This document shows, one piece after another, positions 1 through 64,000 of a stretch of 64,000 bases of DNA. Location: positions 1-64,000 of the forward strand of contig OMVU01000008.1 of NCBI GenBank assembly GCA_900314565.1. Reading direction: 5' to 3'. A program made the position numbers and the translations under genes. The notes below the pieces were generated by a model that searched no databases, had not been told where the DNA came from, and saw only the letters and a program-made list of their open reading frames with translations. This stretch comes from an uncultured Eubacteriales bacterium (lineage in GTDB: Bacteria; Bacillota; Clostridia; Lachnospirales; Lachnospiraceae). Within the stretch, counting starts at the first letter, position 1. Each line of letters opens with the position of its first letter.

Positions 1-190
1 TCGCTACATGCTCATGCCGCGCTGTCGCGCTATCGTCTGTTCGCAACTTGTGCGGCCCTGTGAGCAAGCTCCCGGCCGCCCAATTGCTCCATCCGGCACC
101 GCTCGTAGATACGCGCAAATTATAGCTTATCGGAAGCTGCAAAGCAACTTTCATAAATATGTTACTCGCAGCCTTGCGGAACGAAGCACC
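1..190. other. no gene recognised
   Basis: I see no supported gene here. The segment lies downstream of the minus-strand pyruvate kinase paralogue. The plus-strand open frame that crosses it runs mainly antisense to that gene and looks like a shadow. No clear terminator hairpin with a T-run was found for the upstream gene. Confidence 0.5.
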
Positions 191-1174
191 TCACACCGAA
201 CTGTATTTCTGTGCCTCCCTGACAGTCCTCGCAAGGAAGTCGATCACTTCGACCGGATACTGTCCGACGGCAGTCTCCCCCGTCACCATGACGGAAGAGG
301 CCCCGTCAAGGACTGCATTGAATATATCGCTGACCTCGGCCCTGGTCGGAACGGGGTTCTTCTCCATGGATGCGAGCATCTGGGTCACGACCATGAACGG
401 TGTACCGAAATGCCTGCATTTTTCTGCAAGGTCTTTCTGCACGGCCGGAAGGGTCCAGAGAGGGACCGCATTGCCGAGATCTCCGCGCGCGATCACGATC
501 TCATCCGCCCATGGCAGCAGTTCATCAATTTTTCTGACTCCGTCAAGATTCTCTATTTTTGCAAAAAGGCGGATATTCGAGCACCCGGCCTTACTGAGGG
601 CTCTGCGCACAGTGATAAGGTCGTCACGGCTGCGGACGAAAGGCTGCATGATCCCGGTCACGCCGAACATACGCGCATCCGCGATATTCGCAAGATCCAT
701 CTCTGTCATGGCCGGCCGGGAGATCTCTTCTCCGGGAATTGCAATACTCTTCCGCCCCGAGAGAATGCCTCCCCTCATGACGGCAGCCTGCAGATGATTT
801 CCACAGGTCCTCTCCGCCACAAGAAGGATCTTCCCGTCATCCAGCAGGATCGATGAACCCGGCCGGACTGCGCTGAGTACACAGTCGGGAATCGGAATTC
901 CGCCTTCCCCCAAAGTGACCATTTCTCCGTCCCGCAGAGTAACATCATGAGACAGGGCTCCGATCCGAAGCTCCGGTCCCTGCATGTCGATCAGGAGCTT
1001 CGGTATGACACCGGCTTCCTCAGCCGCAGCGTGAAATGTATCAATGAGCGGCGACGATTCGCGTAGTGCCGTGTGCGAAAGATTAAGTCTCATGCCGGTC
1101 ATTCCGGCCCTGAACATTCCGGTCAGGATCTCTTTACTGTGACAGGCCGGTCCGAGTGTTCCGTATATTTCCAT
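191..1174 (-). CDS. short pyruvate kinase paralogue lacking the C-terminal domain
   Basis: A 327-residue protein homologous to the barrel part of pyruvate kinase (PEP + ADP to pyruvate + ATP). Visible motifs are the N-terminal GTLGPAC, MRLNLSHT (substrate and K+ region), AKIENLDGV with the catalytic Lys, VIARGDLGNAVP (metal/PEP site) and NPVPTRAEVSDIFNAVLDG followed by TGETAVGQYP. The B-domain region is present. Ordinary pyruvate kinase is about 475 residues; here the C-terminal regulatory domain is absent and the protein ends just after the barrel. The start is the ATG preceded by AAGGAGCAGCAT; an upstream in-frame start would add 15 residues with no match to the family. A full-length pyruvate kinase lies at 47114-48547, so this is a second copy. 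Catalysis is plausible from the residues, but the loss of the allosteric domain makes the role uncertain. Confidence 0.8.
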   Translation of the reverse strand: MEIYGTLGPACHSKEILTGMFRAGMTGMRLNLSHTALRESSPLIDTFHAAAEEAGVIPKLLIDMQGPELRIGALSHDVTLRDGEMVTLGEGGIPIPDCVLSAVRPGSSILLDDGKILLVAERTCGNHLQAAVMRGGILSGRKSIAIPGEEISRPAMTEMDLANIADARMFGVTGIMQPFVRSRDDLITVRRALSKAGCSNIRLFAKIENLDGVRKIDELLPWADEIVIARGDLGNAVPLWTLPAVQKDLAEKCRHFGTPFMVVTQMLASMEKNPVPTRAEVSDIFNAVLDGASSVMVTGETAVGQYPVEVIDFLARTVREAQKYSSV

Positions 1175-1250
1175 ATGCTGCTCCTTTTGAATGATCACGA
1201 TCTCTGATGGAACGGGCACCTCAAAGCACAGGATGTCTGTTGGGGCTTTT

Positions 1251-1436
1251 TTATCTCAGTGGGGAAGATCCCTGCTTCTATAAGCGGGGGATAGGTCAAT
1301 ATCCTGCTTGTCTCAGTGGCGGGTTTCAATCCCCCACTGAGATAAACGCCTCCGGCGGATCGCAGCCGCGCAAAGTGGAAGGTGCTTCGCACCATGCGCG
1401 GCGCGGCAGCGCGGCAAGAACGCTGAGGCGTTCTTG
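1251..1436 (-). repeat. A/B/C modular palindromic repeat, full copy (arm type CTCAGTGG)
   Basis: Read on the minus strand the order is: palindrome caagaacgcctcagcgttct tg (1415-1436); a GC-rich hairpin whose inner stem is GGTGCGAAGCACC; then a segment bounded by TTATCTCAGTGG and CCACTGAGATAA. An internal copy of the arm (CCACTGAG) follows a small GGG..CCC hairpin. Near the far end a CCCCCGC/GCAGGG hairpin resembles the end hairpins of IS200/IS605-type elements. Near-identical modules occur at 44753-44912. No reading frame is conserved. Confidence 0.85.
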
Positions 1437-1616
1437 AAAGCAGGCTGCTGTTTTCCCCGCCGATTCCGGAAGCGTGGGTCTGCCCACACTGAGATAACTA
1501 TATCATGCATCATGACCAGATGCAAAACTTGACAGAAAATGTAAAGTAAGACAAGATAAAATAAATAGAAATTGCCCACAGCACGAGGAGTCCGCGTGAG
1601 AGAAGAGACAGGCAGC
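1437..1616 (+). other. gene-free leader between repeats, possible remnant promoter of the flavodoxin
   Basis: No gene is seen. The stretch holds GTGGGTCTGCCCAC followed by ACTGAGATAA, a decayed end of the C-type repeat, and an AT-rich segment with TTGACA at 1529-1534 but no well-spaced -10. GAGGAG followed by GTG near 1594 could be a ribosome site, but the frame it opens runs straight into the next repeat and stops there. Confidence 0.35.
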
Positions 1617-1838
1617 TGCGAAACTCTGTGCGAAATGGAATTGTGTGAACGATTCAAACAATCTGCACAAGCCTTAGAACTTCTTCATGAACGAAAGATG
1701 TGGAATGAGCAAAAACCGTTCTGTCTGAGCGAAGCGAGTTAACGGTTTTTGCGAATGCTTTTCCACATCTTGAGTGAATGTTAGAAGTTCTTGGCGCGGA
1801 AGCCGTTTGAATGTTCATACAATTTCCATGAAGCACAG
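1617..1838 (+). repeat. MITE-like hairpin element, copy 1
   Basis: Begins TGCGAAACTCTGTGCG and contains the palindrome TTTGAACGATTCAAA. A long imperfect hairpin follows, with arms GAACTTCT/AGAAGTTC, AGATGTGGAA/TTCCACATCT and CAAAAACCGTT/AACGGTTTTTG. It ends in ATTTCCATGAAGCACAG. The copy at 62008-62238 continues past this point with a TTTTCACA terminus that mirrors its left end. Here the last roughly nine bases are missing, and the flavodoxin sequence begins at once. Confidence 0.85.
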
Positions 1839-1840
1839 AC

Positions 1841-2245
1841 GCGATCATTTTTTACAGTCAGACAGGAAATACGGAAGAACTTGCAAAGGAAATCGCCGCC
1901 GGCGTCCGGGCAGCGGGCGGCGAGGCAGTCCTCATGAAGCCGCAGGAAGTAAAGCACATCAGGAACTACGACAGTGTAGCCCTCGGATGTCCGGCGATGG
2001 GTTTTGAAGAAATTGATGATGACATCTTTGAGCCGATGTACAATGCGATCAAGGACGATCTTCCGCAGAAAAAAGTCATGCTCTTCGGGTCCTACGGATG
2101 GGGCGGCGGAGAATGGATGCGGACCTGGGAAAAAGAAATCACCGGATTTGGCGTAAAACTTGTCTGTGACAGCGTGATCTGCTGCGAAGGTCCCGATCAG
2201 CTGGTCAGGGAGGAAGCGCGTGCGGCAGGGGCAAAGCTCGTCTGA
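1841..2245 (+). pseudogene. flavodoxin missing its start codon, joined to a repeat
   Basis: The frame from 1841 reads AIIFYSQTGNTEELA, the FMN phosphate-binding loop of a flavodoxin, then continues through SVALGCPAMGFEE, DIFEPMY and LFGSYGWGGGEWMRTWEK (the second flavin loop), ending AAGAKLV. Flavodoxins are small FMN electron carriers. The 134 remaining residues are nearly a full flavodoxin; only about the first three to five residues are gone. In frame, the TGA at 1829-1831 lies four codons upstream with no ATG, GTG or TTG between, and the sequence before 1839 belongs to the hairpin element. An ATG at 1828 is one frame off; the run of six Ts at 1848-1853 is the only obvious place for slippage. 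Starting at the internal ATG 1934 would remove the FMN loop. I call it a pseudogene. Confidence 0.75.
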
Positions 2246-2260
2246 CGAAGAAAATGTATT

Positions 2261-2296
2261 CGGCTCCCGTTTCGTTTCCGAACCCATCGGGAGCCG
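2261..2296 (+). terminator. hairpin after the flavodoxin remnant
   Basis: CGGCTCCCG pairs with CGGGAGCCG across an 18-base loop, 15 bases after the flavodoxin stop. No T-run follows, so termination is uncertain. Confidence 0.4.
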
Positions 2297-2363
2297 ATAT
2301 ACTGCTGTCCTGCACGGAAGCCTGGCTTTCCCTGCCCTGAATTTGCATTTTTTAAAAAACAGC

Positions 2364-2391
2364 TTGCATTTTTAAAAATGCTGTGTATAAT
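2364..2391 (+). promoter_or_regulatory. promoter of tRNA-Thr
   Basis: TTGCAT (2364-2369), a 16-base spacer and TATAAT (2386-2391) end 14 bases before the tRNA. The segment TTGCATTTTTTAAAAAA just upstream is a near-duplicate of the -35 region. Confidence 0.65.
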
Positions 2392-2405
2392 AAATAAAGT
2401 GTCAC

Positions 2406-2478
<73 letters not shown>

Positions 2479-2482
2479 TATA

Positions 2483-2530
2483 AAGCCCTGAAATCACTGT
2501 TCGTTCAGTATTTCAGGGCTTTTCTTTTTT
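2483..2530 (+). terminator. terminator of tRNA-Thr
   Basis: AAGCCCTGAAAT pairs with ATTTCAGGGCTT, followed by TTCTTTTTT. Confidence 0.85.
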
Positions 2531-2587
2531 CAGTTCCCTGCGGAAAGGCCGGAAAAGCTTACGCGGCATGAAAAAGCTCTTCTTCAT

Positions 2588-2621
2588 AAAAAAAAGAGGC
2601 ACGGAGATCTCTCCATGCCCC
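2588..2621 (-). terminator. terminator of the Mrp-family gene
   Basis: On the minus strand GGGGCATGGAGA pairs with TCTCCGTGCCTC and is followed by eight Ts, 20 bases after the stop codon. Confidence 0.85.
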
Positions 2622-2641
2622 TTTCTCAAAGATAGGATTCA

Positions 2642-3469
2642 TTATTCATCAAGGAACATCGCGACCGCCGAAAGCAGCTCGTCCGGCGCGTCCTCGATCT
2701 TCCCCGCATCCGCAAGCGCAGCGATCTCCGGCTTGATCGGAATGTGCGCTGTCTTGTCAATTCCATGTTCCCCGGCGATCTCATCGACCTTGCCCTGCCC
2801 GAAAACATAGATCTTCTTTCCGCAGTCCGGACATACCAGATAACTCATATTCTCAACAATGCCGATGATCGGAATGTTCATCATCTCTGCCATGCGGGCA
2901 GCCTTCTCAACGACCATGGCGACAAGATCCTGCGGAGAGGTAACGACGATGATTCCGTCCACAGGCAGTGACTGAAATACCGTCAGCGGGACATCGCCGG
3001 TTCCGGGAGGCATATCGACGAACAGGTAATCCACATCACCCCAAACGACCTCATTCCAGAACTGTTTGACAACTCCGGCAATGACAGGACCTCTCCAGAT
3101 GACAGGCGTTTTCTCGTCGTCAAGGATCAGGTTCGTGGAGATGACCGGAGAGCCTTTGCGGGTGACAGCAGGGATGATTCCGAGCTCGCTCCCATAGACC
3201 TGGCCGCCGAGCCCGAACATTTTCGGGATGGAGGGTCCGGTAATGTCCGCATCGAGGATTCCTGCCCTCTTACCGCTCTTCTGCGCGGCGACAGCAAGCA
3301 GTGACGTGACGAGAGATTTTCCTACCCCGCCCTTTCCGCTGACGACGCCGATCACTTTTTTGATGTTGGATGCCGGATTCGGTGCCTCGAGAAGGCTCTG
3401 CGGAGCTTTTCTGCTCGGACAGTCGACGCCGCAGGATTCGCAATCATTTGTGGTACAGTTTTCTGCCAT
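2642..3469 (-). CDS. Mrp/NBP35-type Fe-S cluster carrier ATPase
   Basis: A 275-residue cytosolic P-loop ATPase of the Mrp/ApbC/Nbp35 family, which holds and transfers [4Fe-4S] clusters to apoproteins. The deviant Walker A is SGKGGVGKS (about residues 43-52), followed by GILDADITGPS, DYLFVDMPPGTGD (switch II/Walker B) and the CPDCGKK pair near residue 215 that binds the bridging cluster. The N-terminus carries four extra cysteines (positions 5, 10, 13, 17; CTTNDCESCGVDC), as in Nbp35-like proteins. The start has AAAGGAG eight bases upstream. It is transcribed alone with its own terminator. Confidence 0.9.
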   Translation of the reverse strand: MAENCTTNDCESCGVDCPSRKAPQSLLEAPNPASNIKKVIGVVSGKGGVGKSLVTSLLAVAAQKSGKRAGILDADITGPSIPKMFGLGGQVYGSELGIIPAVTRKGSPVISTNLILDDEKTPVIWRGPVIAGVVKQFWNEVVWGDVDYLFVDMPPGTGDVPLTVFQSLPVDGIIVVTSPQDLVAMVVEKAARMAEMMNIPIIGIVENMSYLVCPDCGKKIYVFGQGKVDEIAGEHGIDKTAHIPIKPEIAALADAGKIEDAPDELLSAVAMFLDE

Positions 3470-3589
3470 AGTTATTTCTCCTTTATTTAAGACCGTCTTT
3501 TATAAGAGGAGACTTGTGCGCCCAGATTAAGCAGACGCTTAAGGACTGAATCCTCTCCGACCGGTCAGTTGACATAAAATTTTTCCTCA

Positions 3590-3651
3590 CCGCGCAGACA
3601 GGAAGGTGCTTCGTACCCTGCGAGGCGCATCAAGAACGCCGGGCGTTCTTG
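3590..3651 (-). repeat. A/B repeat fragment
   Basis: Contains the palindrome caagaacgcc/gggcgttcttg (3631-3651) and, in the same orientation as the copy at 1251-1436, part of the GC-rich module with inner hairpin GGTGCTTCGTACC. The C segment is missing. It ends 12 bases from the stop of the next gene. Confidence 0.75.
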
Positions 3652-3663
3652 ATGAAAGGTTCT

Positions 3664-4722
3664 TCAGAACACATCTTTCCACTCTTTTATATTTGCACTG
3701 TCAAAGCGGAGCGGTTCCCCGACGATGACCTCTGTTCCCTCGTCGGCGGCCTTTGTCACAGTGAAGATATTTTCCTCGACCTTGAACTGTTCTCCTTCAT
3801 CCCCGTCCACAAGACCCGTGCGAAGGGCCATCGATACATAGGCGGTTATTCTCCCCAGATGGATCGGATTCCACATGAAGAAGCACGGAACCTCTTTATC
3901 CTCCCCAACATAATCGCTCATCTCAGAGGGAAGCCCCAGACCGATCAGCTTCACAGAAGAACCGGTATCTCTCAGTGCCTGCGCAGCACCCTGCATGGCG
4001 ACAGTGCTGAGACCGCAGATCACCTTGATATCGGGATCTGCTTTAAGGAGAGAGGTGGTCTGGTCATATGAAATTCTGTAATCATCATCCCCGTAGGCAA
4101 TGTTCGAAAGTGTGAGACCTGAATACCTGGAATCCGAATCCAGCAGCTTTTCAATTTCAGAGATCCAGTTTTTCTGATTTGAAGATGTGATAAATGAAGA
4201 CACGACGGCAAAAGAGCCCTCGCCTTCCGAGATGTCGAGGATCTCATTGAGGAGCATCTCAGACATCTGTCCTCCCTCGCACTCGCTGATATCGAGCATT
4301 CTTCCATCCGGCGTCGCAGGCGCATCGAAAGAACAGACGCAGATCTTCGCGTCGATCGCCTTTTTGAGCACCGGCTCCAGAGCGGCCGCGTCGACCGGGG
4401 CGATCGCGATACACGCGGCCTTTTCCCGGATAAGCTTTTCCACATACGCGATCTGCTCAGTGACAAGCCCGTGTTCCGGATGATAAATTACACATCCCTT
4501 CCCGGAATCCTCGATCACTTCCTGAAATCCCTGCGCCATCCGCATATTATAATCATTGCCTGCGGATTTTGTTATGATCACATACTGCTCGCTCGTCTTT
4601 TCGGAGATATCGATCGGTTCGTCCGATCCTGAAGAATTCTTCCCTTTCGCTTTGCCGGCACCGCATCCGATACAGGAGACGATCAGAAAAAGCACCAGCA
4701 CGATCGAAATAATCTTTTTCAT
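3664..4722 (-). CDS. orphan periplasmic-binding-protein-like lipoprotein (sugar/AI-2 type)
   Basis: A 352-residue secreted lipoprotein with signal peptide MKKIISIVLVLFLIVSCIGC; the lipobox fits either IVSC or CIGC. The rest is a type-1 periplasmic binding fold of the RbsB/LsrB/RhaS kind: YVIITKSAGNDYNMRMAQGFQE at the start, CIAIAPVDAAALEPVLKKA, VCSFDAPA in the hinge region, and a C-terminal MWNPIHLGRITAYVSMAL typical of the LsrB/RhaS branch. The start is set by GGAGGATCCCCC before MKK. No ABC ATPase or permease gene is next to it, so it must use a distant transporter or act as a sensor partner. The ligand cannot be read from sequence. Confidence 0.82.
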   Translation of the reverse strand: MKKIISIVLVLFLIVSCIGCGAGKAKGKNSSGSDEPIDISEKTSEQYVIITKSAGNDYNMRMAQGFQEVIEDSGKGCVIYHPEHGLVTEQIAYVEKLIREKAACIAIAPVDAAALEPVLKKAIDAKICVCSFDAPATPDGRMLDISECEGGQMSEMLLNEILDISEGEGSFAVVSSFITSSNQKNWISEIEKLLDSDSRYSGLTLSNIAYGDDDYRISYDQTTSLLKADPDIKVICGLSTVAMQGAAQALRDTGSSVKLIGLGLPSEMSDYVGEDKEVPCFFMWNPIHLGRITAYVSMALRTGLVDGDEGEQFKVEENIFTVTKAADEGTEVIVGEPLRFDSANIKEWKDVF

Positions 4723-4757
4723 GGGGGATCCTCCATGCAATGCGAATCTGTTTCAGG

Positions 4758-5918
4758 TCACTTGACCACACGTACCTTCAGAACGCCCCTGATCGCCGAG
4801 AGTTTTTCCGCCACTTCATCCGAAATGGAGGAGTCTGTGTCAATTACACTGTACGCATAATCCCCCCGCCCTTTATTGTAGAAGTTCGCTATATTGATAT
4901 TCTCTGCGCCGAGGATCTTTGTTACTTCAGCGATCATATTCGGAACATTGTGATGATTGAGCGTGCATCTCCCGACAGAGGAGCAAAGCCCTGCATCACA
5001 TTCCGGATAATTCACGGAATTTTTGATATTTCCGTGAAGAAGATATTCCATGACTTCGCTCACTGCCATCTCCGCGCAGTTCTCCTCGGATTCGGCTGTG
5101 GATGCTCCGAGGTGCGGCGTGACAAGTGTGTTCTTTGCTCTGGCGACAGCCGGCGTCACAAAGTCGGTCACATATTTCTTGACTTTACCGCTTTCGAGAG
5201 CAGCGATGATCGACGTCTCTTCCACAAGGGCGTCCCGGGCAAAATTCAGCAGCACAACGCCGTCCTTCATCTGCTCGATCGCAGCTGCGTTGATCATTCC
5301 CCGCGTGTCCTTGGACAGCGGAACGTGGATCGTGATATAATCACACTTCTCATAGATCTCATGGAGATCATCGACATGGCGGATATTGCGGGAAAGACTC
5401 CAGGCAGCTTTTACGGAAATGAACGGATCGTATCCGTATACTTCCATCCCCAGATTTGCAGCGGCATTGGCGACCATAACGCCGATCGCGCCGAGACCGA
5501 TGATGCCGAGCTTCTTGCCGGCAATCTCGTTTCCCGCGAACTTGCTCTTCTGCTTCTCCACTTTCTTCGGGAGATCCTCGGTATTCTCCTGCTGTTCAAG
5601 CCACTCGATCCCGCCGACGATATCACGGGAAGCCAGGAGCATTCCGGCGATGACGAGCTCCTTTACGCCGTTCGCATTCGCGCCCGGTGTATTAAAGACA
5701 ACGATACCTTTTTCGGAGCACACGTCGATCGGGATATTATTCACGCCCGCGCCGGCTCTCGCAATCGCCTTCAGGTTATCGCCAAATTCCATATCTTTCA
5801 TATTCGCGCTGCGGACTAAGATCGCATCCGCGTCCTGCGAATCTGTCTGAACAAAATCTTTCGTGAATTTCTTTGTGCCTGTTTCGGAAATGTTATTCAG
5901 GCAATGATAAGTATACAT
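4758..5918 (-). CDS. serA: D-3-phosphoglycerate dehydrogenase
   Basis: A 386-residue enzyme oxidising 3-phosphoglycerate to 3-phosphohydroxypyruvate, the first step of serine synthesis. Seen are the N-terminal substrate domain with RAGAGVNNIPID, the Rossmann motif GKKLGIIGLGAIG (about residues 140-152), the C-terminal half of the catalytic core ending VTPHLGASTAESEENCAE, and an ACT-like tail (about 310-386) starting HHNVPNMIAEVTKIL. This tail makes it the short ACT-bearing form without the ASB domain; serine feedback is possible. The catalytic region reads FARDALVEE. RBS GAGGAG. No serC is adjacent. The next gene upstream on the same strand is ilvB, 176 bases away. Confidence 0.88.
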   Translation of the reverse strand: MYTYHCLNNISETGTKKFTKDFVQTDSQDADAILVRSANMKDMEFGDNLKAIARAGAGVNNIPIDVCSEKGIVVFNTPGANANGVKELVIAGMLLASRDIVGGIEWLEQQENTEDLPKKVEKQKSKFAGNEIAGKKLGIIGLGAIGVMVANAAANLGMEVYGYDPFISVKAAWSLSRNIRHVDDLHEIYEKCDYITIHVPLSKDTRGMINAAAIEQMKDGVVLLNFARDALVEETSIIAALESGKVKKYVTDFVTPAVARAKNTLVTPHLGASTAESEENCAEMAVSEVMEYLLHGNIKNSVNYPECDAGLCSSVGRCTLNHHNVPNMIAEVTKILGAENINIANFYNKGRGDYAYSVIDTDSSISDEVAEKLSAIRGVLKVRVVK

Positions 5919-6094
5919 TCATTTCTCCTCATTAAAAAATGTTCTGTCTGCCGTTCGGCTTCCTGCGAGCCCGCAATAGGGCTCCTTTCATAGAATACGG
6001 CGCCTTTCCTCATCTAATGCAGCGTTTTTGCACGTAAAAAGAAGCCGTGACGCACTTCTCTTATGATAAACACGCAGACCTTTAATTTCAAGCA

Positions 6095-7789
6095 CTATTC
6101 ATTCATATCGGTAAGGGGATCTTTGAAATCATCCCCGTCGAAGGCATTTTCAATCGGCTCTCCGGATGGCGCCATCGGAAAGACCATATCATCCTCGTCT
6201 ATGACGCAGTCAACAAGGACCGGCCTTTCAGCGCCGAGCGCTGTCCGGATCGCTTCGGGAAGTTCCGACAGATCCCGGACCCGCATCGCCAGAGCACCCA
6301 TTCCCTCCGCGATCTTCACAAAGTCTGCGGAATCAGCCAGCACTGTATTCGAGTAACGGCCTCCGTAGAAAAGATGCTGGAGCTGCCGGACCATTCCAAG
6401 TACATGATTGTTGAGGACGATCTCTACCACCGGAATGTTATATCGCACCGCAGTCATGAGCTCCTGCATATTCATCCTGAAGCAGCCATCTCCCGCAATA
6501 TTGACGACAGTCCTGTCCGGGAAAGCCGTCCTGGCACCGATCGCAGCGCCAAGACCGTACCCCATCGTTCCAAGGCCGCCGGATGTGAGAAGTGTTCTGG
6601 GCTTCTCAAATTTATAGTACTGGGCTGTCCACATCTGATGCTGTCCGACATCCGTCACGATGATCGCATTTCCTTTTGTCTGGCGGTACAGTTCCTCGAT
6701 GACAGACGGCCCGGTCAGTTTCGTCTTATCATATTTCAGCGGGTATTTTTCCTTCATCCGGTTGATTACCCGGATCCAGTCAGAGTGTTCTCTGCGGCTG
6801 ATCTGCGGATTTAATCTCAGAAGGATCGAGCGAAGGTCTCCGATGACACTCATATCCACAAGGATATTTTTATTGATCTCAGCCGCGTCGACATCGAACT
6901 GCACGATTTTCGCCTGTTTTGCGAACGAATCCATCTCACCCGTATCACGGTCAGAAAAACGAACGCCCGCGGCAATGATCAGATCACACATGTGGGTCGC
7001 TCTGTTCGCAGTCTTTGTCCCGTGCATGCCCACCATACCCATATAGAGCGGGTCATTCCCCGGAAAGGCCCCCTTGCCCATCAGGGAATCACATACGGGA
7101 ATATGCGCCTTATGCGCGAGCTCCAGAAGCTCCGCAGCCGCATTGGATGCGACAGCCCCGCCGCCGACGAACAGGACAGGCCGCTCCGACGCATTGATCA
7201 TTTCCGCGGCTTTTCCGACCGCTTCATCCCGGATCGTTGAAGTCCGGGGACCGATCATCTCCGGTCTCCTGGGCGTAAAGTCCGCAAACGCCTCGGTCAC
7301 ATCCTTGGTAATATCGATGAGAACAGGACCCGGCCTGCCGCTCCTTGCAATTTTAAAGGCTCTCCGGATCATCTGCGCCAGCTTTCCTATATCTTTGATA
7401 ATTACACTGTATTTTGTGATGGGCAGTGTAATTCCGGCGATATCCACCTCCTGAAAGGAATCTTTTCCAAGAAATGAAGTTCCTACGTTGCAGGTGAACG
7501 CTACGATCGGGACCGAATCCATGTAGGCGGTCGCAATTCCGGTGACCAGATTGGTCGCTCCCGGTCCGGATGTGGCCATCACGACGCCGACTCTGCCTGT
7601 GGCACGGGCATAGCCGTCCGCCGCATGGGCGGCTCCCTGCTCGTGAGAAGTCAGAATATGCCGGATCTCCGGATGTCTGAAGAGCGAATCATAGATATTC
7701 AGGATCGTACCGCCGGGATATCCGAAAACTGTATCAACACCCTGCTCTTTCAGGCATTCGATGACAATATCAGCACCACTGAGCATCAT
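6095..7789 (-). CDS. ilvB: acetolactate synthase, large catalytic subunit
   Basis: A 564-residue ThDP enzyme joining two pyruvates (or pyruvate and 2-oxobutyrate) in branched-chain amino acid synthesis. The N-terminal PYR domain has VFGYPGG and the catalytic Glu in SHEQGAAHAADGYARATG. The central FAD-fold domain is about residues 185-320. The C-terminal PP domain has AGDGCFRMNMQELMTAVRY and VLNNHVLGMVRQ, the ThDP/Mg motif. SFLGKDSFQEVD is typical of anabolic IlvB rather than pyruvate oxidase. GGAGGG lies 12 bases before the first ATG; the second ATG follows at once. No small subunit ilvN is adjacent, so regulation must come from a subunit encoded elsewhere. Confidence 0.92.
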   Translation of the reverse strand: MMLSGADIVIECLKEQGVDTVFGYPGGTILNIYDSLFRHPEIRHILTSHEQGAAHAADGYARATGRVGVVMATSGPGATNLVTGIATAYMDSVPIVAFTCNVGTSFLGKDSFQEVDIAGITLPITKYSVIIKDIGKLAQMIRRAFKIARSGRPGPVLIDITKDVTEAFADFTPRRPEMIGPRTSTIRDEAVGKAAEMINASERPVLFVGGGAVASNAAAELLELAHKAHIPVCDSLMGKGAFPGNDPLYMGMVGMHGTKTANRATHMCDLIIAAGVRFSDRDTGEMDSFAKQAKIVQFDVDAAEINKNILVDMSVIGDLRSILLRLNPQISRREHSDWIRVINRMKEKYPLKYDKTKLTGPSVIEELYRQTKGNAIIVTDVGQHQMWTAQYYKFEKPRTLLTSGGLGTMGYGLGAAIGARTAFPDRTVVNIAGDGCFRMNMQELMTAVRYNIPVVEIVLNNHVLGMVRQLQHLFYGGRYSNTVLADSADFVKIAEGMGALAMRVRDLSELPEAIRTALGAERPVLVDCVIDEDDMVFPMAPSGEPIENAFDGDDFKDPLTDMNE

Positions 7790-7821
7790 TTTGATTTATT
7801 TCCCTCCAAAAGTTCTTATGT

Positions 7822-7849
7822 AAAAAGGACGGTCCTGCGACCGCCCTTA
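7822..7849 (-). terminator. terminator of yajC
   Basis: On the minus strand AAGGGCGGTC pairs with GACCGTCCTT around loop GCAG, followed by TTTA. It separates yajC from ilvB. Confidence 0.75.
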
Positions 7850-7858
7850 TATGACTCT

Positions 7859-8221
7859 TTATTTCTTCTTCAGATCTACAGACTTTTTATCCTTATCCGT
7901 ATCTGCCTTGGTCTCCACCGCGGCGTCGGCCTTCTCGACCTCAGCGATCGCCGTCTTTCTCATCGGGATCCTGCAGTTCTTGTTGTTTCCGAATTCGACA
8001 ATGACGTCTTCCTCTGTCACATCAAGGATCACACCGTAAAAGCCGCTCGTCGTGACGACACTGTCTCCGACTTCAAGGTCGGAAAGCATGGCGCTGATTC
8101 TCTTCTGTTCGTTCCTCTGAGGACGAAGAAGCAGGAAATAGAAAATAGCCACGATCGCAACCATGTAAATGACCATAAGCAGTGTCCCATTGCCTGTCGA
8201 TGCTGCCGCGATAAAATTCAT
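7859..8221 (-). CDS. yajC: preprotein translocase accessory subunit YajC
   Basis: A 120-residue single-pass membrane protein. A short exposed N-terminus is followed by one helix (about residues 14-32, LLMVIYMVAIVAIFYFLLL), then the family motif RPQRNEQKR, then a small beta domain with LEVGDSVVTTSGFYGVI, and a lysine-rich tail. YajC associates with SecDF at the Sec translocon. The tail past residue 95 (KADTDKDKKSVDLKKK) is charged and low in complexity. It lies downstream of tgt on the same strand, a common order in Firmicutes, but has its own promoter. RBS GGAGGA. Confidence 0.92.
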   Translation of the reverse strand: MNFIAAASTGNGTLLMVIYMVAIVAIFYFLLLRPQRNEQKRISAMLSDLEVGDSVVTTSGFYGVILDVTEEDVIVEFGNNKNCRIPMRKTAIAEVEKADAAVETKADTDKDKKSVDLKKK

Positions 8222-8295
8222 AATAATGTTTCCTCCGAAATATTGTAGTTACTGATGTTTTCCGGACAGAACCGCTTTCTGCCCGCAGTGATACC

Positions 8296-8324
8296 ATAAT
8301 ACACAATTTAATATGGAGACGCAA
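8296..8324 (-). promoter_or_regulatory. promoter of yajC
   Basis: On the minus strand TTGCGT, a 17-base spacer and TATTAT, placed about 75 bases before the yajC start. Confidence 0.6.
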
Positions 8325-8406
8325 GTCTTTTTCTGATGAAAGCACACTTAGGGGGACACTGTCTGACCTGATCAGCATGAAAAACGTTCGCCCACTGTTC
8401 CGAAGA

Positions 8407-9558
8407 TCAATTTCCGGTTTTGCGTGACCGCTCCCCTTCCTCGATTCCGGCAAGCTTCCTTTTTTTATACTCACTGAAATTTCCGGCATCCAGGGAATCC
8501 CTGATCTCCTCCATCATCGTATTGTAGAACCACAGATTGTGCTGGACGCAGAGCCGCATTCCGAGCATCTCATTCGCTTTCAGAAGATGACGGATATATG
8601 CTCTTGAGAAATTCCTGCAGGTCGGGCACCCGCAGCCCTCCTCGATCGGAGCCGGATCCGTCTCGTACTTTGCGTTGAACATATTGAGATGTCCGTGATT
8701 CGTGTAGACATGTCCGTGGCGGCCGTTCCGGCTGGGATAAACGCAGTCAAAGAAATCGACCCCCCGCTCTACGCTCTCGAGTATATTCTGCGGAGTCCCC
8801 ACGCCCATGAGATACGTCGGCTTATTGTCGGGAAGATACGGGACGACCTCATCGAGCACATGGTACATCTGTTCATGCGTTTCCCCGACGGCAAGACCTC
8901 CGACCGCATAGCCGTCGAGGTCGAGTTCGGCGATCTCTTTTGCATGACGGATGCGGATGTCGTCATAAATCGCTCCCTGATTGATCCCGAACAGCATTTG
9001 ATGCGGATTCAGGGTGTCCGGGAGACTGTTCAGTCTCTTCATTTCCTCCTTGCAGCGCACGAGCCAGCGGGTCGTGCGGTCGACCGATGCAGTGACGTAT
9101 TCCCGCTCCGCAAGGGCATTCGGGCACTCGTCGAAGGCCATCGCGATCGTGGAACCCAGATTCGACTGGATCTGCATGCTCTCTTCCGGACCCATAAAGA
9201 TCTTATGTCCGTCTATATGGGAGCGGAAAGTAACCCCCTCCTCTTTGATCTTGCGAAGGGTGGCCAGCGAAAAGACCTGGAATCCGCCGGAATCCGTGAG
9301 GACCGGACCCTGCCAGTTCATGAATTTCCGCACACCGCCCATCGCCTTCACGATCTTGTCGCCGGGGCGGACATGCAGATGATATGTGTTGCAGAGCTCT
9401 ACCTGGGTCTTGAGACCGACCAGCTCCGGCGAAGAGATGCCGCCTTTGATCGCAGCCGCAGTGCCGACATTCATGAATACGGGAGTCTCGATGACTCCGT
9501 GGACGGTCGTGAGGCGGGCGCGTTTGGCGCGGCCCTCTTTTTTCAGCAGTTCGTACAT
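8407..9558 (-). CDS. tgt: queuine/preQ1 tRNA-guanine transglycosylase
   Basis: A 383-residue TIM-barrel enzyme that swaps guanine-34 for preQ1 in GU(N) tRNAs during queuosine synthesis. Seen are the N-terminal TPVFMNVGTAAAIKG, the catalytic base motif DSGGFQVFSLATL, FRSHIDG, the nucleophile region GVDFFDCVYPSRNGRHG, and a zinc site CGCPTCRNFSRAYIRHL with a later His in CVQHN. The start is placed at the ATG preceded by CGGAGAAATAT; an upstream frame extension of 18 residues has no family match. No queuosine synthesis genes are nearby. Confidence 0.93.
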   Translation of the reverse strand: MYELLKKEGRAKRARLTTVHGVIETPVFMNVGTAAAIKGGISSPELVGLKTQVELCNTYHLHVRPGDKIVKAMGGVRKFMNWQGPVLTDSGGFQVFSLATLRKIKEEGVTFRSHIDGHKIFMGPEESMQIQSNLGSTIAMAFDECPNALAEREYVTASVDRTTRWLVRCKEEMKRLNSLPDTLNPHQMLFGINQGAIYDDIRIRHAKEIAELDLDGYAVGGLAVGETHEQMYHVLDEVVPYLPDNKPTYLMGVGTPQNILESVERGVDFFDCVYPSRNGRHGHVYTNHGHLNMFNAKYETDPAPIEEGCGCPTCRNFSRAYIRHLLKANEMLGMRLCVQHNLWFYNTMMEEIRDSLDAGNFSEYKKRKLAGIEEGERSRKTGN

Positions 9559-9612
9559 ATATTTCTCCGTATGGTAATGATTTTTTTCTGATTCAGGGTT
9601 CGGGCTTTCCAC

Positions 9613-9641
9613 AGTATAGCACTTCTTTTTATTATGTGAAA
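9613..9641 (-). promoter_or_regulatory. promoter of tgt
   Basis: On the minus strand TTTCAC, a 17-base spacer and TATACT. The -35 is weak. The predicted leader is about 48 bases. Confidence 0.5.
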
Positions 9642-9661
9642 CACCCGTGCCAATCTGTCGC

Positions 9662-9690
9662 TTGTTTTTTTCCTACCTTAGAAGTATAAT
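9662..9690 (+). promoter_or_regulatory. promoter of the activase gene
   Basis: TTGTTT (9662-9667), a 17-base spacer and a perfect TATAAT (9685-9690), back to back with the tgt promoter. Confidence 0.7.
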
Positions 9691-9740
9691 ACCTAAAGTT
9701 TAACGATAATTAAGAAATTAAAATATTACGGGAATAAGAT

Positions 9741-9760
9741 AAGAACGCAGAGGCGTTCCT
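9741..9760 (+). repeat. A-module palindrome fragment in a 5' leader
   Basis: AAGAACGCAGAGGCGTTCCT is a decayed copy of the A palindrome. It lies in the transcribed leader of the activase gene, 30 bases before the start. Confidence 0.6.
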
Positions 9761-9790
9761 GATCATATTGACACAGAGGTGAGAACGAAC

Positions 9791-12700
9791 TTGAAAAACT
9801 ATACACTTGGAATTGATATTGGTTCAACGACCGTAAAGGTCGCTTTGCTGGATGACGAGTGCAATCTTCTCTTCTCGGATTATCAAAGACACTATGCCGA
9901 GATCCAGGAGACCTGTGCCCGTCTCATCGGCGAAGCCTACGATTCGCTGGGCGATCTCGAAGTATCCCCCGCGATCACCGGGTCCGGCGGACTGACGCTC
10001 GCAAAGCATCTGGGTGTACCTTTCGTACAGGAGGTCATCGCGGTCTCCACATGCCTTAAGAAAAGATGTCCCACAACTGACGTCGCGATCGAGCTCGGCG
10101 GTGAGGATGCCAAGATCATTTATTTCGAGAAGGGAAATATAGAACAGCGTATGAACGGTATCTGCGCAGGCGGAACCGGGTCCTTTATTGACCAGATGGC
10201 AGACCTTCTCCGTACGGATGCCGCCGGCCTCAATGTTTATGCGAGGAGCCATCATTCGATCTATCCGATCGCTGCCAGATGCGGTGTGTTTGCAAAGACC
10301 GATATTCAACCTCTGATCAACGAGGGCGCAACAAGGGAAGACCTTGCAGCATCCATTTTCCAGGCTGTCGTCAACCAGACGATCTCCGGCCTTGCCTGCG
10401 GAAAACCGATCCGCGGCCATGTCGCATTCTTAGGAGGTCCGCTGCATTTCCTGGATCAGCTGAGAGAGCGGTTCATCGATACGCTGAAGCTCGATGAGGA
10501 GCACAGTATCGTTCCCGATAATTCACACCTGTTCGCCGCCCAGGGCGCTGCGATGGAGTCTGAGAACGCAGCCAGATCCGAGGCCCGGACAAACGATGTT
10601 CCCTATGTTCCGGGCATGGAGAAGACGACGCTCCACGCTCTTGTAACGAAGCTCGAGAGCGGGATCAAAATGGAATTCGAAGTCTCCCGCCTCGATCCCC
10701 TCTTTAAGGATCAGGAAGAGTACGAAGAATTCCGGGAACGGCAGGACCGCTATAAAGTGGAAAAGGGAATCCTTGCCTCCTACAGAGGAAAGGCCTATCT
10801 CGGCATCGACGCGGGCAGCACGACGACCAAGACCGCGCTCATCTCAGAGGACGGAAAACTCCTCTATTCCACATACGGGAGCAATCAGAGCAATCCTCTC
10901 CAGACGTCGATCGATGCGATCAAGGAGATTTATGCCCACATGCCGCACGGAGTCGAGATCGCAGGCGCATGCTCGACCGGTTACGGTGAGGCGCTGATCA
11001 AATCCGCGCTCATGCTGGACGAGGGGGAAGTCGAGACGATCTCTCACTACTATGCCGCTAAATTTTTTGATCCTGACGTCGACTGCATCCTGGACATCGG
11101 CGGACAGGACATGAAGTGCATCCGCATCAAGGACGGTGCGGTCGACGACGTCATGCTGAATGAGGCCTGCTCCTCCGGCTGCGGTTCCTTCATCGAGAAC
11201 TTCGCGAAGACGCTCAATTACTCGGTGCAGGATTTCGCGAAGACAGCCCTTTTTGCGGATCACCCGATCGATCTCGGAACGCGCTGCACTGTCTTCATGA
11301 ACTCAAAAGTCAAGCAGGCGCAGAAGGAAGGAGCCACTGTTGCGGATATCTCCGCCGGCCTTGCTTACTCTGTCATTAAGAACGCCCTCTATAAGGTCAT
11401 CAAAGTTTCGGATGCGTCCGAGCTGGGAAAGAACATTGTGGTGCAGGGCGGAACATTTTATAACGACGCGGTCCTTCGAAGCTTCGAACGCATCGCGGAG
11501 TGTGAAGTCATCCGGCCGGATATTGCAGGAATCATGGGCGCGTTCGGTGCGGCGCTGATCGCAAAGGAGCGCAAAAATGAAAATCGCGGCTCCAAAATGC
11601 TCAGCATCGAGGAGATCAATAATTTCACTTATACAACGTCCATGGCCCGCTGCCACGGCTGCACGAACAACTGCCGTCTCACGATCAACAAGTTCTCAGG
11701 CGGCCGCCGTTTTATCTCCGGCAACCGCTGCGAGAAGGGTCTCGGACTGAAGAAAAATAAGGATAATCTCCCGAATATCTATGATTACAAGTATCAGAGG
11801 ATCTTCGGCTATGAACCGCTGAAGGATGCTCCGAAAGGACGAATCGGGATCCCGCGCGTCCTCAATATGTTCGAGAACTATCCGTTCTGGTTCACTTTCT
11901 TTACGAAGCTCGGTTACGAGGTCGTCCTCTCTCCGACATCCTCAAGAAAGATCTATGAACTGGGAATCGAGTCGATCCCGAGTGAATCCGAATGCTATCC
12001 GGCCAAGCTCGCGCACGGTCATATAAAGTGGCTGCTGGATCAGGGCGTGCAGAACATTTTCTATCCCTGCGTGCCCTATGAGCGCGAGGAGTTCGAGGGG
12101 GCTGTCAACCATTACAACTGCCCGATCGTCACTTCCTACGCGGAAAATATCAAGAATAACGTCGAGGAGCTCAAGGATCCTTCCATCAACTTCATGAACC
12201 CGTTCCTCGCCTTTACGGACGAGAAGATCCTGACGGAACGACTGGTCAGCATTTTCTCCTCGATTCCGAAAAAGGAAGTTCGCGGCGCGGCCAAAGCAGG
12301 ATGGGCGGAGCTTCGGGCAACAAGGCGCGACATTCAGAAAAAAGGCGAGGAGACGATTCAGTATCTTGAGAAGACCGGCCGGCACGGGATCGTCCTCTGC
12401 GGACGTCCGTACCACATCGATCCGGAGATCAATCACGGCATACCGGAGCTCATCAACTCCTACGGGATGGCCGTCCTCTCCGAGGATTCCGTCTCGCATC
12501 TTGCAAAGATCGAGAGGCCGATCCGGGTCAATGACCAGTGGATGTATCATACAAGGCTGTATGCTGCGGCGAACTTTGTAAAGAAAAAGAACAATCTTGA
12601 TATTATTCAGCTGAACTCCTTCGGCTGCGGGCTGGACGCCGTCACGACGGACGAGGTACAGGAGATCATGTCCCAGAGCGGAAAGATCTACACCTGCCTG

Positions 12701-14071
12701 AAGATCGACGAGGTCAATAATCTGGGCGCCGCGAGGATCCGCGTGCGTTCGCTCCTTGCAGCGATCAAGGTCAGAAAAATGCAGAATACGGACATCGACA
12801 GAACGATCCGGTCTTCCGAATTCCGCAGGCTGCCTTTCACAAAGGAGATGCGTGAGAATTACACGATCCTTGCCCCGCAGATGTCTCCGATCCATTTCCG
12901 GCTGCTGCAGCCGGCCTTCAACTCCTGCGGCTACAATTTCGTCATTCTTTCAAATGACAACAGGCATGCGATCGATGAAGGCCTCAAATACGTGAATAAT
13001 GACGCGTGCTATCCGGCTCTTCTGGTCATCGGCCAGATCATGGAAGCAGTTCTGTCAGGAAAATACGATACGCACAGGATCGCCGTCATCATGACGCAGA
13101 CCGGCGGCGGATGCCGCGCTTCGAACTATATCGGCTTTATAAGAAGAGCTCTGAAGAAGGCAGGACTGGAGTACATTCCGGTCATCTCCCTTAATTTCAA
13201 CGGCTATGAACCGCAGCCGGGCTTTAAAATCACAGCATCGGCAGCTGTCCGTCTTGTTTTCTCGGTCGTTCTGGGAGACGTTCTCATGAAGTGCCTGTAC
13301 AGAATGCGGCCGTATGAGAAAGACAAAGGCTCTGCCAACAAAATGTATGAGAAGTGGAACCGCCGCTGTGTGGAGTTCCTCACCGGCAGACATGTCGGCA
13401 TGAAGAAGTTCAACCAGCTCTGCCGCTCCATCATCCATGATTTCGACAATCTCCCGATCACGGATGAAAAGAAGCCGCGGGTCGGAATCGTCGGCGAGAT
13501 CCTCGTCAAATTCTCACCGGCGGCCAATAATCATCTGGTCGAGCTGCTCGAGCGGGAAGGCGCCGAGGCCGTCGTTCCGGATCTCATCGACTTCTTCAAC
13601 TACTCTTTCTACAACCTGAACTTCAAGGTGGAGAATCTGGGCTTTAAGAAGTCAGCTGCAATAAAGACCAATGCCGGGATTGCTGCCATCGGAATGGTGC
13701 GCGGAGCCGCTTCACGGGAATTTGCAAGAAGCGTTCACTTTACGCCGCCCGCGGATATCCGGAAGCTTGCGGAGTGGGCTTCCCCGATCACCTCGACCGG
13801 AAATCAGACCGGCGAGGGATGGTTCCTGACCGGCGAGATGCTGGAACTCATCAAGAGCGGTGTTCCCAACATCGTCTGCATCCAGCCCTTCGCCTGCCTG
13901 CCCAACCACATCGTCGGGAAAGGCGTCATCAAGGAGCTCCGGGCCAGGTATCCGGAGGCCAATATTGCAGCGGTCGACTACGACCCGGGCGCATCTGAAG
14001 TCAATCAGCTGAACAGGATCAAGCTCATGCTGACGACGGCGGAGAAACGGATGGAGAAGCAGACCGGTTAA
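9791..14071 (+). CDS. giant BadF/HgdC-type activase fused to 2-hydroxyacyl-CoA dehydratase-like domains
   Basis: About 1,426 residues. Two ASKHA ATPase domains lie in tandem: the first starts [16 protein letters not shown], with LGGEDAK and [13 protein letters not shown] near residue 130; the second starts [16 protein letters not shown] near residue 340, with [10 protein letters not shown] and [15 protein letters not shown]. The Cys in each CxGG/CGSF loop corresponds to the cluster ligands of HgdC, which pumps one electron into 2-hydroxyacyl-CoA dehydratases using ATP. From about residue 620 a four-Cys stretch (CHGCTNNC..C) begins a region related to DUF2229 and HgdB-like proteins, with [14 protein letters not shown] and [12 protein letters not shown] at 9791 has AGAGGTG at ideal distance; the GTG at 9779 overlaps that ribosome site and is less likely. 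No dehydratase subunit genes flank it, so the substrate is unknown. Confidence 0.88.
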
Positions 14072-14094
14072 CGGCAAATGAAATAAGGGCAGAC

Positions 14095-14139
14095 TGTAAA
14101 TCGGGACTTCATGTGCGATTTGCGGTCTGCCTTGCTTTT
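14095..14139 (+). terminator. terminator of the activase gene
   Basis: GGGCAGAC..AAATCG pairs with CGATTTGC..GTCTGCC, followed by TTGCTTTT, and ends 12 bases before the next start. Confidence 0.7.
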
Positions 14140-14151
14140 ACGGAGGAAAAA

Positions 14152-14817
14152 ATGAACGTCGGCACGATCGTCCTACATGGAATCGATAAGGAAACGGCAG
14201 AGCGTTACCTCGGCTACGGAACATCTTCCGCAGATCCGGTCACTGCAGAGCTCCTCAGAAAATGCGAGAAGGAACTCCTCCCGGAAATTCAGGCGCGCTA
14301 TGTCTATAAAATATTCGATCTGACAGATGGGCAGCCGGTGGGATGTTCCCTCTGTCTTCCGGGCAACTCGATCAGAGAGCACCTGCAGGGGGCTTCCAAA
14401 GTGCTCTTTCTGTGCGCCACACTCTCCTCCTCAGTCGACCGTCTGATCCGGAAAAAACAGATCGGCAGCATGGCGGAGGCCATGGTCACGGATGCGCTCG
14501 CATCCGCTGCGGTCGAGCAGGTCCTTGACGGGGCGGAGGCTCAGATCTTTACGAAGCATCCGTTCCGGGAGCATACCTGGCGCTTCAGTCCCGGCTACGG
14601 AGACCTGCCGCTTGAGATCCAGGGAGCATTTCTGGATCTCCTCGACGCGCCCAAAAGGATCGGTGTCTGCGTGAGCACGAGCCTGCTCCTTGTACCGACC
14701 AAATCCGTGACCGCGATCATCGGGCTCGGAGAACATATAGAAAAAAAGAACCGAAAGACCTGTGAGATCTGTACCCTCAGGGGAAACTGCAGCTTCCGCT
14801 GTGGCGGTACTGTATAG
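14152..14817 (+). CDS. stand-alone methionine synthase activation-domain protein
   Basis: A 221-residue protein matching the reactivation domain normally at the C-terminus of MetH, which binds SAM and remethylates oxidised cob(II)alamin. Family-like stretches are VLFLCATLSSSVDRLIRK, MAEAMVTDALASAAVEQV, WRFSPGYGDLPLEIQ (SAM-site region) and VSTSLLLVPTKSVTAIIGL. The C-terminus is cysteine-rich (CEICTLRGNCSFRCGG), as in other stand-alone clostridial versions. The start has ACGGAGG seven bases upstream. metH follows 195 bases downstream and lacks this domain, so the two presumably work as partners. A hairpin element separates them. Confidence 0.88.
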   Translation: MNVGTIVLHGIDKETAERYLGYGTSSADPVTAELLRKCEKELLPEIQARYVYKIFDLTDGQPVGCSLCLPGNSIREHLQGASKVLFLCATLSSSVDRLIRKKQIGSMAEAMVTDALASAAVEQVLDGAEAQIFTKHPFREHTWRFSPGYGDLPLEIQGAFLDLLDAPKRIGVCVSTSLLLVPTKSVTAIIGLGEHIEKKNRKTCEICTLRGNCSFRCGGTV

Positions 14818-14821
14818 GCTC

Positions 14822-14997
14822 TTGCGAAACTCTGTGCGATATGGGAATTGTTTGAACGATTCAAACAATCTGCACAAGCCTTAGAACTTCTTCATGAGCG
14901 AAAGATGTGGAATGAGCAAAAACCGTACTGTCTGAGCGAAGCGAGTTTACGTTTTTTGCGAATGCTTTTCCACATCTTGAGTGAATGTTAGAAGTTC
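14822..14997 (+). repeat. MITE-like hairpin element, copy 2 (right end truncated)
   Basis: Begins TTGCGAAACTCTGTGCG, holds a perfect palindrome ATTGTTTGAACGATTCAAAC, then the long hairpin with AGATGTGGAA/TTCCACATCT and outer arms GAACTTCT/AGAAGTTC. It stops at AGAAGTTC, seven bases before the metH ribosome site. The last 40 bases or so found in copies 1 and 3 are absent. Confidence 0.85.
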
Positions 14998-15012
14998 TGA
15001 AAGGAGGATACC

Positions 15013-17736
15013 ATGACTGTAAAGGAGCTCTTTTTGAAGGACTATATTATTCTGGACGGCGGCATGGGTACCATGCTCCAGGCCAAAGGCATGGAGACCG
15101 GAACAATTCCGGAGACACTGAATATCCTGAAGCCTGACTGGATCATCGATGTACACAGACAGTATATCGAGGCCGGCTCCAATATCATTTACGCAAATAC
15201 ATTCGGCGCGAACCGCTGCAAGATGGAGGGGACCGGCTTTTCTGTTGACAACGTCGTCTCCGCTGCGGTCAGGAACGCAAAGACCGCCTCCGACGGGCGC
15301 GCCCTCGTGGCGCTCGATATCGGTCCGATCGGTCAGCTTCTCGAGCCGACCGGAGCTCTCTCCTTTGAGGAAGCAAACGATATTTTCAGTGAGATCGTAC
15401 AGGCCGGTGTGCGCGCAGGCGCAGATCTGATCGTCATCGAGACGATGACCGACCTCTATGAGACGAAGGCCGCAGTTCTCGCGGCAAAAGAAAACAGCAC
15501 ACTGCCCGTCTTCGTCACCATGACCTTCGAATCCAACATGCGGACCTTCACCGGCTGCTCCGTATCGGCGATGTGCCTGACGATGGAAGGCCTCGGTGTG
15601 GACGCAGTGGGCGTCAACTGCTCTCTGGGACCGGCTGAGCTCATTCCGATCGTCCGCGAAATCGCAAAGTGGACAGCTCTTCCGATCATCGTAAAGCCGA
15701 ATGCCGGACTTCCGGATCCGGTCACCGGGACGTACGACGTCATGCCGGACGATTTTGCAAAATACTGTCGTGAAATGCTCGACGCCGATATCCGGATCCT
15801 CGGCGGATGCTGCGGAACGAATCCGGATTATATCCGTGCATTGAAGGAGATGCTCTCCTCCCCGAACTCACATGTGAACAGGAAAGATAAAGCAAATCCC
15901 GGAGATCTCGCCGTCTGCTCTCCGCTCCGCACCGTTGTCGTGGACAGGCCCAGGATCATCGGCGAGCGGATCAATCCGACCGGGAAAAAACGTTTTAAGC
16001 AGGCTCTTCTTGACAGAGATATGGACTATATCCTCTCGCAGGCAATCGAGCAGGTAGAGGCCGGCGCGGAGATCCTTGACGTCAATGTCGGTGCGCCGGG
16101 AATCGATGAGAAGGAGATGATGATCCGGACCGTCAAGGCGATCCAGTCCATCGTGGATGTCCCGCTGCAGCTGGACTCTACGAAGCCGGATGTTCTGGAA
16201 GCCGCCCTCCGGATCTATAACGGAAAGCCGATCATCAATTCAGTGAACGGTGAGGACGCCGTCCTCGACAGGATCCTCCCCCTGGCTGCAAAGTACGGGG
16301 CGGCCGTCATCGGTCTCACGCTCGACGAGAACGGGATCCCGCCGAAAGCGGAAGAACGCTTTAAGATCGCAGAAAAGATCCTTGACCGTGCGAGATCCTA
16401 TGGAATCAAAAAGGAGGATGTCATCATTGACTGCCTCGTCCTCACCGTTTCCGCGGAACAGAAAGCTGCCCTCGAAACGCTGAAAGCCGTCCGCATGGTC
16501 AAAGAGCGCCTGGGTCTGCGCACAGTGCTGGGCGTATCCAACATTTCCTTCGGGCTGCCGAACAGGATCAATATCAACACATCCTTCCTCACGATGGCAC
16601 TCTATGCAGGACTTGATCTGCCGATCATGAATCCGAATCTTCCGGCCATGATGTGGGCGATCAAATCTTTCCGCGTGTTGGCGGCGATCGACGAGAATTC
16701 GCTCGAATACATTTCCTATTCGAGCGCGCACACTCCGCCGGAAGCGCGTGTCCGCGAGCTCACGGAGGAAAATGAAAAGCTGAAGGCAGCGCGCGACCGT
16801 TCAGCGGAGCACCCGGCAGACTGCACCTGCCCGAGATGTCAGAGCGTCCTGGCAGCAAAGATGGAGTGGCTCGCCGCTAAGCTTAGACAGGGTTCGCCCA
16901 TCGGCGAGGGAGGTGCCGGCTCCCGTCCCTTTCAGGAACTGACCCGCGTCCCGGACAGTTCTGAGACACGCGGATCTGTACCTGCTGCAGGGAAGACTGT
17001 GCCTTCTGCAGGAGCGGCTGTTCATTCAGCAGGAGCGGATGCGCATTCGGAGGGAAGTCACGGCGAACCCAATAATCTGAACAGCTCTCCTCAGGACAGA
17101 TCCGATCCGCCACGCACGACCGGGATCCTCAAAGCCATGGAGACCGGCATGAAAAAAGACGGACGGCAGATCACCGTAAAGCTTCTGCAGAGCACGGAAC
17201 CGATGGTCATCATCAATGATATCCTGATACCCGCGCTGGATACGATCGGAGAACGCTTTGAGAAGGGAAAGCTTTTCCTCCCGCAGCTCATTCTCGCCGC
17301 GGACGTTGCCAGTGAATGCTTCGATGAGATCAAGACCCATCTCGCAAAAGACGGAGGCGGGTCCGAGTCCCGCGGACGCATCATTCTGGCCACCGTCAAG
17401 GGAGATATCCACGATATCGGGAAGAACATCGTCAAGGTCATTCTGGAAAATTACGGGTATGAAATCATCGACCTTGGCCGTGACGTCGATCCGGGCCTTA
17501 TCCTGGAGACAGCCGTCAGCCGGGACGTGAAGCTCATAGGCCTCTCAGCCCTTATGACGACGACTCTGGGGGCGATGGAAAAGACTATCCGCCTTCTCCG
17601 TGAGAATAATGTCGACTGCAAGATCATGGTCGGCGGCGCGGTCCTCACGCCTGATTACGCGAAGAGGATCGGCGCGGATTATTATGCGAAGGACGCAAAG
17701 ACCGGCGCGGACATCGCGAAAGAGGTCTTTGGATAA
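15013..17736 (+). CDS. metH: cobalamin-dependent methionine synthase without activation domain
   Basis: A 907-residue enzyme moving a methyl group from methyl-THF through cobalamin to homocysteine. Homocysteine domain about 1-290 with zinc ligands in GVNCSLGP and GGCCGTNPDY; pterin domain about 315-570 (IIGERINPTGKKRFKQAL, AGAEILDVNVGAPGIDE); Cap helices about 700-770; B12 domain about 785-907 with DIHDIGKNIVKV, whose His is the lower cobalt ligand. The activation domain is absent and encoded by the previous gene. Between pterin and Cap domains lies an unusual linker of about 120 residues, rich in Ser, Gly, Ala and Pro, with a CTCPRC motif near residue 603. Excellent ribosome site AAAGGAGGA. 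No riboswitch was recognised upstream. Confidence 0.93.
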   Translation: MTVKELFLKDYIILDGGMGTMLQAKGMETGTIPETLNILKPDWIIDVHRQYIEAGSNIIYANTFGANRCKMEGTGFSVDNVVSAAVRNAKTASDGRALVALDIGPIGQLLEPTGALSFEEANDIFSEIVQAGVRAGADLIVIETMTDLYETKAAVLAAKENSTLPVFVTMTFESNMRTFTGCSVSAMCLTMEGLGVDAVGVNCSLGPAELIPIVREIAKWTALPIIVKPNAGLPDPVTGTYDVMPDDFAKYCREMLDADIRILGGCCGTNPDYIRALKEMLSSPNSHVNRKDKANPGDLAVCSPLRTVVVDRPRIIGERINPTGKKRFKQALLDRDMDYILSQAIEQVEAGAEILDVNVGAPGIDEKEMMIRTVKAIQSIVDVPLQLDSTKPDVLEAALRIYNGKPIINSVNGEDAVLDRILPLAAKYGAAVIGLTLDENGIPPKAEERFKIAEKILDRARSYGIKKEDVIIDCLVLTVSAEQKAALETLKAVRMVKERLGLRTVLGVSNISFGLPNRININTSFLTMALYAGLDLPIMNPNLPAMMWAIKSFRVLAAIDENSLEYISYSSAHTPPEARVRELTEENEKLKAARDRSAEHPADCTCPRCQSVLAAKMEWLAAKLRQGSPIGEGGAGSRPFQELTRVPDSSETRGSVPAAGKTVPSAGAAVHSAGADAHSEGSHGEPNNLNSSPQDRSDPPRTTGILKAMETGMKKDGRQITVKLLQSTEPMVIINDILIPALDTIGERFEKGKLFLPQLILAADVASECFDEIKTHLAKDGGGSESRGRIILATVKGDIHDIGKNIVKVILENYGYEIIDLGRDVDPGLILETAVSRDVKLIGLSALMTTTLGAMEKTIRLLRENNVDCKIMVGGAVLTPDYAKRIGADYYAKDAKTGADIAKEVFG

Positions 17737-17756
17737 TTATTCATTTAAAAGTACTT

Positions 17757-17792
17757 CCCCCGCCTGCGGCTGCGTCCGGAGGCGGGGGTTTT
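17757..17792 (+). terminator. terminator of metH
   Basis: CCCCCGCCTGCGG pairs with CCGGAGGCGGGGG, followed by TTTTC. Confidence 0.85.
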
Positions 17793-17863
17793 CTGTACAC
17801 CTGCAAACAGAGTAAGCGCCGGCAATAATGCCGACGCCTGTGACAGCGCTGCCGACAGGGATT

Positions 17864-19036
17864 TCAGCTGATATCACTCTCACCCGGTGCATGGAGCAGC
17901 ATGCAGGCAATCTGATAGCGGAGCCTGTCAGCGGGACTGTCCAGCTCATTGCCGAGCAGCTTTCGGATATTGCCGAGCCTGTAGACAGCGGTATTGCGGT
18001 GTGTGAAAGTCCGCTTCGCGACGGCTTTAATACTTCCCCCGGTCTCGAGATAAATTTCCAGCGTCTCTATATAGTTCGTACCGTGTTCTCTGTCGTAGAT
18101 GAGCAGCGGCATAAGAAGTTTTTCTCCCATCTCTTTTCGGAGCAGAGGATCAGGAATCAGGCACAGCATCCTATAAAGGCCCATATCGTCGAACCAGATC
18201 ATTTTCTGCTCTGACTCTGCAGCCATGCGCACGGCAGCTCCGGCCCGCCGGTAAGCCAGATGCAGATTTTGGATATCTTTCATTGGACTCCCGATGCCCA
18301 CACAGATCCTGTGATCCGGCATCCGGATCTCAAGTCTTTTCACGAACCGGTCCAGCAAATCGCGAAGATGATCCTCGGGAACATCGTTGGTCACCATGAC
18401 AAAGGCTGCATCATAATAGAAGAAAGACGCGTTGTGGCTGATCGATTCAAGATAAATCTGCAGCTGGAAGCTGATCCTGCGCCGTTCCACGGTATCCATC
18501 GTATCAAGATTCCCCGGCTTAATAAGAACGACCTGGAAAGTTCCGTCTACATCAAAATAAGGCAGCAGTCTCTTTCGACAATTTTCCGTATCTTCAGGGG
18601 TCTTTATGGCCTGAATCAGTGCGCCGGATATTTCATCGTCCGTGATTCCCTGCAGCAGGATCCGCATGCTGAGGTCTTTTATCATATCAAAGAGCGGTAT
18701 GTCCCACGGGACGGTCATGAGCGGGAAGTCATTGTCTTCACAGAATGCCCGTACCTTCCCGGGGATTTCCATTATATACATGCCGGTGTTGATGATGAGC
18801 CCGGAAGCCCCGAGCCCGCTGAGTTCCTTTACAAGCTCAAGCTGCTGCTCCGGCTGTCTGAAACCCAGTCCGGTGGTCACCGCCAGATCCTTGCCTGCAA
18901 AATTCTGCAGAATCGTCATATCTTCGATCATGAGGATCCAGCTGATCGAGTTTGCCCAGCCGTTCCTTCCTGCTTCCAGTTTTATCTTGTAGCGTGACCC
19001 TGATACGGTCATCATGTCCTCAATCGTAAATCCCAT
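17864..19036 (-). CDS. PucR/CdaR-family transcriptional regulator
   Basis: A 390-residue regulator. The N-terminal PucR sensor domain (about 1-120) has TIEDMM at the start, GKDLAVTTGLGF and GASGLIINTG. A middle GGDEF-like, non-catalytic domain is about 165-290. The C-terminal helix-turn-helix (PucR-type HTH_30) has LEIYLETGGSIKAVAKRTFTHRNTAVYRLGNIRKL. The start follows AAGGAGACGTTT; an earlier frame start adds eight residues without support. PucR-type proteins often control nearby purine, amino acid or peptide uptake genes. It is divergent from a small gene and the oligopeptide transporter, so control of those is a reasonable inference. The effector is unknown. Confidence 0.85.
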   Translation of the reverse strand: MGFTIEDMMTVSGSRYKIKLEAGRNGWANSISWILMIEDMTILQNFAGKDLAVTTGLGFRQPEQQLELVKELSGLGASGLIINTGMYIMEIPGKVRAFCEDNDFPLMTVPWDIPLFDMIKDLSMRILLQGITDDEISGALIQAIKTPEDTENCRKRLLPYFDVDGTFQVVLIKPGNLDTMDTVERRRISFQLQIYLESISHNASFFYYDAAFVMVTNDVPEDHLRDLLDRFVKRLEIRMPDHRICVGIGSPMKDIQNLHLAYRRAGAAVRMAAESEQKMIWFDDMGLYRMLCLIPDPLLRKEMGEKLLMPLLIYDREHGTNYIETLEIYLETGGSIKAVAKRTFTHRNTAVYRLGNIRKLLGNELDSPADRLRYQIACMLLHAPGESDIS

Positions 19037-19116
19037 AAACGTCTCCTTTTTATTGTGCAAATTGACGTAATTAATGATAATTCTTCAACAATTCCTGAGC
19101 AGGCGTCTCCTGTATA

Positions 19117-19131
19117 TGTGCTATGAGCACA
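19117..19131. promoter_or_regulatory. palindrome, candidate operator
   Basis: TGTGCT-ATG-AGCACA is a perfect inverted repeat in the spacer between the divergent PucR-type gene and the small protein gene. The half-site AGCAC recurs at 19136-19140. Binding by the adjacent regulator is inference. Confidence 0.4.
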
Positions 19132-19263
19132 AATAAGCACCGTGAGATTTGAGGCGGGAGGCCGTAGAAGTGGGGTGAAAATCGTATATTATATAGTTAT
19201 AAGATACAAGAGTAAAAACAATTTAGCAAGATATTAGCAGAATCTGCAGAAAGAGGGTCTATT

Positions 19264-19419
19264 ATGAGAAAATACTCAATGGAATATTACATGATGAACG
19301 ACACTACATTTTACTGCCCTGAATGGCAGAATCCTGATATGACGGACAGCTGCCAGGTCGTAGAGAGTTCCGAGAACATGAGCCGTATTGAAAAGTTCTT
19401 CCGTGAGCTGTTTGGCTGA
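19264..19419 (+). CDS. small protein of 51 residues, unknown function
   Basis: ATG at 19264 is preceded by AGAGGG and opens a 51-codon frame starting MRKYSMEYYMMNDTTFYCPE and ending RIEKFFRELFG, then TGA. The product has no signal peptide or membrane helix. It holds two cysteines (18 and 30), is rich in Met, Tyr and Glu, and ends in an amphipathic-looking helix. A good terminator 60 bases downstream shows the unit is transcribed on its own. It lies between the PucR-type regulator and the oligopeptide operon. I do not recognise a family. Confidence 0.6.
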   Translation: MRKYSMEYYMMNDTTFYCPEWQNPDMTDSCQVVESSENMSRIEKFFRELFG

Positions 19420-19478
19420 CCGGAAAAATTCAGACGGGCTTTATGCCGGCGCAATGGAGTGCGAATAAAGATATGAGA

Positions 19479-19510
19479 GAAGTCTTCCGATCGGAGGGCT
19501 TCTTTTTTTT
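19479..19510 (+). terminator. terminator of the small protein gene
   Basis: GAAGTCTTCC pairs with GGAGGGCTTC around loop GATC, followed by eight Ts. Confidence 0.85.
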
Positions 19511-19517
19511 CAGGAAA

Positions 19518-19577
19518 AGTTTCACTTTGCGCATTCATCTCAGACTCACATCACGAGAATTCTGCGTCAGAGATTAA
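19518..19577 (+). repeat. C-module fragment (right half, CTCTGACGC arm type)
   Basis: Matches the right half of the repeat at 34056-34240 (cactttgcgcattcatctca, then GCGTCAGAGATTAAA). It begins a few bases after the preceding T-run. Confidence 0.75.
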
Positions 19578-19830
19578 ATTTATTTATTCAGTTCCACAAA
19601 ATACCGGAAACAGGGGGCTGTTATTTAGTGCAAAATACATAAACGATTGACTTTTAACGCGTCACTGTATAAAATTCTTATTGAGCCTAATTTTGAGCTG
19701 TCTGTTTTCTGTGTCGACAAAGGAAACTTTCTGTGTTGATTTTCTTTGCGAAGCACAGAAATGGTGCTGTACAGGTACGTGTTAACGCATAAAGCGTTTC
19801 GCAATAAACAAAACAAGGGAGGAACTAATA
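19578..19830 (+). promoter_or_regulatory. leader and weak promoter candidate of the oligopeptide operon
   Basis: No gene is seen. TTGACT (19647-19652) and TATAAA (19668-19673) make a candidate promoter, with a short 15-base spacer. Downstream, TTTCTGTG..CACAGAAA forms a stem of eight pairs in the leader near 19728-19761. The ribosome site AGGGAGGA lies just before the oppA start. Confidence 0.4.
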
Positions 19831-21867
19831 ATGTTCAAGAGAAAAAAAGCGCTCGCTGCGTTGCTTGCAGGGGCAACATGTATCGCAATGCTGGCAGGCT
19901 GCGGTGGATCTGCATCTTCCGGCGGATCGGCATCAGGCGGATCGACATCAGGCGGATCGACATCAGGCGGCGGTGCACAGACCACTACGGTCGGAACGGA
20001 TACCTATTCCATGATCGATAACTTCGATGTCACCACACTGGACTATGTCTACAACAACAAGTCCTCTAACGGAGATTACACCAGCAACTTCATCGAAGGC
20101 CTGCTTACGCAGGATCGGCACGGTAATTTAGTTGCCGGTATGGCAAGCGAGTGGTCATCCAATGAGGATGCTTCAGAGTGGACATTCACGATCCGTGACG
20201 ACGCTACCTGGACTACAAGCGAAGGCGAGGAGTATGAAGCTGTCACGGCGGAAGACTTCGTGACCGGCCTTAAGCATGCAGCAGATTCCAAGTCCGAGAC
20301 TCTGGGTCTGGTCGCTGACCTCATTAAGGGACTTCGCGAGTACTCCGAAGGAACAGGCTCATGGGATGATGTCGGTATTAAGGCAGACGGCAATACTCTG
20401 ACCTACTCACTGACAGGCCCGTGCGCATACTTCGATGGTATGACAACATATTCCATCCTGTATCCGATCAACGCAGAGTTCCTTGAGTCCAAGGGGAGCG
20501 ATTTCGGTGCCGTTACACCGGATTCCATCCTCTACAACGGATGCTACATCCTGTCATCGCTGGTCCCGTCACAGGAAGTCCGCTTTGACGCCAACCCGAA
20601 TTACTATGACAGCGAAAACGTACATGTAAAGCATGTCGTTGTTACTTATTCCAATGGCGAAGATCCCGCACAGGGCTTCAACATGTTCGTGAACGGCGAG
20701 ACGACGGCTACCACCATCAACTCCTCTCTTCCGGATGTTGTAGCCAAGGCCGACGAGCTGTATCCGGACAATCAGTACAAGAGCCTGACGACATCCACAT
20801 CCTACTGGGGAGCCTTCAACTGGGATCGCCGCGCGTATGCTCTGTACAATGATCCGTCTGTCGCTACTACCTCCAAGACAACAGATGCGCAGAAAGCCGA
20901 TACCAAGGCTGCTATTCTGAACGCCAACTTCCGCCGCGCTGTTTATGCCGCTTATTCAGGTCATGCCGTTGAAGCGATCACCATGGGTGAGGAGCGCGCA
21001 GATGACGTTCTCCGCAACACACTGGTTCCGTACACATTCATGTCCACAAGTGACGGACGTTCGTATGGTTCTATCGTAACTTCCGAACTGGAAGCCCTCG
21101 TTCCGGAATATGCAGGCATCGACCTCAATGACGGCCAGGATGCATGGTACAATCCGGAGCTCGCAAAGACATTTGCCGAAAAAGCAAAAGAAGAGCTTGG
21201 CGCTACAATTTCCGAGTGGCCGATCCACCTGGATGTCCCGGTCTACGCTTCCAGCGAGAACCAGAAGAACATGCAGCTTGCTATGCAGAAGTCCATTGAA
21301 GACGCGATCGGCGACTATGTCAAGATCGATCTTCAGTTCCTCGAGGGTGATTCCTCTGTTTACTATTCAGCATTCTACAATCAGCCGGACGGCGTCTCCA
21401 ACTCCATCGACCTCGTGTTCGGTGCCGGCTGGGGTCCGGACTACGGCGATCCGAATACCTACATTCACTGCTTCGACATTCACGACGGCGACATGCTGAA
21501 CTACTCCGGTATCAACTATGAGAGCCAGGGCCAGGATGATGAGCAGAAGGCTGCTCTCGAAGCGATCGGCCTTACAGAGATCCAGAAAGTCGTCGACGAG
21601 GCCCGTGCTGCAAAGGGCGACGAGCGTATCGAGCTCTTTGCCAAGGCTGAGGCTATGCTGCTTGGTCAGGGAATCCTTCGTCCGTACAGCACGAGCGGTG
21701 CTTCTCTTACTGTCAGCAAGGTCGTCCCGTTCACAGCTGCTTACGGCATGTATGGTCAGGCTTCCTACAACCGTGTACCGTACTTCAAGTACATGGAGCT
21801 TCAGGAGGAGCCAGTCCTTGCAGCAGATTATGAAGCCGCCAAGGAGAAATGGCTTGCCGGCGAATAA
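19831..21867 (+). CDS. oppA: oligopeptide-binding lipoprotein of an Ami/Opp importer
   Basis: A 678-residue family-5 extracellular solute-binding protein. The signal peptide ends in lipobox LAGC (Cys24). A Gly/Ser linker made of repeated SGGS(T/A) units follows; the DNA is a tandem 15-base repeat at about 19917-19970. The body has typical features such as LTQDRHGNLVAGMASEW, WTFTIRDDATWTTSEGE, TAEDFVTGLKHAADS and DLVFGAGWGPDYGDP. Its length fits the pneumococcal AmiA/AliA class, which binds peptides at the cell surface. It is the first gene of a five-gene importer operon and is followed by an attenuator-like hairpin. Confidence 0.92.
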   Translation: MFKRKKALAALLAGATCIAMLAGCGGSASSGGSASGGSTSGGSTSGGGAQTTTVGTDTYSMIDNFDVTTLDYVYNNKSSNGDYTSNFIEGLLTQDRHGNLVAGMASEWSSNEDASEWTFTIRDDATWTTSEGEEYEAVTAEDFVTGLKHAADSKSETLGLVADLIKGLREYSEGTGSWDDVGIKADGNTLTYSLTGPCAYFDGMTTYSILYPINAEFLESKGSDFGAVTPDSILYNGCYILSSLVPSQEVRFDANPNYYDSENVHVKHVVVTYSNGEDPAQGFNMFVNGETTATTINSSLPDVVAKADELYPDNQYKSLTTSTSYWGAFNWDRRAYALYNDPSVATTSKTTDAQKADTKAAILNANFRRAVYAAYSGHAVEAITMGEERADDVLRNTLVPYTFMSTSDGRSYGSIVTSELEALVPEYAGIDLNDGQDAWYNPELAKTFAEKAKEELGATISEWPIHLDVPVYASSENQKNMQLAMQKSIEDAIGDYVKIDLQFLEGDSSVYYSAFYNQPDGVSNSIDLVFGAGWGPDYGDPNTYIHCFDIHDGDMLNYSGINYESQGQDDEQKAALEAIGLTEIQKVVDEARAAKGDERIELFAKAEAMLLGQGILRPYSTSGASLTVSKVVPFTAAYGMYGQASYNRVPYFKYMELQEEPVLAADYEAAKEKWLAGE

Positions 21868-21912
21868 TGACATGTGTCATTTTCAAAAGTTAGCTTACTG
21901 AACTAAAAAGAG

Positions 21913-21952
21913 GGGGAGCCTGTCGGATCGAATTCGCCGGCTCCCCGTTTTT
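21913..21952 (+). terminator. internal terminator/attenuator after oppA
   Basis: GGGGAGCC pairs with GGCTCCCC and is followed by GTTTTTA, whose T-run merges into the inverted repeat arm of the next element. It should lower transcription of the permease genes relative to the binding protein, as is usual in such operons. Confidence 0.75.
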
Positions 21953-22038
21953 ATCTCAGTGGGAGAAGGCCCCCGCTTCTTAAGCGGCAGGTCATGACAA
22001 ACTCGTCTCAGCGGAGGTCTGGTCTCCCACTGAGATAA
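21951..22038 (-). repeat. C-module repeat (CTCAGTGG arm type) inside the opp operon
   Basis: Bounded by TTATCTCAGTGGG and CCCACTGAGATAA, with an internal arm copy (CGCTGAGAC on the minus strand) and the hairpin CCCGCTTCTTAAGCGG. A and B modules are not evident next to it. It lies between oppA and oppB. Confidence 0.8.
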
Positions 22039-22153
22039 ACGCTCCGCGAAGATACGCAGGGATCCGATTTGGAAAATATCGGTTGACGCTGATCTTAAAT
22101 CCCGCGCTTTTGTCTCGCGGGCGAGACTTGAATGAAGAGGGATAGTTAGTTCT

Positions 22154-23653
22154 ATGAGTAAAGGATATATTTGGAAGCGGCTCCTGCGGTCGCTTTTGTC
22201 TATCATGATCATCATGCTTATCGTCTTTACGATGATCTTTACGCTGGTCCCGCGTGAGAATATTTTCTTCGAGGACAGCACCTATCGTAAACTGAGCAGT
22301 AAGTCAGACGATAAGACTGAATACGTATATTCCACCTGGGAAAAGCTTGGATATCTCGACTATGTGAGAATCAATGACTATTGCCAGGAACTTTACGGTG
22401 CCGGCAGTCCGGAAATGGCGAAGGCAGTTGAACCTGATTCCAAAGAAAGTCAGGATTTTGTGGAATTATATACATCTAAGGGTTACACAGTAGAAAAATA
22501 TCTCGGAAACGGGCGCTATTATGCCTACAAGGATATCCCGGTCATCAAGCGAATGGGATCCTGGCTTGCCCACCTCATCGTGATCGACACACCGATGTCC
22601 GTTAAGGATGAAGCGAATCCCGATCTTAAGAGAGGCATTTCCCTCGGCAGAACGCCGTCCGGAGGTCTGGCGGTCATCGGCAGCGGGACGACTTACAAGT
22701 ATCTCTTCTATACGAACAGCAAGTTCCCGTGGATCCACCAGAATTTCATCCGTCTGAATTTCGGCGTTTCCTACCCGACTTATCAGGGCCTCGATGTCAT
22801 ACGCGTCCTCTTCCAGTCTCAGGGCGATGAAGCGAAACGCCATGTCATCTATGAGACAGGTCTTGAGGGCGAGTCCGGCATCAATTTCGGAACCCTCAAG
22901 TACAAGGAAGTCCTCGACAAAATGGATACAAAGAAGTTCCCGGATCACTATGCGGACTACGAAGTCTACAGAAAACAGCCCTCTATGATCGGAACGTCCT
23001 TCCGCATGGGCATTATCGCCATGATCCTTGCCTACTCGCTCGGCCTGCCCTTCGGTCTTCTCATGGCGAGACGAAAAGACAAGCTTGCGGATAAACTCGG
23101 TATGATCTATATCATCTTCATCATCGCGGTTCCGTCTCTGGCTTATATCTATCTCTTCCGGTATTTCGGCACGATGCTTTTCAACCTTCCGTCGGTCTTC
23201 ACTACCTACGGACCGGGAGACGCGCGTTCGTGGGTACTGCCGGTCATCTCTCTTGCCCTGCCGTCCATCGCCAGCCTTATGCTGTGGACACGCCGCTACG
23301 TGGTCGACCAGATGAGCGCGGACTATGTCAAGTTCGCCAAGGCCAAGGGTCTCAGCCAGGGAGAGATTTTCCGTACGCACATCTTTAAAAACGCAATTAT
23401 CCCGATCGCGCAGGGAATCCCTGCATCTCTGGCAGGCTGTATCACCGGCGCCATCATCACCGAGGCGATCTACTCTGTCGGTGGTATGGGTAAGATGCTG
23501 CCCAACGCGATCAAGCAGTATAACAACGTCATGATCATCGCCCTTGCATTCATGTTCTCCACAGTATCCGTACTTTCGGTCCTTGCCGGAGACATTGTAT
23601 TGACAAAGGTCGATCCCAGAATTTCGCTCAGTGAGAAGGCAGGGAGGTCGTAA
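22154..23653 (+). CDS. oppB: oligopeptide ABC permease, AmiC-type with large extracellular insertion
   Basis: A 499-residue integral membrane permease. TM1 (about 12-36, LLSIMIIMLIVFTMIFTLVP) is followed by an insertion of roughly 235 residues that should lie outside the membrane. The usual OppB core starts near residue 278 (GTSFRMGIIAMILAYSLGLPFG). The EAA coupling loop is AKAKGLSQGEIFRTHIFKNA. Ordinary OppB is about 305 residues. The long form matches, as I recall it, the length and design of streptococcal AmiC, where the extra domain meets the binding protein. The ribosome site is modest (AGAGGG). Confidence 0.9.
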   Translation: MSKGYIWKRLLRSLLSIMIIMLIVFTMIFTLVPRENIFFEDSTYRKLSSKSDDKTEYVYSTWEKLGYLDYVRINDYCQELYGAGSPEMAKAVEPDSKESQDFVELYTSKGYTVEKYLGNGRYYAYKDIPVIKRMGSWLAHLIVIDTPMSVKDEANPDLKRGISLGRTPSGGLAVIGSGTTYKYLFYTNSKFPWIHQNFIRLNFGVSYPTYQGLDVIRVLFQSQGDEAKRHVIYETGLEGESGINFGTLKYKEVLDKMDTKKFPDHYADYEVYRKQPSMIGTSFRMGIIAMILAYSLGLPFGLLMARRKDKLADKLGMIYIIFIIAVPSLAYIYLFRYFGTMLFNLPSVFTTYGPGDARSWVLPVISLALPSIASLMLWTRRYVVDQMSADYVKFAKAKGLSQGEIFRTHIFKNAIIPIAQGIPASLAGCITGAIITEAIYSVGGMGKMLPNAIKQYNNVMIIALAFMFSTVSVLSVLAGDIVLTKVDPRISLSEKAGRS

Positions 23654-24580
23654 ATGGATATGGAAAATACCAATCTGTTCGAGTTTGCGGAGTATGACGA
23701 GCTCGAATCCGAACACATTGCCGCGCCCCGGTACTCCTACTGGAAATCTGTCTGGAGAACATTTTTCAAGAACAAGATCACTGTCGGTGTCGCGGTTCTG
23801 CTTCTGTGCATCATAATATTCGCGCTGATCCAGCCGATGATGTCCGGCTACAGCCCGATCAAGACGCCGAACATCAACAATTCTCATCTGAAGTTCCTGA
23901 AGCCGTCGCCCGAGCATATCTTTGGTACCGACCACGTAGGAAATGAAGTCTTTGACGCAGTCTGGGCCGGTGCGAGGAACTCCATCATCATCAGCTTTAT
24001 CTGCACGGCCATCAACATGCTGATCGGTATTCCGATCGGTGCGCTCTGGGGATTCTCGAAGAAGATGGATCGCTGGATGATCGAAGTTTACAATGTCATC
24101 TCCAACGTTCCGTTCCTCCTTCTGGCCATGATTCTTTCCTACGTCCTCGGCGCAGGTATGAGATCTCTGATCATCACGATGACCTGTACGGAGTGGATCT
24201 TTGTCGCCTACTTCATACGAACACAGGTCATGATCATCCGTGACCGCGAGTACAACCTGGCCTCCAAGTGCCTTGGAACCGGCACATGGACCATGATCAT
24301 GAAGAACATTCTTCCGTATCTGATCTCGGTCATTATGACTTATGTATCCAGAGAGGTTCCTTCGCTCATTTCCTACGAAGTGTTCCTTTCTTACATGGGT
24401 CTTGGTCTTGGCACGACAAACGCGTCTCTTGGTCAGTCCATCGCCATGTATACTTCGTACATGAACGGCTATCCGCATCTTTTCTGGATTCCTGTAAGCG
24501 TTCTGGCTATCATCTCGATTTCGCTGTATATCGTAGGCCAGAGGCTTGCTGACGCAGCCGATCCGCGTACGCACATGTAA
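23654..24580 (+). CDS. oppC: oligopeptide ABC permease, second subunit
   Basis: A 308-residue permease with an N-terminal cytoplasmic segment, TM1 near 37-58 (FFKNKITVGVAVLLLCIIIF), the OppC-type extracellular loop HIFGTDHVGNEVFDAVWAGARN and an EAA loop around ASKCLGTGTWTMIMKNILP. Its start codon follows the oppB stop directly, and its ribosome site GGGAGG lies inside oppB, so translation is probably coupled. Confidence 0.92.
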   Translation: MDMENTNLFEFAEYDELESEHIAAPRYSYWKSVWRTFFKNKITVGVAVLLLCIIIFALIQPMMSGYSPIKTPNINNSHLKFLKPSPEHIFGTDHVGNEVFDAVWAGARNSIIISFICTAINMLIGIPIGALWGFSKKMDRWMIEVYNVISNVPFLLLAMILSYVLGAGMRSLIITMTCTEWIFVAYFIRTQVMIIRDREYNLASKCLGTGTWTMIMKNILPYLISVIMTYVSREVPSLISYEVFLSYMGLGLGTTNASLGQSIAMYTSYMNGYPHLFWIPVSVLAIISISLYIVGQRLADAADPRTHM

Positions 24581-24598
24581 CATGCAGGAGGAATATCA

Positions 24599-25672
24599 AT
24601 GTCAGAGAATAGAAAAATTGTATTGTCTGCCAGGGACATTGAGGTCCAGTTCAGGGTCAGAGATCATTATCTCACAGCGATCCGCAACATCTCGCTGGAC
24701 CTGTATGAGGGAGAGACCTTCGCGATCGTAGGCGAGAGCGGTTCCGGTAAGTCAGTTTTTACAAAGACCTTTACAGGCATGCTGGAATCCAACGGAAAGA
24801 TTTCCAACGGTTCCGTCATGTTCCACGGGAAAGATTTGACAAAGCTGAAGACAGACAAGGACTGGGAAGGCATCCGCGGCGCCAAAATTTCCACGATTTT
24901 CCAGGACCCGATGACTTCACTGAACCCGATCCGCACGATCGGTTCTCAGATCACCGAAGTTGTCGAAAAACATCAGGGCGTTTCCAAGGCCGAAGCAAAA
25001 AAGCAGGCGATCGAGATGATGGAGCGCGTCGGCATCAAGGATGCGGCAAACCGTTTTGACGAGTATCCGTTCCAGTATTCGGGCGGTATGCGTCAGCGTA
25101 TCGTTATCGCGATCGCACTCTCCTGCCATCCGGAGATCCTGATCTGCGACGAGCCGACGACGGCTCTGGATGTTACCATCCAGGCACAGATCCTGCAGCT
25201 GATCCGCGATCTGCAGAAGGAACTGGGCTTCACGACGCTCTATATTACCCACGACCTGGGCGTTGTTGCCAATGTCGCCGACCGCGTCGGCGTCATGTAC
25301 GGCGGCCAGATCATCGAGTACGGCAATGTCGAGGAAATCTTCTTCGATCCGCGTCACCCCTACACCTGGGCGCTGCTCTCCAGCCTGCCCCAGCTGGGCG
25401 TCAAGGGTCAGGACCTCTACTACATCGCCGGCACGCCGCCTTCGCTTTACAATAAGATCCAGGGCGACGCATTTGCACCGCGCAATGAGCACGCCCTCAA
25501 GATCGACTTTAAACAGGAACCGCCATTCTTTAAGGTGAGCGACACGCACTACGCGAAGACATGGCTCCTTGATCCGAGAGCGCCGAAGCTTGAGAAGCCG
25601 GAGGTCATCAGGGATCTTCATGAAAAGATTAAGAAAATGACAGATAAGGGAGGAGCGTTCCATGTCGAATAA
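24599..25672 (+). CDS. oppD: oligopeptide ABC ATPase
   Basis: A 357-residue ATPase. Walker A GESGSGKS (about 45-52), Q-loop [10 protein letters not shown], signature [12 protein letters not shown], Walker [15 protein letters not shown]-loop ITHDLG. The C-terminal oligopeptide extension (about 270-357, GTPPSLYN onwards) lacks the four cysteines that bind a cluster in some OppD proteins. It pairs with OppF to drive import. RBS AGGAGG; it overlaps oppF by 11 bases. Confidence 0.93.
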
Positions 25673-26636
25673 TGCTAATGACAGAGAAGTAATTGTGTCC
25701 GTCAAGCATGTGGACATATCGTTCGATACCGGAGGAAAGAAGAAATTTAAAGCCGTCAGCGATGCGAACTTCGACATCTATAAAGGCGAGACATTTGCGC
25801 TCGTGGGCGAGTCCGGATCCGGCAAGACCACTCTGGGCCGCGCTATTATGCGCATCAACCCTTGCAGCGCCGGCGAAATTACATTTGAAGGAAAGAGAAT
25901 TTCCGGTAAGATTTCCAAAGAAGAGGACCGAAATGTGGTCCGCAGCATCCAGATGATTTTCCAGGATCCCGCGGCGTCGCTGAATGAGAGAGCGACGATC
26001 GAGTACTGTGTATCGGAAGGCCTTCTGAATTTCCATCTGTACAAGGATGAAAATGACCGTATCGCCAAAGTAGACAAGGCTCTTCAGGATGTCGGTCTTC
26101 TGCCGGAGCACAAGTCCCGCTACCCGCATGAGTTCTCCGGTGGACAGCGCCAGCGTGTCGGTATCGCCCGCGCCATGGTCATGGAGCCGAAGTTCATCGT
26201 TGCGGACGAGCCTATCTCCGCTCTGGATGTCTCGATCCGCGCACAGGTCCTGAACCTGATGAATAAGCTGAAGGCAGAAAAGAATCTGACCTATCTCTTC
26301 ATTGCCCACGATCTGTCGGTCGTCCGTTTCATCGCGGACAGGATTGCTGTTATCCACCTGGGTGAGATCGTTGAGATCGCGGAATCAGAGACTCTTTTTG
26401 AGTATCCGCTGCATCCGTACACGACAGCGCTGCTCTCGACGGTCCCGATGCCGGATCCTCTGATCGAGAAGAATAGAAAGCATAAGGTCTACGACCCCAG
26501 TGTTCTCGACCAGTCCGGTGCCCCGCGCGAGATGAAGGAAGTTCGTCCCGGTCATTTTGTCCACTGCACACCGAAGGAATACGATGAGTACTGCGCAAAG
26601 GCAGACAGGCTTGAAAAAGAAAAAGGAGTCCGTTAA
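25662..26636 (+). CDS. oppF: oligopeptide ABC ATPase, second subunit
   Basis: A 324-residue ATPase with Walker [10 protein letters not shown], signature [15 protein letters not shown], Walker [15 protein letters not shown] and H-loop IAHDLS, ending in a short OppF-type extension. The start lies inside oppD after AAGGGAGGAG. It is the last gene of the importer; its stop codon overlaps the stop codon of the convergent gene, and its last codons carry that gene's terminator. Confidence 0.93.
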
Positions 26637-26644
26637 AGGACTCC
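26612..26644 (-). terminator. terminator of the DUF3899-like gene, inside oppF
   Basis: On the minus strand GGAGTCC pairs with GGACTCC and is followed by TTTTTCTTTTTC. The hairpin and T-run lie within the last codons of oppF, whose KEKEKGVR-like tail is coded by the A-rich complement. Confidence 0.75.
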
Positions 26645-26998
26645 GTAGGCAATGACTGCCGCGATGATCAGGTATAAAATTCCGAGAAAGAGAGGATAGT
26701 TAAATGCTGCCTCTCTTTTTTTTGTCTGATCCTTTTTATATTTCTCGTAGTTCATCGTTTCGTTCGGCTTCATACCCTTCCGCATGACGAAGCTGCTTAT
26801 GTCGAAATCGCCGCGCAGGGCCAGCGCGTAAATAATGCCTCCGATGAGGAGGACCATCGCAATGATGGTGGTCGCATCGGTAAAGAGCAGCAGCCTGTCA
26901 CGCTCCGCGGTGATGGCTCTGACCGTCGGATAGCCGAGCGTTATGATCACGTGCGTTATGAGAACGCGGGGATTTATTTTTCTGAACTGTTCTATCAA
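26633..26998 (-). CDS. small two-helix membrane protein, DUF3899-like
   Basis: A 121-residue protein with a hydrophobic helix around 40-62 ([22 protein letters not shown]) and another at the C-terminus ([22 protein letters not shown]), joined by a basic stretch ([21 protein letters not shown]). The layout fits DUF3899 membrane proteins, common in clostridia and without known function. The start is a TTG with AAGGAAGG nine bases upstream. It converges on oppF with a four-base overlap. Confidence 0.65.
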
Positions 26999-27090
26999 TT
27001 TACAGTACCTTCCTTTGTGTTTTACTGCGTCTTGTAGAATTATATCACAGAAACGAAGCCTGGCAAGGAGATGCCTGCAAAGTCACAGTG

Positions 27091-28452
27091 TCAATGCTGC
27101 CCCATCGGTGAAACGACCTCCCTGTAGATCTTTCTGAAGAAGATCAGCGAGAGGACGAGGGACACCACCTCCGCGATCAGGAATGAGAACCAGACATTGG
27201 TGACGGTCCCCGTCCGGGCCAGGAGCCAGGCCGAGGGAATGAGGACGACGAGCTGTCTGCACAGCGAGAGGATCAGCGAATAAATGCTTTTTGAGAACGC
27301 CTGATAGATCGATCCCAGAACGATGCCTACTGCAGCCAGCGGAAAATGGAAACTGATGATCCGGAGCGCCGGGATACCGATGCTCTCCATTTCCGGGGAG
27401 GCGTTGAAGAAGCCCAGGAGCGTCTCCGGAATGGTATTGAAAAGGACCGTACCTAAGATCATGATGACGAAAGCCAGCGTCAGTGAGAACCTGAGTGCCT
27501 CGTCGATGCGGGATTTCTTCCGCGCACCGTAATTGTAGGCGAGCACAGGAATCAGTCCGTTATTCAGCCCGAAGACCGGCATGAAGACAAAACTCTGCAG
27601 CTTGAAGTAAACGCCGAACACAGCTGTCGCAGTCGTCGAGAAGGCGATCAGGATCAGGTTCATGAGATAAGTCATCAGAGAGCCGATCGAGATCATGAGG
27701 ATCGAAGGTATGCCGACCGCATAGATCCTCCGTATGATCTCTCCTGAGGGATGCAGGACAGATTTTAAAGAGTAATGCAGCTCTGTATTCTTCCTGATAT
27801 TAAAATAGAATCCGAGCAGCGCTGCGATGATCTGCCCGATACAGGTGGCGATCGCGGCGCCGGCCACGCCCATCGCAGGCATGCCGAGAAGACCGAAGAT
27901 CATGATCGGATCCAGGATGATATTGATGATCGCACCGGTCATCTGGCTGATCATGCTGTACACCGTCTTACCGGTCGACTGGAGAAGCCGCTCGAACATC
28001 ATCTGATACATGATCCCGGCGGAAACACAGGTGACGATGCGCAGATATGTCGTCGCCATCTCCGCGATTTCCACATTGTCCGTCTGTGTTCGGATAAAGG
28101 CTCCCGCAAAGAAGAACCCGATCACAAAGAACAGGACAAAATTACAGAAGGCAAGGAGGACCGCCGAGTTCGCGGCCTTATCGGAGCGGTCGAAACGCTT
28201 TTCTCCCAGCGACTTGGACAGGATCGCATTGACACCGACTCCTGTACCTGAACTCACTGCGATCATCAGGTTCTGCAGCGGGAATGCGAGCGTGACGGCA
28301 GTCAGCGCCTGCTCGCTCAGCCGTGCGACGAAAATGCTGTCCACGACGTTATAGAGCGCCTGGACCAGCATGGAAACCATCATCGGCAGCGACATTGATA
28401 TGATCAGCCTTTTGACAGGCATGACGCCCATCTTGTTTTCTTTTCTCTCCAC
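27091..28452 (-). CDS. MATE-family efflux transporter
   Basis: A 453-residue protein with about 12 membrane helices in two MATE repeats, starting MPVKRLIISMSLPMMVSML and ALYNVVDSIFVARLSEQAL, a hallmark of the NorM/MepA/DinF group. These antiporters use Na+ or H+ to expel cationic drugs or metabolites. The start is GTG, with AGGAGAAAAAGG upstream. It follows ftsY on the same strand behind a weak terminator. The substrate cannot be inferred. Confidence 0.9.
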   Translation of the reverse strand: MERKENKMGVMPVKRLIISMSLPMMVSMLVQALYNVVDSIFVARLSEQALTAVTLAFPLQNLMIAVSSGTGVGVNAILSKSLGEKRFDRSDKAANSAVLLAFCNFVLFFVIGFFFAGAFIRTQTDNVEIAEMATTYLRIVTCVSAGIMYQMMFERLLQSTGKTVYSMISQMTGAIINIILDPIMIFGLLGMPAMGVAGAAIATCIGQIIAALLGFYFNIRKNTELHYSLKSVLHPSGEIIRRIYAVGIPSILMISIGSLMTYLMNLILIAFSTTATAVFGVYFKLQSFVFMPVFGLNNGLIPVLAYNYGARKKSRIDEALRFSLTLAFVIMILGTVLFNTIPETLLGFFNASPEMESIGIPALRIISFHFPLAAVGIVLGSIYQAFSKSIYSLILSLCRQLVVLIPSAWLLARTGTVTNVWFSFLIAEVVSLVLSLIFFRKIYREVVSPMGQH

Positions 28453-28475
28453 CCTTTTTCTCCTGAAAATACAGC

Positions 28476-28499
28476 ATCCCCGGCCTTGTCACCGGGGAT
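28476..28499 (-). terminator. probable terminator of the smc-ftsY unit
   Basis: On the minus strand ATCCCCGG pairs with CCGGGGAT, followed by GCTGTATTTTC. The T-run is imperfect. Confidence 0.5.
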
Positions 28500-28513
28500 C
28501 TTTAATCTGTTAC

Positions 28514-29446
28514 TCAGTCATCTGAATTGTTCCCGTCATCCGCAAAGAGCGCGTCGACGAAGGCATCCGAATCAAATCTCTGCATATCGTCTATCTTTTC
28601 ACCTACTCCGATATACTTGACCGGGAAGCCGAGCTCGGACTGGATCGCGATCGCGATCCCACCCTTCGCTGTTCCATCCAGCTTGGTCAGGACAATACCT
28701 GTGATCGCAGTGACCTCCGCAAATTCCCGTGCCTGCATGAGAGCGTTCTGCCCGGTCGTCCCGTCGAGAACGATCAAAGTCTCCAGATGTGCGAAACCGT
28801 ACTCTCTCGCTATGATCTTGAAGAGCTTGCTCATCTCCTTCATGAGGTTATTCTTGTTGTGCAGACGGCCTGCCGTGTCGACGATCAGGATATCCGTGTC
28901 ACGGGCTTTTGCGGCCTGGATGGCGTCGTAGACGACCGCTCCCGGATCACCGCCGTCCTTTCCCGTAATGATCGGCACTTTTGCGCGCTTCGCCCATTCG
29001 GTCAGCTGCTCTGCAGCGCCGGCACGGAACGTATCCGCTGCGGCGATCAGGACAGACTTGCCCTGCCTGCGGTAGAGGTTCGCCAGTTTTCCGACCGTGG
29101 TAGTCTTTCCGACGCCGTTCACGCCGATCATGAGGATCAGTGACTTCTGATCCTCAAAGGCGAAATCAGCCTCGTTGACGCGCATCTGATCCTTGATGGT
29201 ATCCATGAGGACCTTTTTGACTTCCACGGTATTCTGGATATTCTCATTGATGACGCGTTCCTTGAGATTCGAGATGATCTCATCCGTTGTCCGGACGCCC
29301 ATATCGCTCATGATCATGATCTCCTCGAGCTCCTCGTAGAAATCATCATCCACAACGTCGTAGGAAGAAAATACCTGATTGACGCTGTTCGTCACATTAA
29401 AACGGGTCTTGGCAAGACCTTTTTTCAGCTTGTCGAAAAATCCCAT
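28514..29446 (-). CDS. ftsY: signal recognition particle receptor FtsY
   Basis: A 310-residue GTPase that docks SRP-bound ribosomes at the membrane. The short N domain starts MGFFDKLKKGLAKTR; the acidic A domain of Gram-negative FtsY is absent. The G domain has GVNGVGKTTTVGKLA (G1), DTFRAGAAEQL, DTAGRLHNK (G3) and TKLDGTAKGG (G4). RBS AGGTGA. It is downstream of smc by 26 bases, the usual Firmicute order rnc-smc-ftsY. Confidence 0.95.
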   Translation of the reverse strand: MGFFDKLKKGLAKTRFNVTNSVNQVFSSYDVVDDDFYEELEEIMIMSDMGVRTTDEIISNLKERVINENIQNTVEVKKVLMDTIKDQMRVNEADFAFEDQKSLILMIGVNGVGKTTTVGKLANLYRRQGKSVLIAAADTFRAGAAEQLTEWAKRAKVPIITGKDGGDPGAVVYDAIQAAKARDTDILIVDTAGRLHNKNNLMKEMSKLFKIIAREYGFAHLETLIVLDGTTGQNALMQAREFAEVTAITGIVLTKLDGTAKGGIAIAIQSELGFPVKYIGVGEKIDDMQRFDSDAFVDALFADDGNNSDD

Positions 29447-29472
29447 AGTTCACCTGCTTTCGTTCAAGACTC

Positions 29473-32400
29473 TTATGAGCTCAGCTTATCCTCGATCAGG
29501 TTGACCGAGACAAGCGCTGAGACTCCCTTCTCCTGCATCGTAATGCCGTAAAGCCTGTCGGCGGCGGACATCGTTCCGCGCCTATGCGTAATGATAATAA
29601 ACTGCGTATTCTTTGTCAACTTGTGCAGATACTCGGCGAACCGGATGACATTGTGGTCGTCGAGCGCCGCTTCGATCTCGTCCAGAAGGCAGAACGGAGA
29701 CGGCTTCAGGTTCTGGATCGCGAAAAGAAGCGCGATCGCGGTAAGCGCCTTTTCTCCGCCGGACAGCTGCATCATATTCTGGAGCTTCTTGCCCGGAGGC
29801 TCCGCGATGATAGCGATCGAAGCTTCCAGAACATCTGTCTCCCGGTCGATCTCGAGTCTTCCGGATCCGCCTCCGAAGAGGGCCCGGAAAGTCCGGTCGA
29901 ACTCTTTGCTGATCTGGGCAAATTTCTCGTTGAACTGTCTCCGCATTCCCCGGTCAAGCTCTGCAATGATGCCCTCGAGCGTCTTCTCGGACTCTACGAG
30001 GTCTGTGTGCTGGGCGGACAGAAATGTATGCCTCTCCACGAGATTCTTATAATCCTCGATCGCGTTCACATTGACGCTCCCGAGCTTTCTGATTCCGTCT
30101 TTTACCTTTGAGATATCACGCTTTAAAGCCTGAATATCTTTCAATTCCGGATTGCGGAATTTTCTGGCCTGCACAGGCGTCATCTCGTACTCATCCCACA
30201 GATAGGCGATAGAGACCTCGAGGGCCTCCTCGATCTTTTCCTTCTGGGAATGGAGCCGGAAGCTTTCACGGTCCAGAGCGGTCTTTGTCTCGCTGAGCTC
30301 ATCACGTCTTTCAAAAAATGTCCGATGACTCTCAGATAACTCTGTCTTCCGCGCAGTGAGCGAAGTCTGCTCACGGGCATTGTCAGAAGCTTCCGCCTCT
30401 GCGGCACGGATCGTCTCCTCGATCTTTACGATATTTCCCTGCTTTTCCTCTGCCTCACGGCTGTCTGAGATAAGATTTTCTCCGATCTCGGCGTCCTCTG
30501 CGCGAAGAGCCGCTGCCTCCTCGGAAATTCTCTCCATATTAGAGGAAATGAACCCCTGCTCCTGCATGAGGGACTGGATGCTCAGACGGATCGATTCGAG
30601 CGCAGTGCTCTGCTCATTTCGTTCTTCCGTGAGTTTAAGAGCCTTCTCCTCGAGCTCTCCTGTCTTCTCCGTAAGCGCTGCTTCCGCCTCCTCCGAGGCC
30701 CGGAGCTCATCTTCAATAGACCTGCTCGATTCCCTGATTTTCCTTACCTGCTCGTCGATCTCCTGATTCTCACGGTCCAGAGCCGACCGGTCGAGCCGGT
30801 TCATGCGGATCTGATCCTCCGCCTGTTTGATGGACATCTGGGCAGTATTCTCACGGATGGATTCTCCGTGCAGCTTGTTACCGATACGTACGATCTCATC
30901 CCGGAGCGCATTTCTCTCCGTGCGTTTCCCATCGATCCGGGCTGAGATCTCCTCCATCTCTTTCGAAAGCTTTTGCACTTCATGATCCAGCTCTTCGATC
31001 TCCCGCTTCCTGCCGAGGAGATTTTCCTTATTGTGGAAAGCACCGCCTGTCATCGTTCCGCCCGGCGAGAAAGACTCGCCCGCGAGGGTGACCATATAAA
31101 GCGTATGCTGATATTTCTTTCCGAGCCTGATCGCGTGGTCGATCGTATCGACGACGATCGTCCTGCCAAGCAGCTGGGACCGAAGGTCCTCGTAGATCTC
31201 CGCACAGGTCGTGAGGTCGCTTGCCAGACCGATGACACCTTCCTCGGAGAGGACTTCCTCCCGCACGGCATTCCGGCGGGGACGGACGTTGGTGAGCGGC
31301 AGGAAGGTTGCCCGGCCGTACTTATTCTGCTTCAGGAATTCGATGTAATATTTAGCGGTATTTTCGTTGTCGGTAATAATGTTCCGGATACTGCCGCCCA
31401 GGGCGGTCTCGATGGCAATCTCATACTTTTTCTTTGTGGAAATGAGATCCGCGACGACACCGTGTATTCCCGGATTCTTCTTTTTCTGTTCCATGACGCG
31501 GCGGATCGCGTTCCCATACCCCTCGTAATGCTCGTTCAGCGTGCGCAGCGAGTCGAGACGGGAATTATCTCTGTGATAACGCGTCTGAACGTCGTCCAGC
31601 AGTGCATTGGCGTCGTGCAGCTCCTCCTGGAGTTTTGCGACCTGTCCCTCTTTTACCGCCGATTCAGCCCGAAGGGCTTCGATATGCTTACGGATCCCTT
31701 CAAGATTCCCGTTCGCGAGCGTTACCCTGTTTTCCGCTGCCTGTTCCTCCTCGGAGAAACGGAGCATACGCGTCTGCAGCTCTGCCCTGCGGATATCGAT
31801 CTGTTCGAGAAGCGCACCGTAGCGCTGCATTTTTCCCTTGACGGTAGAGCGGCTGTTGAGCATCCCGATAACGTCGTTCTTTGCTTTCGCGATTCCGTCA
31901 TTGCAGGAAGCCAGTCTCTGCTCGATGTCCTGATATTTCTTCTCTTCCTTTTTCTCCTCGCTCCGGGCTGCTTTCAGCTTTCCGGATAGCTCTCTGAGTT
32001 CTCTCTGATAGTCTGTGCGTTCCGCATCCTTTTTCTGGAGATCTTCGCGGATCGCGCTTCTCCTCGCGGAATAATGCTCTGAATTCAGATGGACCGTATT
32101 GATCTGTTCCTTTAAAAGGTCGATCTGGCCGCGGAGCTGCTCTCTGATCAGGAGGCTTTTCTGGTTCTTCTCCGTGAGGTCTGCGATCTGGAGGTCCAAG
32201 GTCTGCAGTTCATTTTCAATGGCATCGTACTCGGATTTTGTCGCAAGGAGCTGATCGTCGATGTCTTTGAGCTGTGCGTCTGTGACATCGATCTTATCCT
32301 GCAGTTCCTTAAGACGCCCTCCGGCCTGCTCATCCTGTACAAGATAGAGATTGATATCGAGCTCTTTTAAGGCTTCCTTTTTATCGAGATAAACTCTTGC

Positions 32401-33033
32401 CGTCTCAGACTGTTTTCTCAGCGGCTCAAGCTGGCTCGTGAGCTCTGTAAGGATATCATTTACCCGGAGAAGATTCTGCTGTTCGTCTGCGAGCTTCTTG
32501 AGCGACGCGGCCTTCCTGCGCTTGAATTTGACGATCCCGGCAGCCTCATCAAAAAGCTCTCTCCGTTCATCCGCTTTCCCCGAAATAATACGCTCGATCT
32601 GACCCTGGCCGATGATCGAGTAGCCTTCCTTCCCGATCCCGGTATCATAGAAGAGTTCGTGAATATCGCGAAGACGCACGGCCGCATTGTTGATCCTGTA
32701 TTCGCTCTCCCCTGAGCGGTAGAGCCTTCGGGTCACGGTGACTTCCTCATAGGAAGTTTCCAGAGCGTGGTCGCTGTTGTCAAATGTAATGGAGACCGCG
32801 GCAAAGCTCTGCGGCTTTCTTGCTTCGGTCCCGGCAAAAATGACATCCTGCATGTTCCCGCCGCGCAGCTGCTTTGCGCTCTGTTCACCGAGGACCCATC
32901 GGACCGCATCCGCGACATTGGATTTTCCGCTGCCGTTCGGACCGACGATCCCGGTGATGCCCTGATGGAAGTCGAACGTCATTTTGTTGGCGAAGGACTT
33001 GAAGCCCTGCATTTCTATCTTCTTTAAGTACAT
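29473..33033 (-). CDS. smc: chromosome segregation/condensin ATPase SMC
   Basis: A 1,186-residue SMC protein that compacts and resolves chromosomes with ScpA/ScpB. The N-terminal head has Walker A GPNGSGKSN (about 32-40) and LGEQSAKQLRGG. Long coiled coils flank a hinge domain at roughly 515-680 (GIHGVVADLI, GRATFLPL, VTLAGESFSPGGTMTGG). The C-terminal head has signature LSGGEKALTAIALLFA and Walker B FCLLDEIEAALDD. Its start lies inside rnc (10-base overlap), so the two are co-translated. Confidence 0.96.
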   Translation of the reverse strand: MYLKKIEMQGFKSFANKMTFDFHQGITGIVGPNGSGKSNVADAVRWVLGEQSAKQLRGGNMQDVIFAGTEARKPQSFAAVSITFDNSDHALETSYEEVTVTRRLYRSGESEYRINNAAVRLRDIHELFYDTGIGKEGYSIIGQGQIERIISGKADERRELFDEAAGIVKFKRRKAASLKKLADEQQNLLRVNDILTELTSQLEPLRKQSETARVYLDKKEALKELDINLYLVQDEQAGGRLKELQDKIDVTDAQLKDIDDQLLATKSEYDAIENELQTLDLQIADLTEKNQKSLLIREQLRGQIDLLKEQINTVHLNSEHYSARRSAIREDLQKKDAERTDYQRELRELSGKLKAARSEEKKEEKKYQDIEQRLASCNDGIAKAKNDVIGMLNSRSTVKGKMQRYGALLEQIDIRRAELQTRMLRFSEEEQAAENRVTLANGNLEGIRKHIEALRAESAVKEGQVAKLQEELHDANALLDDVQTRYHRDNSRLDSLRTLNEHYEGYGNAIRRVMEQKKKNPGIHGVVADLISTKKKYEIAIETALGGSIRNIITDNENTAKYYIEFLKQNKYGRATFLPLTNVRPRRNAVREEVLSEEGVIGLASDLTTCAEIYEDLRSQLLGRTIVVDTIDHAIRLGKKYQHTLYMVTLAGESFSPGGTMTGGAFHNKENLLGRKREIEELDHEVQKLSKEMEEISARIDGKRTERNALRDEIVRIGNKLHGESIRENTAQMSIKQAEDQIRMNRLDRSALDRENQEIDEQVRKIRESSRSIEDELRASEEAEAALTEKTGELEEKALKLTEERNEQSTALESIRLSIQSLMQEQGFISSNMERISEEAAALRAEDAEIGENLISDSREAEEKQGNIVKIEETIRAAEAEASDNAREQTSLTARKTELSESHRTFFERRDELSETKTALDRESFRLHSQKEKIEEALEVSIAYLWDEYEMTPVQARKFRNPELKDIQALKRDISKVKDGIRKLGSVNVNAIEDYKNLVERHTFLSAQHTDLVESEKTLEGIIAELDRGMRRQFNEKFAQISKEFDRTFRALFGGGSGRLEIDRETDVLEASIAIIAEPPGKKLQNMMQLSGGEKALTAIALLFAIQNLKPSPFCLLDEIEAALDDHNVIRFAEYLHKLTKNTQFIIITHRRGTMSAADRLYGITMQEKGVSALVSVNLIEDKLSS

Positions 33034-33719
33034 AGGGTTCCTGCTTTCATTGTCCCGAGGGCAGCCTTGGCGGCCTTCTGGGAGGCGGCTTTTTTCGTGC
33101 GGCCTTCTCCCCTGCCGGCTTCCTCTCCGTTAATGAGAACGCTGATCGTGAACGTCTTGGCATGGTCAGGGCCATCCTCCCCGACGAGGACATATTCGAT
33201 CTTTCCGCCTTCCTGCTGGACCAGCTCCTGCAGGGCGGTCTTATTATCCCTGTAAAGGTCTTCTTTTCGGAGATCGCCCAGAATGTGCTCCAGAATAAAG
33301 GTCCGGGCACAGTCAAAGCCTCCGTCCAGATACATGGCGCCGATAAGGGATTCGACGGCATCGGATATGATGGAGTCCTTCAGCCTGCCTCCCATCTGTT
33401 CCTCCCCTCTTCCGAGACGAAGATAATCAGGGAGACCTAGATCCCTTGCGCAGATTGCAAGAGAAGGCTCACAGACCATGCTTGCCCTCGTCGTCGAGAG
33501 CTCACCTTCCCCTTTTTCCGGATATTTTTTAAACAGATACTCGGAACTGACTGTCTCAAGGACTGCATCGCCCAGGAATTCAAGACGCTCGTTGTGCCGG
33601 ACGTTCTCTCTCCGGTGCTCGTTGGCGTAGGATGTGTGCGTCAGTGCTGTCAGAAGCAGCTTCCTGTCTTTAAAATGATATCCTGTGATTTCCTCAAGCA
33701 GGGATAAATCCGTTTTCAT
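33024..33719 (-). CDS. rnc: ribonuclease III
   Basis: A 231-residue dsRNA endonuclease. The catalytic domain has the signature NERLEFLGDAVLE (about 42-54) and the second metal cluster SDAVESLIGAMYLDGG. A C-terminal dsRNA-binding domain follows (DNKTALQELVQQEGG to KKAASQKAAKAALG). It processes rRNA precursors and other duplexes. RBS AGAGGA. Operon with acpP upstream and smc downstream. Confidence 0.95.
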   Translation of the reverse strand: MKTDLSLLEEITGYHFKDRKLLLTALTHTSYANEHRRENVRHNERLEFLGDAVLETVSSEYLFKKYPEKGEGELSTTRASMVCEPSLAICARDLGLPDYLRLGRGEEQMGGRLKDSIISDAVESLIGAMYLDGGFDCARTFILEHILGDLRKEDLYRDNKTALQELVQQEGGKIEYVLVGEDGPDHAKTFTISVLINGEEAGRGEGRTKKAASQKAAKAALGTMKAGTLCT

Positions 33720-33733
33720 TCATTCCTCTTTCT

Positions 33734-33970
33734 TTACTGCGAAAAACGTGCGGCAAGGACTGCCCCGGCAAGATCGCCGACCGTGGCGTCCGATGTGAAC
33801 TGCTCCATGTCGAGCGCAACGTCAAAGGTCTCTTCCGTCTCAATTACGATACGGCAGACAGTGAGCGAATCCGCACCGAGGTCTTCATACAGTCTTGTAC
33901 GGGCCGAAATTCCTTTCGGATCAAGGCCCAGGGTGCGTGCTGTAATTTCAATGATTTTTTCGTTTTCCAT
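33734..33970 (-). CDS. acpP: acyl carrier protein
   Basis: A 78-residue carrier of growing fatty acyl chains. The phosphopantetheine Ser is in GADSLTVCRIVIETEETFDV. It lacks the usual DSLD(T/V)VEL spelling but keeps the helix II acidic pattern. ATG at 33970 gives the normal length; a GTG at 33988 would add six residues; neither has a strong ribosome site. No fab genes flank it, and the expected plsX neighbour is missing. The 5' region abuts a repeat cluster, so its promoter is unclear. Confidence 0.85.
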   Translation of the reverse strand: MENEKIIEITARTLGLDPKGISARTRLYEDLGADSLTVCRIVIETEETFDVALDMEQFTSDATVGDLAGAVLAARFSQ

Positions 33971-33994
33971 AATCTGTTTCTCTGACACGGGATT

Positions 33995-34055
33995 TCAAGA
34001 ACGCCTCCGCGCATTCATCTCAGACTTACATCACGAGAATTCTGCGGCAGAGAAT
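33995..34055 (+). repeat. A/C-module fragment
   Basis: Half of the A palindrome (caagaacgcc) is fused directly to the right half of a C segment (gcgcattcatctcagactta, ending in a decayed GCGGCAGAGAA arm). It abuts the full copy that follows, suggesting two nested or sequential insertions. Confidence 0.7.
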
Positions 34056-34240
34056 CAAGAACGCCTCGGCGTTCTTGCCGCGACGTGCGCGGCGCGTTAG
34101 CGCCTTCCGCTGCGCACGTCTGCGATCCGCCGGAGGCTTTTAATCTCTGACGCGGGTCTGTAACCCATGTCAGAGCCAAGTATCACTTTGCGCATTCACC
34201 TCAGACTTTCATCACAAGAATGAAGCGTCAGAGATTAAAA
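34056..34240 (+). repeat. A/B/C modular repeat, full copy (arm type CTCTGACGC)
   Basis: Order: palindrome CAAGAACGCCTCGGCGTTCT TG; GC-rich stem ACGTGCGC/GCGCACGT with inner hairpin GGCGCGTTAGCGCC; CTGCGATCCGCCGGAGGC; then a segment bounded by TTTTAATCTCTGACGC and GCGTCAGAGATTAAAA, with an internal arm copy GTCAGAG after a GGGT..ACCC loop. It lies between rpmF and acpP. Confidence 0.9.
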
Positions 34241-34270
34241 AGGCTGCCGCCCCTTCGGCGGCAGCCTTCC
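34239..34270 (-). terminator. terminator of rpmF
   Basis: On the minus strand GGCTGCCGCC pairs with GGCGGCAGCC around GAAGG. The following TTTTTAA is also the end arm of the adjacent repeat. Confidence 0.8.
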
Positions 34271-34312
34271 GGTCTGCTCATAGATTCATCATCCGGCTTC
34301 TCGCCTGATGCG

Positions 34313-34498
34313 TTAGTCTTCCTGTTTTACGATCTCTCTTTTATTGTAAGATCCGCAGGCTTTGCAGACACGATGCGGCATCATAAGAGCACCGCATTTG
34401 CTGCACTTGACTAATGTTGAGTTAGCCATCTTCCAATGGCCGGCTCTCGATTTGTCACGTCTTGCAGAACAATGTTTATTCTTTGGACAAATGGACAT
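34313..34498 (-). CDS. rpmF: 50S ribosomal protein L32
   Basis: A 61-residue zinc-ribbon ribosomal protein starting MSICPKNKHCSARRDKSRAG, with CSKCG and CKACG pairs. GGAGGTGTTACCG fixes the ATG; three upstream codons are not used. It has its own consensus promoter and terminator. In related genomes it is usually followed by plsX and acpP; here repeats separate it from acpP. Confidence 0.95.
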   Translation of the reverse strand: MSICPKNKHCSARRDKSRAGHWKMANSTLVKCSKCGALMMPHRVCKACGSYNKREIVKQED

Positions 34499-34533
34499 CG
34501 GTAACACCTCCTTATCCTTTAGACACTTCGGAT

Positions 34534-34563
34534 ATTATACCGAGTGAAACCTTTGCTTGTCAA
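34534..34563 (-). promoter_or_regulatory. promoter of rpmF
   Basis: On the minus strand a perfect TTGACA, an 18-base spacer and a perfect TATAAT, about 35 bases before the rpmF start. Confidence 0.85.
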
Positions 34564-34673
34564 TAACTTTATTGAAAAACTTTCATGACCGTACAGGGGG
34601 TGTACCAATCAATGGGGCCTGCGCCTGTAAGCAGGCCCGGAAATCACTCAGTTTACTTTATGATATGCTTTTT

Positions 34674-35873
34674 TCAGGCAAGGCCTGCGACCCGGACGGT
34701 CTCGCGGGCGATGGCAAGCTCTTCATTTGTCGGAATGACAAAGACCTTGACCTTCGAATCCTCTGTGGAGATCTGGACTTTCTTTCCGCGGATAGAATTC
34801 TTCTCCGGATCGATCTTGATGCCGAGATATTCAAGATTCTTGCAGACATCTGCACGGACTGAAAAATCGTTCTCGCCGATACCGCCGGTAAATGTGATGG
34901 CATCCACACCGTTCATGGCAGCTGTGTAGGAACCGATGTACTTGATGACTCTGTACTTGAAAGCCTTGAGCGCAAGCTGAGCTCTCTCATTGCCTTCTGC
35001 TGCCGCTTCTTCAAGATCACGGAAGTCGGAGGAAACACCTGAAAGGGCTGCGACACCGGACTTCTTGTTGAGGATCGTCAGAACTTCATCGACAGTAAGA
35101 TTCTCGCCGTTCGCGATCGTCTGGACGACTGCCGGATCCATATCGCCTGAACGTGTTCCCATGATCAGGCCCTCAAGAGGCGTGAGGCCCATGGAAGTAT
35201 CCACGCACTTTCCGCCGATCGATGCGGAGATGGAAGCGCCGTTGCCAAGGTGGCAGACGATGACTCTCTGGTTTCCTTCCGGAAGCTTTCCGAATTTGAT
35301 CGTCTCACCGGATACGAACATATGGGATGTGCCGTGGAAGCCGTAGCGGCGGATAGAATATTTCTCATAGTACTTCGGATCGATACCGTAGAGGTAAGCG
35401 TACGGCTCCATCGCCATGCCGAAGGTCGTATCGAAAACAGCTACATTCGGCTTGCCGGGCATAGCTGCCTCGCATGCCTCAATACCCATGAGGTTTGCCG
35501 GATTGTGGAGCGGGCCGAGCGGGAAGCACTCTTTGATGACTTCCTTGACCTTCTCGTCCACGAGAGTGGATTCCGTGAACTTCAGTCCGCCGTGGAGTAC
35601 ACGATGACCGACTGCGGAGATCTCATCGACTGTCTTTACGACTCCGTGGTCTGCATCGACAAGAGCGTCAAGGACGAGCTTGATCGCCTGCTTATGGGTC
35701 GGCATCGGGGATTCGACAACGTAGTCTTCCAGTCCCGGGACCTTATGTGTCAGCATGGAGCCTTCGATACCGATGCGTTCGCATAAACCCTTTGCCTTTA
35801 CGGATTCATCTGCCGTGTCAATGAGCTGGTACTTGAGGGATGAGCTGCCGGCGTTGATAATTAAGATTTTCAT
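34674..35873 (-). CDS. ackA: acetate kinase
   Basis: A 399-residue ASKHA kinase converting acetyl phosphate + ADP to acetate + ATP, the main ATP-yielding end step of acetate fermentation. Seen are ILIINAGSSSLKYQLID (phosphate-1 loop), VFDTTFG, RYGFHGTSHMFVS, HLGNGASISA, DTSMGLTPLEGLIMGTRSGD and FTGGIGEND. The start follows AGAGGAAATACAG; a longer frame of 16 more codons lacks support. pta lies 120 bases upstream on the same strand, so the pair forms the Pta-Ack pathway. Confidence 0.96.
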   Translation of the reverse strand: MKILIINAGSSSLKYQLIDTADESVKAKGLCERIGIEGSMLTHKVPGLEDYVVESPMPTHKQAIKLVLDALVDADHGVVKTVDEISAVGHRVLHGGLKFTESTLVDEKVKEVIKECFPLGPLHNPANLMGIEACEAAMPGKPNVAVFDTTFGMAMEPYAYLYGIDPKYYEKYSIRRYGFHGTSHMFVSGETIKFGKLPEGNQRVIVCHLGNGASISASIGGKCVDTSMGLTPLEGLIMGTRSGDMDPAVVQTIANGENLTVDEVLTILNKKSGVAALSGVSSDFRDLEEAAAEGNERAQLALKAFKYRVIKYIGSYTAAMNGVDAITFTGGIGENDFSVRADVCKNLEYLGIKIDPEKNSIRGKKVQISTEDSKVKVFVIPTNEELAIARETVRVAGLA

Positions 35874-35993
35874 TCTGTATTTCCTCTCTTTAAAATATTC
35901 AAGTTTATCTGACGGTGCCATTCGAATTCCGTTTGCGCTGCTCGCTCTTTTTACCGAGCCGATGCTTTTCGCATTCCGCCTGCGCTGAATGGC

Positions 35994-36989
35994 TTACTGC
36001 ATCTGCGCCTGAACGGCCGTGATCGCGATAACGCCTACGATATCCTCTGCAGAGCATCCGCGGGACAGATCGTTGACCGGAGCAGCGATTCCCTGTGTCA
36101 TCGGGCCGTACGCTTCTGCCTTTGCAAGGCGCTGTACGAGCTTATAGCCGATATTTCCTGCATCGAGGTTCGGGAAGATCAGAGTGTTCGCATGTCCTGC
36201 GACCTTGCTGCCCGGAGCCTTGAATTCTCCGACCGACGGAACGATTGCAGCATCAAGCTGAAGTGTGCCGTCAAGTGCGAGATCCGGATTCTCTTCCTTT
36301 GCGATCCTTGTAGCTTCCTCGACCTTTGTGACATCGTCATGCTTTGCAGAACCCATTGTGGAGTAGGAAAGCATCGCGACCTTCGGCTCATCGCCTGTGA
36401 GCGCTCTGTAGGAGTCAGCAGAGGACTTTGCGATTGCTGCGAGCTCTTCTGCATTCGGATTCTGATTCAGACCGCAGTCTGAGAAGACGAATGTTCCGTT
36501 GTTGCCGAATTCGCAGTTCGGAACGTTCATAAGGAAGAAGGATGAGACAAGCTTCGTGCCCGGAGCAGTCTTCAGGATTTGAAGGCTCGGACGAAGTGTG
36601 TCAGCTGTGGAATGGCATGCACCGGATACAAGACCGTCAGCATCGCCCATCTTGACCATCATAACGCCGTAATATGTATACTGATTGAGCATGATCTCTC
36701 TGGCCTTCTCGACCGTCATGCCCTTCTTAGCGCGAAGCTCAGCGAACTTCTGCACATATGCTTCAGTCTTATCGGACTTGGCCGGATCTACGATCACTGC
36801 GCCTGTGATATCACAGTCAGCTTTATTTGCTGCGACTTCTTCCTCAGAACCGATAATAATGACTTTTGCAAAACCTTCTTTAAGGACCTGCTCGGCAGCC
36901 TTATAAGTACGGATATCTTCTGACTCCGGGAGAACGATTGTCTTAAGATCCTGTTTCGCGCGCTCTTTGATCGTATCAATAAAACTCAT
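35994..36989 (-). CDS. pta: phosphate acetyltransferase
   Basis: A 331-residue short-form Pta (no N-terminal regulatory domain) turning acetyl-CoA + Pi into acetyl phosphate. Seen are LKTIVLPESEDIRTYKAAE, GDADGLVSGACHSTADTLRP, FVFSDCGLNQNPNAEELA, MLSYSTMGSAKHDDV, NTLIFPNLDAGNIGYKLVQRL and the C-terminal QGIAAPVNDLSRGCSAEDIV. The start follows AAAGGAG; 52 upstream codons in frame have no match to the family and lie in the leader. It pairs with ackA and is divergent from tmcAL, whose enzyme consumes acetate. Confidence 0.95.
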   Translation of the reverse strand: MSFIDTIKERAKQDLKTIVLPESEDIRTYKAAEQVLKEGFAKVIIIGSEEEVAANKADCDITGAVIVDPAKSDKTEAYVQKFAELRAKKGMTVEKAREIMLNQYTYYGVMMVKMGDADGLVSGACHSTADTLRPSLQILKTAPGTKLVSSFFLMNVPNCEFGNNGTFVFSDCGLNQNPNAEELAAIAKSSADSYRALTGDEPKVAMLSYSTMGSAKHDDVTKVEEATRIAKEENPDLALDGTLQLDAAIVPSVGEFKAPGSKVAGHANTLIFPNLDAGNIGYKLVQRLAKAEAYGPMTQGIAAPVNDLSRGCSAEDIVGVIAITAVQAQMQ

Positions 36990-37166
36990 TTCTACTCCTT
37001 TCGATTCGGCCTTCATATACTCTTCGGAGACCTGAGTACTGCGGACAGCTGCGTCCCACATCATTTTCGGATCATGAACCCGGTCATCTGATGCAGTTAT
37101 GCTTTCACAGATGCGCAAGCACCAACAGGCTTTTCCTGAGCTCATGCCACGATTGTCAACGTATTA

Positions 37167-37195
37167 ATTATACAATTTTCGAAATTTCATAACAA
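37167..37195 (-). promoter_or_regulatory. promoter of pta-ackA
   Basis: On the minus strand TTGTTA, a 17-base spacer and TATAAT, giving a leader of about 170 bases before pta. Confidence 0.65.
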
Positions 37196-37207
37196 GAGGA
37201 TTTATGG

Positions 37208-37213
37208 TATAAT
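37208..37213 (+). promoter_or_regulatory. -10 element of tmcAL promoter
   Basis: TATAAT lies about 55 bases before the start; the -35 position reads TTTCAT and is weak. It lies about 13 bases from the -35 of the divergent pta promoter, so the two may interfere. Confidence 0.4.
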
Positions 37214-37268
37214 TCCGCCATATAAAGTACTAAATGTAGTACAAGAAAGGATTTTGACCTTCAGTAAA

Positions 37269-38543
37269 ATGAAAATCACCGCAGTCATCGCCGAATTCAA
37301 CCCGTTCCACAACGGCCATAAATATCTGCTTGAAGAGTGCCGCATCCGCACGCAGGCAGATGCAGTCCTCACAGTCCTGAGCGAAGACTATGTGGAGCGC
37401 GGAGCACCTGCAGTAGCGGACGGATATTTCCGGGCGAGGACGGCTCTCCTTCAGGGTGCGGATCTCGTTCTCTTTCTTCCGTCCCGCTTTGTGCTCCGGT
37501 CAGCCGAAGGATATGCGCATGCTGCGGTCTCCCTGCTCGACAGTCTGGGCTGTGTGGACAGCCTTGTCTTCGGCTCTGAATGCGGGGATATTTCTCTCCT
37601 CAGAGAATGCGCACTGAGCCTGTCCGAGGAAACGGATCTCAGAAAAGAGATTCTTCGGAAAAATCTTCGGGAAGGTCTGTCCTTTCCGAAGGCGAGAGCG
37701 CTCGCCTACCCGGAGTATGCCTCCCTCCTCGACTCTCCGAACAACATTCTCGGAATTGAATACCTGAAAGCACTGTATTCCATGCGGTCTGCAATCGAGC
37801 CCTGCACCGTGAAAAGGATCGGGCCGGCGCACAACGATATGACTCCCGGAAAAGAGTACGCATCGGCGTCGGCAATCAGAAATCTGCTGGCAGAAAGATC
37901 GAACGACGGGCAGGAAAGCACCCTCTCTCCCATCCCGCACCGGGTATGCTCCGAAGAAGCGATCCCTGTTCCGCACTGTCTAAGCTCTGAGGAACTTCTT
38001 CCCATCCCGGAAGTGTGTCGGGAAGCCCTCCTTGCCTATTGTAAAGAGCACAGACTAGTCACTTCGGACGATTTCTCCCGGCTTCTCGGAATCCGGCTGA
38101 TGGAGCTCGGATCACGAGAGGATCTCCTTCTCTATCCGGATGTAGACCGTGATCTCGCAGGCACGATTTTTTCAAATCGGTTCACATACACCGGTTTTAC
38201 CGCATTTGCAGATCTCATAAAATCAAAGGCCTATACAATGACGAGGATCCACAGGGCGCTCCTTCGGATCGCGCTCGATCTGCGGGCAGATGGTCCCGCC
38301 CGTCCCCTTTTTGCCAGAGCGGCAGGATTTACGGCACAGGGTGCTCGTCTCCTCGCAGAGATAAAAAAACACAGTACCATCCCGATCCTTACGAAAAATT
38401 CCGAGACGGAAATCCTCACCGAAGAGGCGCGCAGACTCTATGACGAGGAAATCCGCCTCGCAAACATCTACAGGCTGATCCGGGAAGGAAAATCCGGCAG
38501 GGCTCCTCAGAATGTATTAAAGACCGGGCTGATCCGTGTGTGA
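37269..38543 (+). CDS. tmcAL: tRNA(Met) cytidine acetate ligase (TmcAL/YlbM)
   Basis: A 424-residue HIGH-type nucleotidyl-transferase-like enzyme that in Bacillus uses acetate and ATP to form N4-acetylcytidine at the wobble position of elongator tRNA-Met. The ATP motif is AEFNPFHNGH at the very N-terminus; FRARTALLQGADLVLFLP and SPNNILGIEYLKAL also fit. Residues about 205-250 form a Ser/Pro-rich insertion with a near-repeat (VCSEEAIPVPH, LSSEELLPIPE). ATG 37269 matches the family N-terminus; a TTG at 37254 is closer to AAAGGA but spaced too tightly. It is divergent from pta-ackA, a link through acetate. Confidence 0.88.
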   Translation: MKITAVIAEFNPFHNGHKYLLEECRIRTQADAVLTVLSEDYVERGAPAVADGYFRARTALLQGADLVLFLPSRFVLRSAEGYAHAAVSLLDSLGCVDSLVFGSECGDISLLRECALSLSEETDLRKEILRKNLREGLSFPKARALAYPEYASLLDSPNNILGIEYLKALYSMRSAIEPCTVKRIGPAHNDMTPGKEYASASAIRNLLAERSNDGQESTLSPIPHRVCSEEAIPVPHCLSSEELLPIPEVCREALLAYCKEHRLVTSDDFSRLLGIRLMELGSREDLLLYPDVDRDLAGTIFSNRFTYTGFTAFADLIKSKAYTMTRIHRALLRIALDLRADGPARPLFARAAGFTAQGARLLAEIKKHSTIPILTKNSETEILTEEARRLYDEEIRLANIYRLIREGKSGRAPQNVLKTGLIRV

Positions 38544-38559
38544 TCAGCCCGGTCTTTTT
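38520..38559 (+). terminator. terminator of tmcAL, overlapping its stop codon
   Basis: AAGACCGGGCTGATC pairs with GATCAGCCCGGTCTT followed by TTT; the loop holds the last codons and the TGA stop. Confidence 0.9.
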
Positions 38560-38573
38560 GATACTGTGTTTTT

Positions 38574-38648
38574 GAAGGTGCATCGCACCCTGCGCATCGC
38601 GCGTATCTCACGACTGAAGCCGCAGGATACGCACGATGATGAATAAAG
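38574..38648 (+). repeat. B/C-module fragment (CTTCATCGCG arm type)
   Basis: Inner hairpin GGTGCATCGCACC is followed by the right half of a C segment (gcgcgtatctcacgactgaa, then GATGATGAATAAAGC). It fills the gap between the tmcAL terminator and the convergent gene. Confidence 0.7.
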
Positions 38649-38652
38649 CTGT

Positions 38653-40017
38653 TTAATTTTTAAAGCTGTGGATCGGCGCAGGGATCCTTCCCCTGCGGTT
38701 CACGAACCGCTCGCATCCGAAGGAATTGACCGCCATGACCGGCGCATGGCCGAGGAGTCCTCCGAACTCCACGCGGTCTCCTACTTCCTTTCCTTCTGCC
38801 GGAATCAGGCGGACAGCAGTCGTCTTCTGATTGATCATGCCGAGTGCCATCTCGTCCGCAATGATGCCGGAAATCGTCTCCGCCGTTGTCGAACCGGGGA
38901 TCGCAATCATATCAAGTCCTACAGAGCAGACGCATGTCATGGCCTCAAGCTTCTCGAGAGAGAGTGCACCCGCCTCAACCGCCTCGATCATTCCCTGATC
39001 CTCGCTGACAGGAATAAAGGCACCTGAAAGACCTCCGACGTAAGAGGATGCCATAACACCGCCCTTTTTCACCTGGTCATTCAGAAGGGCGAGGGCTGCA
39101 GTCGTACCCGGCGCGCCGGGCTGCTCCAGACCGATTTCCTTCAGGATATCCGCGACAGAGTCGCCGATTGCCGGTGTCGGCGCGAGCGAGAGATCTACGA
39201 TCCCGAACGGGACGCCCAGTTTCTGTGAAGCCTCCCGCGCGACAAGCTGTCCGACACGGGTGATCTTAAAGGCCGTGCGCTTAATTGTCTCACAGAGGAC
39301 CTCAAAATCAGAATTTCTGCACTCCTCGAGCGCATGCTTGACAACACCCGGTCCGGAGACACCGACATTGATTACACTGTTCCCCTCTGTGACGCCGTGA
39401 AAAGCACCTGCCATGAAGGGATTGTCATCCGGCGCATTGCAGAAGACGACGAGCTTCGCACATCCCAGTGAGTCACGGTCACGCGTCTCGAAGGCAGCTT
39501 CCTTGATCATCTGGCCCATCAGGCGGACTGCATCCATGTTGATACCGGTCTTTGTGGATCCGACATTTACGGAGCTGCACACCCGGTCTGTCAGGGCGAG
39601 CGCTTTCGGGATCGAGCGGATCAGATTTTCGTCTGCGGTCGTCATCGCTTTCGAGACAAGGGCAGAGTATCCGCCGATAAAGTTCACGCCTACGCTCTTG
39701 GCGCATTCATCCAGCGTTTTCGCGATCTCCACAAAGTCCTCGGGACACCGGCAGGCCGCTCCGCCGATCAGCGCGATGGGAGTCACGGAAATTCTTTTAT
39801 TGACGATCGGGATACCGTACATCGACTCGATCTCTTTTCCGGTCGGGACGAGATTTTCGGCTTCCGAAAGGATCTTCTTTCTGATATTTTCACAGAGAGT
39901 CGCAAGATCTCCGCTTATACAGTCGAGCAGAGAGATCCCGAGTGTGATCGTTCGCACATCGAGATTCTCGTGCTTTATCATTTCGTTGGTCTCGTTTACC
40001 TCAAAACGGGTAATCAT
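38653..40017 (-). CDS. DUF711/UPF0210 (PFL) family protein
   Basis: A 454-residue protein of the UPF0210 family (COG2848), distantly related to glycyl-radical/pyruvate-formate-lyase-like folds but without assigned activity. Recognisable stretches are [82 protein letters not shown] and a C-terminal GLLGHAPVM. The ATG at 40017 has AGAGGTGAAGCCC upstream; a GTG at 40026 overlaps that site. It pairs with the ACT-domain gene 22 bases upstream, an association widespread in anaerobes. Confidence 0.88.
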
Positions 40018-40039
40018 GGGCTTCACCTCTTAAAGATAT

Positions 40040-40312
40040 TCAGATACGGTGCATCATCTCAAAAATGTCCTCATGCTGCGTATGGATATTCACCCCGATC
40101 TCCTCTCCGATCTGATGGAGCTCATGTCGGATCTCCGCAATGGATTTCGACGACTTCGACGTGTCAGTGATCATCATCATATTGAAGAAACCGTCGACGA
40201 TCGTCTGAGAGATGTCAAGGATGTTGATTTCATTGTTTGCAAGATAGGTACAGACCTTCGCGATAATTCCGACAGCATCTTTTCCTACGACGGTGATAAT
40301 TGTCTTCTGCAT
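40040..40312 (-). CDS. ACT-domain protein (UPF0237)
   Basis: A 90-residue stand-alone ACT domain starting MQKTIITVVGKDAVGIIAKV, with NINILDISQTIVDGFFNMMM typical of GcvR-like regulatory ACTs. It probably binds a small ligand such as an amino acid and regulates its DUF711 neighbour, but this is inference. RBS AAGGAGGG. Confidence 0.9.
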   Translation of the reverse strand: MQKTIITVVGKDAVGIIAKVCTYLANNEINILDISQTIVDGFFNMMMITDTSKSSKSIAEIRHELHQIGEEIGVNIHTQHEDIFEMMHRI

Positions 40313-40382
40313 ATTCCCTCCTTAAGAACCGGTCCGATAAGAACGTTCCGGCATCCTCTCTTTTTCCTTTTATGCGCCGGCA

Positions 40383-41180
40383 TTACCAGACGACAGACTC
40401 AGAGATCCTGTCCCTGTGCGCGATCGTGATATTAAAATCCTTAGAGTTATAGGGGTTATCCCCATTCGTTACTTCCTGGCTGACCGTCTCGTACGCCAGG
40501 GCTTCATAATTATTCTCGTGTGAGAGATGTCCGAGAAAGACATGCCGGATATTGTCGTGCAGCAGGCCTCCGAGAAGCTGTCCGCAGGTCTCATTGGACA
40601 GATGACCGTGCTCGCTCAGAATACGGCGCTTCAGATAATAAGGATACCTCCCGGCCTCCAGCATATGCACGTCGTGGTTCGATTCGAGCAGCAGGACATC
40701 CAGATTCCTGAGATTATCCACAGTATAATCGTCAAAGCAGCCCATGTCTGTTGCCACGGCACAGGTCTTTTCGTCATGAATGATCCTGAATCCTACCGGT
40801 TCGGCAGCGTCGTGAGAGATCCTGAACGGATGGATCCTGAGATCTCCTATTTCAAAATCCATGTCCGCGCAGATCACATGCAGGAGATCTGTCGGGATCT
40901 TCCCGATGGATGTACTCCCTTTTATATAATCAATTGTTCCCTTCGTCGCGTATATCGGAAGACCGTACCTTCTCGCAAGGACTCCGATCCCCTTGATATG
41001 ATCCGAGTGTTCATGTGTCACGAGGATCCCGTCCATATCCTTGGTCGTCATATCGATCTCATTGAGACCGCGCTCGATCCTTGCACCGGAGATCCCGGCA
41101 TCCACGAGCACTGAGGTCGTATCACTTCCCGCATAAATGCAGTTCCCGCTGCTTCCGCTGGAAATACTGCAAAATTTCAT
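40383..41180 (-). CDS. metallo-beta-lactamase-fold hydrolase, YycJ/WalJ-like
   Basis: A 265-residue protein starting MKFCSISSGSSGNCIYAGS, the family signature. The metal motif is THEHSDHIKG, further ligands are in FRISHDAAEP, ATDMGCF and HLSHENN. The family belongs to nuclease-like MBL proteins; the Bacillus member is linked to cell-wall/DNA maintenance with the WalRK system, though here no walRK is adjacent. The start has TGGAGGTTATTT upstream; 23 further codons upstream are unsupported. Confidence 0.85.
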   Translation of the reverse strand: MKFCSISSGSSGNCIYAGSDTTSVLVDAGISGARIERGLNEIDMTTKDMDGILVTHEHSDHIKGIGVLARRYGLPIYATKGTIDYIKGSTSIGKIPTDLLHVICADMDFEIGDLRIHPFRISHDAAEPVGFRIIHDEKTCAVATDMGCFDDYTVDNLRNLDVLLLESNHDVHMLEAGRYPYYLKRRILSEHGHLSNETCGQLLGGLLHDNIRHVFLGHLSHENNYEALAYETVSQEVTNGDNPYNSKDFNITIAHRDRISESVVW

Positions 41181-41210
41181 AAATAACCTCCATAAAATGA
41201 GCTGTACTGC

Positions 41211-41275
41211 AGGCGTGCGCAGTAAAAGGCACCACGGTGCCGCACACATCGCGCAGGAACGCCGAGGCGTTCCCG
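41211..41275 (-). repeat. B/A-module fragment
   Basis: On the minus strand a decayed A palindrome (GGGAACGCCTCGGCGTTCC) is followed by a B module with inner hairpin GGCACCGTGGTGCC. It ends eight bases from the coaE stop. Confidence 0.7.
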
Positions 41276-41282
41276 AAGTGTC

Positions 41283-41930
41283 TCACGCATTTCTTATAAG
41301 CAGGGAAAGCCGCTCATCGATCTCTCGAAACGCTTTTTCCGGCTCTCCGCCATTGTCGATCTTTACGCTGCAGCCGGCTTCGAACGCTTCTTCCGACAGC
41401 TGGCTCGCCATCATATTGCGGATCCGTGTCATGTCGTAGCCCCGGCTTTCAGCCAGTCGTTTCGCCCGCACGTCTTCGCTCGCATAAATATACCACAACT
41501 CATCGCAGATTTCATCATAATGCTCTTCAATTAAGAGGGCTGCTTCAATGACGTACACCCCCTTGCCTCTTGTTCTCGCCTCCGCCGTAAAGGCATCAGA
41601 GGTCCTGCGCACGGCGGGATGGATGAGTCCGTTCAGGGCTTTTTTCATTTTTTCATCGGAAAAGACGATCCGGGCGATCTGTGCGCGGTCCAGTCTCCCA
41701 TCCGGAAGGACAATGTCCTTCCCGAAAAGGGCGATGGTCTCGTCATAGCACAGGCCTCCGATCTCAAGCATCTCCCGGCTCACATCATCGAGCACCAGGA
41801 TGTTCGCGTCCCATTTTTCCTGCAGATACTTAAGGACGCTGCTTTTTCCAGCCCCGACGCCTCCCGTCACTCCGATGACGATACTCTTTTTCATTGATGC
41901 AATGAGTTCTTTTCGCTCATTTTCAGTCAT
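41283..41930 (-). CDS. coaE: dephospho-CoA kinase
   Basis: A 215-residue kinase for the last step of CoA synthesis. P-loop GVTGGVGAGKSS, then LVLDDVSREML, DGRLDRAQIARIVFSDEKMKK and GKGVYVIEAALLIEE. An alternative ATG 12 codons in (41894) would match the usual family N-terminus and length; neither start has a good ribosome site. It follows polA by 19 bases, a common Firmicute pairing. Confidence 0.92.
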   Translation of the reverse strand: MTENERKELIASMKKSIVIGVTGGVGAGKSSVLKYLQEKWDANILVLDDVSREMLEIGGLCYDETIALFGKDIVLPDGRLDRAQIARIVFSDEKMKKALNGLIHPAVRRTSDAFTAEARTRGKGVYVIEAALLIEEHYDEICDELWYIYASEDVRAKRLAESRGYDMTRIRNMMASQLSEEAFEAGCSVKIDNGGEPEKAFREIDERLSLLIRNA

Positions 41931-41949
41931 GTCAATGTACCGTTTTCAG

Positions 41950-44691
41950 TTATTTCGCTTCGTACCAGTCGCTTCCGATATGGCAGTCCGTCTCGAGCTC
42001 GACCCTGAGCGATGCGGCGGCTTTCATTTCCTCCTCGAGGATCTCTCTGGCCTTTTCCGCCTCCTGCTGCGGCGCCTCGATCAGAAGCTCGTCATGGATC
42101 TGAAGGATGAGCTTCGATTCCATTTTTTCTGCAGCAAGCCGCTTAGCCACACGGACCATGGCGATCTTTATGATGTCCGCAGCAGTCCCCTGGATCGGAC
42201 TGTTCATCGCGACACGCTCCCCGAAATTTCTCTGCATAAAGTTCGAGGACTTGAGTTCGGGAATCGGACGTCTGCGGCCGAACAGGGAGACGGCATACCC
42301 CTTCTCCTTCGCCGAATTCACGAGATCGTCCAGAAATGTCCTGATCGACGGATAGGTAAGAAAATACTGGTCAATATAATCCTGTGCTTCCTTCCGGGAA
42401 ATGGAAAGTCCCTGTGAGAGACCGAAGCTGCTGATTCCGTACACGATCCCGAAATTGACGGCCTTGGCGTTCCGTCTCATCTGGTCTGTTACCTCACTGT
42501 AGGGCACGTGGAAGACCTGCGACGCCGTTGCCGCATGGATATCCTTGGCTTCCCTGTAGGCTTCGATCAGCTTTTCGTCCCCGGACATGTGCGCCAGGAC
42601 TCTCAGTTCGATCTGGGAATAGTCCGCGTCGACAAAAACGCAGCCTTCCCTCGGATAGAAACATTTCCGGATCCTTCGGCCGAGATCTTCGCGCATGGGT
42701 ATATTCTGAAGGTTCGGGTCTGTGCTGGACAGCCGGCCGGTCGCGGTGATCGTCTGGTTAAAGGTCGTGCGGATACGGCCGTCCTCCTCGATACAGGTCA
42801 GGAGTCCGTCCGCATAAGTCGATTTCAGTTTTGAATAGGTCCTGTACTCGAGAATGTCCGCGACGATCTTATGGTCAGGTGCCATTTTCTCCAGGACATC
42901 CGCAGCCGTCGAATAGCCCGTCTTTGTCTTCTTTCCTCCCGGAAGCTTCATTTTCTCAAAGAGGATCGTTCCGAGCTGCTTCGGGCTGTTCAGATTGAAC
43001 TCTTCTTCCGCTTCCGCATAGATTTCCTCCGTCAGTTCACGGATCCGCACGGAGAGCATCACTCCATACTCAATAAGCGCCTTGCGGCTGGCCAAAATGC
43101 CTTCCTTTTCCATCTGTGCCAGGACACAGGTAAGCGGCATCTCTACACTTCGGAAGAGGTCTGCCATATTTTCACTGTCCAGTTTACTGAGAATCGGATC
43201 CTTCGCATTTCTGGCGGTAAATGCTGCATACCCGGCGCAGAGCGCAAGATTCTGTGAAAGATCCTCCGTCTTCTCCGTCTCCTCTGTCTCAGTCATTCCT
43301 GCGATCGGGAGCGTCATCTGCTTTCCGTTCCGGATCGCCTTCTTCTCCGCTTCCTTGAGCCAGGCTGCCGGTCCCTTTTTCCCGATAAGCTCCTCGCGTG
43401 TCTTCACCGTCATGCCAAGGTATCCGGTCGCGATATCACCGTAATCCCAATCGGACCTCAGCGGATCGATCAGATAAGCGCCGATCACACAGTCCGTCCA
43501 CTTCTCTGCGTCCTGAAGCCCGAGGAATCTGGCCGCATCCTTGACATTACAGGAGGCGATCTCTTCTGCCGCCCGGCATACGGTAAGAAGAACATCCCGT
43601 GCCGCATCGGCGGAAATTTCCTCTCCGATCCTGAAAGCGTACGTCTCACTGCCGGAAAATGCAGCGGCGTAGGGCACACCTTTCTCCATAAGAACCTCAA
43701 TTCCGGCCGTGCTTTCGTCCCTGCGAAGAGCTGCAGCAGCTTTTTCTCCTGCGCTGTTCAGTTCTTCTTCAGTTTTCAGGAGATGTACAGAAACATCCTT
43801 CTTTGCATTTTCCGTCTCCTTCTCCTCGAAAAGATAGAAAAGGCTCCGGAAATTCAGGCTCCGGAACATCTCATACGATTTCTCGTTGTAGATATTTCCC
43901 AGACGGAACGCGTCATAATCTGCTTCGACCGGTGCGTTGAGACGGATCGTCGCAAGATCCTTGGAAAGCACAGCGAGGTCATAATGATCCTGCATGGCGT
44001 TCTGAGCTTTCTTCGGCTTGATCTCGTCGACGTGTGCATGCGCGTTCTCGATCGAGTGATATTTCTCTATAATGGCAAGGGCCGTCTTCGGCCCGACTCC
44101 GGGAAGCCCCGGGATATTATCGGAAGAATCACCCATCAGAGCCTTCATATCGATGAATTCGGACGGTGTCACGCCGACCGTTTCGGTTACGTCCGAGGCG
44201 AAATAGCGCTCATAGGTCGTCTGACCGGCCTTTGTCTTCGGAATAATGATTTCCGTCCGGTCCGTTGCGATCTGCAGAAGGTCGCGGTCTCCGGATACGA
44301 GGGAGACTTTCAGCCCTTTCTCCTCGGATCTTCTGGAGAGTGTCCCGAGGATATCGTCCGCTTCCCACCCTGCGATGGAGATATGAGGGATCTCCATGCT
44401 GTCGAGAAGTCTCAGGATCACGGGCATCTGCTCGTGAAATTCCGGCGGTGCAGCCTGACGGGTCCCCTTGTAAGCCGGATACTTTTCGTGGCGGAAAGTC
44501 GGCTCGGACCGGTCGAAAGCGACAACGAGATACTCCGGCTTCTCCTCCTCAAGAACCTTTCGAAGGATCGAGAGGAAGCCGTAGACCGCATTTGTGTGTG
44601 TCCCGTCGGGAGCTGTCATTGCGAGCGGCATGCCGTAAAATGCACGAAACATGATGCTGTGTCCGTCGATCAGAACAATTTTTTCATCCAT
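41950..44691 (-). CDS. polA: DNA polymerase I
   Basis: A 913-residue repair and Okazaki-processing polymerase. The 5'-3' exonuclease domain (about 1-290) has DGHSIMFRAFYG, GDRDLLQIA and DSSDNIPGLPGVGPKTA. The middle domain (about 300-490) is proofreading-like but lacks the DxE metal motif: the expected site reads TAGIEVL, so 3'-5' exonuclease is probably dead, as in many Firmicutes. The polymerase domain has motif A DYSQIELRVLAHMSGD, motif B RRNAKAVNFGIVYGIS and motif C LQIHDELLIE. Confidence 0.95.
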   Translation of the reverse strand: MDEKIVLIDGHSIMFRAFYGMPLAMTAPDGTHTNAVYGFLSILRKVLEEEKPEYLVVAFDRSEPTFRHEKYPAYKGTRQAAPPEFHEQMPVILRLLDSMEIPHISIAGWEADDILGTLSRRSEEKGLKVSLVSGDRDLLQIATDRTEIIIPKTKAGQTTYERYFASDVTETVGVTPSEFIDMKALMGDSSDNIPGLPGVGPKTALAIIEKYHSIENAHAHVDEIKPKKAQNAMQDHYDLAVLSKDLATIRLNAPVEADYDAFRLGNIYNEKSYEMFRSLNFRSLFYLFEEKETENAKKDVSVHLLKTEEELNSAGEKAAAALRRDESTAGIEVLMEKGVPYAAAFSGSETYAFRIGEEISADAARDVLLTVCRAAEEIASCNVKDAARFLGLQDAEKWTDCVIGAYLIDPLRSDWDYGDIATGYLGMTVKTREELIGKKGPAAWLKEAEKKAIRNGKQMTLPIAGMTETEETEKTEDLSQNLALCAGYAAFTARNAKDPILSKLDSENMADLFRSVEMPLTCVLAQMEKEGILASRKALIEYGVMLSVRIRELTEEIYAEAEEEFNLNSPKQLGTILFEKMKLPGGKKTKTGYSTAADVLEKMAPDHKIVADILEYRTYSKLKSTYADGLLTCIEEDGRIRTTFNQTITATGRLSSTDPNLQNIPMREDLGRRIRKCFYPREGCVFVDADYSQIELRVLAHMSGDEKLIEAYREAKDIHAATASQVFHVPYSEVTDQMRRNAKAVNFGIVYGISSFGLSQGLSISRKEAQDYIDQYFLTYPSIRTFLDDLVNSAKEKGYAVSLFGRRRPIPELKSSNFMQRNFGERVAMNSPIQGTAADIIKIAMVRVAKRLAAEKMESKLILQIHDELLIEAPQQEAEKAREILEEEMKAAASLRVELETDCHIGSDWYEAK

Positions 44692-44752
44692 TTTTATCCT
44701 CCAGGCTTATTGAGCCGAACCATCTGTATGCGACAACATTCCGACCCCGATT

Positions 44753-44912
44753 CAAGAACGCCTCAGCGTTCTTGCCGCGCCGCGCATGGTGCGAAGCACC
44801 TTCCACTTTGCGCGGCTGCGATCCGCCGGAGGCGTTTATCTCAGTGGTGAGACGAGCAGGATATTGACCTATCCCCCGCTTATAGAAGCGGGGATATTCC
44901 CCACTGAGATAA
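44753..44912 (+). repeat. A/B/C modular repeat, full copy (arm type CTCAGTGG)
   Basis: Palindrome CAAGAACGCCTCAGCGTTCT TG, a B hairpin with inner GGTGCGAAGCACC, then TTTATCTCAGTGG..CCACTGAGATAA with the CCCCCGCTTATAGAAGCGGGG hairpin split by loop bases. Compared with 1251-1436, the small GGG..CCC hairpin after the first arm has been lost, so its internal arm is shortened to TGAGAC. It lies between polA and the zinc-finger protein gene. Confidence 0.88.
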
Positions 44913-44947
44913 TACGTTGATTTTCCGCGGTAACCGCAGCGTTCCTT

Positions 44948-45346
44948 TTATCTTTTGAGCAGCGACTGTATGTGCTCCAGAACGCTCTGAATTCCGGGAA
45001 GGCTTATCTTCAGGGCAATTGCTATAAATATCAGTACATTGGAAATGGTGATCAGGGTCCGCGTCCAGATCTTTGAAAATTTGGTGACCCAGATACGGTT
45101 CCGGTTCCTTTTTATATCGTCGACCAGGCTTTTCCGCATATCATAGGATCGTGAGACATTGCGCTCATCATCCAGATACTGCAGGGAATAGTCGATGATA
45201 AAATAGGTCTCCAATTCATCATAACAGTCCGGACAGTTCATGACATGATCCAGAAAGCGCGTACATTCCTTATCGGACATCGTGCCCTCGATATACGCCT
45301 TTACCTGATCTTTCGCCTCCCGGCAGGTCATCTTCTCGGCGGCCAT
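44948..45346 (-). CDS. orphan zinc-finger (anti-sigma-like) membrane protein
   Basis: A 132-residue protein. The N-terminus (about 6-50) matches the zf-HC2/anti-sigma zinc finger: MTCREAKDQVKAYIEG, then HVMNCPDCYDEL with the HxxxCxxC ligands. One transmembrane helix lies near 96-115 (LITISNVLIFIAIALKI), with a short outer tail. Such proteins normally hold an ECF sigma factor at the membrane, but no sigma gene is adjacent, so the partner is unknown. RBS AGGGGGTG. Confidence 0.75.
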   Translation of the reverse strand: MAAEKMTCREAKDQVKAYIEGTMSDKECTRFLDHVMNCPDCYDELETYFIIDYSLQYLDDERNVSRSYDMRKSLVDDIKRNRNRIWVTKFSKIWTRTLITISNVLIFIAIALKISLPGIQSVLEHIQSLLKR

Positions 45347-45474
45347 GGCACACCCCCTATTACTGCAAAGTTTTGTATTCCGGCTGAAAACCCGGGATGA
45401 CTATCCTGCAGCCGATCATGCCGGACTGACATTCACGTGCAAAATATGTCTCCACTTTTGTTCCATACATGAAC

Positions 45475-45504
45475 AAAAGGCCCGGAAACAGATGTCTCCG
45501 GGCC
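45475..45504 (-). terminator. terminator of tRNA-Leu
   Basis: On the minus strand GGCCCGGAGACA pairs with TGTTTCCGGGCC, followed by TTTTGTT. Confidence 0.85.
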
Positions 45505-45510
45505 ATAAGC

Positions 45511-45594
45511 TGCCGGCGGTGGGGATCGAACCCACACATCCATACGGATAACAGATTTTGAGTCTGTCTCGTCTGCCAATTCCGACACGCCGGC
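45511..45594 (-). tRNA. tRNA-Leu (anticodon CAA)
   Basis: Class II tRNA of 84 bases. Acceptor GCCGGCG pairs with CGCCGGC; the anticodon stem ACAGA/TCTGT encloses CTCAAAA, so anticodon CAA reads UUG. A long variable arm (ATCCGTATGGAT) and a T-arm GTGGG TTCGATC CCCAC follow. Discriminator A; no CCA encoded. Confidence 0.95.
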
Positions 45595-45600
45595 TTATCA

Positions 45601-45622
45601 GGTCAGGACATCTGTCCTGACC
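45601..45622. promoter_or_regulatory. perfect 22-base palindrome at the tRNA-Leu transcript start
   Basis: GGTCAGGACA-TC-TGTCCTGACC lies between the -10 element and the tRNA and would include the predicted first transcribed base. It could be a leader hairpin for 5' processing or an operator. Confidence 0.5.
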
Positions 45623-45627
45623 ACATT

Positions 45628-45656
45628 ATAATAGCAGAAAGGTCCTGCCGTGTCCA
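45628..45656 (-). promoter_or_regulatory. promoter of tRNA-Leu
   Basis: On the minus strand TGGACA, a 17-base spacer and TATTAT. Confidence 0.65.
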
Positions 45657-45720
45657 CTTTAAATTACGTGCGGACAGCCACTTTAAAATACTTTAAAAGG
45701 AAATGCTGTCTGCCGTAAAA

Positions 45721-47001
45721 TCAATGAAGTTCTGACAGAAGCTTCTCATAAATCGGAAGATTGCTGAAGGTCGCAAAGTAATCCTCTGCCCTCTCAGCCC
45801 GCCGGATCTCCTCAAATGTCCCGTCCGGATGGAGCAGGACCTCGGCGCTTTTCAGCTTTCCGTTGTAGTTGTATCCCATCGCAAAGCCGTGCGCTCCCGT
45901 ATCGTGAATATAGAGAAGATCGCCCATATTGATCTTCGGGAGCATTCTGTCGATCGCGAACTTGTCGTTGTTCTCACAGAGAGATCCCGTGATGTCATAC
46001 ATGTTGGTGAGGGGAGCATTTTCCTTGCCCATGACCGTGATGTGATGGTAGGCACCGTACATGGCAGGCCGCATCAGATTCACCGCGCATGCATCGACGC
46101 CGATATACTCTTTATAGGTATGCTTTTCGTGGATCGCGCGTGTGACGAGCGCTCCGTAAGGTCCGGTCACATAACGGCCCATCTCCGTATAAATAGCAAT
46201 GTCTCCCATTCCCGCCGGAACAAGGACATCCTCATAGGCCTTTCTGACGCCCTCACCGATGAGCATAATATCATTCTTTTCCTGTCCCGGCTTGTAGGGA
46301 ATTCCTATGCCGCCTGACAGATTGATAAATGTGATATGAACCCCAGTCTCCCTCTGGACCTCAACAGCCAGCTCAAAGAGGAGCTTTGCGAGCATGGGAT
46401 AATACTCATTGGTCACGGCATTGCTGACAAGGAAGCTGTGGATACCGAAATTCTCGACCCCGTTCTCCTTCAGGATCCTGAATGCGTCAAAGAGCTGGGA
46501 AGTCGTCATGCCGTACTTCGCATCGCCCGGCGTATCCATGATCCCGTTGCTGACCTTGAAGATTCCGCCGGGATTATAGCGGCAGCACATCGTCTTCGGG
46601 AATTTGCCGACTGCTTTCGCGTAGCTCTCGATCATCGTGAAATCGTCAAGGTTCACGATCGCGCCGATCTTATCCGCGTAGACGTATTCTTCATCCGGCG
46701 TGTCATTGGAGGAGAACATGATGTGTTCTCCGTCACAGCCGACCGCCTTCGCCATCACAAGCTCTGTCATGGAAGAGCAGTCGCAGCCGCATCCTTCCTC
46801 AAGGAGCAGGGAGAGAATGACCGGATTGGGCTCCGCCTTAACGGCAAAGTACTCGCGAAATCCGGGATTCCAGGAAAAGGCCTTATTGATCTCGCGAATA
46901 TTCTCGCGAAGTCCCTCCTCATCATAGATATAAAATGGAGTGGGGATCTTTGCAGCGATCTCCTCGAGTTTTTCTCTGGTGACGAACGGCTTTTTTTCCA
47001 T
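45721..47001 (-). CDS. lysA: diaminopimelate decarboxylase-like PLP enzyme
   Basis: A 426-residue fold-III (alanine-racemase-like barrel) decarboxylase. The PLP Lys is in YFAVKAEPNP (about residue 55); FGIHSFLVSN, INLSGGIGIPY (phosphate-binding GGG-type loop), YTEMGRYVTGPYGALV and the C-terminal CENNDKF, IHDTGAHGFAMGYNYNG follow. It probably makes lysine from meso-diaminopimelate. CENNDKF replaces the common CESGD of LysA, so a different substrate cannot be excluded. The start has GGGAGGAG upstream; 25 further codons are unsupported. Downstream of pyk, same strand. Confidence 0.8.
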   Translation of the reverse strand: MEKKPFVTREKLEEIAAKIPTPFYIYDEEGLRENIREINKAFSWNPGFREYFAVKAEPNPVILSLLLEEGCGCDCSSMTELVMAKAVGCDGEHIMFSSNDTPDEEYVYADKIGAIVNLDDFTMIESYAKAVGKFPKTMCCRYNPGGIFKVSNGIMDTPGDAKYGMTTSQLFDAFRILKENGVENFGIHSFLVSNAVTNEYYPMLAKLLFELAVEVQRETGVHITFINLSGGIGIPYKPGQEKNDIMLIGEGVRKAYEDVLVPAGMGDIAIYTEMGRYVTGPYGALVTRAIHEKHTYKEYIGVDACAVNLMRPAMYGAYHHITVMGKENAPLTNMYDITGSLCENNDKFAIDRMLPKINMGDLLYIHDTGAHGFAMGYNYNGKLKSAEVLLHPDGTFEEIRRAERAEDYFATFSNLPIYEKLLSELH

Positions 47002-47113
47002 AATAATCTCCTCCCGCGCGGCATTTAAAGTTTTCCCCGACACGCCGTCTGCCGTGCGTAAACGACGATGGGTCATGAGTTTCCTGAAGGAATGATCTTA
47101 CCGCTGTTCTCCG

Positions 47114-48547
47114 TTATTCGACCACAATGACCGACATCATATTGGTGACGCTGACACTGTCCTCGCTCAGATTGGAGACCGGATCTCCTGCAGTCACGAC
47201 AATAAGATCGTCCTCTTCCACGAATCCGTACTTCTTGCAGGCCTCGACCGCATGATCGACAAGCAGATACTGATTGCGCTCTTTCCTGCCCTTGAGCGGT
47301 GTCACGCCCCAGTAGACCTGCATTCTCCGGACCATCTCTTCGGACGGACTGACCGCGTAGATCGGAATATCCGGACGGAAATTCGACATAAGTCTCGCAG
47401 TCGTGCCGGAAAATGTCGGAATAATGATCGCTTTCGCCTTCAGCGCCTTAGCGGTAGCGACCGTGGCGAAGCAGACGGAACTGGAGATCGTGTTGCTTTC
47501 CATTGCAGACCGATGTCTCGTAAAATGCCGTTCATCCATATAGGCCTCAGAATCGACAGCGATCTGGCTCATCAGCGTGACTGCTTCCACAGGATACTTT
47601 CCGACTGCGGTCTCACCGGAGAGCATGATCGCATCTGTCCCGTCATAGATCGCGTTAGCCACGTCAGTGACTTCCGCACGGGTCGGGCGCGGATTTCTGA
47701 TCATGGAATCCAGCATCTGCGTCGCCGTGATGACCGGCTTATATGCCTTGTTGCACTTCTGGATGATTTTTTTCTGAATGTGCGGTACCCGGTAAGACGG
47801 GATCTCAACGCCGAGATCGCCTCTTGCGACCATGATGCCGTCAGATTCCGCGATGATATCATCGATATTGTCCAGAGCTTCCGAGCATTCGATCTTTGAA
47901 TAGACGGGGATCGTACTTCCATGATCTCTGACAAGCTTCTTGATCTCGCGGACCGCATCGGCATTGCGGATGAAAGAAGCTGCGATAATATCAAATCCGT
48001 TCTCGATGCCCCAGAGGATATCATCGATATCCTGCTCCGTGACTGCAGGCAGACCGATGCTCACACCGGGAACATTGCATCCCTTTTTCTCGGCGAGCAT
48101 GCCGCCGTTTTTGATCCTGCAGAGGATATCCTTCCCGTTGACTTCGATGACCTCAAGTTCCATAAGGCCGTCGTCGACAAGAATGGTCGTCCCTTGTTCA
48201 ACTTCCTTATAAAGATCTTTGTAGGAGATTGAAACGCGCTCTGCTGTACCGACGCATTCCTCGCAGGTAAGGATGATGTCATTTCCCGTTACCAGCTCTA
48301 CCTTCTGTCCGTCCTTTAAAAGACCGGTACGGATCTCCGGTCCCTTGGTGTCGAGAAGCATGGCGATCGGCTTTCCTGTCTCCTCCCGCGCCTGTCTGAT
48401 CACATTCATGCGGGCCAGCTGCTCTTCATGCGTTCCATGGGAAAAGTTGAAGCGGGCGACGTCCATTCCGGCTTCAATGAGCTGTTTCACGAGCTCAATA
48501 TTTTCCTCCTGCGGTCCCATCGTGCAGACGATTTTCGTTTTTTTCAT
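47114..48547 (-). CDS. pyk: pyruvate kinase, full length
   Basis: A 477-residue glycolytic enzyme. N-terminal TKIVCTMGP, ARFNFSHGTHEEQL, DTKGPEIRTG, the B domain, SKIECSEALDN with the catalytic Lys, VARGDLGVEIP, NPRPTRAEVTDVANAIYDGTDAIMLSGE, and an intact C-terminal domain to residue 477. No extra PEP-mobile-like domain as in Bacillus. The start is the ATG ten bases after AAGGAGAG; two earlier in-frame starts are poorly spaced. Compare the short paralogue at 191-1174. Confidence 0.95.
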   Translation of the reverse strand: MKKTKIVCTMGPQEENIELVKQLIEAGMDVARFNFSHGTHEEQLARMNVIRQAREETGKPIAMLLDTKGPEIRTGLLKDGQKVELVTGNDIILTCEECVGTAERVSISYKDLYKEVEQGTTILVDDGLMELEVIEVNGKDILCRIKNGGMLAEKKGCNVPGVSIGLPAVTEQDIDDILWGIENGFDIIAASFIRNADAVREIKKLVRDHGSTIPVYSKIECSEALDNIDDIIAESDGIMVARGDLGVEIPSYRVPHIQKKIIQKCNKAYKPVITATQMLDSMIRNPRPTRAEVTDVANAIYDGTDAIMLSGETAVGKYPVEAVTLMSQIAVDSEAYMDERHFTRHRSAMESNTISSSVCFATVATAKALKAKAIIIPTFSGTTARLMSNFRPDIPIYAVSPSEEMVRRMQVYWGVTPLKGRKERNQYLLVDHAVEACKKYGFVEEDDLIVVTAGDPVSNLSEDSVSVTNMMSVIVVE

Positions 48548-48639
48548 TTGCATTCTCTCCTTGTTCATAAATGAATTCAGCAGCGATCACCTGGAAATAT
48601 CTCTCCGTATTTCCTCCGACAAGTGACAGAACTGCAGGA

Positions 48640-49620
48640 TCATTCCGGGTCTCTTCCCGCGTGATCCGTGATGATATGTTTATGTGTATATAAATGATCC
48701 ATACAGTACTCGTGATTGCCCTCGCACTTCGTGCAGAAGCGGAATTCAAGCTCCGGGTCTGTGAGCTCCGTCCTTCCGCAGATCACACAGCGGTGCCTTG
48801 CGGTCTTTCCGTTGGGTCGGGAGACAGGAACAGCCCCCTCCCTCTCACGGACGCTCCTCACATTCTGCGCGAAACGGGCACGGTTCGCGTCGAGCGACTT
48901 CTGAAAATCCCTTCTGCGCTTCATCTCCTTCGGGGAATAGTGTTTGAAATCCCTCGTCGAGAAGAAGAAAATGAAGAAATTGAGAAGCGACGCCACAAAT
49001 GCGATGATCGGGACCAGATAATACAGGTTCCCCTGCAGGACAAAGCGGATGTACGATCCGCAGTCATACAGCATCATGACAAAATAAAGGATCCCGAGCC
49101 ATTTTACCTTAATGGGAAGAATAAAGTAGAGATACACCCTCGCGTCCGGAAATGTCGCGGCAAAGGCCAGGAACATCGACATCACAAGATAATATGTGCT
49201 GAAGAACGCTCCAATCAGGACCGGCTTTCCGACAACCGCAGAAAAAATAAAGTAACTTAAGAAGCAGGCGATAAATGTGATCAGCATGCCTCCGAAGATA
49301 TATACGTTATAGCGAAAAGTTCCCCATGTGCGCTCGAGCGAAGTGCCGATCGACATATAGAAGAACAGCATGATCACTGTAAAGATGCCGCCGAGAAAAT
49401 CTCCTCCCATCTGATAGGGCGGGATCAGGATCCAGGTGACGATCCTCCAGAGCTGCCCTCTCAGAATGTAAGCCGGTTCAAGCGTCATATAGGAAAATAC
49501 CTGCGGACTGATCATCTGCAGGATATAGCCGATGACATAGCACCCGATCATGAGCATGGTCAGATTCGGGATTGCCCATTTCCCGATTTTTCTTTCAAGA
49601 TTATTTAAAAATTTATTCAT
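48640..49620 (-). CDS. rhomboid-like membrane protein with C-terminal zinc ribbon
   Basis: A 326-residue protein. Six or so membrane helices (about 18-225) have rhomboid-fold features such as RGQLWRIVTWILIPP and IGTSLERTWGTFRYNVYIFGG, but the protease motif GxSG and its His are not seen (the matching region reads LIGAFFSTYY), so I expect a non-catalytic, derlin-like role. A basic linker leads to a zinc-binding tail: CVICGRTEL, FCTKCEGNHEYCMDHLYTHKH. The layout is familiar from Lachnospiraceae genomes, function unknown. It is 92 bases upstream of pyk on the same strand. Confidence 0.7.
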   Translation of the reverse strand: MNKFLNNLERKIGKWAIPNLTMLMIGCYVIGYILQMISPQVFSYMTLEPAYILRGQLWRIVTWILIPPYQMGGDFLGGIFTVIMLFFYMSIGTSLERTWGTFRYNVYIFGGMLITFIACFLSYFIFSAVVGKPVLIGAFFSTYYLVMSMFLAFAATFPDARVYLYFILPIKVKWLGILYFVMMLYDCGSYIRFVLQGNLYYLVPIIAFVASLLNFFIFFFSTRDFKHYSPKEMKRRRDFQKSLDANRARFAQNVRSVREREGAVPVSRPNGKTARHRCVICGRTELTDPELEFRFCTKCEGNHEYCMDHLYTHKHIITDHAGRDPE

Positions 49621-49685
49621 TAAACTACCTTTCTGAGTGCACGTATTTCTAGTACAGTATATTTGTTCTGTCAGAATTCGTCAAT

Positions 49686-49786
49686 TGAACAATGTTTATT
49701 CCTGCGGATTAAACGAAAGTTTTTCCCGCGGATCGAACAAAAGGTTTTTTCCTGCAGTTATCGGACAAACGTTTTTTTCCGGTGGA
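49686..49786. repeat. four imperfect tandem repeats of 24-29 bases
   Basis: Units of the form (G)AACAA-GTTTTTTCCTGCGGAT begin at about 49686, 49711, 49734 and 49763. They fill the spacer between the rhomboid-like gene and the divergent ABC-F gene. T-runs alternate with GC-rich TTCC(T/C)GCGG. Confidence 0.6.
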
Positions 49787-49832
49787 AATAATTTATAAAG
49801 TCAGTTATACTTTCCATGTTCGGAGGTTGCAC

Positions 49833-51770
49833 ATGATTTTAGATGTTCAGAAAATTTCAAAGACCTTTCCCGGAAATGAAGTGCTCCGGGAAGTCTCCTT
49901 CCATATAGAAGACCACGAAAAAGCCGCCCTCGTAGGCATAAACGGCGCAGGGAAATCGACGCTTTTAAAGATCATCATGAACGAGATGCCTGCTGATTCA
50001 GGCTCCGTCACGCTTGCGAAGGGAACCAGGATCGGCTATCTCGCCCAGCATCAGGATCTGACAGGGAATAACACGATCTTTGAAGAGCTGATGACCGTCA
50101 AAAAGGATATCCTTGCTCTCGATGCGGGAATGCGCGAATCCGAGCACCGCATGACGGAACTTGCCGGGGAGGAACTCGAAGCGGAGATGAAGCGCTATGC
50201 TGCCATGCAGGAGGCTTTTGACCGGCAGAACGGCTACGCTTATCGCTCCGAAGTCGTCGGCGTACTCAAAGGCCTCGGGTTTTCCGAGGAGGATTTCAGT
50301 AAAAAGGTCTCAACACTCTCGGGAGGCCAGAAGACCCGCGTAGCCCTCGGCACGCTCCTTCTCACCGCTCCCGATATCATCCTGCTCGATGAGCCGACCA
50401 ACCATCTTGACATGGGCTCGATCGTCTGGCTGGAGACCTATCTCCTGAATTACCGCGGCGCAGTGCTTATTGTATCCCACGACCGCTATTTCCTGAACCG
50501 TGTCGTCACCAAAGTGATCGAAGCGGACCGGGGCTCCTGCCGTACGTATCTGGGCAATTATGACGAATACAGCAAAAAGAAGGAAGAGATACGGCACGCC
50601 GAATATCTTGCCTACATGAAGGCGGAACAGGAACGGAAGCATCAGGAAGCTGTCATCGCAAAACTCAAACAATTTAACCGGGAAAAATCCATCAGGCGGG
50701 CGGAGAGCCGGGAGAAGCTTCTTGCCCGCATGGAGATGCCGGACAAGCCGCTCCCGGACAATGCCGTGATGTCACTTCGCTTCTCTCCCCGCTTTGAATC
50801 GGGAAAAGATGTCCTTACCGTGGAAAATCTCGGGAAAAGCTTCGGATCCGTGACCCTCTTCCGTGACATGTGCTTTGAAATCAAAAAGGGGGAGCATGTC
50901 GCGCTCATCGGGAATAACGGAACAGGAAAGTCTACTCTTCTCAAGATCCTGAACGGTGTGGTGCCGGCGGATCAGGGATCCTTTACACTCGGGGCTAACG
51001 TGACGATCGGCTATTACGATCAGGAAATGCACGTCCTCAACATGGACAAGACGATCTTTGACGAGATCTCCGACGATTATCCGGAGCTCACGAACACGAA
51101 GATCCGTACCGCGCTGGCAGCCTTCCTCTTTACCGGAGAGGACGTCTTAAAGTATATCCGCGATCTCTCGGGCGGTGAGCGGGCCCGCGTGTCTCTGTGC
51201 AAGCTCATGCTTTCGAGCGCGAATTTCATTATTCTTGACGAGCCGACCAACCACCTCGACATTGAGTCGAGGGAGATCCTCGAGACCGCCCTGAATTCTT
51301 ATTCGGGCACTCTGCTCTACGTATCTCACGACCGGTACTTCATAAACCGGACCGCGGGAAGGATCCTTGATCTCACGCACAGCCAGCTCCTGAACTATAT
51401 CGGGAATTACGATTACTATCTCGAGAAGAAGGAGACTGTGGAAAACGCATATCTCGCTCCCGCAGAAAGCGCTTCCTCCCAGACAGGCGAAACGGATTCC
51501 AAAGCGAACTGGATCGCGCAGAAGGAGGAGCAGGCGAGGATCCGCAAGCGCGCAAATGATCTTGCCCGCTGTGAAGCACGGATCGAGGCTCTGGAGACGG
51601 AAAATGCCGGAATTGACGAGCTCTTCCTTGATCCCGACGTCGCCAGTGATCCGCAGAAGTGCATTGATCTCGGTAGCCGTAAAGCAGAAATCGAAGAAGA
51701 GCTGGAAGGTCTCTACGAGCGGTGGGAGGAGCTGCAGGAAGAGCATTCAAGAACGCCTCGGCGTTCTTGA
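49833..51770 (+). CDS. ABC-F family ATPase (YdiF-like)
   Basis: A 645-residue soluble protein with two ABC domains and no membrane part. Domain 1: GINGAGKST, LSGGQKTRVALGTLL, IILLDEPTNHLD; linker rich in charged helices (about 240-320); domain 2: GNNGTGKST, LSGGERARVSLCKLM, FIILDEPTNHLDIESRE; then a C-terminal coiled coil (about 560-640). ABC-F proteins act on the ribosome, either easing stalls or protecting from antibiotics. The start follows CGGAGG. The last codons (HSRTPRRS) and the TGA come from the A palindrome of a repeat, so the native C-terminus has probably been replaced. Confidence 0.9.
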   Translation: MILDVQKISKTFPGNEVLREVSFHIEDHEKAALVGINGAGKSTLLKIIMNEMPADSGSVTLAKGTRIGYLAQHQDLTGNNTIFEELMTVKKDILALDAGMRESEHRMTELAGEELEAEMKRYAAMQEAFDRQNGYAYRSEVVGVLKGLGFSEEDFSKKVSTLSGGQKTRVALGTLLLTAPDIILLDEPTNHLDMGSIVWLETYLLNYRGAVLIVSHDRYFLNRVVTKVIEADRGSCRTYLGNYDEYSKKKEEIRHAEYLAYMKAEQERKHQEAVIAKLKQFNREKSIRRAESREKLLARMEMPDKPLPDNAVMSLRFSPRFESGKDVLTVENLGKSFGSVTLFRDMCFEIKKGEHVALIGNNGTGKSTLLKILNGVVPADQGSFTLGANVTIGYYDQEMHVLNMDKTIFDEISDDYPELTNTKIRTALAAFLFTGEDVLKYIRDLSGGERARVSLCKLMLSSANFIILDEPTNHLDIESREILETALNSYSGTLLYVSHDRYFINRTAGRILDLTHSQLLNYIGNYDYYLEKKETVENAYLAPAESASSQTGETDSKANWIAQKEEQARIRKRANDLARCEARIEALETENAGIDELFLDPDVASDPQKCIDLGSRKAEIEEELEGLYERWEELQEEHSRTPRRS

Positions 51771-51931
51771 CGCGACGTGCGCGGCGCGTAAGCGCCTTCC
51801 ACTGCGCACGTCTGTGATCCGCCGGAGGCTTTTATTCTTCATCGCGAGATTGTACTCACGATGAAGGCAAGTTTCACTTTGCGCGCGTATCTCATGTCTG
51901 AAGACACGAGTATTGCGCGATGAAGAATAAA
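51748..51931 (+). repeat. A/B/C modular repeat, full copy (arm type CTTCATCGCG)
   Basis: Palindrome CAAGAACGCCTCGGCGTTCT TG, B stem ACGTGCGC/GCGCACGT with inner GGCGCGTAAGCGCC, then a segment bounded by TTTATTCTTCATCGCG and CGCGATGAAGAATAAA, with an internal arm copy CGATGAAG. Its first 23 bases are coding in the ABC-F gene. Confidence 0.9.
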
Positions 51932-52011
51932 AATTCACGCCGGGACGCTGAGAAAGGATATAGAGATACAGTTTGACTGACCGGCCGCATCAGATAATAC
52001 AGTACAGGCAC

Positions 52012-52044
52012 TTGCGAAATTCCATGAAGCACAGCTTTTCGCAA
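52012..52044. repeat. collapsed remnant of the MITE-like element
   Basis: TTGCGAAA is joined to ATTCCATGAAGCACAGC and TTTTCGCAA: both termini of the hairpin element with the interior gone, leaving a stem of eight pairs. The flanks CAGGC and GCCTG extend the pairing. Confidence 0.55.
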
Positions 52045-52062
52045 TCGCCTGTAAAATACAGT

Positions 52063-52103
52063 AAAAGGGAAGATATCACAGCAGGTATCTTCCCTTTCCT
52101 TTT
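52063..52103 (-). terminator. terminator of icd (works in both directions)
   Basis: GGGAAGATA pairs with TATCTTCCC; on the minus strand TTTTACTG follows, on the plus strand TTTCCTTTT. It can end transcription from both sides. Confidence 0.75.
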
Positions 52104-52161
52104 CGTATTCTTTAGTATGAACACCGAAGCGTTCCAGATTCGTATGCACCGTTCACGAAGA

Positions 52162-53370
52162 TCACATCATCGAATCGAGCGTCCCCCGCACGGCCTTGAT
52201 GAAATCGAGCGTGGAAAGCTTCTTCTTGTTCGGAAGATCGCAGATGAGGGCAAGGTCTCCCGTCATCTTCCCGCTCTCGATCGTCCTGATCGTCGCTGCC
52301 TCAAGCTTATCCGCAAACTCCGAGAGCTCCTGATTTCCGTCCAGCTCGCCGCGCTTTCTGAGGGCGCCTGTCCACGCAAAGATCGTCGCAACGGAATTCG
52401 TCGAGGTCTGCTCACCCGCAAGATGCTTGTAATAATGGCGCTGGACCGTCCCGTGCGCTGCCTCGTACTCGAAATATCCATGCGGAGAAACGAGGACGGA
52501 GGTCATCATGGCAAGAGAGCCGAACGCGGAGGACAGCATATCCGACTGAACATCGCCGTCATAGTTCTTGAGAGCAAGAACAAACCCGCCCTCATTCTTC
52601 ATGAGACGTGCAGCCACATCGTCGATCAGCGTATAGAAGAAAATGATCCCGGCTTTCTCGAACGCATCCTTGTACTCTTCCTCATAAATGCGCTCAAAAA
52701 TCGCCTTGAACTCGCCGTCGTAAATCTTGGAGATCGTATCCTTTGTTCCGAACCACAGGTCCTGTCTGACAGAGAGCGCGTAGGTGAAGCAGGATCTCGC
52801 AAAGCTCTCGATCGACGCGTCCAGATTGTGCATGCCCTGGACGACGCCCGGACCCTTGAATTCAAAAATCGTCTTTCTCGTCACTGTCCCATCTTCGGCC
52901 GTAAAGACGATCTCGGCCTTCCCGGGTCCTTCAATGCGCATCTCGGTATTCTTATAGACGTCACCGTACGCGTGTCTCGCGATCGTGATCGGCTTCTTCC
53001 ACTTTTTGACGACAGGATCGATTCCTTTCACCAGAATCGGCGCTCTGAAGACAGTCCCGTCGAGCATGGCGCGGATCGTCCCGTTCGGGCTCTTGTAAAG
53101 ACGTTTCAGATTATATTCTTTCTGGCGGGCCGCATTCGGAGTGATCGTGGCGCATTTGACGCTGACACCGTATTTCATGTTGGCGTTGGCTGCATCGACC
53201 GTGACCTGATCGTCCGTCTCATCTCTGTGCTTAAGACCCAGATCATAATATTCCGTGTTCAGATCGATATATGGAGAAAGGAGCTCGTCCTTGATCATCT
53301 GCCATATAACACGGGTCATCTCGTCTCCGTCCATCTCGACGAGCGGTGTAGTCATCTGAATTTTTTTCAT
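52162..53370 (-). CDS. icd: NADP-dependent isocitrate dehydrogenase
   Basis: A 402-residue enzyme of the eukaryote-like (type II) homodimer class, oxidising isocitrate to 2-oxoglutarate. Seen are [21 protein letters not shown] at the start, [19 protein letters not shown] (substrate site), [13 protein letters not shown] and the metal-binding [17 protein letters not shown], followed by [11 protein letters not shown] (cofactor site). With the gene upstream it forms the oxidative branch to glutamate. Aconitase, the enzyme between them, is not in this window. RBS AGGAGGGG. Confidence 0.94.
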
Positions 53371-53384
53371 AACTGTCCCCTCCT

Positions 53385-54791
53385 TTATTCCTTCTGCTCA
53401 AAGTACAGGCCAAGTTCATTCATCGCGTCCCTGCAGACATCATAAAGCTCTTCATTGGTGATCACGGTCACACGTCCGTTCTCATACTGCGTATCGACCC
53501 ATGCCTTGATTCCCGTGACCAGATCTGAATGCTTATCGATCACGATATCAGTCGGAACGTCATAATGTTTGTTGACCCAGTGTGCGATTCCGGCAAGACC
53601 TGACGTGTTGGAAATCAGGACCTCAGCGGGACGCTTCAGGAATTTTTCCGTGTCAAAGATGTTATAGATCTCTTCATTTTTCAGAAGCCCGTCCGCATGA
53701 ATACCTGCACGCGTGATGTTAAAGCTCTTTCCGACGAACGGCGTCCTCGGCGGGATCTGATAGCCGAGCGACTTCTCGTAATACTCTGCGAGTTCCGTGA
53801 TGACGGTCGTGTCCATCCCGTCCAGAGTGCCGCGGATCTGTGCATACTCAAAGACCATCGCCTCGAGCGGAGTGTTGCCCGTGCGCTCTCCGATGCCGAA
53901 CAGGGAGCAGTTGACGCCGCTTGCGCCGTACAGCCAGGCCGTGGTGGAGTTCGTGACTGCTTTATAGAAATCATTGTGTCCGTGCCACTCAATGAGCTCC
54001 GAGGGGACACCGGAGTGGACCATAAGACCGTAAATGATGCCCGGGACGGAACGCGGGATCACGGCTCCGGGGTAGTTGACGCCATAGCCCATCGTATCGC
54101 AGGCGCGGATCTTGATCGGAATACCATACTGGTCTCTCAGCTTCATGAGTTCCAAACAGAATGGAATGACATAGCCGTAAATATCCGAGCGCGTGATATC
54201 CTCAAGATGGCAGCGCGGGCTGATTCCCATCTCCAGGCATTCCTTTACGATGCCGAGATAGTGTTCCATGGCCTGACGGCGGGTCATATGCATTTTATAA
54301 TAAATGTGGTAATCGGAGCAGGAGACCAGAATCCCTGTCTCGCGCATTCCCATTGACTTTACCAGCTCAAAATCCTTCTTGCTCGCGCGGATCCAGCTGG
54401 TGACCTGCGGAAATCTGTATCCTCGCGCCATGCACTTCTCGACTGCAAGTCTGTCCTTCCTGTCATACAGGAAGAACTCGCAAGCTCTGATCTTGCCGCG
54501 TGGACCGCCGAGTCTGTGCAGATGGTCATAAATCGTGACGATCTGGTCCGTCGTATACGGAGCTCTCGACTGCTGTCCGTCCCGGAACGTCGTGTCGGTG
54601 ATCCAGATGTCATCCGGCATATGGTGAGGAACAGTCCTGTCGTTGAAAGCAATCTTCGGTACCTCGTCATAGGGGAACAAATTCCGGAATGTATTCGGCT
54701 GTTCGAGATCGACCAGCGGATACATATACTCTTCAAGCTGAAGAAGATGCGTGTTGTGATTCATGTAGACAGCTCTGTTCTCTGCTTTCAT
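53385..54791 (-). CDS. Re-citrate-synthase-like (homocitrate/isopropylmalate synthase family) enzyme
   Basis: A 468-residue HMGL-like TIM-barrel protein. [17 protein letters not shown] carries the catalytic start of the barrel, [12 protein letters not shown] and [16 protein letters not shown] supply the metal HxH motif, and [15 protein letters not shown] follows. The long N-terminus before the barrel (about 60 residues with [18 protein letters not shown]) fits the clostridial Re-citrate synthase group rather than LeuA. It would condense acetyl-CoA with oxaloacetate. The icd gene 14 bases downstream supports the citrate assignment over leucine synthesis. RBS GGAGGAG. Confidence 0.75.
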
Positions 54792-54835
54792 AATAACTCC
54801 TCCTGTCTGATAATATGTGTCAGGTAACTGCTGAT

Positions 54836-55333
54836 TCAGCTGTCGCAGGTCTCTATAAGAAGCCTGAGCGCACAGTCCGCCGCCTGCGCCCTGATCTCGC
54901 TGCGGTCACCCTTGAGATTCAGCTTCTTTACGACCGTCCGGTCTCTGAACGCGCAGGCTATATAGACAAGCCCGACCGGCTTTTCCGGCGTTCCGCCGCC
55001 CGGACCGGCGATCCCGGTCGTCGCTATGCCGCAGTCCGTTCCGCAGACATCGACACACCCGCGGGCCATCTCGTAAGCCGTCTCATGGCTCACCGCTCCG
55101 TGCTGAAGAAGCGTCTCGTGCTTCACATGAAGATATTTTTCTTTTGCTTCATTTGAGTAAGTGACGATTCCCTGCATCAGTGTGCCGGACGCTCCGGATA
55201 CATTGACGATCCGGGATGCGCACATGCCTCCCGTACAGGATTCCGCAGTCGTGAGTGTAAGATGCTTCTCAAGAAGCAGCCGGACCGCTGTTTCTTCAAG
55301 GGAAACTGTCCCTGTAATCTTATCTTCAGACAT
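54836..55333 (-). CDS. CinA C-terminal domain protein, nicotinamide-nucleotide amidase
   Basis: A 165-residue stand-alone PncC/CinA-C protein that deamidates nicotinamide mononucleotide for NAD recycling. Family motifs TTAESCTGGMCASRIVNVSGAS, GIVTYSNEAKEKYLHV, MARGCVDVCGTDCGIATTGIAGPGGGTPEKPVGLVYIA. The N-terminal MoCF-like domain of full CinA is absent. RBS GGAGAAATAATT. Confidence 0.92.
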   Translation of the reverse strand: MSEDKITGTVSLEETAVRLLLEKHLTLTTAESCTGGMCASRIVNVSGASGTLMQGIVTYSNEAKEKYLHVKHETLLQHGAVSHETAYEMARGCVDVCGTDCGIATTGIAGPGGGTPEKPVGLVYIACAFRDRTVVKKLNLKGDRSEIRAQAADCALRLLIETCDS

Positions 55334-55482
55334 AATTATTTCTCCGAACTGGAAATGTGCATGATAAGGGAGCGGACCGCATCAGATAAGGTCATCTGCT
55401 CGTCTGCTCCGTTTTCTAAGCCGTATGCGCTTAGGACTGATGCGCGCCATGCTCCTGATCAAAAAGTTTTCAGGGAATGAAT

Positions 55483-56025
55483 TTACTTCTGAGATGCAAG
55501 CACCTGCTTATTCTTTGCGATATAATCCACGAGCGAGATCACGGTCAGCGCGCATGCTATGTACATGATTACTGTCGTGAGCATCTGTACCCACGGAATA
55601 TCGAAGTTGCAGATCATGAGAATGACCATCGCCATCTGGCTGACGGTCTTCGTCTTTCCCCACCAGCTCGCCGCGATGACGATCCCGTTGTCGGAAGCGA
55701 TCAGGCGGAATCCGCTGATGACGAACTCGCGTGCGATGATGATGATACAGATCCAGCTCGGCAGTCTTCCGAGATCCACAAGGCAGATCAGTGCAGAACA
55801 TACGAGCAGTTTATCTGCGAGCGGATCCATGAACTTTCCGAAATCCGTGATCAGATTATACTTGCGCGCGATCTTGCCGTCCAGCATATCCGTGAGGGAT
55901 GCCGCGCAGAAAACAGCGAGCGCGGCCCATTTCATCCACCCCTCTCCCCTTCCGAGAAGTAGAAAGACGACGAAGGGAACAATAAGGATCATTCTCAGTA
56001 CGGTGAGTTTATTCGGTAAATTCAT
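55483..56025 (-). CDS. pgsA: CDP-diacylglycerol-glycerol-3-phosphate phosphatidyltransferase
   Basis: A 180-residue membrane enzyme making phosphatidylglycerol phosphate. The CDP-alcohol phosphotransferase motif DMLDGKIARKYNLITDFGKF(MDPLADK) is complete. Four or five helices. Its start lies inside the end of rimO (17-base overlap), with GGAGAG in the rimO sequence. Gap 55334-55482 before cinA holds nothing I recognise. Confidence 0.95.
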   Translation of the reverse strand: MNLPNKLTVLRMILIVPFVVFLLLGRGEGWMKWAALAVFCAASLTDMLDGKIARKYNLITDFGKFMDPLADKLLVCSALICLVDLGRLPSWICIIIIAREFVISGFRLIASDNGIVIAASWWGKTKTVSQMAMVILMICNFDIPWVQMLTTVIMYIACALTVISLVDYIAKNKQVLASQK

Positions 56026-57346
56026 TTTCTATCTCTCCTGTAAGATCATAATGAGAAGCGCCCGTGATGCGGACTGTCACAAAATCTCCGCTCATTAGCT
56101 CTTCAGTCTTCGGGATAAATACGTACCCGTCCACACCGGGTGCGTCACCGTAGGTACGGCCTTCATAGATACCTTCTTCGGGAAGTTCTCCCTCGATCAC
56201 GGCTTCCATCCGCGTCCCGATCCGGGCTTTTCCGCGTGCCAGGGAAATCTCCTGCTGGATCTCCATGAGCTCCCCGCGGCGCGCCTCCTTTACCTCTTCG
56301 GGAATCTGCTCCTTCATTCTTGCAGCAGGGGTATCTTCCTCCTGCGAGTAGGCAAAGACACCGAGACGGTCGAATTTCATTTCCGAAACGAACTCTTTGA
56401 GACGCTCATGGTCCTCCTCCGTCTCGCCCGGAAAACCGGAGATCAGCGTCGTGCGGAGGAATATTCCCGGTATTTCCTTCCGGAGCGTCCCGACGAGCTC
56501 GCGAAGGTCGGCCTCCGTCGTGCGCCGGTTCATGCGTTTCAGAACACGGTCCGAAGCGTGCTGGATCGGCAGGTCGAGATAACGGCAGATCTTTTTCTCC
56601 GCGCGGATCGTCTCGATGAGCTCCGGATAGATCTCCTCCGGATAACAGTAGAGGATGCGGATCCAGTGCAGCTCTTCGATCTGACAGAGCTCACGAAGAA
56701 GCAGGTGCAGCGACTTCTGCCCGTAGAGATCGAGACCGTAGAGCGTCGTCTCCTGTGCGACCAGAATCAGTTCGGTCACCCCGTCGCGGGCAAGGCTTTT
56801 CGCCTCGGCGATCAGCTTTTCTTTCGGAACACTTCTGTAATGTCCGCGGATCTTCGGGATAATGCAGTAGGTACAGTTCTTATCACACCCCTCCGCGATC
56901 TTCAGGTACGCATAATGACCTCCGGTAGAGACCATTCTCTTCGCCTTGATGACCTCATCCCGGCTGGCATCCTCAAGAAGAATACTCTTTTTCCCGGCAA
57001 ATGCGTCATCGACCGCCTGCGCGATCCCGGCACGGCCGGTCGTTCCGACGATTGCATCGACCTCCGGGATCTCCTCAAGGATCTCCTCCTTGTATCGCTG
57101 GGCCATGCAGCCGGTGACCACAAGGACTTTCAGGTTCCCGGTCTCCTTCAGGTCAGCCAGTCCGAGGATCTCCTCGATGCTCTCCTTCTTGGCCTCCTCG
57201 ATGAAACAGCAGGTGTTGATCACCGCCGCTTCCGCTTCATACTCGTCATCCGTGATCTCATACCCGTGTTCGGTAAGGATGCCGAGCATTTCCTCGGAGT
57301 CGACAAGATTTTTGTCGCAGCCGAGGGAAACCATATACAATTTCAT
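56009..57346 (-). CDS. rimO: ribosomal protein S12 methylthiotransferase
   Basis: A 445-residue radical-SAM enzyme adding a methylthio group to Asp in S12. N-terminal MTTase domain with VSLGCDKNLVDSEEMLG (cluster Cys) and INTCCFIEEAKKES; radical-SAM motif CDKNCTYCIIPKIRG; LPIQHASDRVLKRMNR; C-terminal TRAM domain. VSLGCDKN identifies RimO rather than MiaB. RBS GGAGG. Confidence 0.95.
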   Translation of the reverse strand: MKLYMVSLGCDKNLVDSEEMLGILTEHGYEITDDEYEAEAAVINTCCFIEEAKKESIEEILGLADLKETGNLKVLVVTGCMAQRYKEEILEEIPEVDAIVGTTGRAGIAQAVDDAFAGKKSILLEDASRDEVIKAKRMVSTGGHYAYLKIAEGCDKNCTYCIIPKIRGHYRSVPKEKLIAEAKSLARDGVTELILVAQETTLYGLDLYGQKSLHLLLRELCQIEELHWIRILYCYPEEIYPELIETIRAEKKICRYLDLPIQHASDRVLKRMNRRTTEADLRELVGTLRKEIPGIFLRTTLISGFPGETEEDHERLKEFVSEMKFDRLGVFAYSQEEDTPAARMKEQIPEEVKEARRGELMEIQQEISLARGKARIGTRMEAVIEGELPEEGIYEGRTYGDAPGVDGYVFIPKTEELMSGDFVTVRITGASHYDLTGEIENEFTE

Positions 57347-57377
57347 AAAAAACCTCCATCGTATCCCCGCGCGTCAT

Positions 57378-57415
57378 AAAGAAGACGGGACAGGTTTTTT
57401 CACTCCCGTCCCGTC
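57378..57415 (-). terminator. terminator of yicC-gmk-rpoZ
   Basis: On the minus strand GACGGGAC pairs with GTCCCGTC across a loop containing six As, followed by TTCTTTATG. Confidence 0.65.
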
Positions 57416-57427
57416 GCCTCTTAATCT

Positions 57428-57667
57428 TTATGTCTCTTCCGGAAGGATCTTAACTTCGCCCTTATAAACCTCTTCCACCGCAATGGAGAGCGGTTTTTCT
57501 TCCGGTGTCGTTTCAACGAGCGGTTCGTCTCCATCGATCAGCTGGCGGGCTCTTCTTGAAGTCGCCATAACGATCGAGTAACGGCTTGATACGACCGGCA
57601 CGGTACCGTCTTCAATCTCAGAATTAACGGCTGCAATCATTTCCTTATAGGACGGATGAATCATCAT
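57428..57667 (-). CDS. rpoZ: RNA polymerase omega subunit
   Basis: A 79-residue protein starting MMIHPSYKEMIAAVNSEI, with RYSIVMATSRRARQLIDGD (the conserved core) and KPLSIAVEEVYKGEV. It supports RNA polymerase assembly. Its ribosome site GAGGAGG lies inside the end of gmk, three bases upstream, so expression is coupled. Confidence 0.95.
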   Translation of the reverse strand: MMIHPSYKEMIAAVNSEIEDGTVPVVSSRYSIVMATSRRARQLIDGDEPLVETTPEEKPLSIAVEEVYKGEVKILPEET

Positions 57668-57669
57668 AG

Positions 57670-58305
57670 TCAGTTTCCTCCTCTCATCATGTCCGAAAGC
57701 TGCTTGTTTATCTCATCGATCATATCCTGTCTGTGAACACTTTTTTTGTGGGCAGCGCGGATCAGGGCATGAAGCTCTTCGACTGCACGGTCCAGGTCGT
57801 CATTGACCAGTATATAATCATATTGCGGCATATAGGGTGCCTCGTCCACAGCCCGGCTGAGGCGTCTCTCAATCTCCTCTTCGGACTCGGAGCCCCTCCC
57901 GAGAAGGCGTCTTCTGAGCTCCTCCGCACAGGGAGGGGTCACAAAGATCCGTTCCGTCTCAGGCATTTTTTCTTTTACCTTCTGCGCGCCCTGTACTTCG
58001 ATCTCGAGAATGACGTCCTTTCCGGCGGCCATCATCTCCTCGACATACTTCTTCGGCGTCCCGTAGTAGTTTTCTCCGTACCTGGCGTATTCGATGAGCT
58101 CGTCATTGCGGATCATCTCCTCAAATTCCTCCCGGGAAATAAAGAAGTAGTCCTTTCCGTGCTCCTCGCCCGGCCTGGGTTTTCTCGTGGTCGCAGAGAC
58201 TGACAGGGCATAATTGTCATATCGGCGAAGGAGTTCCTTCATGATCGTCCCCTTACCGGCGCCCGAGAACCCGGACACTATAAAAAGCAAACCCTTTCCT
58301 GCCAT
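57670..58305 (-). CDS. gmk: guanylate kinase
   Basis: A 211-residue kinase for GMP to GDP. P-loop VSGFSGAGKGT, SVSATTRKPRPGEEHGKDYFF, YARYGENYYGTPK, DVILEIEVQGAQKVK. The ATG with TGGAGGG is used; six more codons upstream are unsupported. Between yicC and rpoZ; remA, often found here in clostridia, is absent. Confidence 0.96.
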   Translation of the reverse strand: MAGKGLLFIVSGFSGAGKGTIMKELLRRYDNYALSVSATTRKPRPGEEHGKDYFFISREEFEEMIRNDELIEYARYGENYYGTPKKYVEEMMAAGKDVILEIEVQGAQKVKEKMPETERIFVTPPCAEELRRRLLGRGSESEEEIERRLSRAVDEAPYMPQYDYILVNDDLDRAVEELHALIRAAHKKSVHRQDMIDEINKQLSDMMRGGN

Positions 58306-58319
58306 ATTCCCTCCACTTG

Positions 58320-59198
58320 TCATTCGATATTCTGGATCTGTTCCCTGATCTTTTCGACATCGGTCTTGAGCGCGATCCCGAGGTTGGAAGTCGCGAGATC
58401 ACCGGCCTTCGAGAGGATCGTGTTCGATTCGCGGTTCATCTCCTGGGCAAGGAAATCCAGCTTTCTGCCGACGCTTTCCTTCTTTTCGATCTCGAGGGCG
58501 ACCTGCTCGATATGGCTCTTCAGCCGTACGGTCTCCTCGTCCGTGCAGATCTTGTCGGTGTAAATGACGACCGCAGCGGCAAGCTGTCCTTCGTCGATGG
58601 TCCGGTCTCCCAGGATCTCCTCGATCTTATCCGAAAGCCGCTTCCTGTAATCTGCAAGGATCTCAGGTTCGCGGGCAATGATCTCATCCACATTGGCCTT
58701 CATGCCGGAAAGCTTTGAAATGATATCGTCGTGCAGCCGCTTTCCTTCAGCGATCCTGGCTTCATCGAACTTCTCGCATGCGCTCCTGACTGCAGTCATA
58801 AGCTGGGATTTCAGCTCGTCCTCGTCGACAGGCGTCTGCCGGAGCGTGATGACGTCCGGGAACCGTGCGATGTCACAGGCCCTGATCTCTTGGGAGACCC
58901 CTGCAATGTTCGTGATCTCTTTCAGAATATCCGCGTACTTTGCGGCCAGCGCCTCAGAGAGGACCGGCTCGCTGTTGCTCTCCGCATAGGTCTCCTCCGT
59001 TACGAAGACGTCGACCTTCCCGCGGCTCACATACTCTTTCAGGATTCCCCGGACATCCGCCTCAAATGCGCTGTACTTCTTCGGAAGCCGTATATTGCAG
59101 TCGAAGTAGCGGTTGTTCACGGATTTCATTTCCACTGTGATCTTACGCAGCTCATTTACAGCCTCGGCGCGGCCAAAGCCTGTCATACTCTTAATCAT
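58320..59198 (-). CDS. YicC-family endoribonuclease
   Basis: A 292-residue protein starting MIKSMTGFGRAEA, the family signature, with EMKSVNNRYFDCNIRLPKK and the C-terminal EQVALEIEKKESVGRKLDFLAQEMNRESNTILSKA region. The family includes YicC/YloC ribonucleases acting on small RNAs. First gene of yicC-gmk-rpoZ. RBS AGAGG. Confidence 0.92.
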   Translation of the reverse strand: MIKSMTGFGRAEAVNELRKITVEMKSVNNRYFDCNIRLPKKYSAFEADVRGILKEYVSRGKVDVFVTEETYAESNSEPVLSEALAAKYADILKEITNIAGVSQEIRACDIARFPDVITLRQTPVDEDELKSQLMTAVRSACEKFDEARIAEGKRLHDDIISKLSGMKANVDEIIAREPEILADYRKRLSDKIEEILGDRTIDEGQLAAAVVIYTDKICTDEETVRLKSHIEQVALEIEKKESVGRKLDFLAQEMNRESNTILSKAGDLATSNLGIALKTDVEKIREQIQNIE

Positions 59199-59231
59199 GG
59201 CGACCTCTGTTACTTACATTTAATCTAAGTT

Positions 59232-59260
59232 ATATTACATCATTTCACAGGGCTCGTCAA
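59232..59260 (-). promoter_or_regulatory. promoter of the yicC operon
   Basis: On the minus strand TTGACG, a 17-base spacer and TAATAT, about 30 bases before yicC. Confidence 0.65.
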
Positions 59261-59283
59261 CGTCAAAGCGAAGGTCTCATTGT

Positions 59284-59311
59284 TTGTAAAATAAGACCGA
59301 TGTGATATACT
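59284..59311 (+). promoter_or_regulatory. promoter of rqcH
   Basis: TTGTAA, a 16-base spacer and TATACT with an extended TGA just before the -10. Confidence 0.55.
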
Positions 59312-59368
59312 GTGTGCATATCGTTTGATTTCAGAAACATTCGCTCGAATGAGACGGAGGAAACATAC

Positions 59369-61114
59369 ATGGCATTTGACGGAATCACGACCGCCGCGGT
59401 CGTGCACGAATTGAATACAAAACTTTCAGGAGGAGGCATCAGCCGCATCGTTCAGTCAGAGAAGGATGAACTGATCCTCACGGTAAAGAGCAACAAGGTC
59501 ACCTACAGGGTCCTTCTCAGCGCTTCTGCTTCTCTCCCGCTCATCTATATTACACCCTTTAATAAGCAGGCTCCGCTCACAGCCCCGAATTTCTGCATGC
59601 TGCTGAGAAAACATCTGCAGGGCGGGCAGATCCTCCGGGTACACCAGCCTTCCCTTGAGCGCGTCATCCTGTTCGATGTACAGCACCGCGATGAGCTCGG
59701 AGACCTGTGCATCCGCAGACTCATCATCGAGCTCATGGGCAAGCACAGCAACATTATTCTCACAGATGACAGCGGAAAAATCCTCGACAGCATCAAGCGC
59801 ATCCCGTCACAGGTGAGCTCTGTCCGGGAGGTGCTTCCGGGACGGCCCTACTTTATTCCGGGTGCAGATGCAAAAAGGGATCCGCTCACAGCGGACCGTG
59901 CTGTCTTCGGGGAGGCGCTTAAGGAAAGCCCCTATGATCTGGTAAAAGCCCTCTACATGTCCTTCACGGGACTATCGCCGATCGCTTCCGAGGAGCTCGT
60001 CTACGAGGCCGGCCTCGAAGCCCGCAGGAAGGCTTCGGACCTGAGTTCTCATGAGGTCGACGCGCTTTTTGGCGCATTTCAGAAGCTCACAGACCGGATC
60101 CGGGAGGGAAACTACGCTCCCTGTATTTTCTATGAGACGGAAATCCCTAAGGAGTTCGCGGCTTATCCGCTCATGCTCTATTCACATCTGGATACCCGGA
60201 CGTATGAATCTGTCAGTGAAATGCTCCTCTCCTACTACGGGGAGAAGGAATCGGCTGACCGTATGCGCCAGAAATCTGCGGATCTCCGGCATCTGGTCAC
60301 GACTGCCCTCGACCGCACAAATAAGAAATGTGCCATTCAGGAAAAGCAGCTCCTCTCGACGGAGAAGAAGGACAAGTACCGTATTTACGGGGAAATGCTC
60401 AATACCTACGGGTACGGTGCCCCGGAAGGAGCGAAATCCATAGAGGTCATCAATTACTATACCAATGAACCGCTCACGGTCCCGCTCGATCCCACGCTCA
60501 GCGCAAGCCAGAACGCGCAGAAGTATTTTGACCGCTACAACAAGCTGAAGCGCACAGCGGAAGCCGCGGCCGTCCAGCTCGAGGAATCCCGTTCCGACAG
60601 AGAACAGCTCGAGTACTGCCTTACGGCGATCGACCTTGCGGAGTCCGAAGCGGACCTTAACGAGATCCGCAGAGAGCTCACCGAATTCGGTTTTCTGCAG
60701 AAGAAAGGACCTGCGAAGAAGGGAAAAGCCCGCGAGGAAAAGGCGCAGCCGCTGTCTTTCATTTCCTCGGACGGGTTCACCATGTACGTCGGGCGTAACA
60801 ATTATCAGAATGAGGAAGTCACGTTCCGAATCGGATCCGGAAATGACTGGTGGTTCCACGCAAAAAAGATGCCGGGCAGTCACGTCATCGTGAAGACCGG
60901 AGGCCGGGAACTGACAGACCGTGCCTACGAGGAGGCAGGCTCGCTCGCAGCTTACTATTCGAGCGGGAGGAAAGCGCCGAAGGTCGAGATCGACTATACG
61001 CAGCGGAAGAATCTGCACAAAAAGAACGGAGGGAAGCCCGGCTTCGTGACTTATCACACGAATTATTCGCTCATGGCTTCCCCGGATATTTCTAATTTGA
61101 AGAAGGCTGACTGA
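59369..61114 (+). CDS. rqcH: RqcH/NFACT ribosome-rescue protein
   Basis: A 581-residue protein that binds stalled 50S subunits and adds alanine tails. NFACT-N starts MAFDGITTAAVVHELN, with NFCMLLRKHLQGG and the DxR-like FDVQHRDELGD; HhH and coiled-coil regions lie in the middle (coiled coil about 345-470); NFACT-R at the C-terminus has MYVGRNNYQNEEVTFRIG, DWWFHAKKMPGSHVIV and YTQRKNLHKKNGGKPG. Older annotations call it fibronectin-binding. The start follows CGGAGG. Converges on the EamA gene with a 23-base overlap. Confidence 0.93.
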   Translation: MAFDGITTAAVVHELNTKLSGGGISRIVQSEKDELILTVKSNKVTYRVLLSASASLPLIYITPFNKQAPLTAPNFCMLLRKHLQGGQILRVHQPSLERVILFDVQHRDELGDLCIRRLIIELMGKHSNIILTDDSGKILDSIKRIPSQVSSVREVLPGRPYFIPGADAKRDPLTADRAVFGEALKESPYDLVKALYMSFTGLSPIASEELVYEAGLEARRKASDLSSHEVDALFGAFQKLTDRIREGNYAPCIFYETEIPKEFAAYPLMLYSHLDTRTYESVSEMLLSYYGEKESADRMRQKSADLRHLVTTALDRTNKKCAIQEKQLLSTEKKDKYRIYGEMLNTYGYGAPEGAKSIEVINYYTNEPLTVPLDPTLSASQNAQKYFDRYNKLKRTAEAAAVQLEESRSDREQLEYCLTAIDLAESEADLNEIRRELTEFGFLQKKGPAKKGKAREEKAQPLSFISSDGFTMYVGRNNYQNEEVTFRIGSGNDWWFHAKKMPGSHVIVKTGGRELTDRAYEEAGSLAAYYSSGRKAPKVEIDYTQRKNLHKKNGGKPGFVTYHTNYSLMASPDISNLKKAD

Positions 61115-61973
61115 CAATGAGGTCGTGCCTCCACTTGACGATTGCCGTCCCTATGATGACCGCATACCCGATGAAGCTCGCAAAATCCGGGATCTCACCG
61201 AACGCGAAAAAGCCCAGGATCGCGGCAAAAAGGACCTGTGAATAATCAAATACGGAAATTTCTCTGGCCGGGGCGTAGGAATACGCCGCGGTCACATTCA
61301 TCTGTCCGACCGTCGCGGACACACCGGCCATCACGAGGCAAAGGAGCTGCCGCCATGTCATCGGTGCGAAATCCAGGGTCATGAACGGGAGACAGCACAC
61401 ACAGGAAAATACGGAGAAGAACAGGACGATCATGGGCTTTCGCTCTCCCATGAGACCGAGCTTTCGGACAAATGTGTAGGCAGTCCCTGCGGCGACTCCT
61501 CCCAGCACACCGACGAGCGCGGGAAGGGATGCGATCCCGGCGGACGGCTTTATGATAAAGGCCGCACCGATGAACGCCATGATGACGGTCACGATATCAA
61601 AAAGCCCGGGTCTCTCCTTCAGAATGAAGATCGACATGACGATCGCCGCGAACGGGGACAGCTTGTTCAGCATGTTCGCATCCGCGATCGCCATATTGCT
61701 GATCGCCCAGAAATTCGCGAAAATGCCGATCGATCCTACCGTACTGCGCGCAAGGAGCGCCAGAAGACACCCCTCATGGATCCTGATTCCCTCCCCCGAA
61801 CGGATGACCATAAAGAGGGAGACAAAGCAGGCAACGAGGTTTCGAAAGAACGCCTTTTCCATGACGGGCAGGTCACCGGACAGTTTCACAAAAAAGCTCA
61901 TCATTGCAAATCCGAACGCTGCGAGCAGGATATGTAATATCCCTCTGGATCTGCTGCTCATATTTTTTTCCAT
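61092..61973 (-). CDS. EamA/DMT-family permease
   Basis: A 293-residue membrane protein with ten predicted helices in two EamA repeats (about 8-137 and 150-285). ILHILLAAFGFAMMSFFVKL begins repeat 1; the Pro-containing ILKERPG motif ends it. Drug/metabolite transporters of this group export amino acids, nucleotides or similar small molecules; the substrate is not readable. It overlaps the 3' end of rqcH on the other strand. The hairpin element at 62008-62238 lies directly upstream, so the promoter must be inside or next to it. Confidence 0.88.
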   Translation of the reverse strand: MEKNMSSRSRGILHILLAAFGFAMMSFFVKLSGDLPVMEKAFFRNLVACFVSLFMVIRSGEGIRIHEGCLLALLARSTVGSIGIFANFWAISNMAIADANMLNKLSPFAAIVMSIFILKERPGLFDIVTVIMAFIGAAFIIKPSAGIASLPALVGVLGGVAAGTAYTFVRKLGLMGERKPMIVLFFSVFSCVCCLPFMTLDFAPMTWRQLLCLVMAGVSATVGQMNVTAAYSYAPAREISVFDYSQVLFAAILGFFAFGEIPDFASFIGYAVIIGTAIVKWRHDLIVSQPSSN

Positions 61974-62007
61974 CGATATTTCCCCGGAAACTCAAATAAC
62001 AAGTGAT

Positions 62008-62238
62008 TGTGAAAATCTGCTCTTCATGTAAATTGTATGAACATTCAAACGGCTTCCGCGCCAAGAACTTCTAACATTCACTCAAGATGTGGAAAACCAT
62101 TCGCAAAAAACGTTAACTCGCTTCGCTCAGACAGAACGTTTTTTGCTCATTCCACATCTTTCGTTCATGTAGAAGTTCTAAGGCTTGTGCAGATTGTTTG
62201 AATCGTTCATACAATTTCATTTCGAGCAGAGTTTCACA
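62008..62238 (-). repeat. MITE-like hairpin element, copy 3 (complete)
   Basis: Bounded by TGTGAAAATCTGCTCT and AGAGTTTCACA (terminal inverted repeats of about 30 imperfect bases). The central hairpin has AAAAAACGTT/AACGTTTTTT where copy 1 has AAAAACCGTT/AACGGTTTTT: a paired change that keeps the stem. The outer arms AGATGTGGAA/TTCCACATCT are the same. Confidence 0.88.
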
Positions 62239-62256
62239 ATTGTCCTTATAAAAATC

Positions 62257-62443
62257 CAAGAACGCCTCGGCGTTCTTGCCGCGACATGCGCGGCGCGTCA
62301 GCACCTTCCAATGCGCACGTAACGCGATCCGCCGAAGGCCTTTATTCTTCATCTTGAGATTGTACTCACGATGAAGACAGGTTTCACTTTGCGCGTATCT
62401 CACGACTGAAGTCGCATGTATTGCGCGATGAAGAATAAAGCTG
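62257..62443 (+). repeat. A/B/C modular repeat, full copy (arm type CTTCATC)
   Basis: Palindrome CAAGAACGCCTCGGCGTTCT TG, a B stem with inner GGCGCGTCAGCACC, then TTATTCTTCATC..GATGAAGAATAA with internal CGATGAAG. The left arm has drifted (CTTCATCTTG). It lies between the leuS terminator and MITE copy 3. Confidence 0.88.
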
Positions 62444-62483
62444 AAAAAGGGACCTCCGTGCAATCGATTCCGCACGGAGGTCC
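62444..62483 (-). terminator. terminator of leuS
   Basis: On the minus strand GGACCTCCGTGC pairs with GCACGGAGGTCC, followed by CTTTTTC and then directly by the repeat. Confidence 0.85.
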
Positions 62484-62490
62484 GAATTTA

Positions 62491-64000
62491 TTATTTCACG
62501 ACGAAATTCAGGATCTTTCCGGCCCTGTAAATCGTCTTAACTACGCGCTTTCCTTCCACGAACTTCGTGATCTTCGAAAGAGCAAGGCCTGCAGCGGAAG
62601 CCTCCGCCTCGTCCGCATCGACCGCGATACGAAGCACGTCTCTCGGCTTTCCGTTGACCTGGACGCTGATCTCGACCGTAGCTTCGATCGTCTTCGACTC
62701 GTCATATTCCGGCCATGCAGCGAGGGAGAGATATCCCTCTCCGCCAAGCATCTCCCAGATCTCCTCTGTAAGATGCGGAGCGAACGGATTCAGCAGCTTG
62801 AGGAAGTCCATGAACTGGCCTTTTCCGACATTTTCGGCTGCCTCAAAATCATTCATGAGCGTCATCATGGCTGCGATGCCCGTGTTGAATTTCATTTCCT
62901 CGATATCCGAGGAGACCTTCTTGATCGTCTTGTGGAGCTTGCTCTCAAGGCCCGGATCGTCCTTCTCGGAAAGGTTCTCAGACATTCTGAGGACTCTCTC
63001 CAGGAAGCGCTTGCAGCCGCGCACGGAGCTCTCATTCCACGGGGAGGAAGCGCCGTAATCACCCATAAAGAGGACGTATGTGCGGAGCGTATCCGCACCG
63101 AACTCCTCGACGACGTCGAGAGGATCGACGACATTGCCGAGCGACTTGCTCATCTTAGAGCCGTCAGCTCCGAGGACCATGCCCTGCGCGGTTCTCTTTG
63201 CATACGGTTCGTACGTCGGCACTGCACCGATATCGTAGAGGAAGTGATGCCAGAATCTGGAGTAGATCAGATGGCGTGTGACGTGCTCCATACCTCCGTT
63301 GTACCAGTCAACCGGCAGCCAGTATTTGAGCTTATCGGGATCTGCAAATGCCTTGTCATTGTGCGGATCGATATAGCGCAGGAAGTACCAGGATGAACCG
63401 GCCCACTGAGGCATTGTATCTGTCTCGCGCTTTGCATCCCCGCCGCACTTCGGGCACTTGCAGTTCACGAAGCTGTCGATCTTGGCAAGCGGTGATTCTC
63501 CGTCCTCGCCCGGCTTAAAGTTCTCGACTTCCGGAAGTCTGAGCGGCAGCTCTTCGTAGGGAACGCCGACCATACCGCATTTCGGGCAGTGAACGATCGG
63601 GATCGGTTCGCCCCAGTATCTCTGGCGGTTGAACGCCCAGTCTTTCATCTTATACTGAACGCCGGCCTCGCCGATCCCCTTCTCCTCGAGATACTGAATC
63701 ATGCGATTGATGGAGTCTTTCTTATTATCATAACCGTTCAGGAAATCAGAATTGACCATCTCACCGTCTCCGGTGTAGGCTTCCTTCTCAATGTCCCCGC
63801 CCTTAATGACTTCGATGATATCGAGACCAAATGCCTTGGCGAAATCATAGTCTCTCTGGTCATGACCCGGAACTGCCATGATCGCGCCCGTGCCGTATCC
63901 CATCATGACGTAGTCAGCGATAAAGAGCGGGATCTTCTTTCCGTTGACCGGATTGACTGCGCAAATGCCTTCGACCTTGACGCCTGTCTTATCCTTGACC
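62491..64000 (-). CDS. leuS: leucyl-tRNA synthetase, C-terminal part (cut by window end)
   Basis: About 503 residues of a class I synthetase of roughly 800. The frame is open to the window edge; the N-terminal Rossmann half with HIGH and most of the editing domain lie outside. Present are the end of the editing domain (VMMGYGTGAIMAVPGHDQRD), CPKCGMVGVPYEELPLRLP and CKCPKCGGDAKRETDTMPQW (zinc-like insert), WAGSSWYFLRYIDP, the KMSKS loop in LGADGSKMSKSLGNVVDP, the anticodon-binding helices and the C-terminal domain ending RAGKILNFVVK. An internal ATG at 63906 is not the start. Confidence 0.95.
   Translation of the reverse strand, partial: VKDKTGVKVEGICAVNPVNGKKIPLFIADYVMMGYGTGAIMAVPGHDQRDYDFAKAFGLDIIEVIKGGDIEKEAYTGDGEMVNSDFLNGYDNKKDSINRMIQYLEEKGIGEAGVQYKMKDWAFNRQRYWGEPIPIVHCPKCGMVGVPYEELPLRLPEVENFKPGEDGESPLAKIDSFVNCKCPKCGGDAKRETDTMPQWAGSSWYFLRYIDPHNDKAFADPDKLKYWLPVDWYNGGMEHVTRHLIYSRFWHHFLYDIGAVPTYEPYAKRTAQGMVLGADGSKMSKSLGNVVDPLDVVEEFGADTLRTYVLFMGDYGASSPWNESSVRGCKRFLERVLRMSENLSEKDDPGLESKLHKTIKKVSSDIEEMKFNTGIAAMMTLMNDFEAAENVGKGQFMDFLKLLNPFAPHLTEEIWEMLGGEGYLSLAAWPEYDESKTIEATVEISVQVNGKPRDVLRIAVDADEAEASAAGLALSKITKFVEGKRVVKTIYRAGKILNFVVK

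Follow-up and report, generated by a model that had tools for sequence, protein, structure and literature searches.

A modular repeat of about 185 bp, arranged in the order A (a palindrome), B (a nested hairpin) and C (an arm-bounded segment), is very probably a non-autonomous transposable element of the IS200/IS605 type, resembling the palindrome-associated transposable elements (PATEs), which is probably moved in trans and whose choice of target would be guided by DNA. As judged from sequence comparison, a TnpA transposase probably moves it. The window, meaning the whole stretch of 64,000 nucleotides that was analysed, holds five full copies. A sequence-only reading had listed five, and each was found at its place, the one at 1251-1436 lying on the minus strand; the fragments it had put near 3590, 19518, 21951, 33995, 38574 and 41211, and a spot near 9741 with A alone, were recovered as well. 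The features are listed below, where "mobile strand" denotes the one running against the A-B-C reading direction.

1249..1438, minus strand: full copy, version CTCAGTGG
3591..3651, minus strand: A-B fragment
9739..9762, strand not given: A palindrome alone
19514..19578, plus strand: C fragment, CTCTGACGC version, 3′ part
21949..22040, strand not given: C fragment, CTCAGTGG version
33979..34053, plus strand: remnant of an older copy, C-type 3′ part and half an A, immediately preceding the focal copy
34054..34234, plus strand: focal full copy, version CTCTGACGC; mobile strand is minus; boundaries placed by comparison with other copies that have clean empty sites
34056..34077, plus strand: focal part A, palindrome CAAGAACGCC TC GGCGTTCTTG; right-end hairpin on the mobile strand
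34083..34119, plus strand: focal part B, nested hairpin, ACGTGCGC/GCGCACGT enclosing GGCGC/GCGCC
34144..34234, plus strand: focal part C, arm-bounded segment; left end on the mobile strand
34144-34153, about 34166-34175 and 34225-34234: forward, inner inverted and terminal arms of focal C
about 34200-34219: left-end hairpin of focal C
34235..34239, minus strand: target pentamer TTTAA (mobile strand) of the focal copy, taken as site-derived; equal to the internal pentamer at 34139-34143
38573..38647, plus strand: B-C fragment, CTTCATCGC version
41205..41272, minus strand: degraded A-B fragment
44751..44914, plus strand: full copy, version CTCAGTGG, with a deletion inside C
51746..51931, plus strand: full copy, version CTTCATCGC, ending in ATAAA (target TTTAT on the mobile strand)
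62255..62443, plus strand: full copy, version CTTCATCGC

The repeat is abundant within a narrow taxonomic range. A profile search of the window at E<=1e-4 returned 10 merged places against none in two shuffled controls, a density of 16 per 100 kb, and two syntenic 180 kb stretches of relatives, selected without regard to the repeat, gave 14 and 5 places. The copies belong to a genome-wide family: in the whole genome (G000, a draft of 4.2 Mb in 191 contigs), 40 places were scored among at least 291 first-look candidates and the total may reach hundreds. With a full copy as query (E<=0.001), 17 of 42 genomes of the Lachnospiraceae genus have matches, some of them short, and none of 38 genomes from outside the genus does. 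The exact pattern of A occurs in at least 103 stretches of public species genomes; the assembly titles of those listed are all Lachnospiraceae, Eubacterium or (once) Clostridia, and several name goat or sheep ileum. An assembly titled Lachnospiraceae bacterium AD3010 is among the carriers of this pattern. Viral contigs gave no exact pattern match. Of the 15 matches listed for the CAMOYN assembly, 14 sit within about 150 bases of a contig end (L066, L071, L073-L075, L078, L084, L089, L098, L116, L120, L129 and L136 are such loci), so the repeat seems to break assembly. An unrelated second high-copy repeat of about 150-230 bp occurs in the window at 1617-1839, 14846-14998 and 62006-62239, with many matches in G034 and G005; by sequence reading it holds a short reading frame (MELFEQFKQSAQALELLHERKMWN..).

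Aligned full copies (45) are about 165-236 bp long, which is too short for a transposase gene. A is a 22 bp palindrome and nearly invariant, while B is an outer stem enclosing a short hairpin and comes in several paired versions. Some copies carry an optional hairpin, D, of about 46 bp between B and C. C runs from a forward arm through an inner inverted arm and a short CTC..GAG hairpin to a terminal inverted arm. The three arm versions described from the window, in each of which the far arm changes to match, are real; in every version the arm is present three times, once forward and twice inverted, so that the forward arm is able to pair with either partner. Modules are freely combined, both main B versions being found with all three C versions, and C and D also occur in other elements whose A and B differ. 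For example, elements at L021, L030 and L377 have another A and B (GAATTCTCGC..; CCGAATCCCTGCGCATCC..CGGAG) and share the C of the main family, together with short words such as ATCC and CGGAG; the one at L377 shares D too. They and the main family perhaps form a wider superfamily of one layout. Between L003 and L044, whose flanks are 99.4% and 96% identical, one copy differs by D, present or absent between CCGCCG and GAGGC, with the D hairpin partly N in L044. Further arm versions are found in other species (CTACAAC.., TGCA-CTTTC.. and TCAACTC.. at L113, L088, L093 and L112), and the outer bases of these arms suggest other target pentamers. At the acpP-side site of G005, the element at L164 has different A, B and C sequences in the same part order and the same TTAAAAAGGCTG joint as the focal copy, and is either an independent insertion at the same target or a case of very deep divergence.

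The fold of the repeat is maintained by paired changes. We aligned 45 full copies from several genomes with MAFFT, without fitting the alignment to structure; these were kept from 60, once the near-duplicate L106 and copies from 14 loci, picked by hand for their internal deletions, rearrangements or Ns, had been set aside. In this alignment 91.6% of 2277 cells pair, and 202 cells are changed on both sides, compared with 82 +/- 8 in shuffles (0 of 500 shuffles as high), although many of these double changes track the version, so they represent fewer independent events than the cell counts imply. Such changes fall in 19 of the 51 pairs, and sliding the partner by 1-3 columns leaves only 16-53 both-side-changed cells. 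The alternative hairpin of the arm pairs in 90.9% of cells and has 71 both-side-changed cells against 28 in shuffles, with a number of changed pairs that is not above shuffles; further pair types do not exceed shuffles in either the main or the alternative-hairpin run. Helices 1 and 2 of A have no pair changed on both sides. Since A hardly varies, the covariation rests on B and C: the paired variation first noticed in the B hairpin is borne out, and the short hairpin in C has several stem types. Unaided, RNAalifold predicts A and B only.

Mismatches give an indication of which nucleic acid folds. With three column pairs set aside, the element strand shows G.T 43 times and A.C 46 times; the two are about equally frequent, so nothing points to RNA of the element strand. 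Mismatch bias is confined to those three column pairs, one of which (the B base, a pair that we chose ourselves and for which RNAalifold prefers another partner) favors the element strand, whereas two favor the mobile strand. In the particular case of the CTC..GAG hairpin, A.C, equivalent to G.T on the mobile strand, is found in 61 cells against 4 with G.T. The earlier suggestion of selection on structure, in RNA or as single-stranded DNA, is supported in part: selection on a folded single strand, or propagation by way of one, fits, and single-stranded DNA is the better of the two options.

Comparison of filled and empty sites between relatives allowed us to interrogate the ends of the element and its mode of insertion. 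Four of 16 sites compared were informative, the others being shared, eroded or diverged. With the element in round brackets, the first clean site reads CACAT(TTCAAG..GATGAAGA)ATAAACC in L133 and CACATATAAACC in the empty L002, where CACAT is joined directly to ATAAACC. The second reads GGTAAG(TTTCAAG..GATGAAGA)ATAAATTTACC in L271 and GGTAAGATAAATTTACC in the empty L329, with GGTAAG joined to ATAAATTTACC and flanks that are about 99% identical. At the third, L002 is filled, TTCAA(ATCAAG..CAGAGA)TTAAAAAG, and L133 is empty, TTCAATTGAAAAG, with TTCAA joined to TTGAAAAG and limits that are ambiguous by one base; since the filled site reads TTAAAAAG, the two species differ in the target, with TTTAA in one against TTCAA in its relative. 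A near-clean site, the filled L160 compared with L067 (CCTATGACAT..ATAAAAAC), has a joint of this kind that a small tandem repeat makes less sharp. No target-site duplication was found at the three clean sites or the near-clean one. The ATAAA beside the element pre-exists at the empty sites (as TTGAA at the third) and is site-derived, so that on the mobile strand the element begins directly after TTTAT or TTTAA. Precise, duplication-free insertion after these pentamers is a signature of IS200/IS605 (Y1/HUH) single-strand transposition. The termini, TCTTCATCGC.. and ..GGCGTTCTTGAA, are not mutually complementary and so form no terminal inverted repeats, and the C arms pair the tip with the interior and not end with end. 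Near-terminal palindromes are present on both sides, with the left-end hairpin, which starts with ATTCTCGTG, 13 nt from the left tip and A at most 3 nt from the right tip.

No clean boundary was found at the window copies 1251, 34056, 44753, 51748 and 62257, nor at C134:21660 and C144:30254; the copies C134:9069, L160-4852, L022 and L003 are shared with a relative, L067-4607 has diverged, and alignment of G021 with G023 (180 kb each) yielded no clean new site, most of what it showed being partial copies in an eroded state. Truncated copies are frequent, which indicates decay, and the copy at 44751, which lacks A and B in G034 and has no counterpart in G005, is a further example. G034 is without the 62255 copy, together with the directly adjacent copy of the second repeat at 62006-62239. 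The last codons and stop of an open reading frame at 49782-51770, ABC-F-like by sequence reading, are supplied by part A of the 51746 copy, and its counterpart in G034 stops shortly before the element position. Copies lie on the lagging-strand template, the orientation that the IS200/IS605 family leads one to expect, in 39 of 65 cases, which is not a significant bias (p = 0.14); the full-length subset appears stronger in this orientation, a comparison picked after seeing the table and not counted.

The choice of target follows the version of the element. Copies of version CTCTGACGC lie mostly at TTTAA, and copies of versions CTTCATCGC and CTCAGTGG mostly at TTTAT. Inside each version, beside the forward arm, its target pentamer is present once more. 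Among the 84 copies with readable direction (102 of 186 rows, with opposite reading direction or a direction that could not be told, were dropped), target and internal pentamer are equal in 48: 25 of 42 for CTTCATCGC, 9 of 13 for CTCAGTGG and 14 of 29 for CTCTGACGC. The pentamers are unequal in the other 36, many of which have the internal arm missing or rearranged and were kept in the counts. Where the fifth base is A or T at both places, it agrees in 69 of 75 copies (Fisher p = 4e-14), some of which are orthologous and hence not independent. Every insertion encounters its own site, so common descent is not an easy explanation for the match between target and version, although some copies are orthologous. 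In 36 of 40 copies, the base immediately 5′ of the left-end hairpin, which belongs to the version, pairs with the final base of the target; 10,000 shuffles give a mean of 20.8 and a maximum of 32. One copy, L346 in G005, has TTGAT at both the target and the internal place, and a hairpin foot of AATG rather than AATA. At the other end, counting only AT or TT, the two bases before CAAG are AT in 17 of 18 CTCTGACGC copies and TT in 32 of 32 others, with other bases in 7 further copies; the versions may descend from few ancestors.

Y1 transposase genes in these genomes offer a candidate for the enzyme. Nine Y1 matches were found in the same genome (G000) and 30 in eight relatives, and 38 loci were fetched. 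A full-length frame, L052, scores above the cut-off of the NCBIfam IS200/IS605 transposase family, and its best solved relative is 2xm3 (164 bits), which we take to be the ISDra2 TnpA; further full-length TnpA frames are present. The TnpA motif of L052 occurs at 8 of the 38 loci, seven of them gene starts only, so that the argument depends on a single intact gene. Upstream on the tnpA strand, all 8 of these loci have the hairpin ATTCTCGTG-loop-CATGAG, 14-15 nt after a common TTGA, and the left end of the element has that hairpin 13 nt after TTTAA or TTTAT in the same direction. A G.T in the stem is common to the element (34 of 40 copies) and the IS605-type loci. In a 567 kb set from the same genome, chosen around copies, the hairpin pattern has 22 occurrences in elements and 5 outside them, the latter appearing by reading to be two IS605-like ends, one C-like end and two unrelated places. 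Single-base shuffles produce the pattern 2-7 times in this set, which makes it weak evidence by itself; what counts is its place and direction. The IS605 elements that share the hairpin follow TTGA, a target read from their shared bases rather than from empty sites, and not TTTAT or TTTAA.

The right side of the element has no such counterpart, hairpin A and module B matching no definable IS end among the 38 loci. A with up to 3 substitutions is present at three of them, L347, L364 (both A-B-C copies) and L362. The one in L362 (1301-1320; G034 C326) is degraded, with 3 substitutions, and may include part of B; it is found 180 bp downstream of tnpA, and its strand is the one that a right end should occupy. 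With a repeat so common, a chance neighbor is expected, and this A is probably one. A second, IS200-like type of TnpA is found at L347, L379 and L056, with ATAAA next to the hairpin at its left end. The sole candidate for an autonomous version with tnpA between B and C, L347, proved to be such an IS200 (845-1845; G034 C341) inserted with its tnpA into an A-B-C copy, 3′ of the internal TTTAT and without target duplication, its limits ambiguous by one base.

There are other possible explanations for the repeat. One keeps the IS200/IS605 kind and names the IS200-type TnpA (L347, L379) as the enzyme: the L347 IS200 lies 3′ of TTTAT and that of L379 follows CTCTTTAT, the target of the CTTCATCGC and CTCAGTGG versions. 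We consider this unlikely, as the third IS200 copy, L056, follows TTTTCTCT with its ATAAA changed too, a BLASTN search at E 0.01 found no match between the IS200-type hairpins and the element, whose left-end hairpin does occur in the ISDra2-like subfamily, and the TTTAA copies would be left unexplained. The repeat could also be a structured non-coding or cis-regulatory RNA, spread by unknown means, whose covariation reflects RNA folding. B and C do covary, the same arm has two alternative pairings as in attenuators, and copies lie mostly between the large frames of the window in a mechanical ORF list. Against these points, the window at the Rfam gathering threshold gives two tRNAs only and no match to the repeat, G.T and A.C are unbiased on the element strand outside the three column pairs, truncation is frequent, and the paired stem includes the target pentamer, which is external to the element and already there at empty sites; an RNA origin is accordingly improbable.

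Two further readings concern other kinds of mobile repeat. Movement of REP/BIME-type units by a RAYT (REP-associated tyrosine transposase) would be in keeping with Y1 frames of 212-276 aa in G012 and G003, since RAYTs are of comparable length. It was dropped as very improbable: no element motif lies near the three long Y1 frames, L052 falls under the RAYT cut-off (37.9 versus 80 bits), and the hairpin foot is mostly AATA or AATT and not the GT[AG]G given in the extracts available of PMC6006769. Those extracts and PMC8266576, also available in part, describe REPs, short palindromes whose movement is ascribed to a Y1 enzyme, TnpA-REP; the present repeat is a larger multi-hairpin unit with defined ends, and no associated RAYT was seen. 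Length (around 200 bp), copy number, modular A-B-C naming and strong predicted folds recall BOX of Streptococcus pneumoniae, and we considered whether a DDE transposase moves the repeat through terminal inverted repeats, as a BOX- or MITE-like element. BOX has terminal inverted repeats and target duplications according to the parts of PMC3049150 at hand. The repeat has neither, its layout is unrelated, and the empty sites (0 of 4 with a duplication) contradict a DDE-type MITE, which is hardly credible.

The preferred reading, a PATE-like element of the IS200/IS605 type, places the repeat in a known kind. The sequence-only reading knew of no named family with this layout, and our literature searches found no description of the repeat or of its exact layout; the kind, however, corresponds to PATEs, reported from Haloquadratum walsbyi within the IS200/IS605 superfamily (PMC3119063, from the portions available). 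As described there, PATEs have no room for a transposase, no target duplication, a 4-5 nt target kept at the 5′ end, near-terminal palindromes of which the left is further from its end than the right, a left palindrome related to IS605-type ends, high copy number and internal deletions, all of which apply to the repeat. Unlike PATEs in those portions, it is bacterial and modular, its left end comes in several versions in which arms change in step with targets, it has an extra nested hairpin B and an optional D, and its right palindrome was not traced to an IS. For this last reason we call it PATE-like, its membership being incomplete. It looks to work like an IS605 derivative, and left and right hairpins that differ are also known from Halanaerobium IS605 elements (PMC7290912, in excerpt).

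Excerpts on the two best-known systems allow closer comparison. ISDra2 goes in 3′ of TTGAT, on the lagging strand and with no duplication (PMC8612924). IS608 likewise inserts 3′ of its target without duplication, the targets of the two being 4-5 nt long. The IS608 target is chosen by pairing with a guide that lies 5′ of the hairpin (guide AAAG, target TTAC, the last target base pairing as G with C), and IS608 was retargeted in the laboratory through guide changes (PMC5934647). The repeat shares with this pair the insertion 3′ of a short T-rich target without duplication, an irregular (G.T) position in the left stem, and the fit between a base 5′ of the hairpin and the last base of the target. 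It differs in having no tnpA or tnpB, in its target of TTTAT or TTTAA instead of TTGAT or TTAC, in the much longer pairing of target and tip with an internal segment, and in its dissimilar left and right hairpins. The same genome also encodes a TnpA akin to the one in 2xm3.

A mechanism consistent with these features can be proposed. The mobile strand, with C as its 5′ (left) end and the A hairpin as its 3′ (right) end, would fold as single-stranded DNA. A Y1 (HUH) TnpA supplied in trans, most likely of the ISDra2-like L052 type from the same genome, would bind the subterminal hairpins and make two cuts, at the left just 3′ of the pentamer (TTTAT or TTTAA) and at the right 1-3 bases beyond CTTG. 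The circle would then be pasted 3′ of another such pentamer, which is not duplicated. The target would be chosen by pairing with DNA inside the element: each version has an internal copy of its target pentamer, and its hairpin-foot base could pair with the last target base. Either of these two internal matches may be the guide. As the element carries both the version-specific internal pentamer and the foot base, the covariation of the arms would keep the left-end fold and the target matched.

The stem formed by target and arm with the internal copy is about 16 bp, far longer than the 4-nt guides. A possible, though doubtful, extension of the model is that the target is read by an extended DNA-DNA duplex in which the pentamer and the first 11 nt or so of the left tip pair with the internal segment. 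If so, the guide held by the element would be exchangeable and self-matching, and concerted change of guide and tip would give rise to versions with new targets (TTTAT, TTTAA, TTGAT), with other species perhaps adding CTACAA- or TGCAA-type arms. The family would then be a natural series of retargeted single-strand transposons served by one transposase, with left-end and right-end modules swapped.

Covariation in a repeat family need not mean RNA, as here the insertion target itself forms part of the paired stem. The genus holds dozens of insertions, with version tied to target and at least one further target (TTGAT), and its genomes let the rules by which single-strand transposons choose and change their targets be read and then tested.
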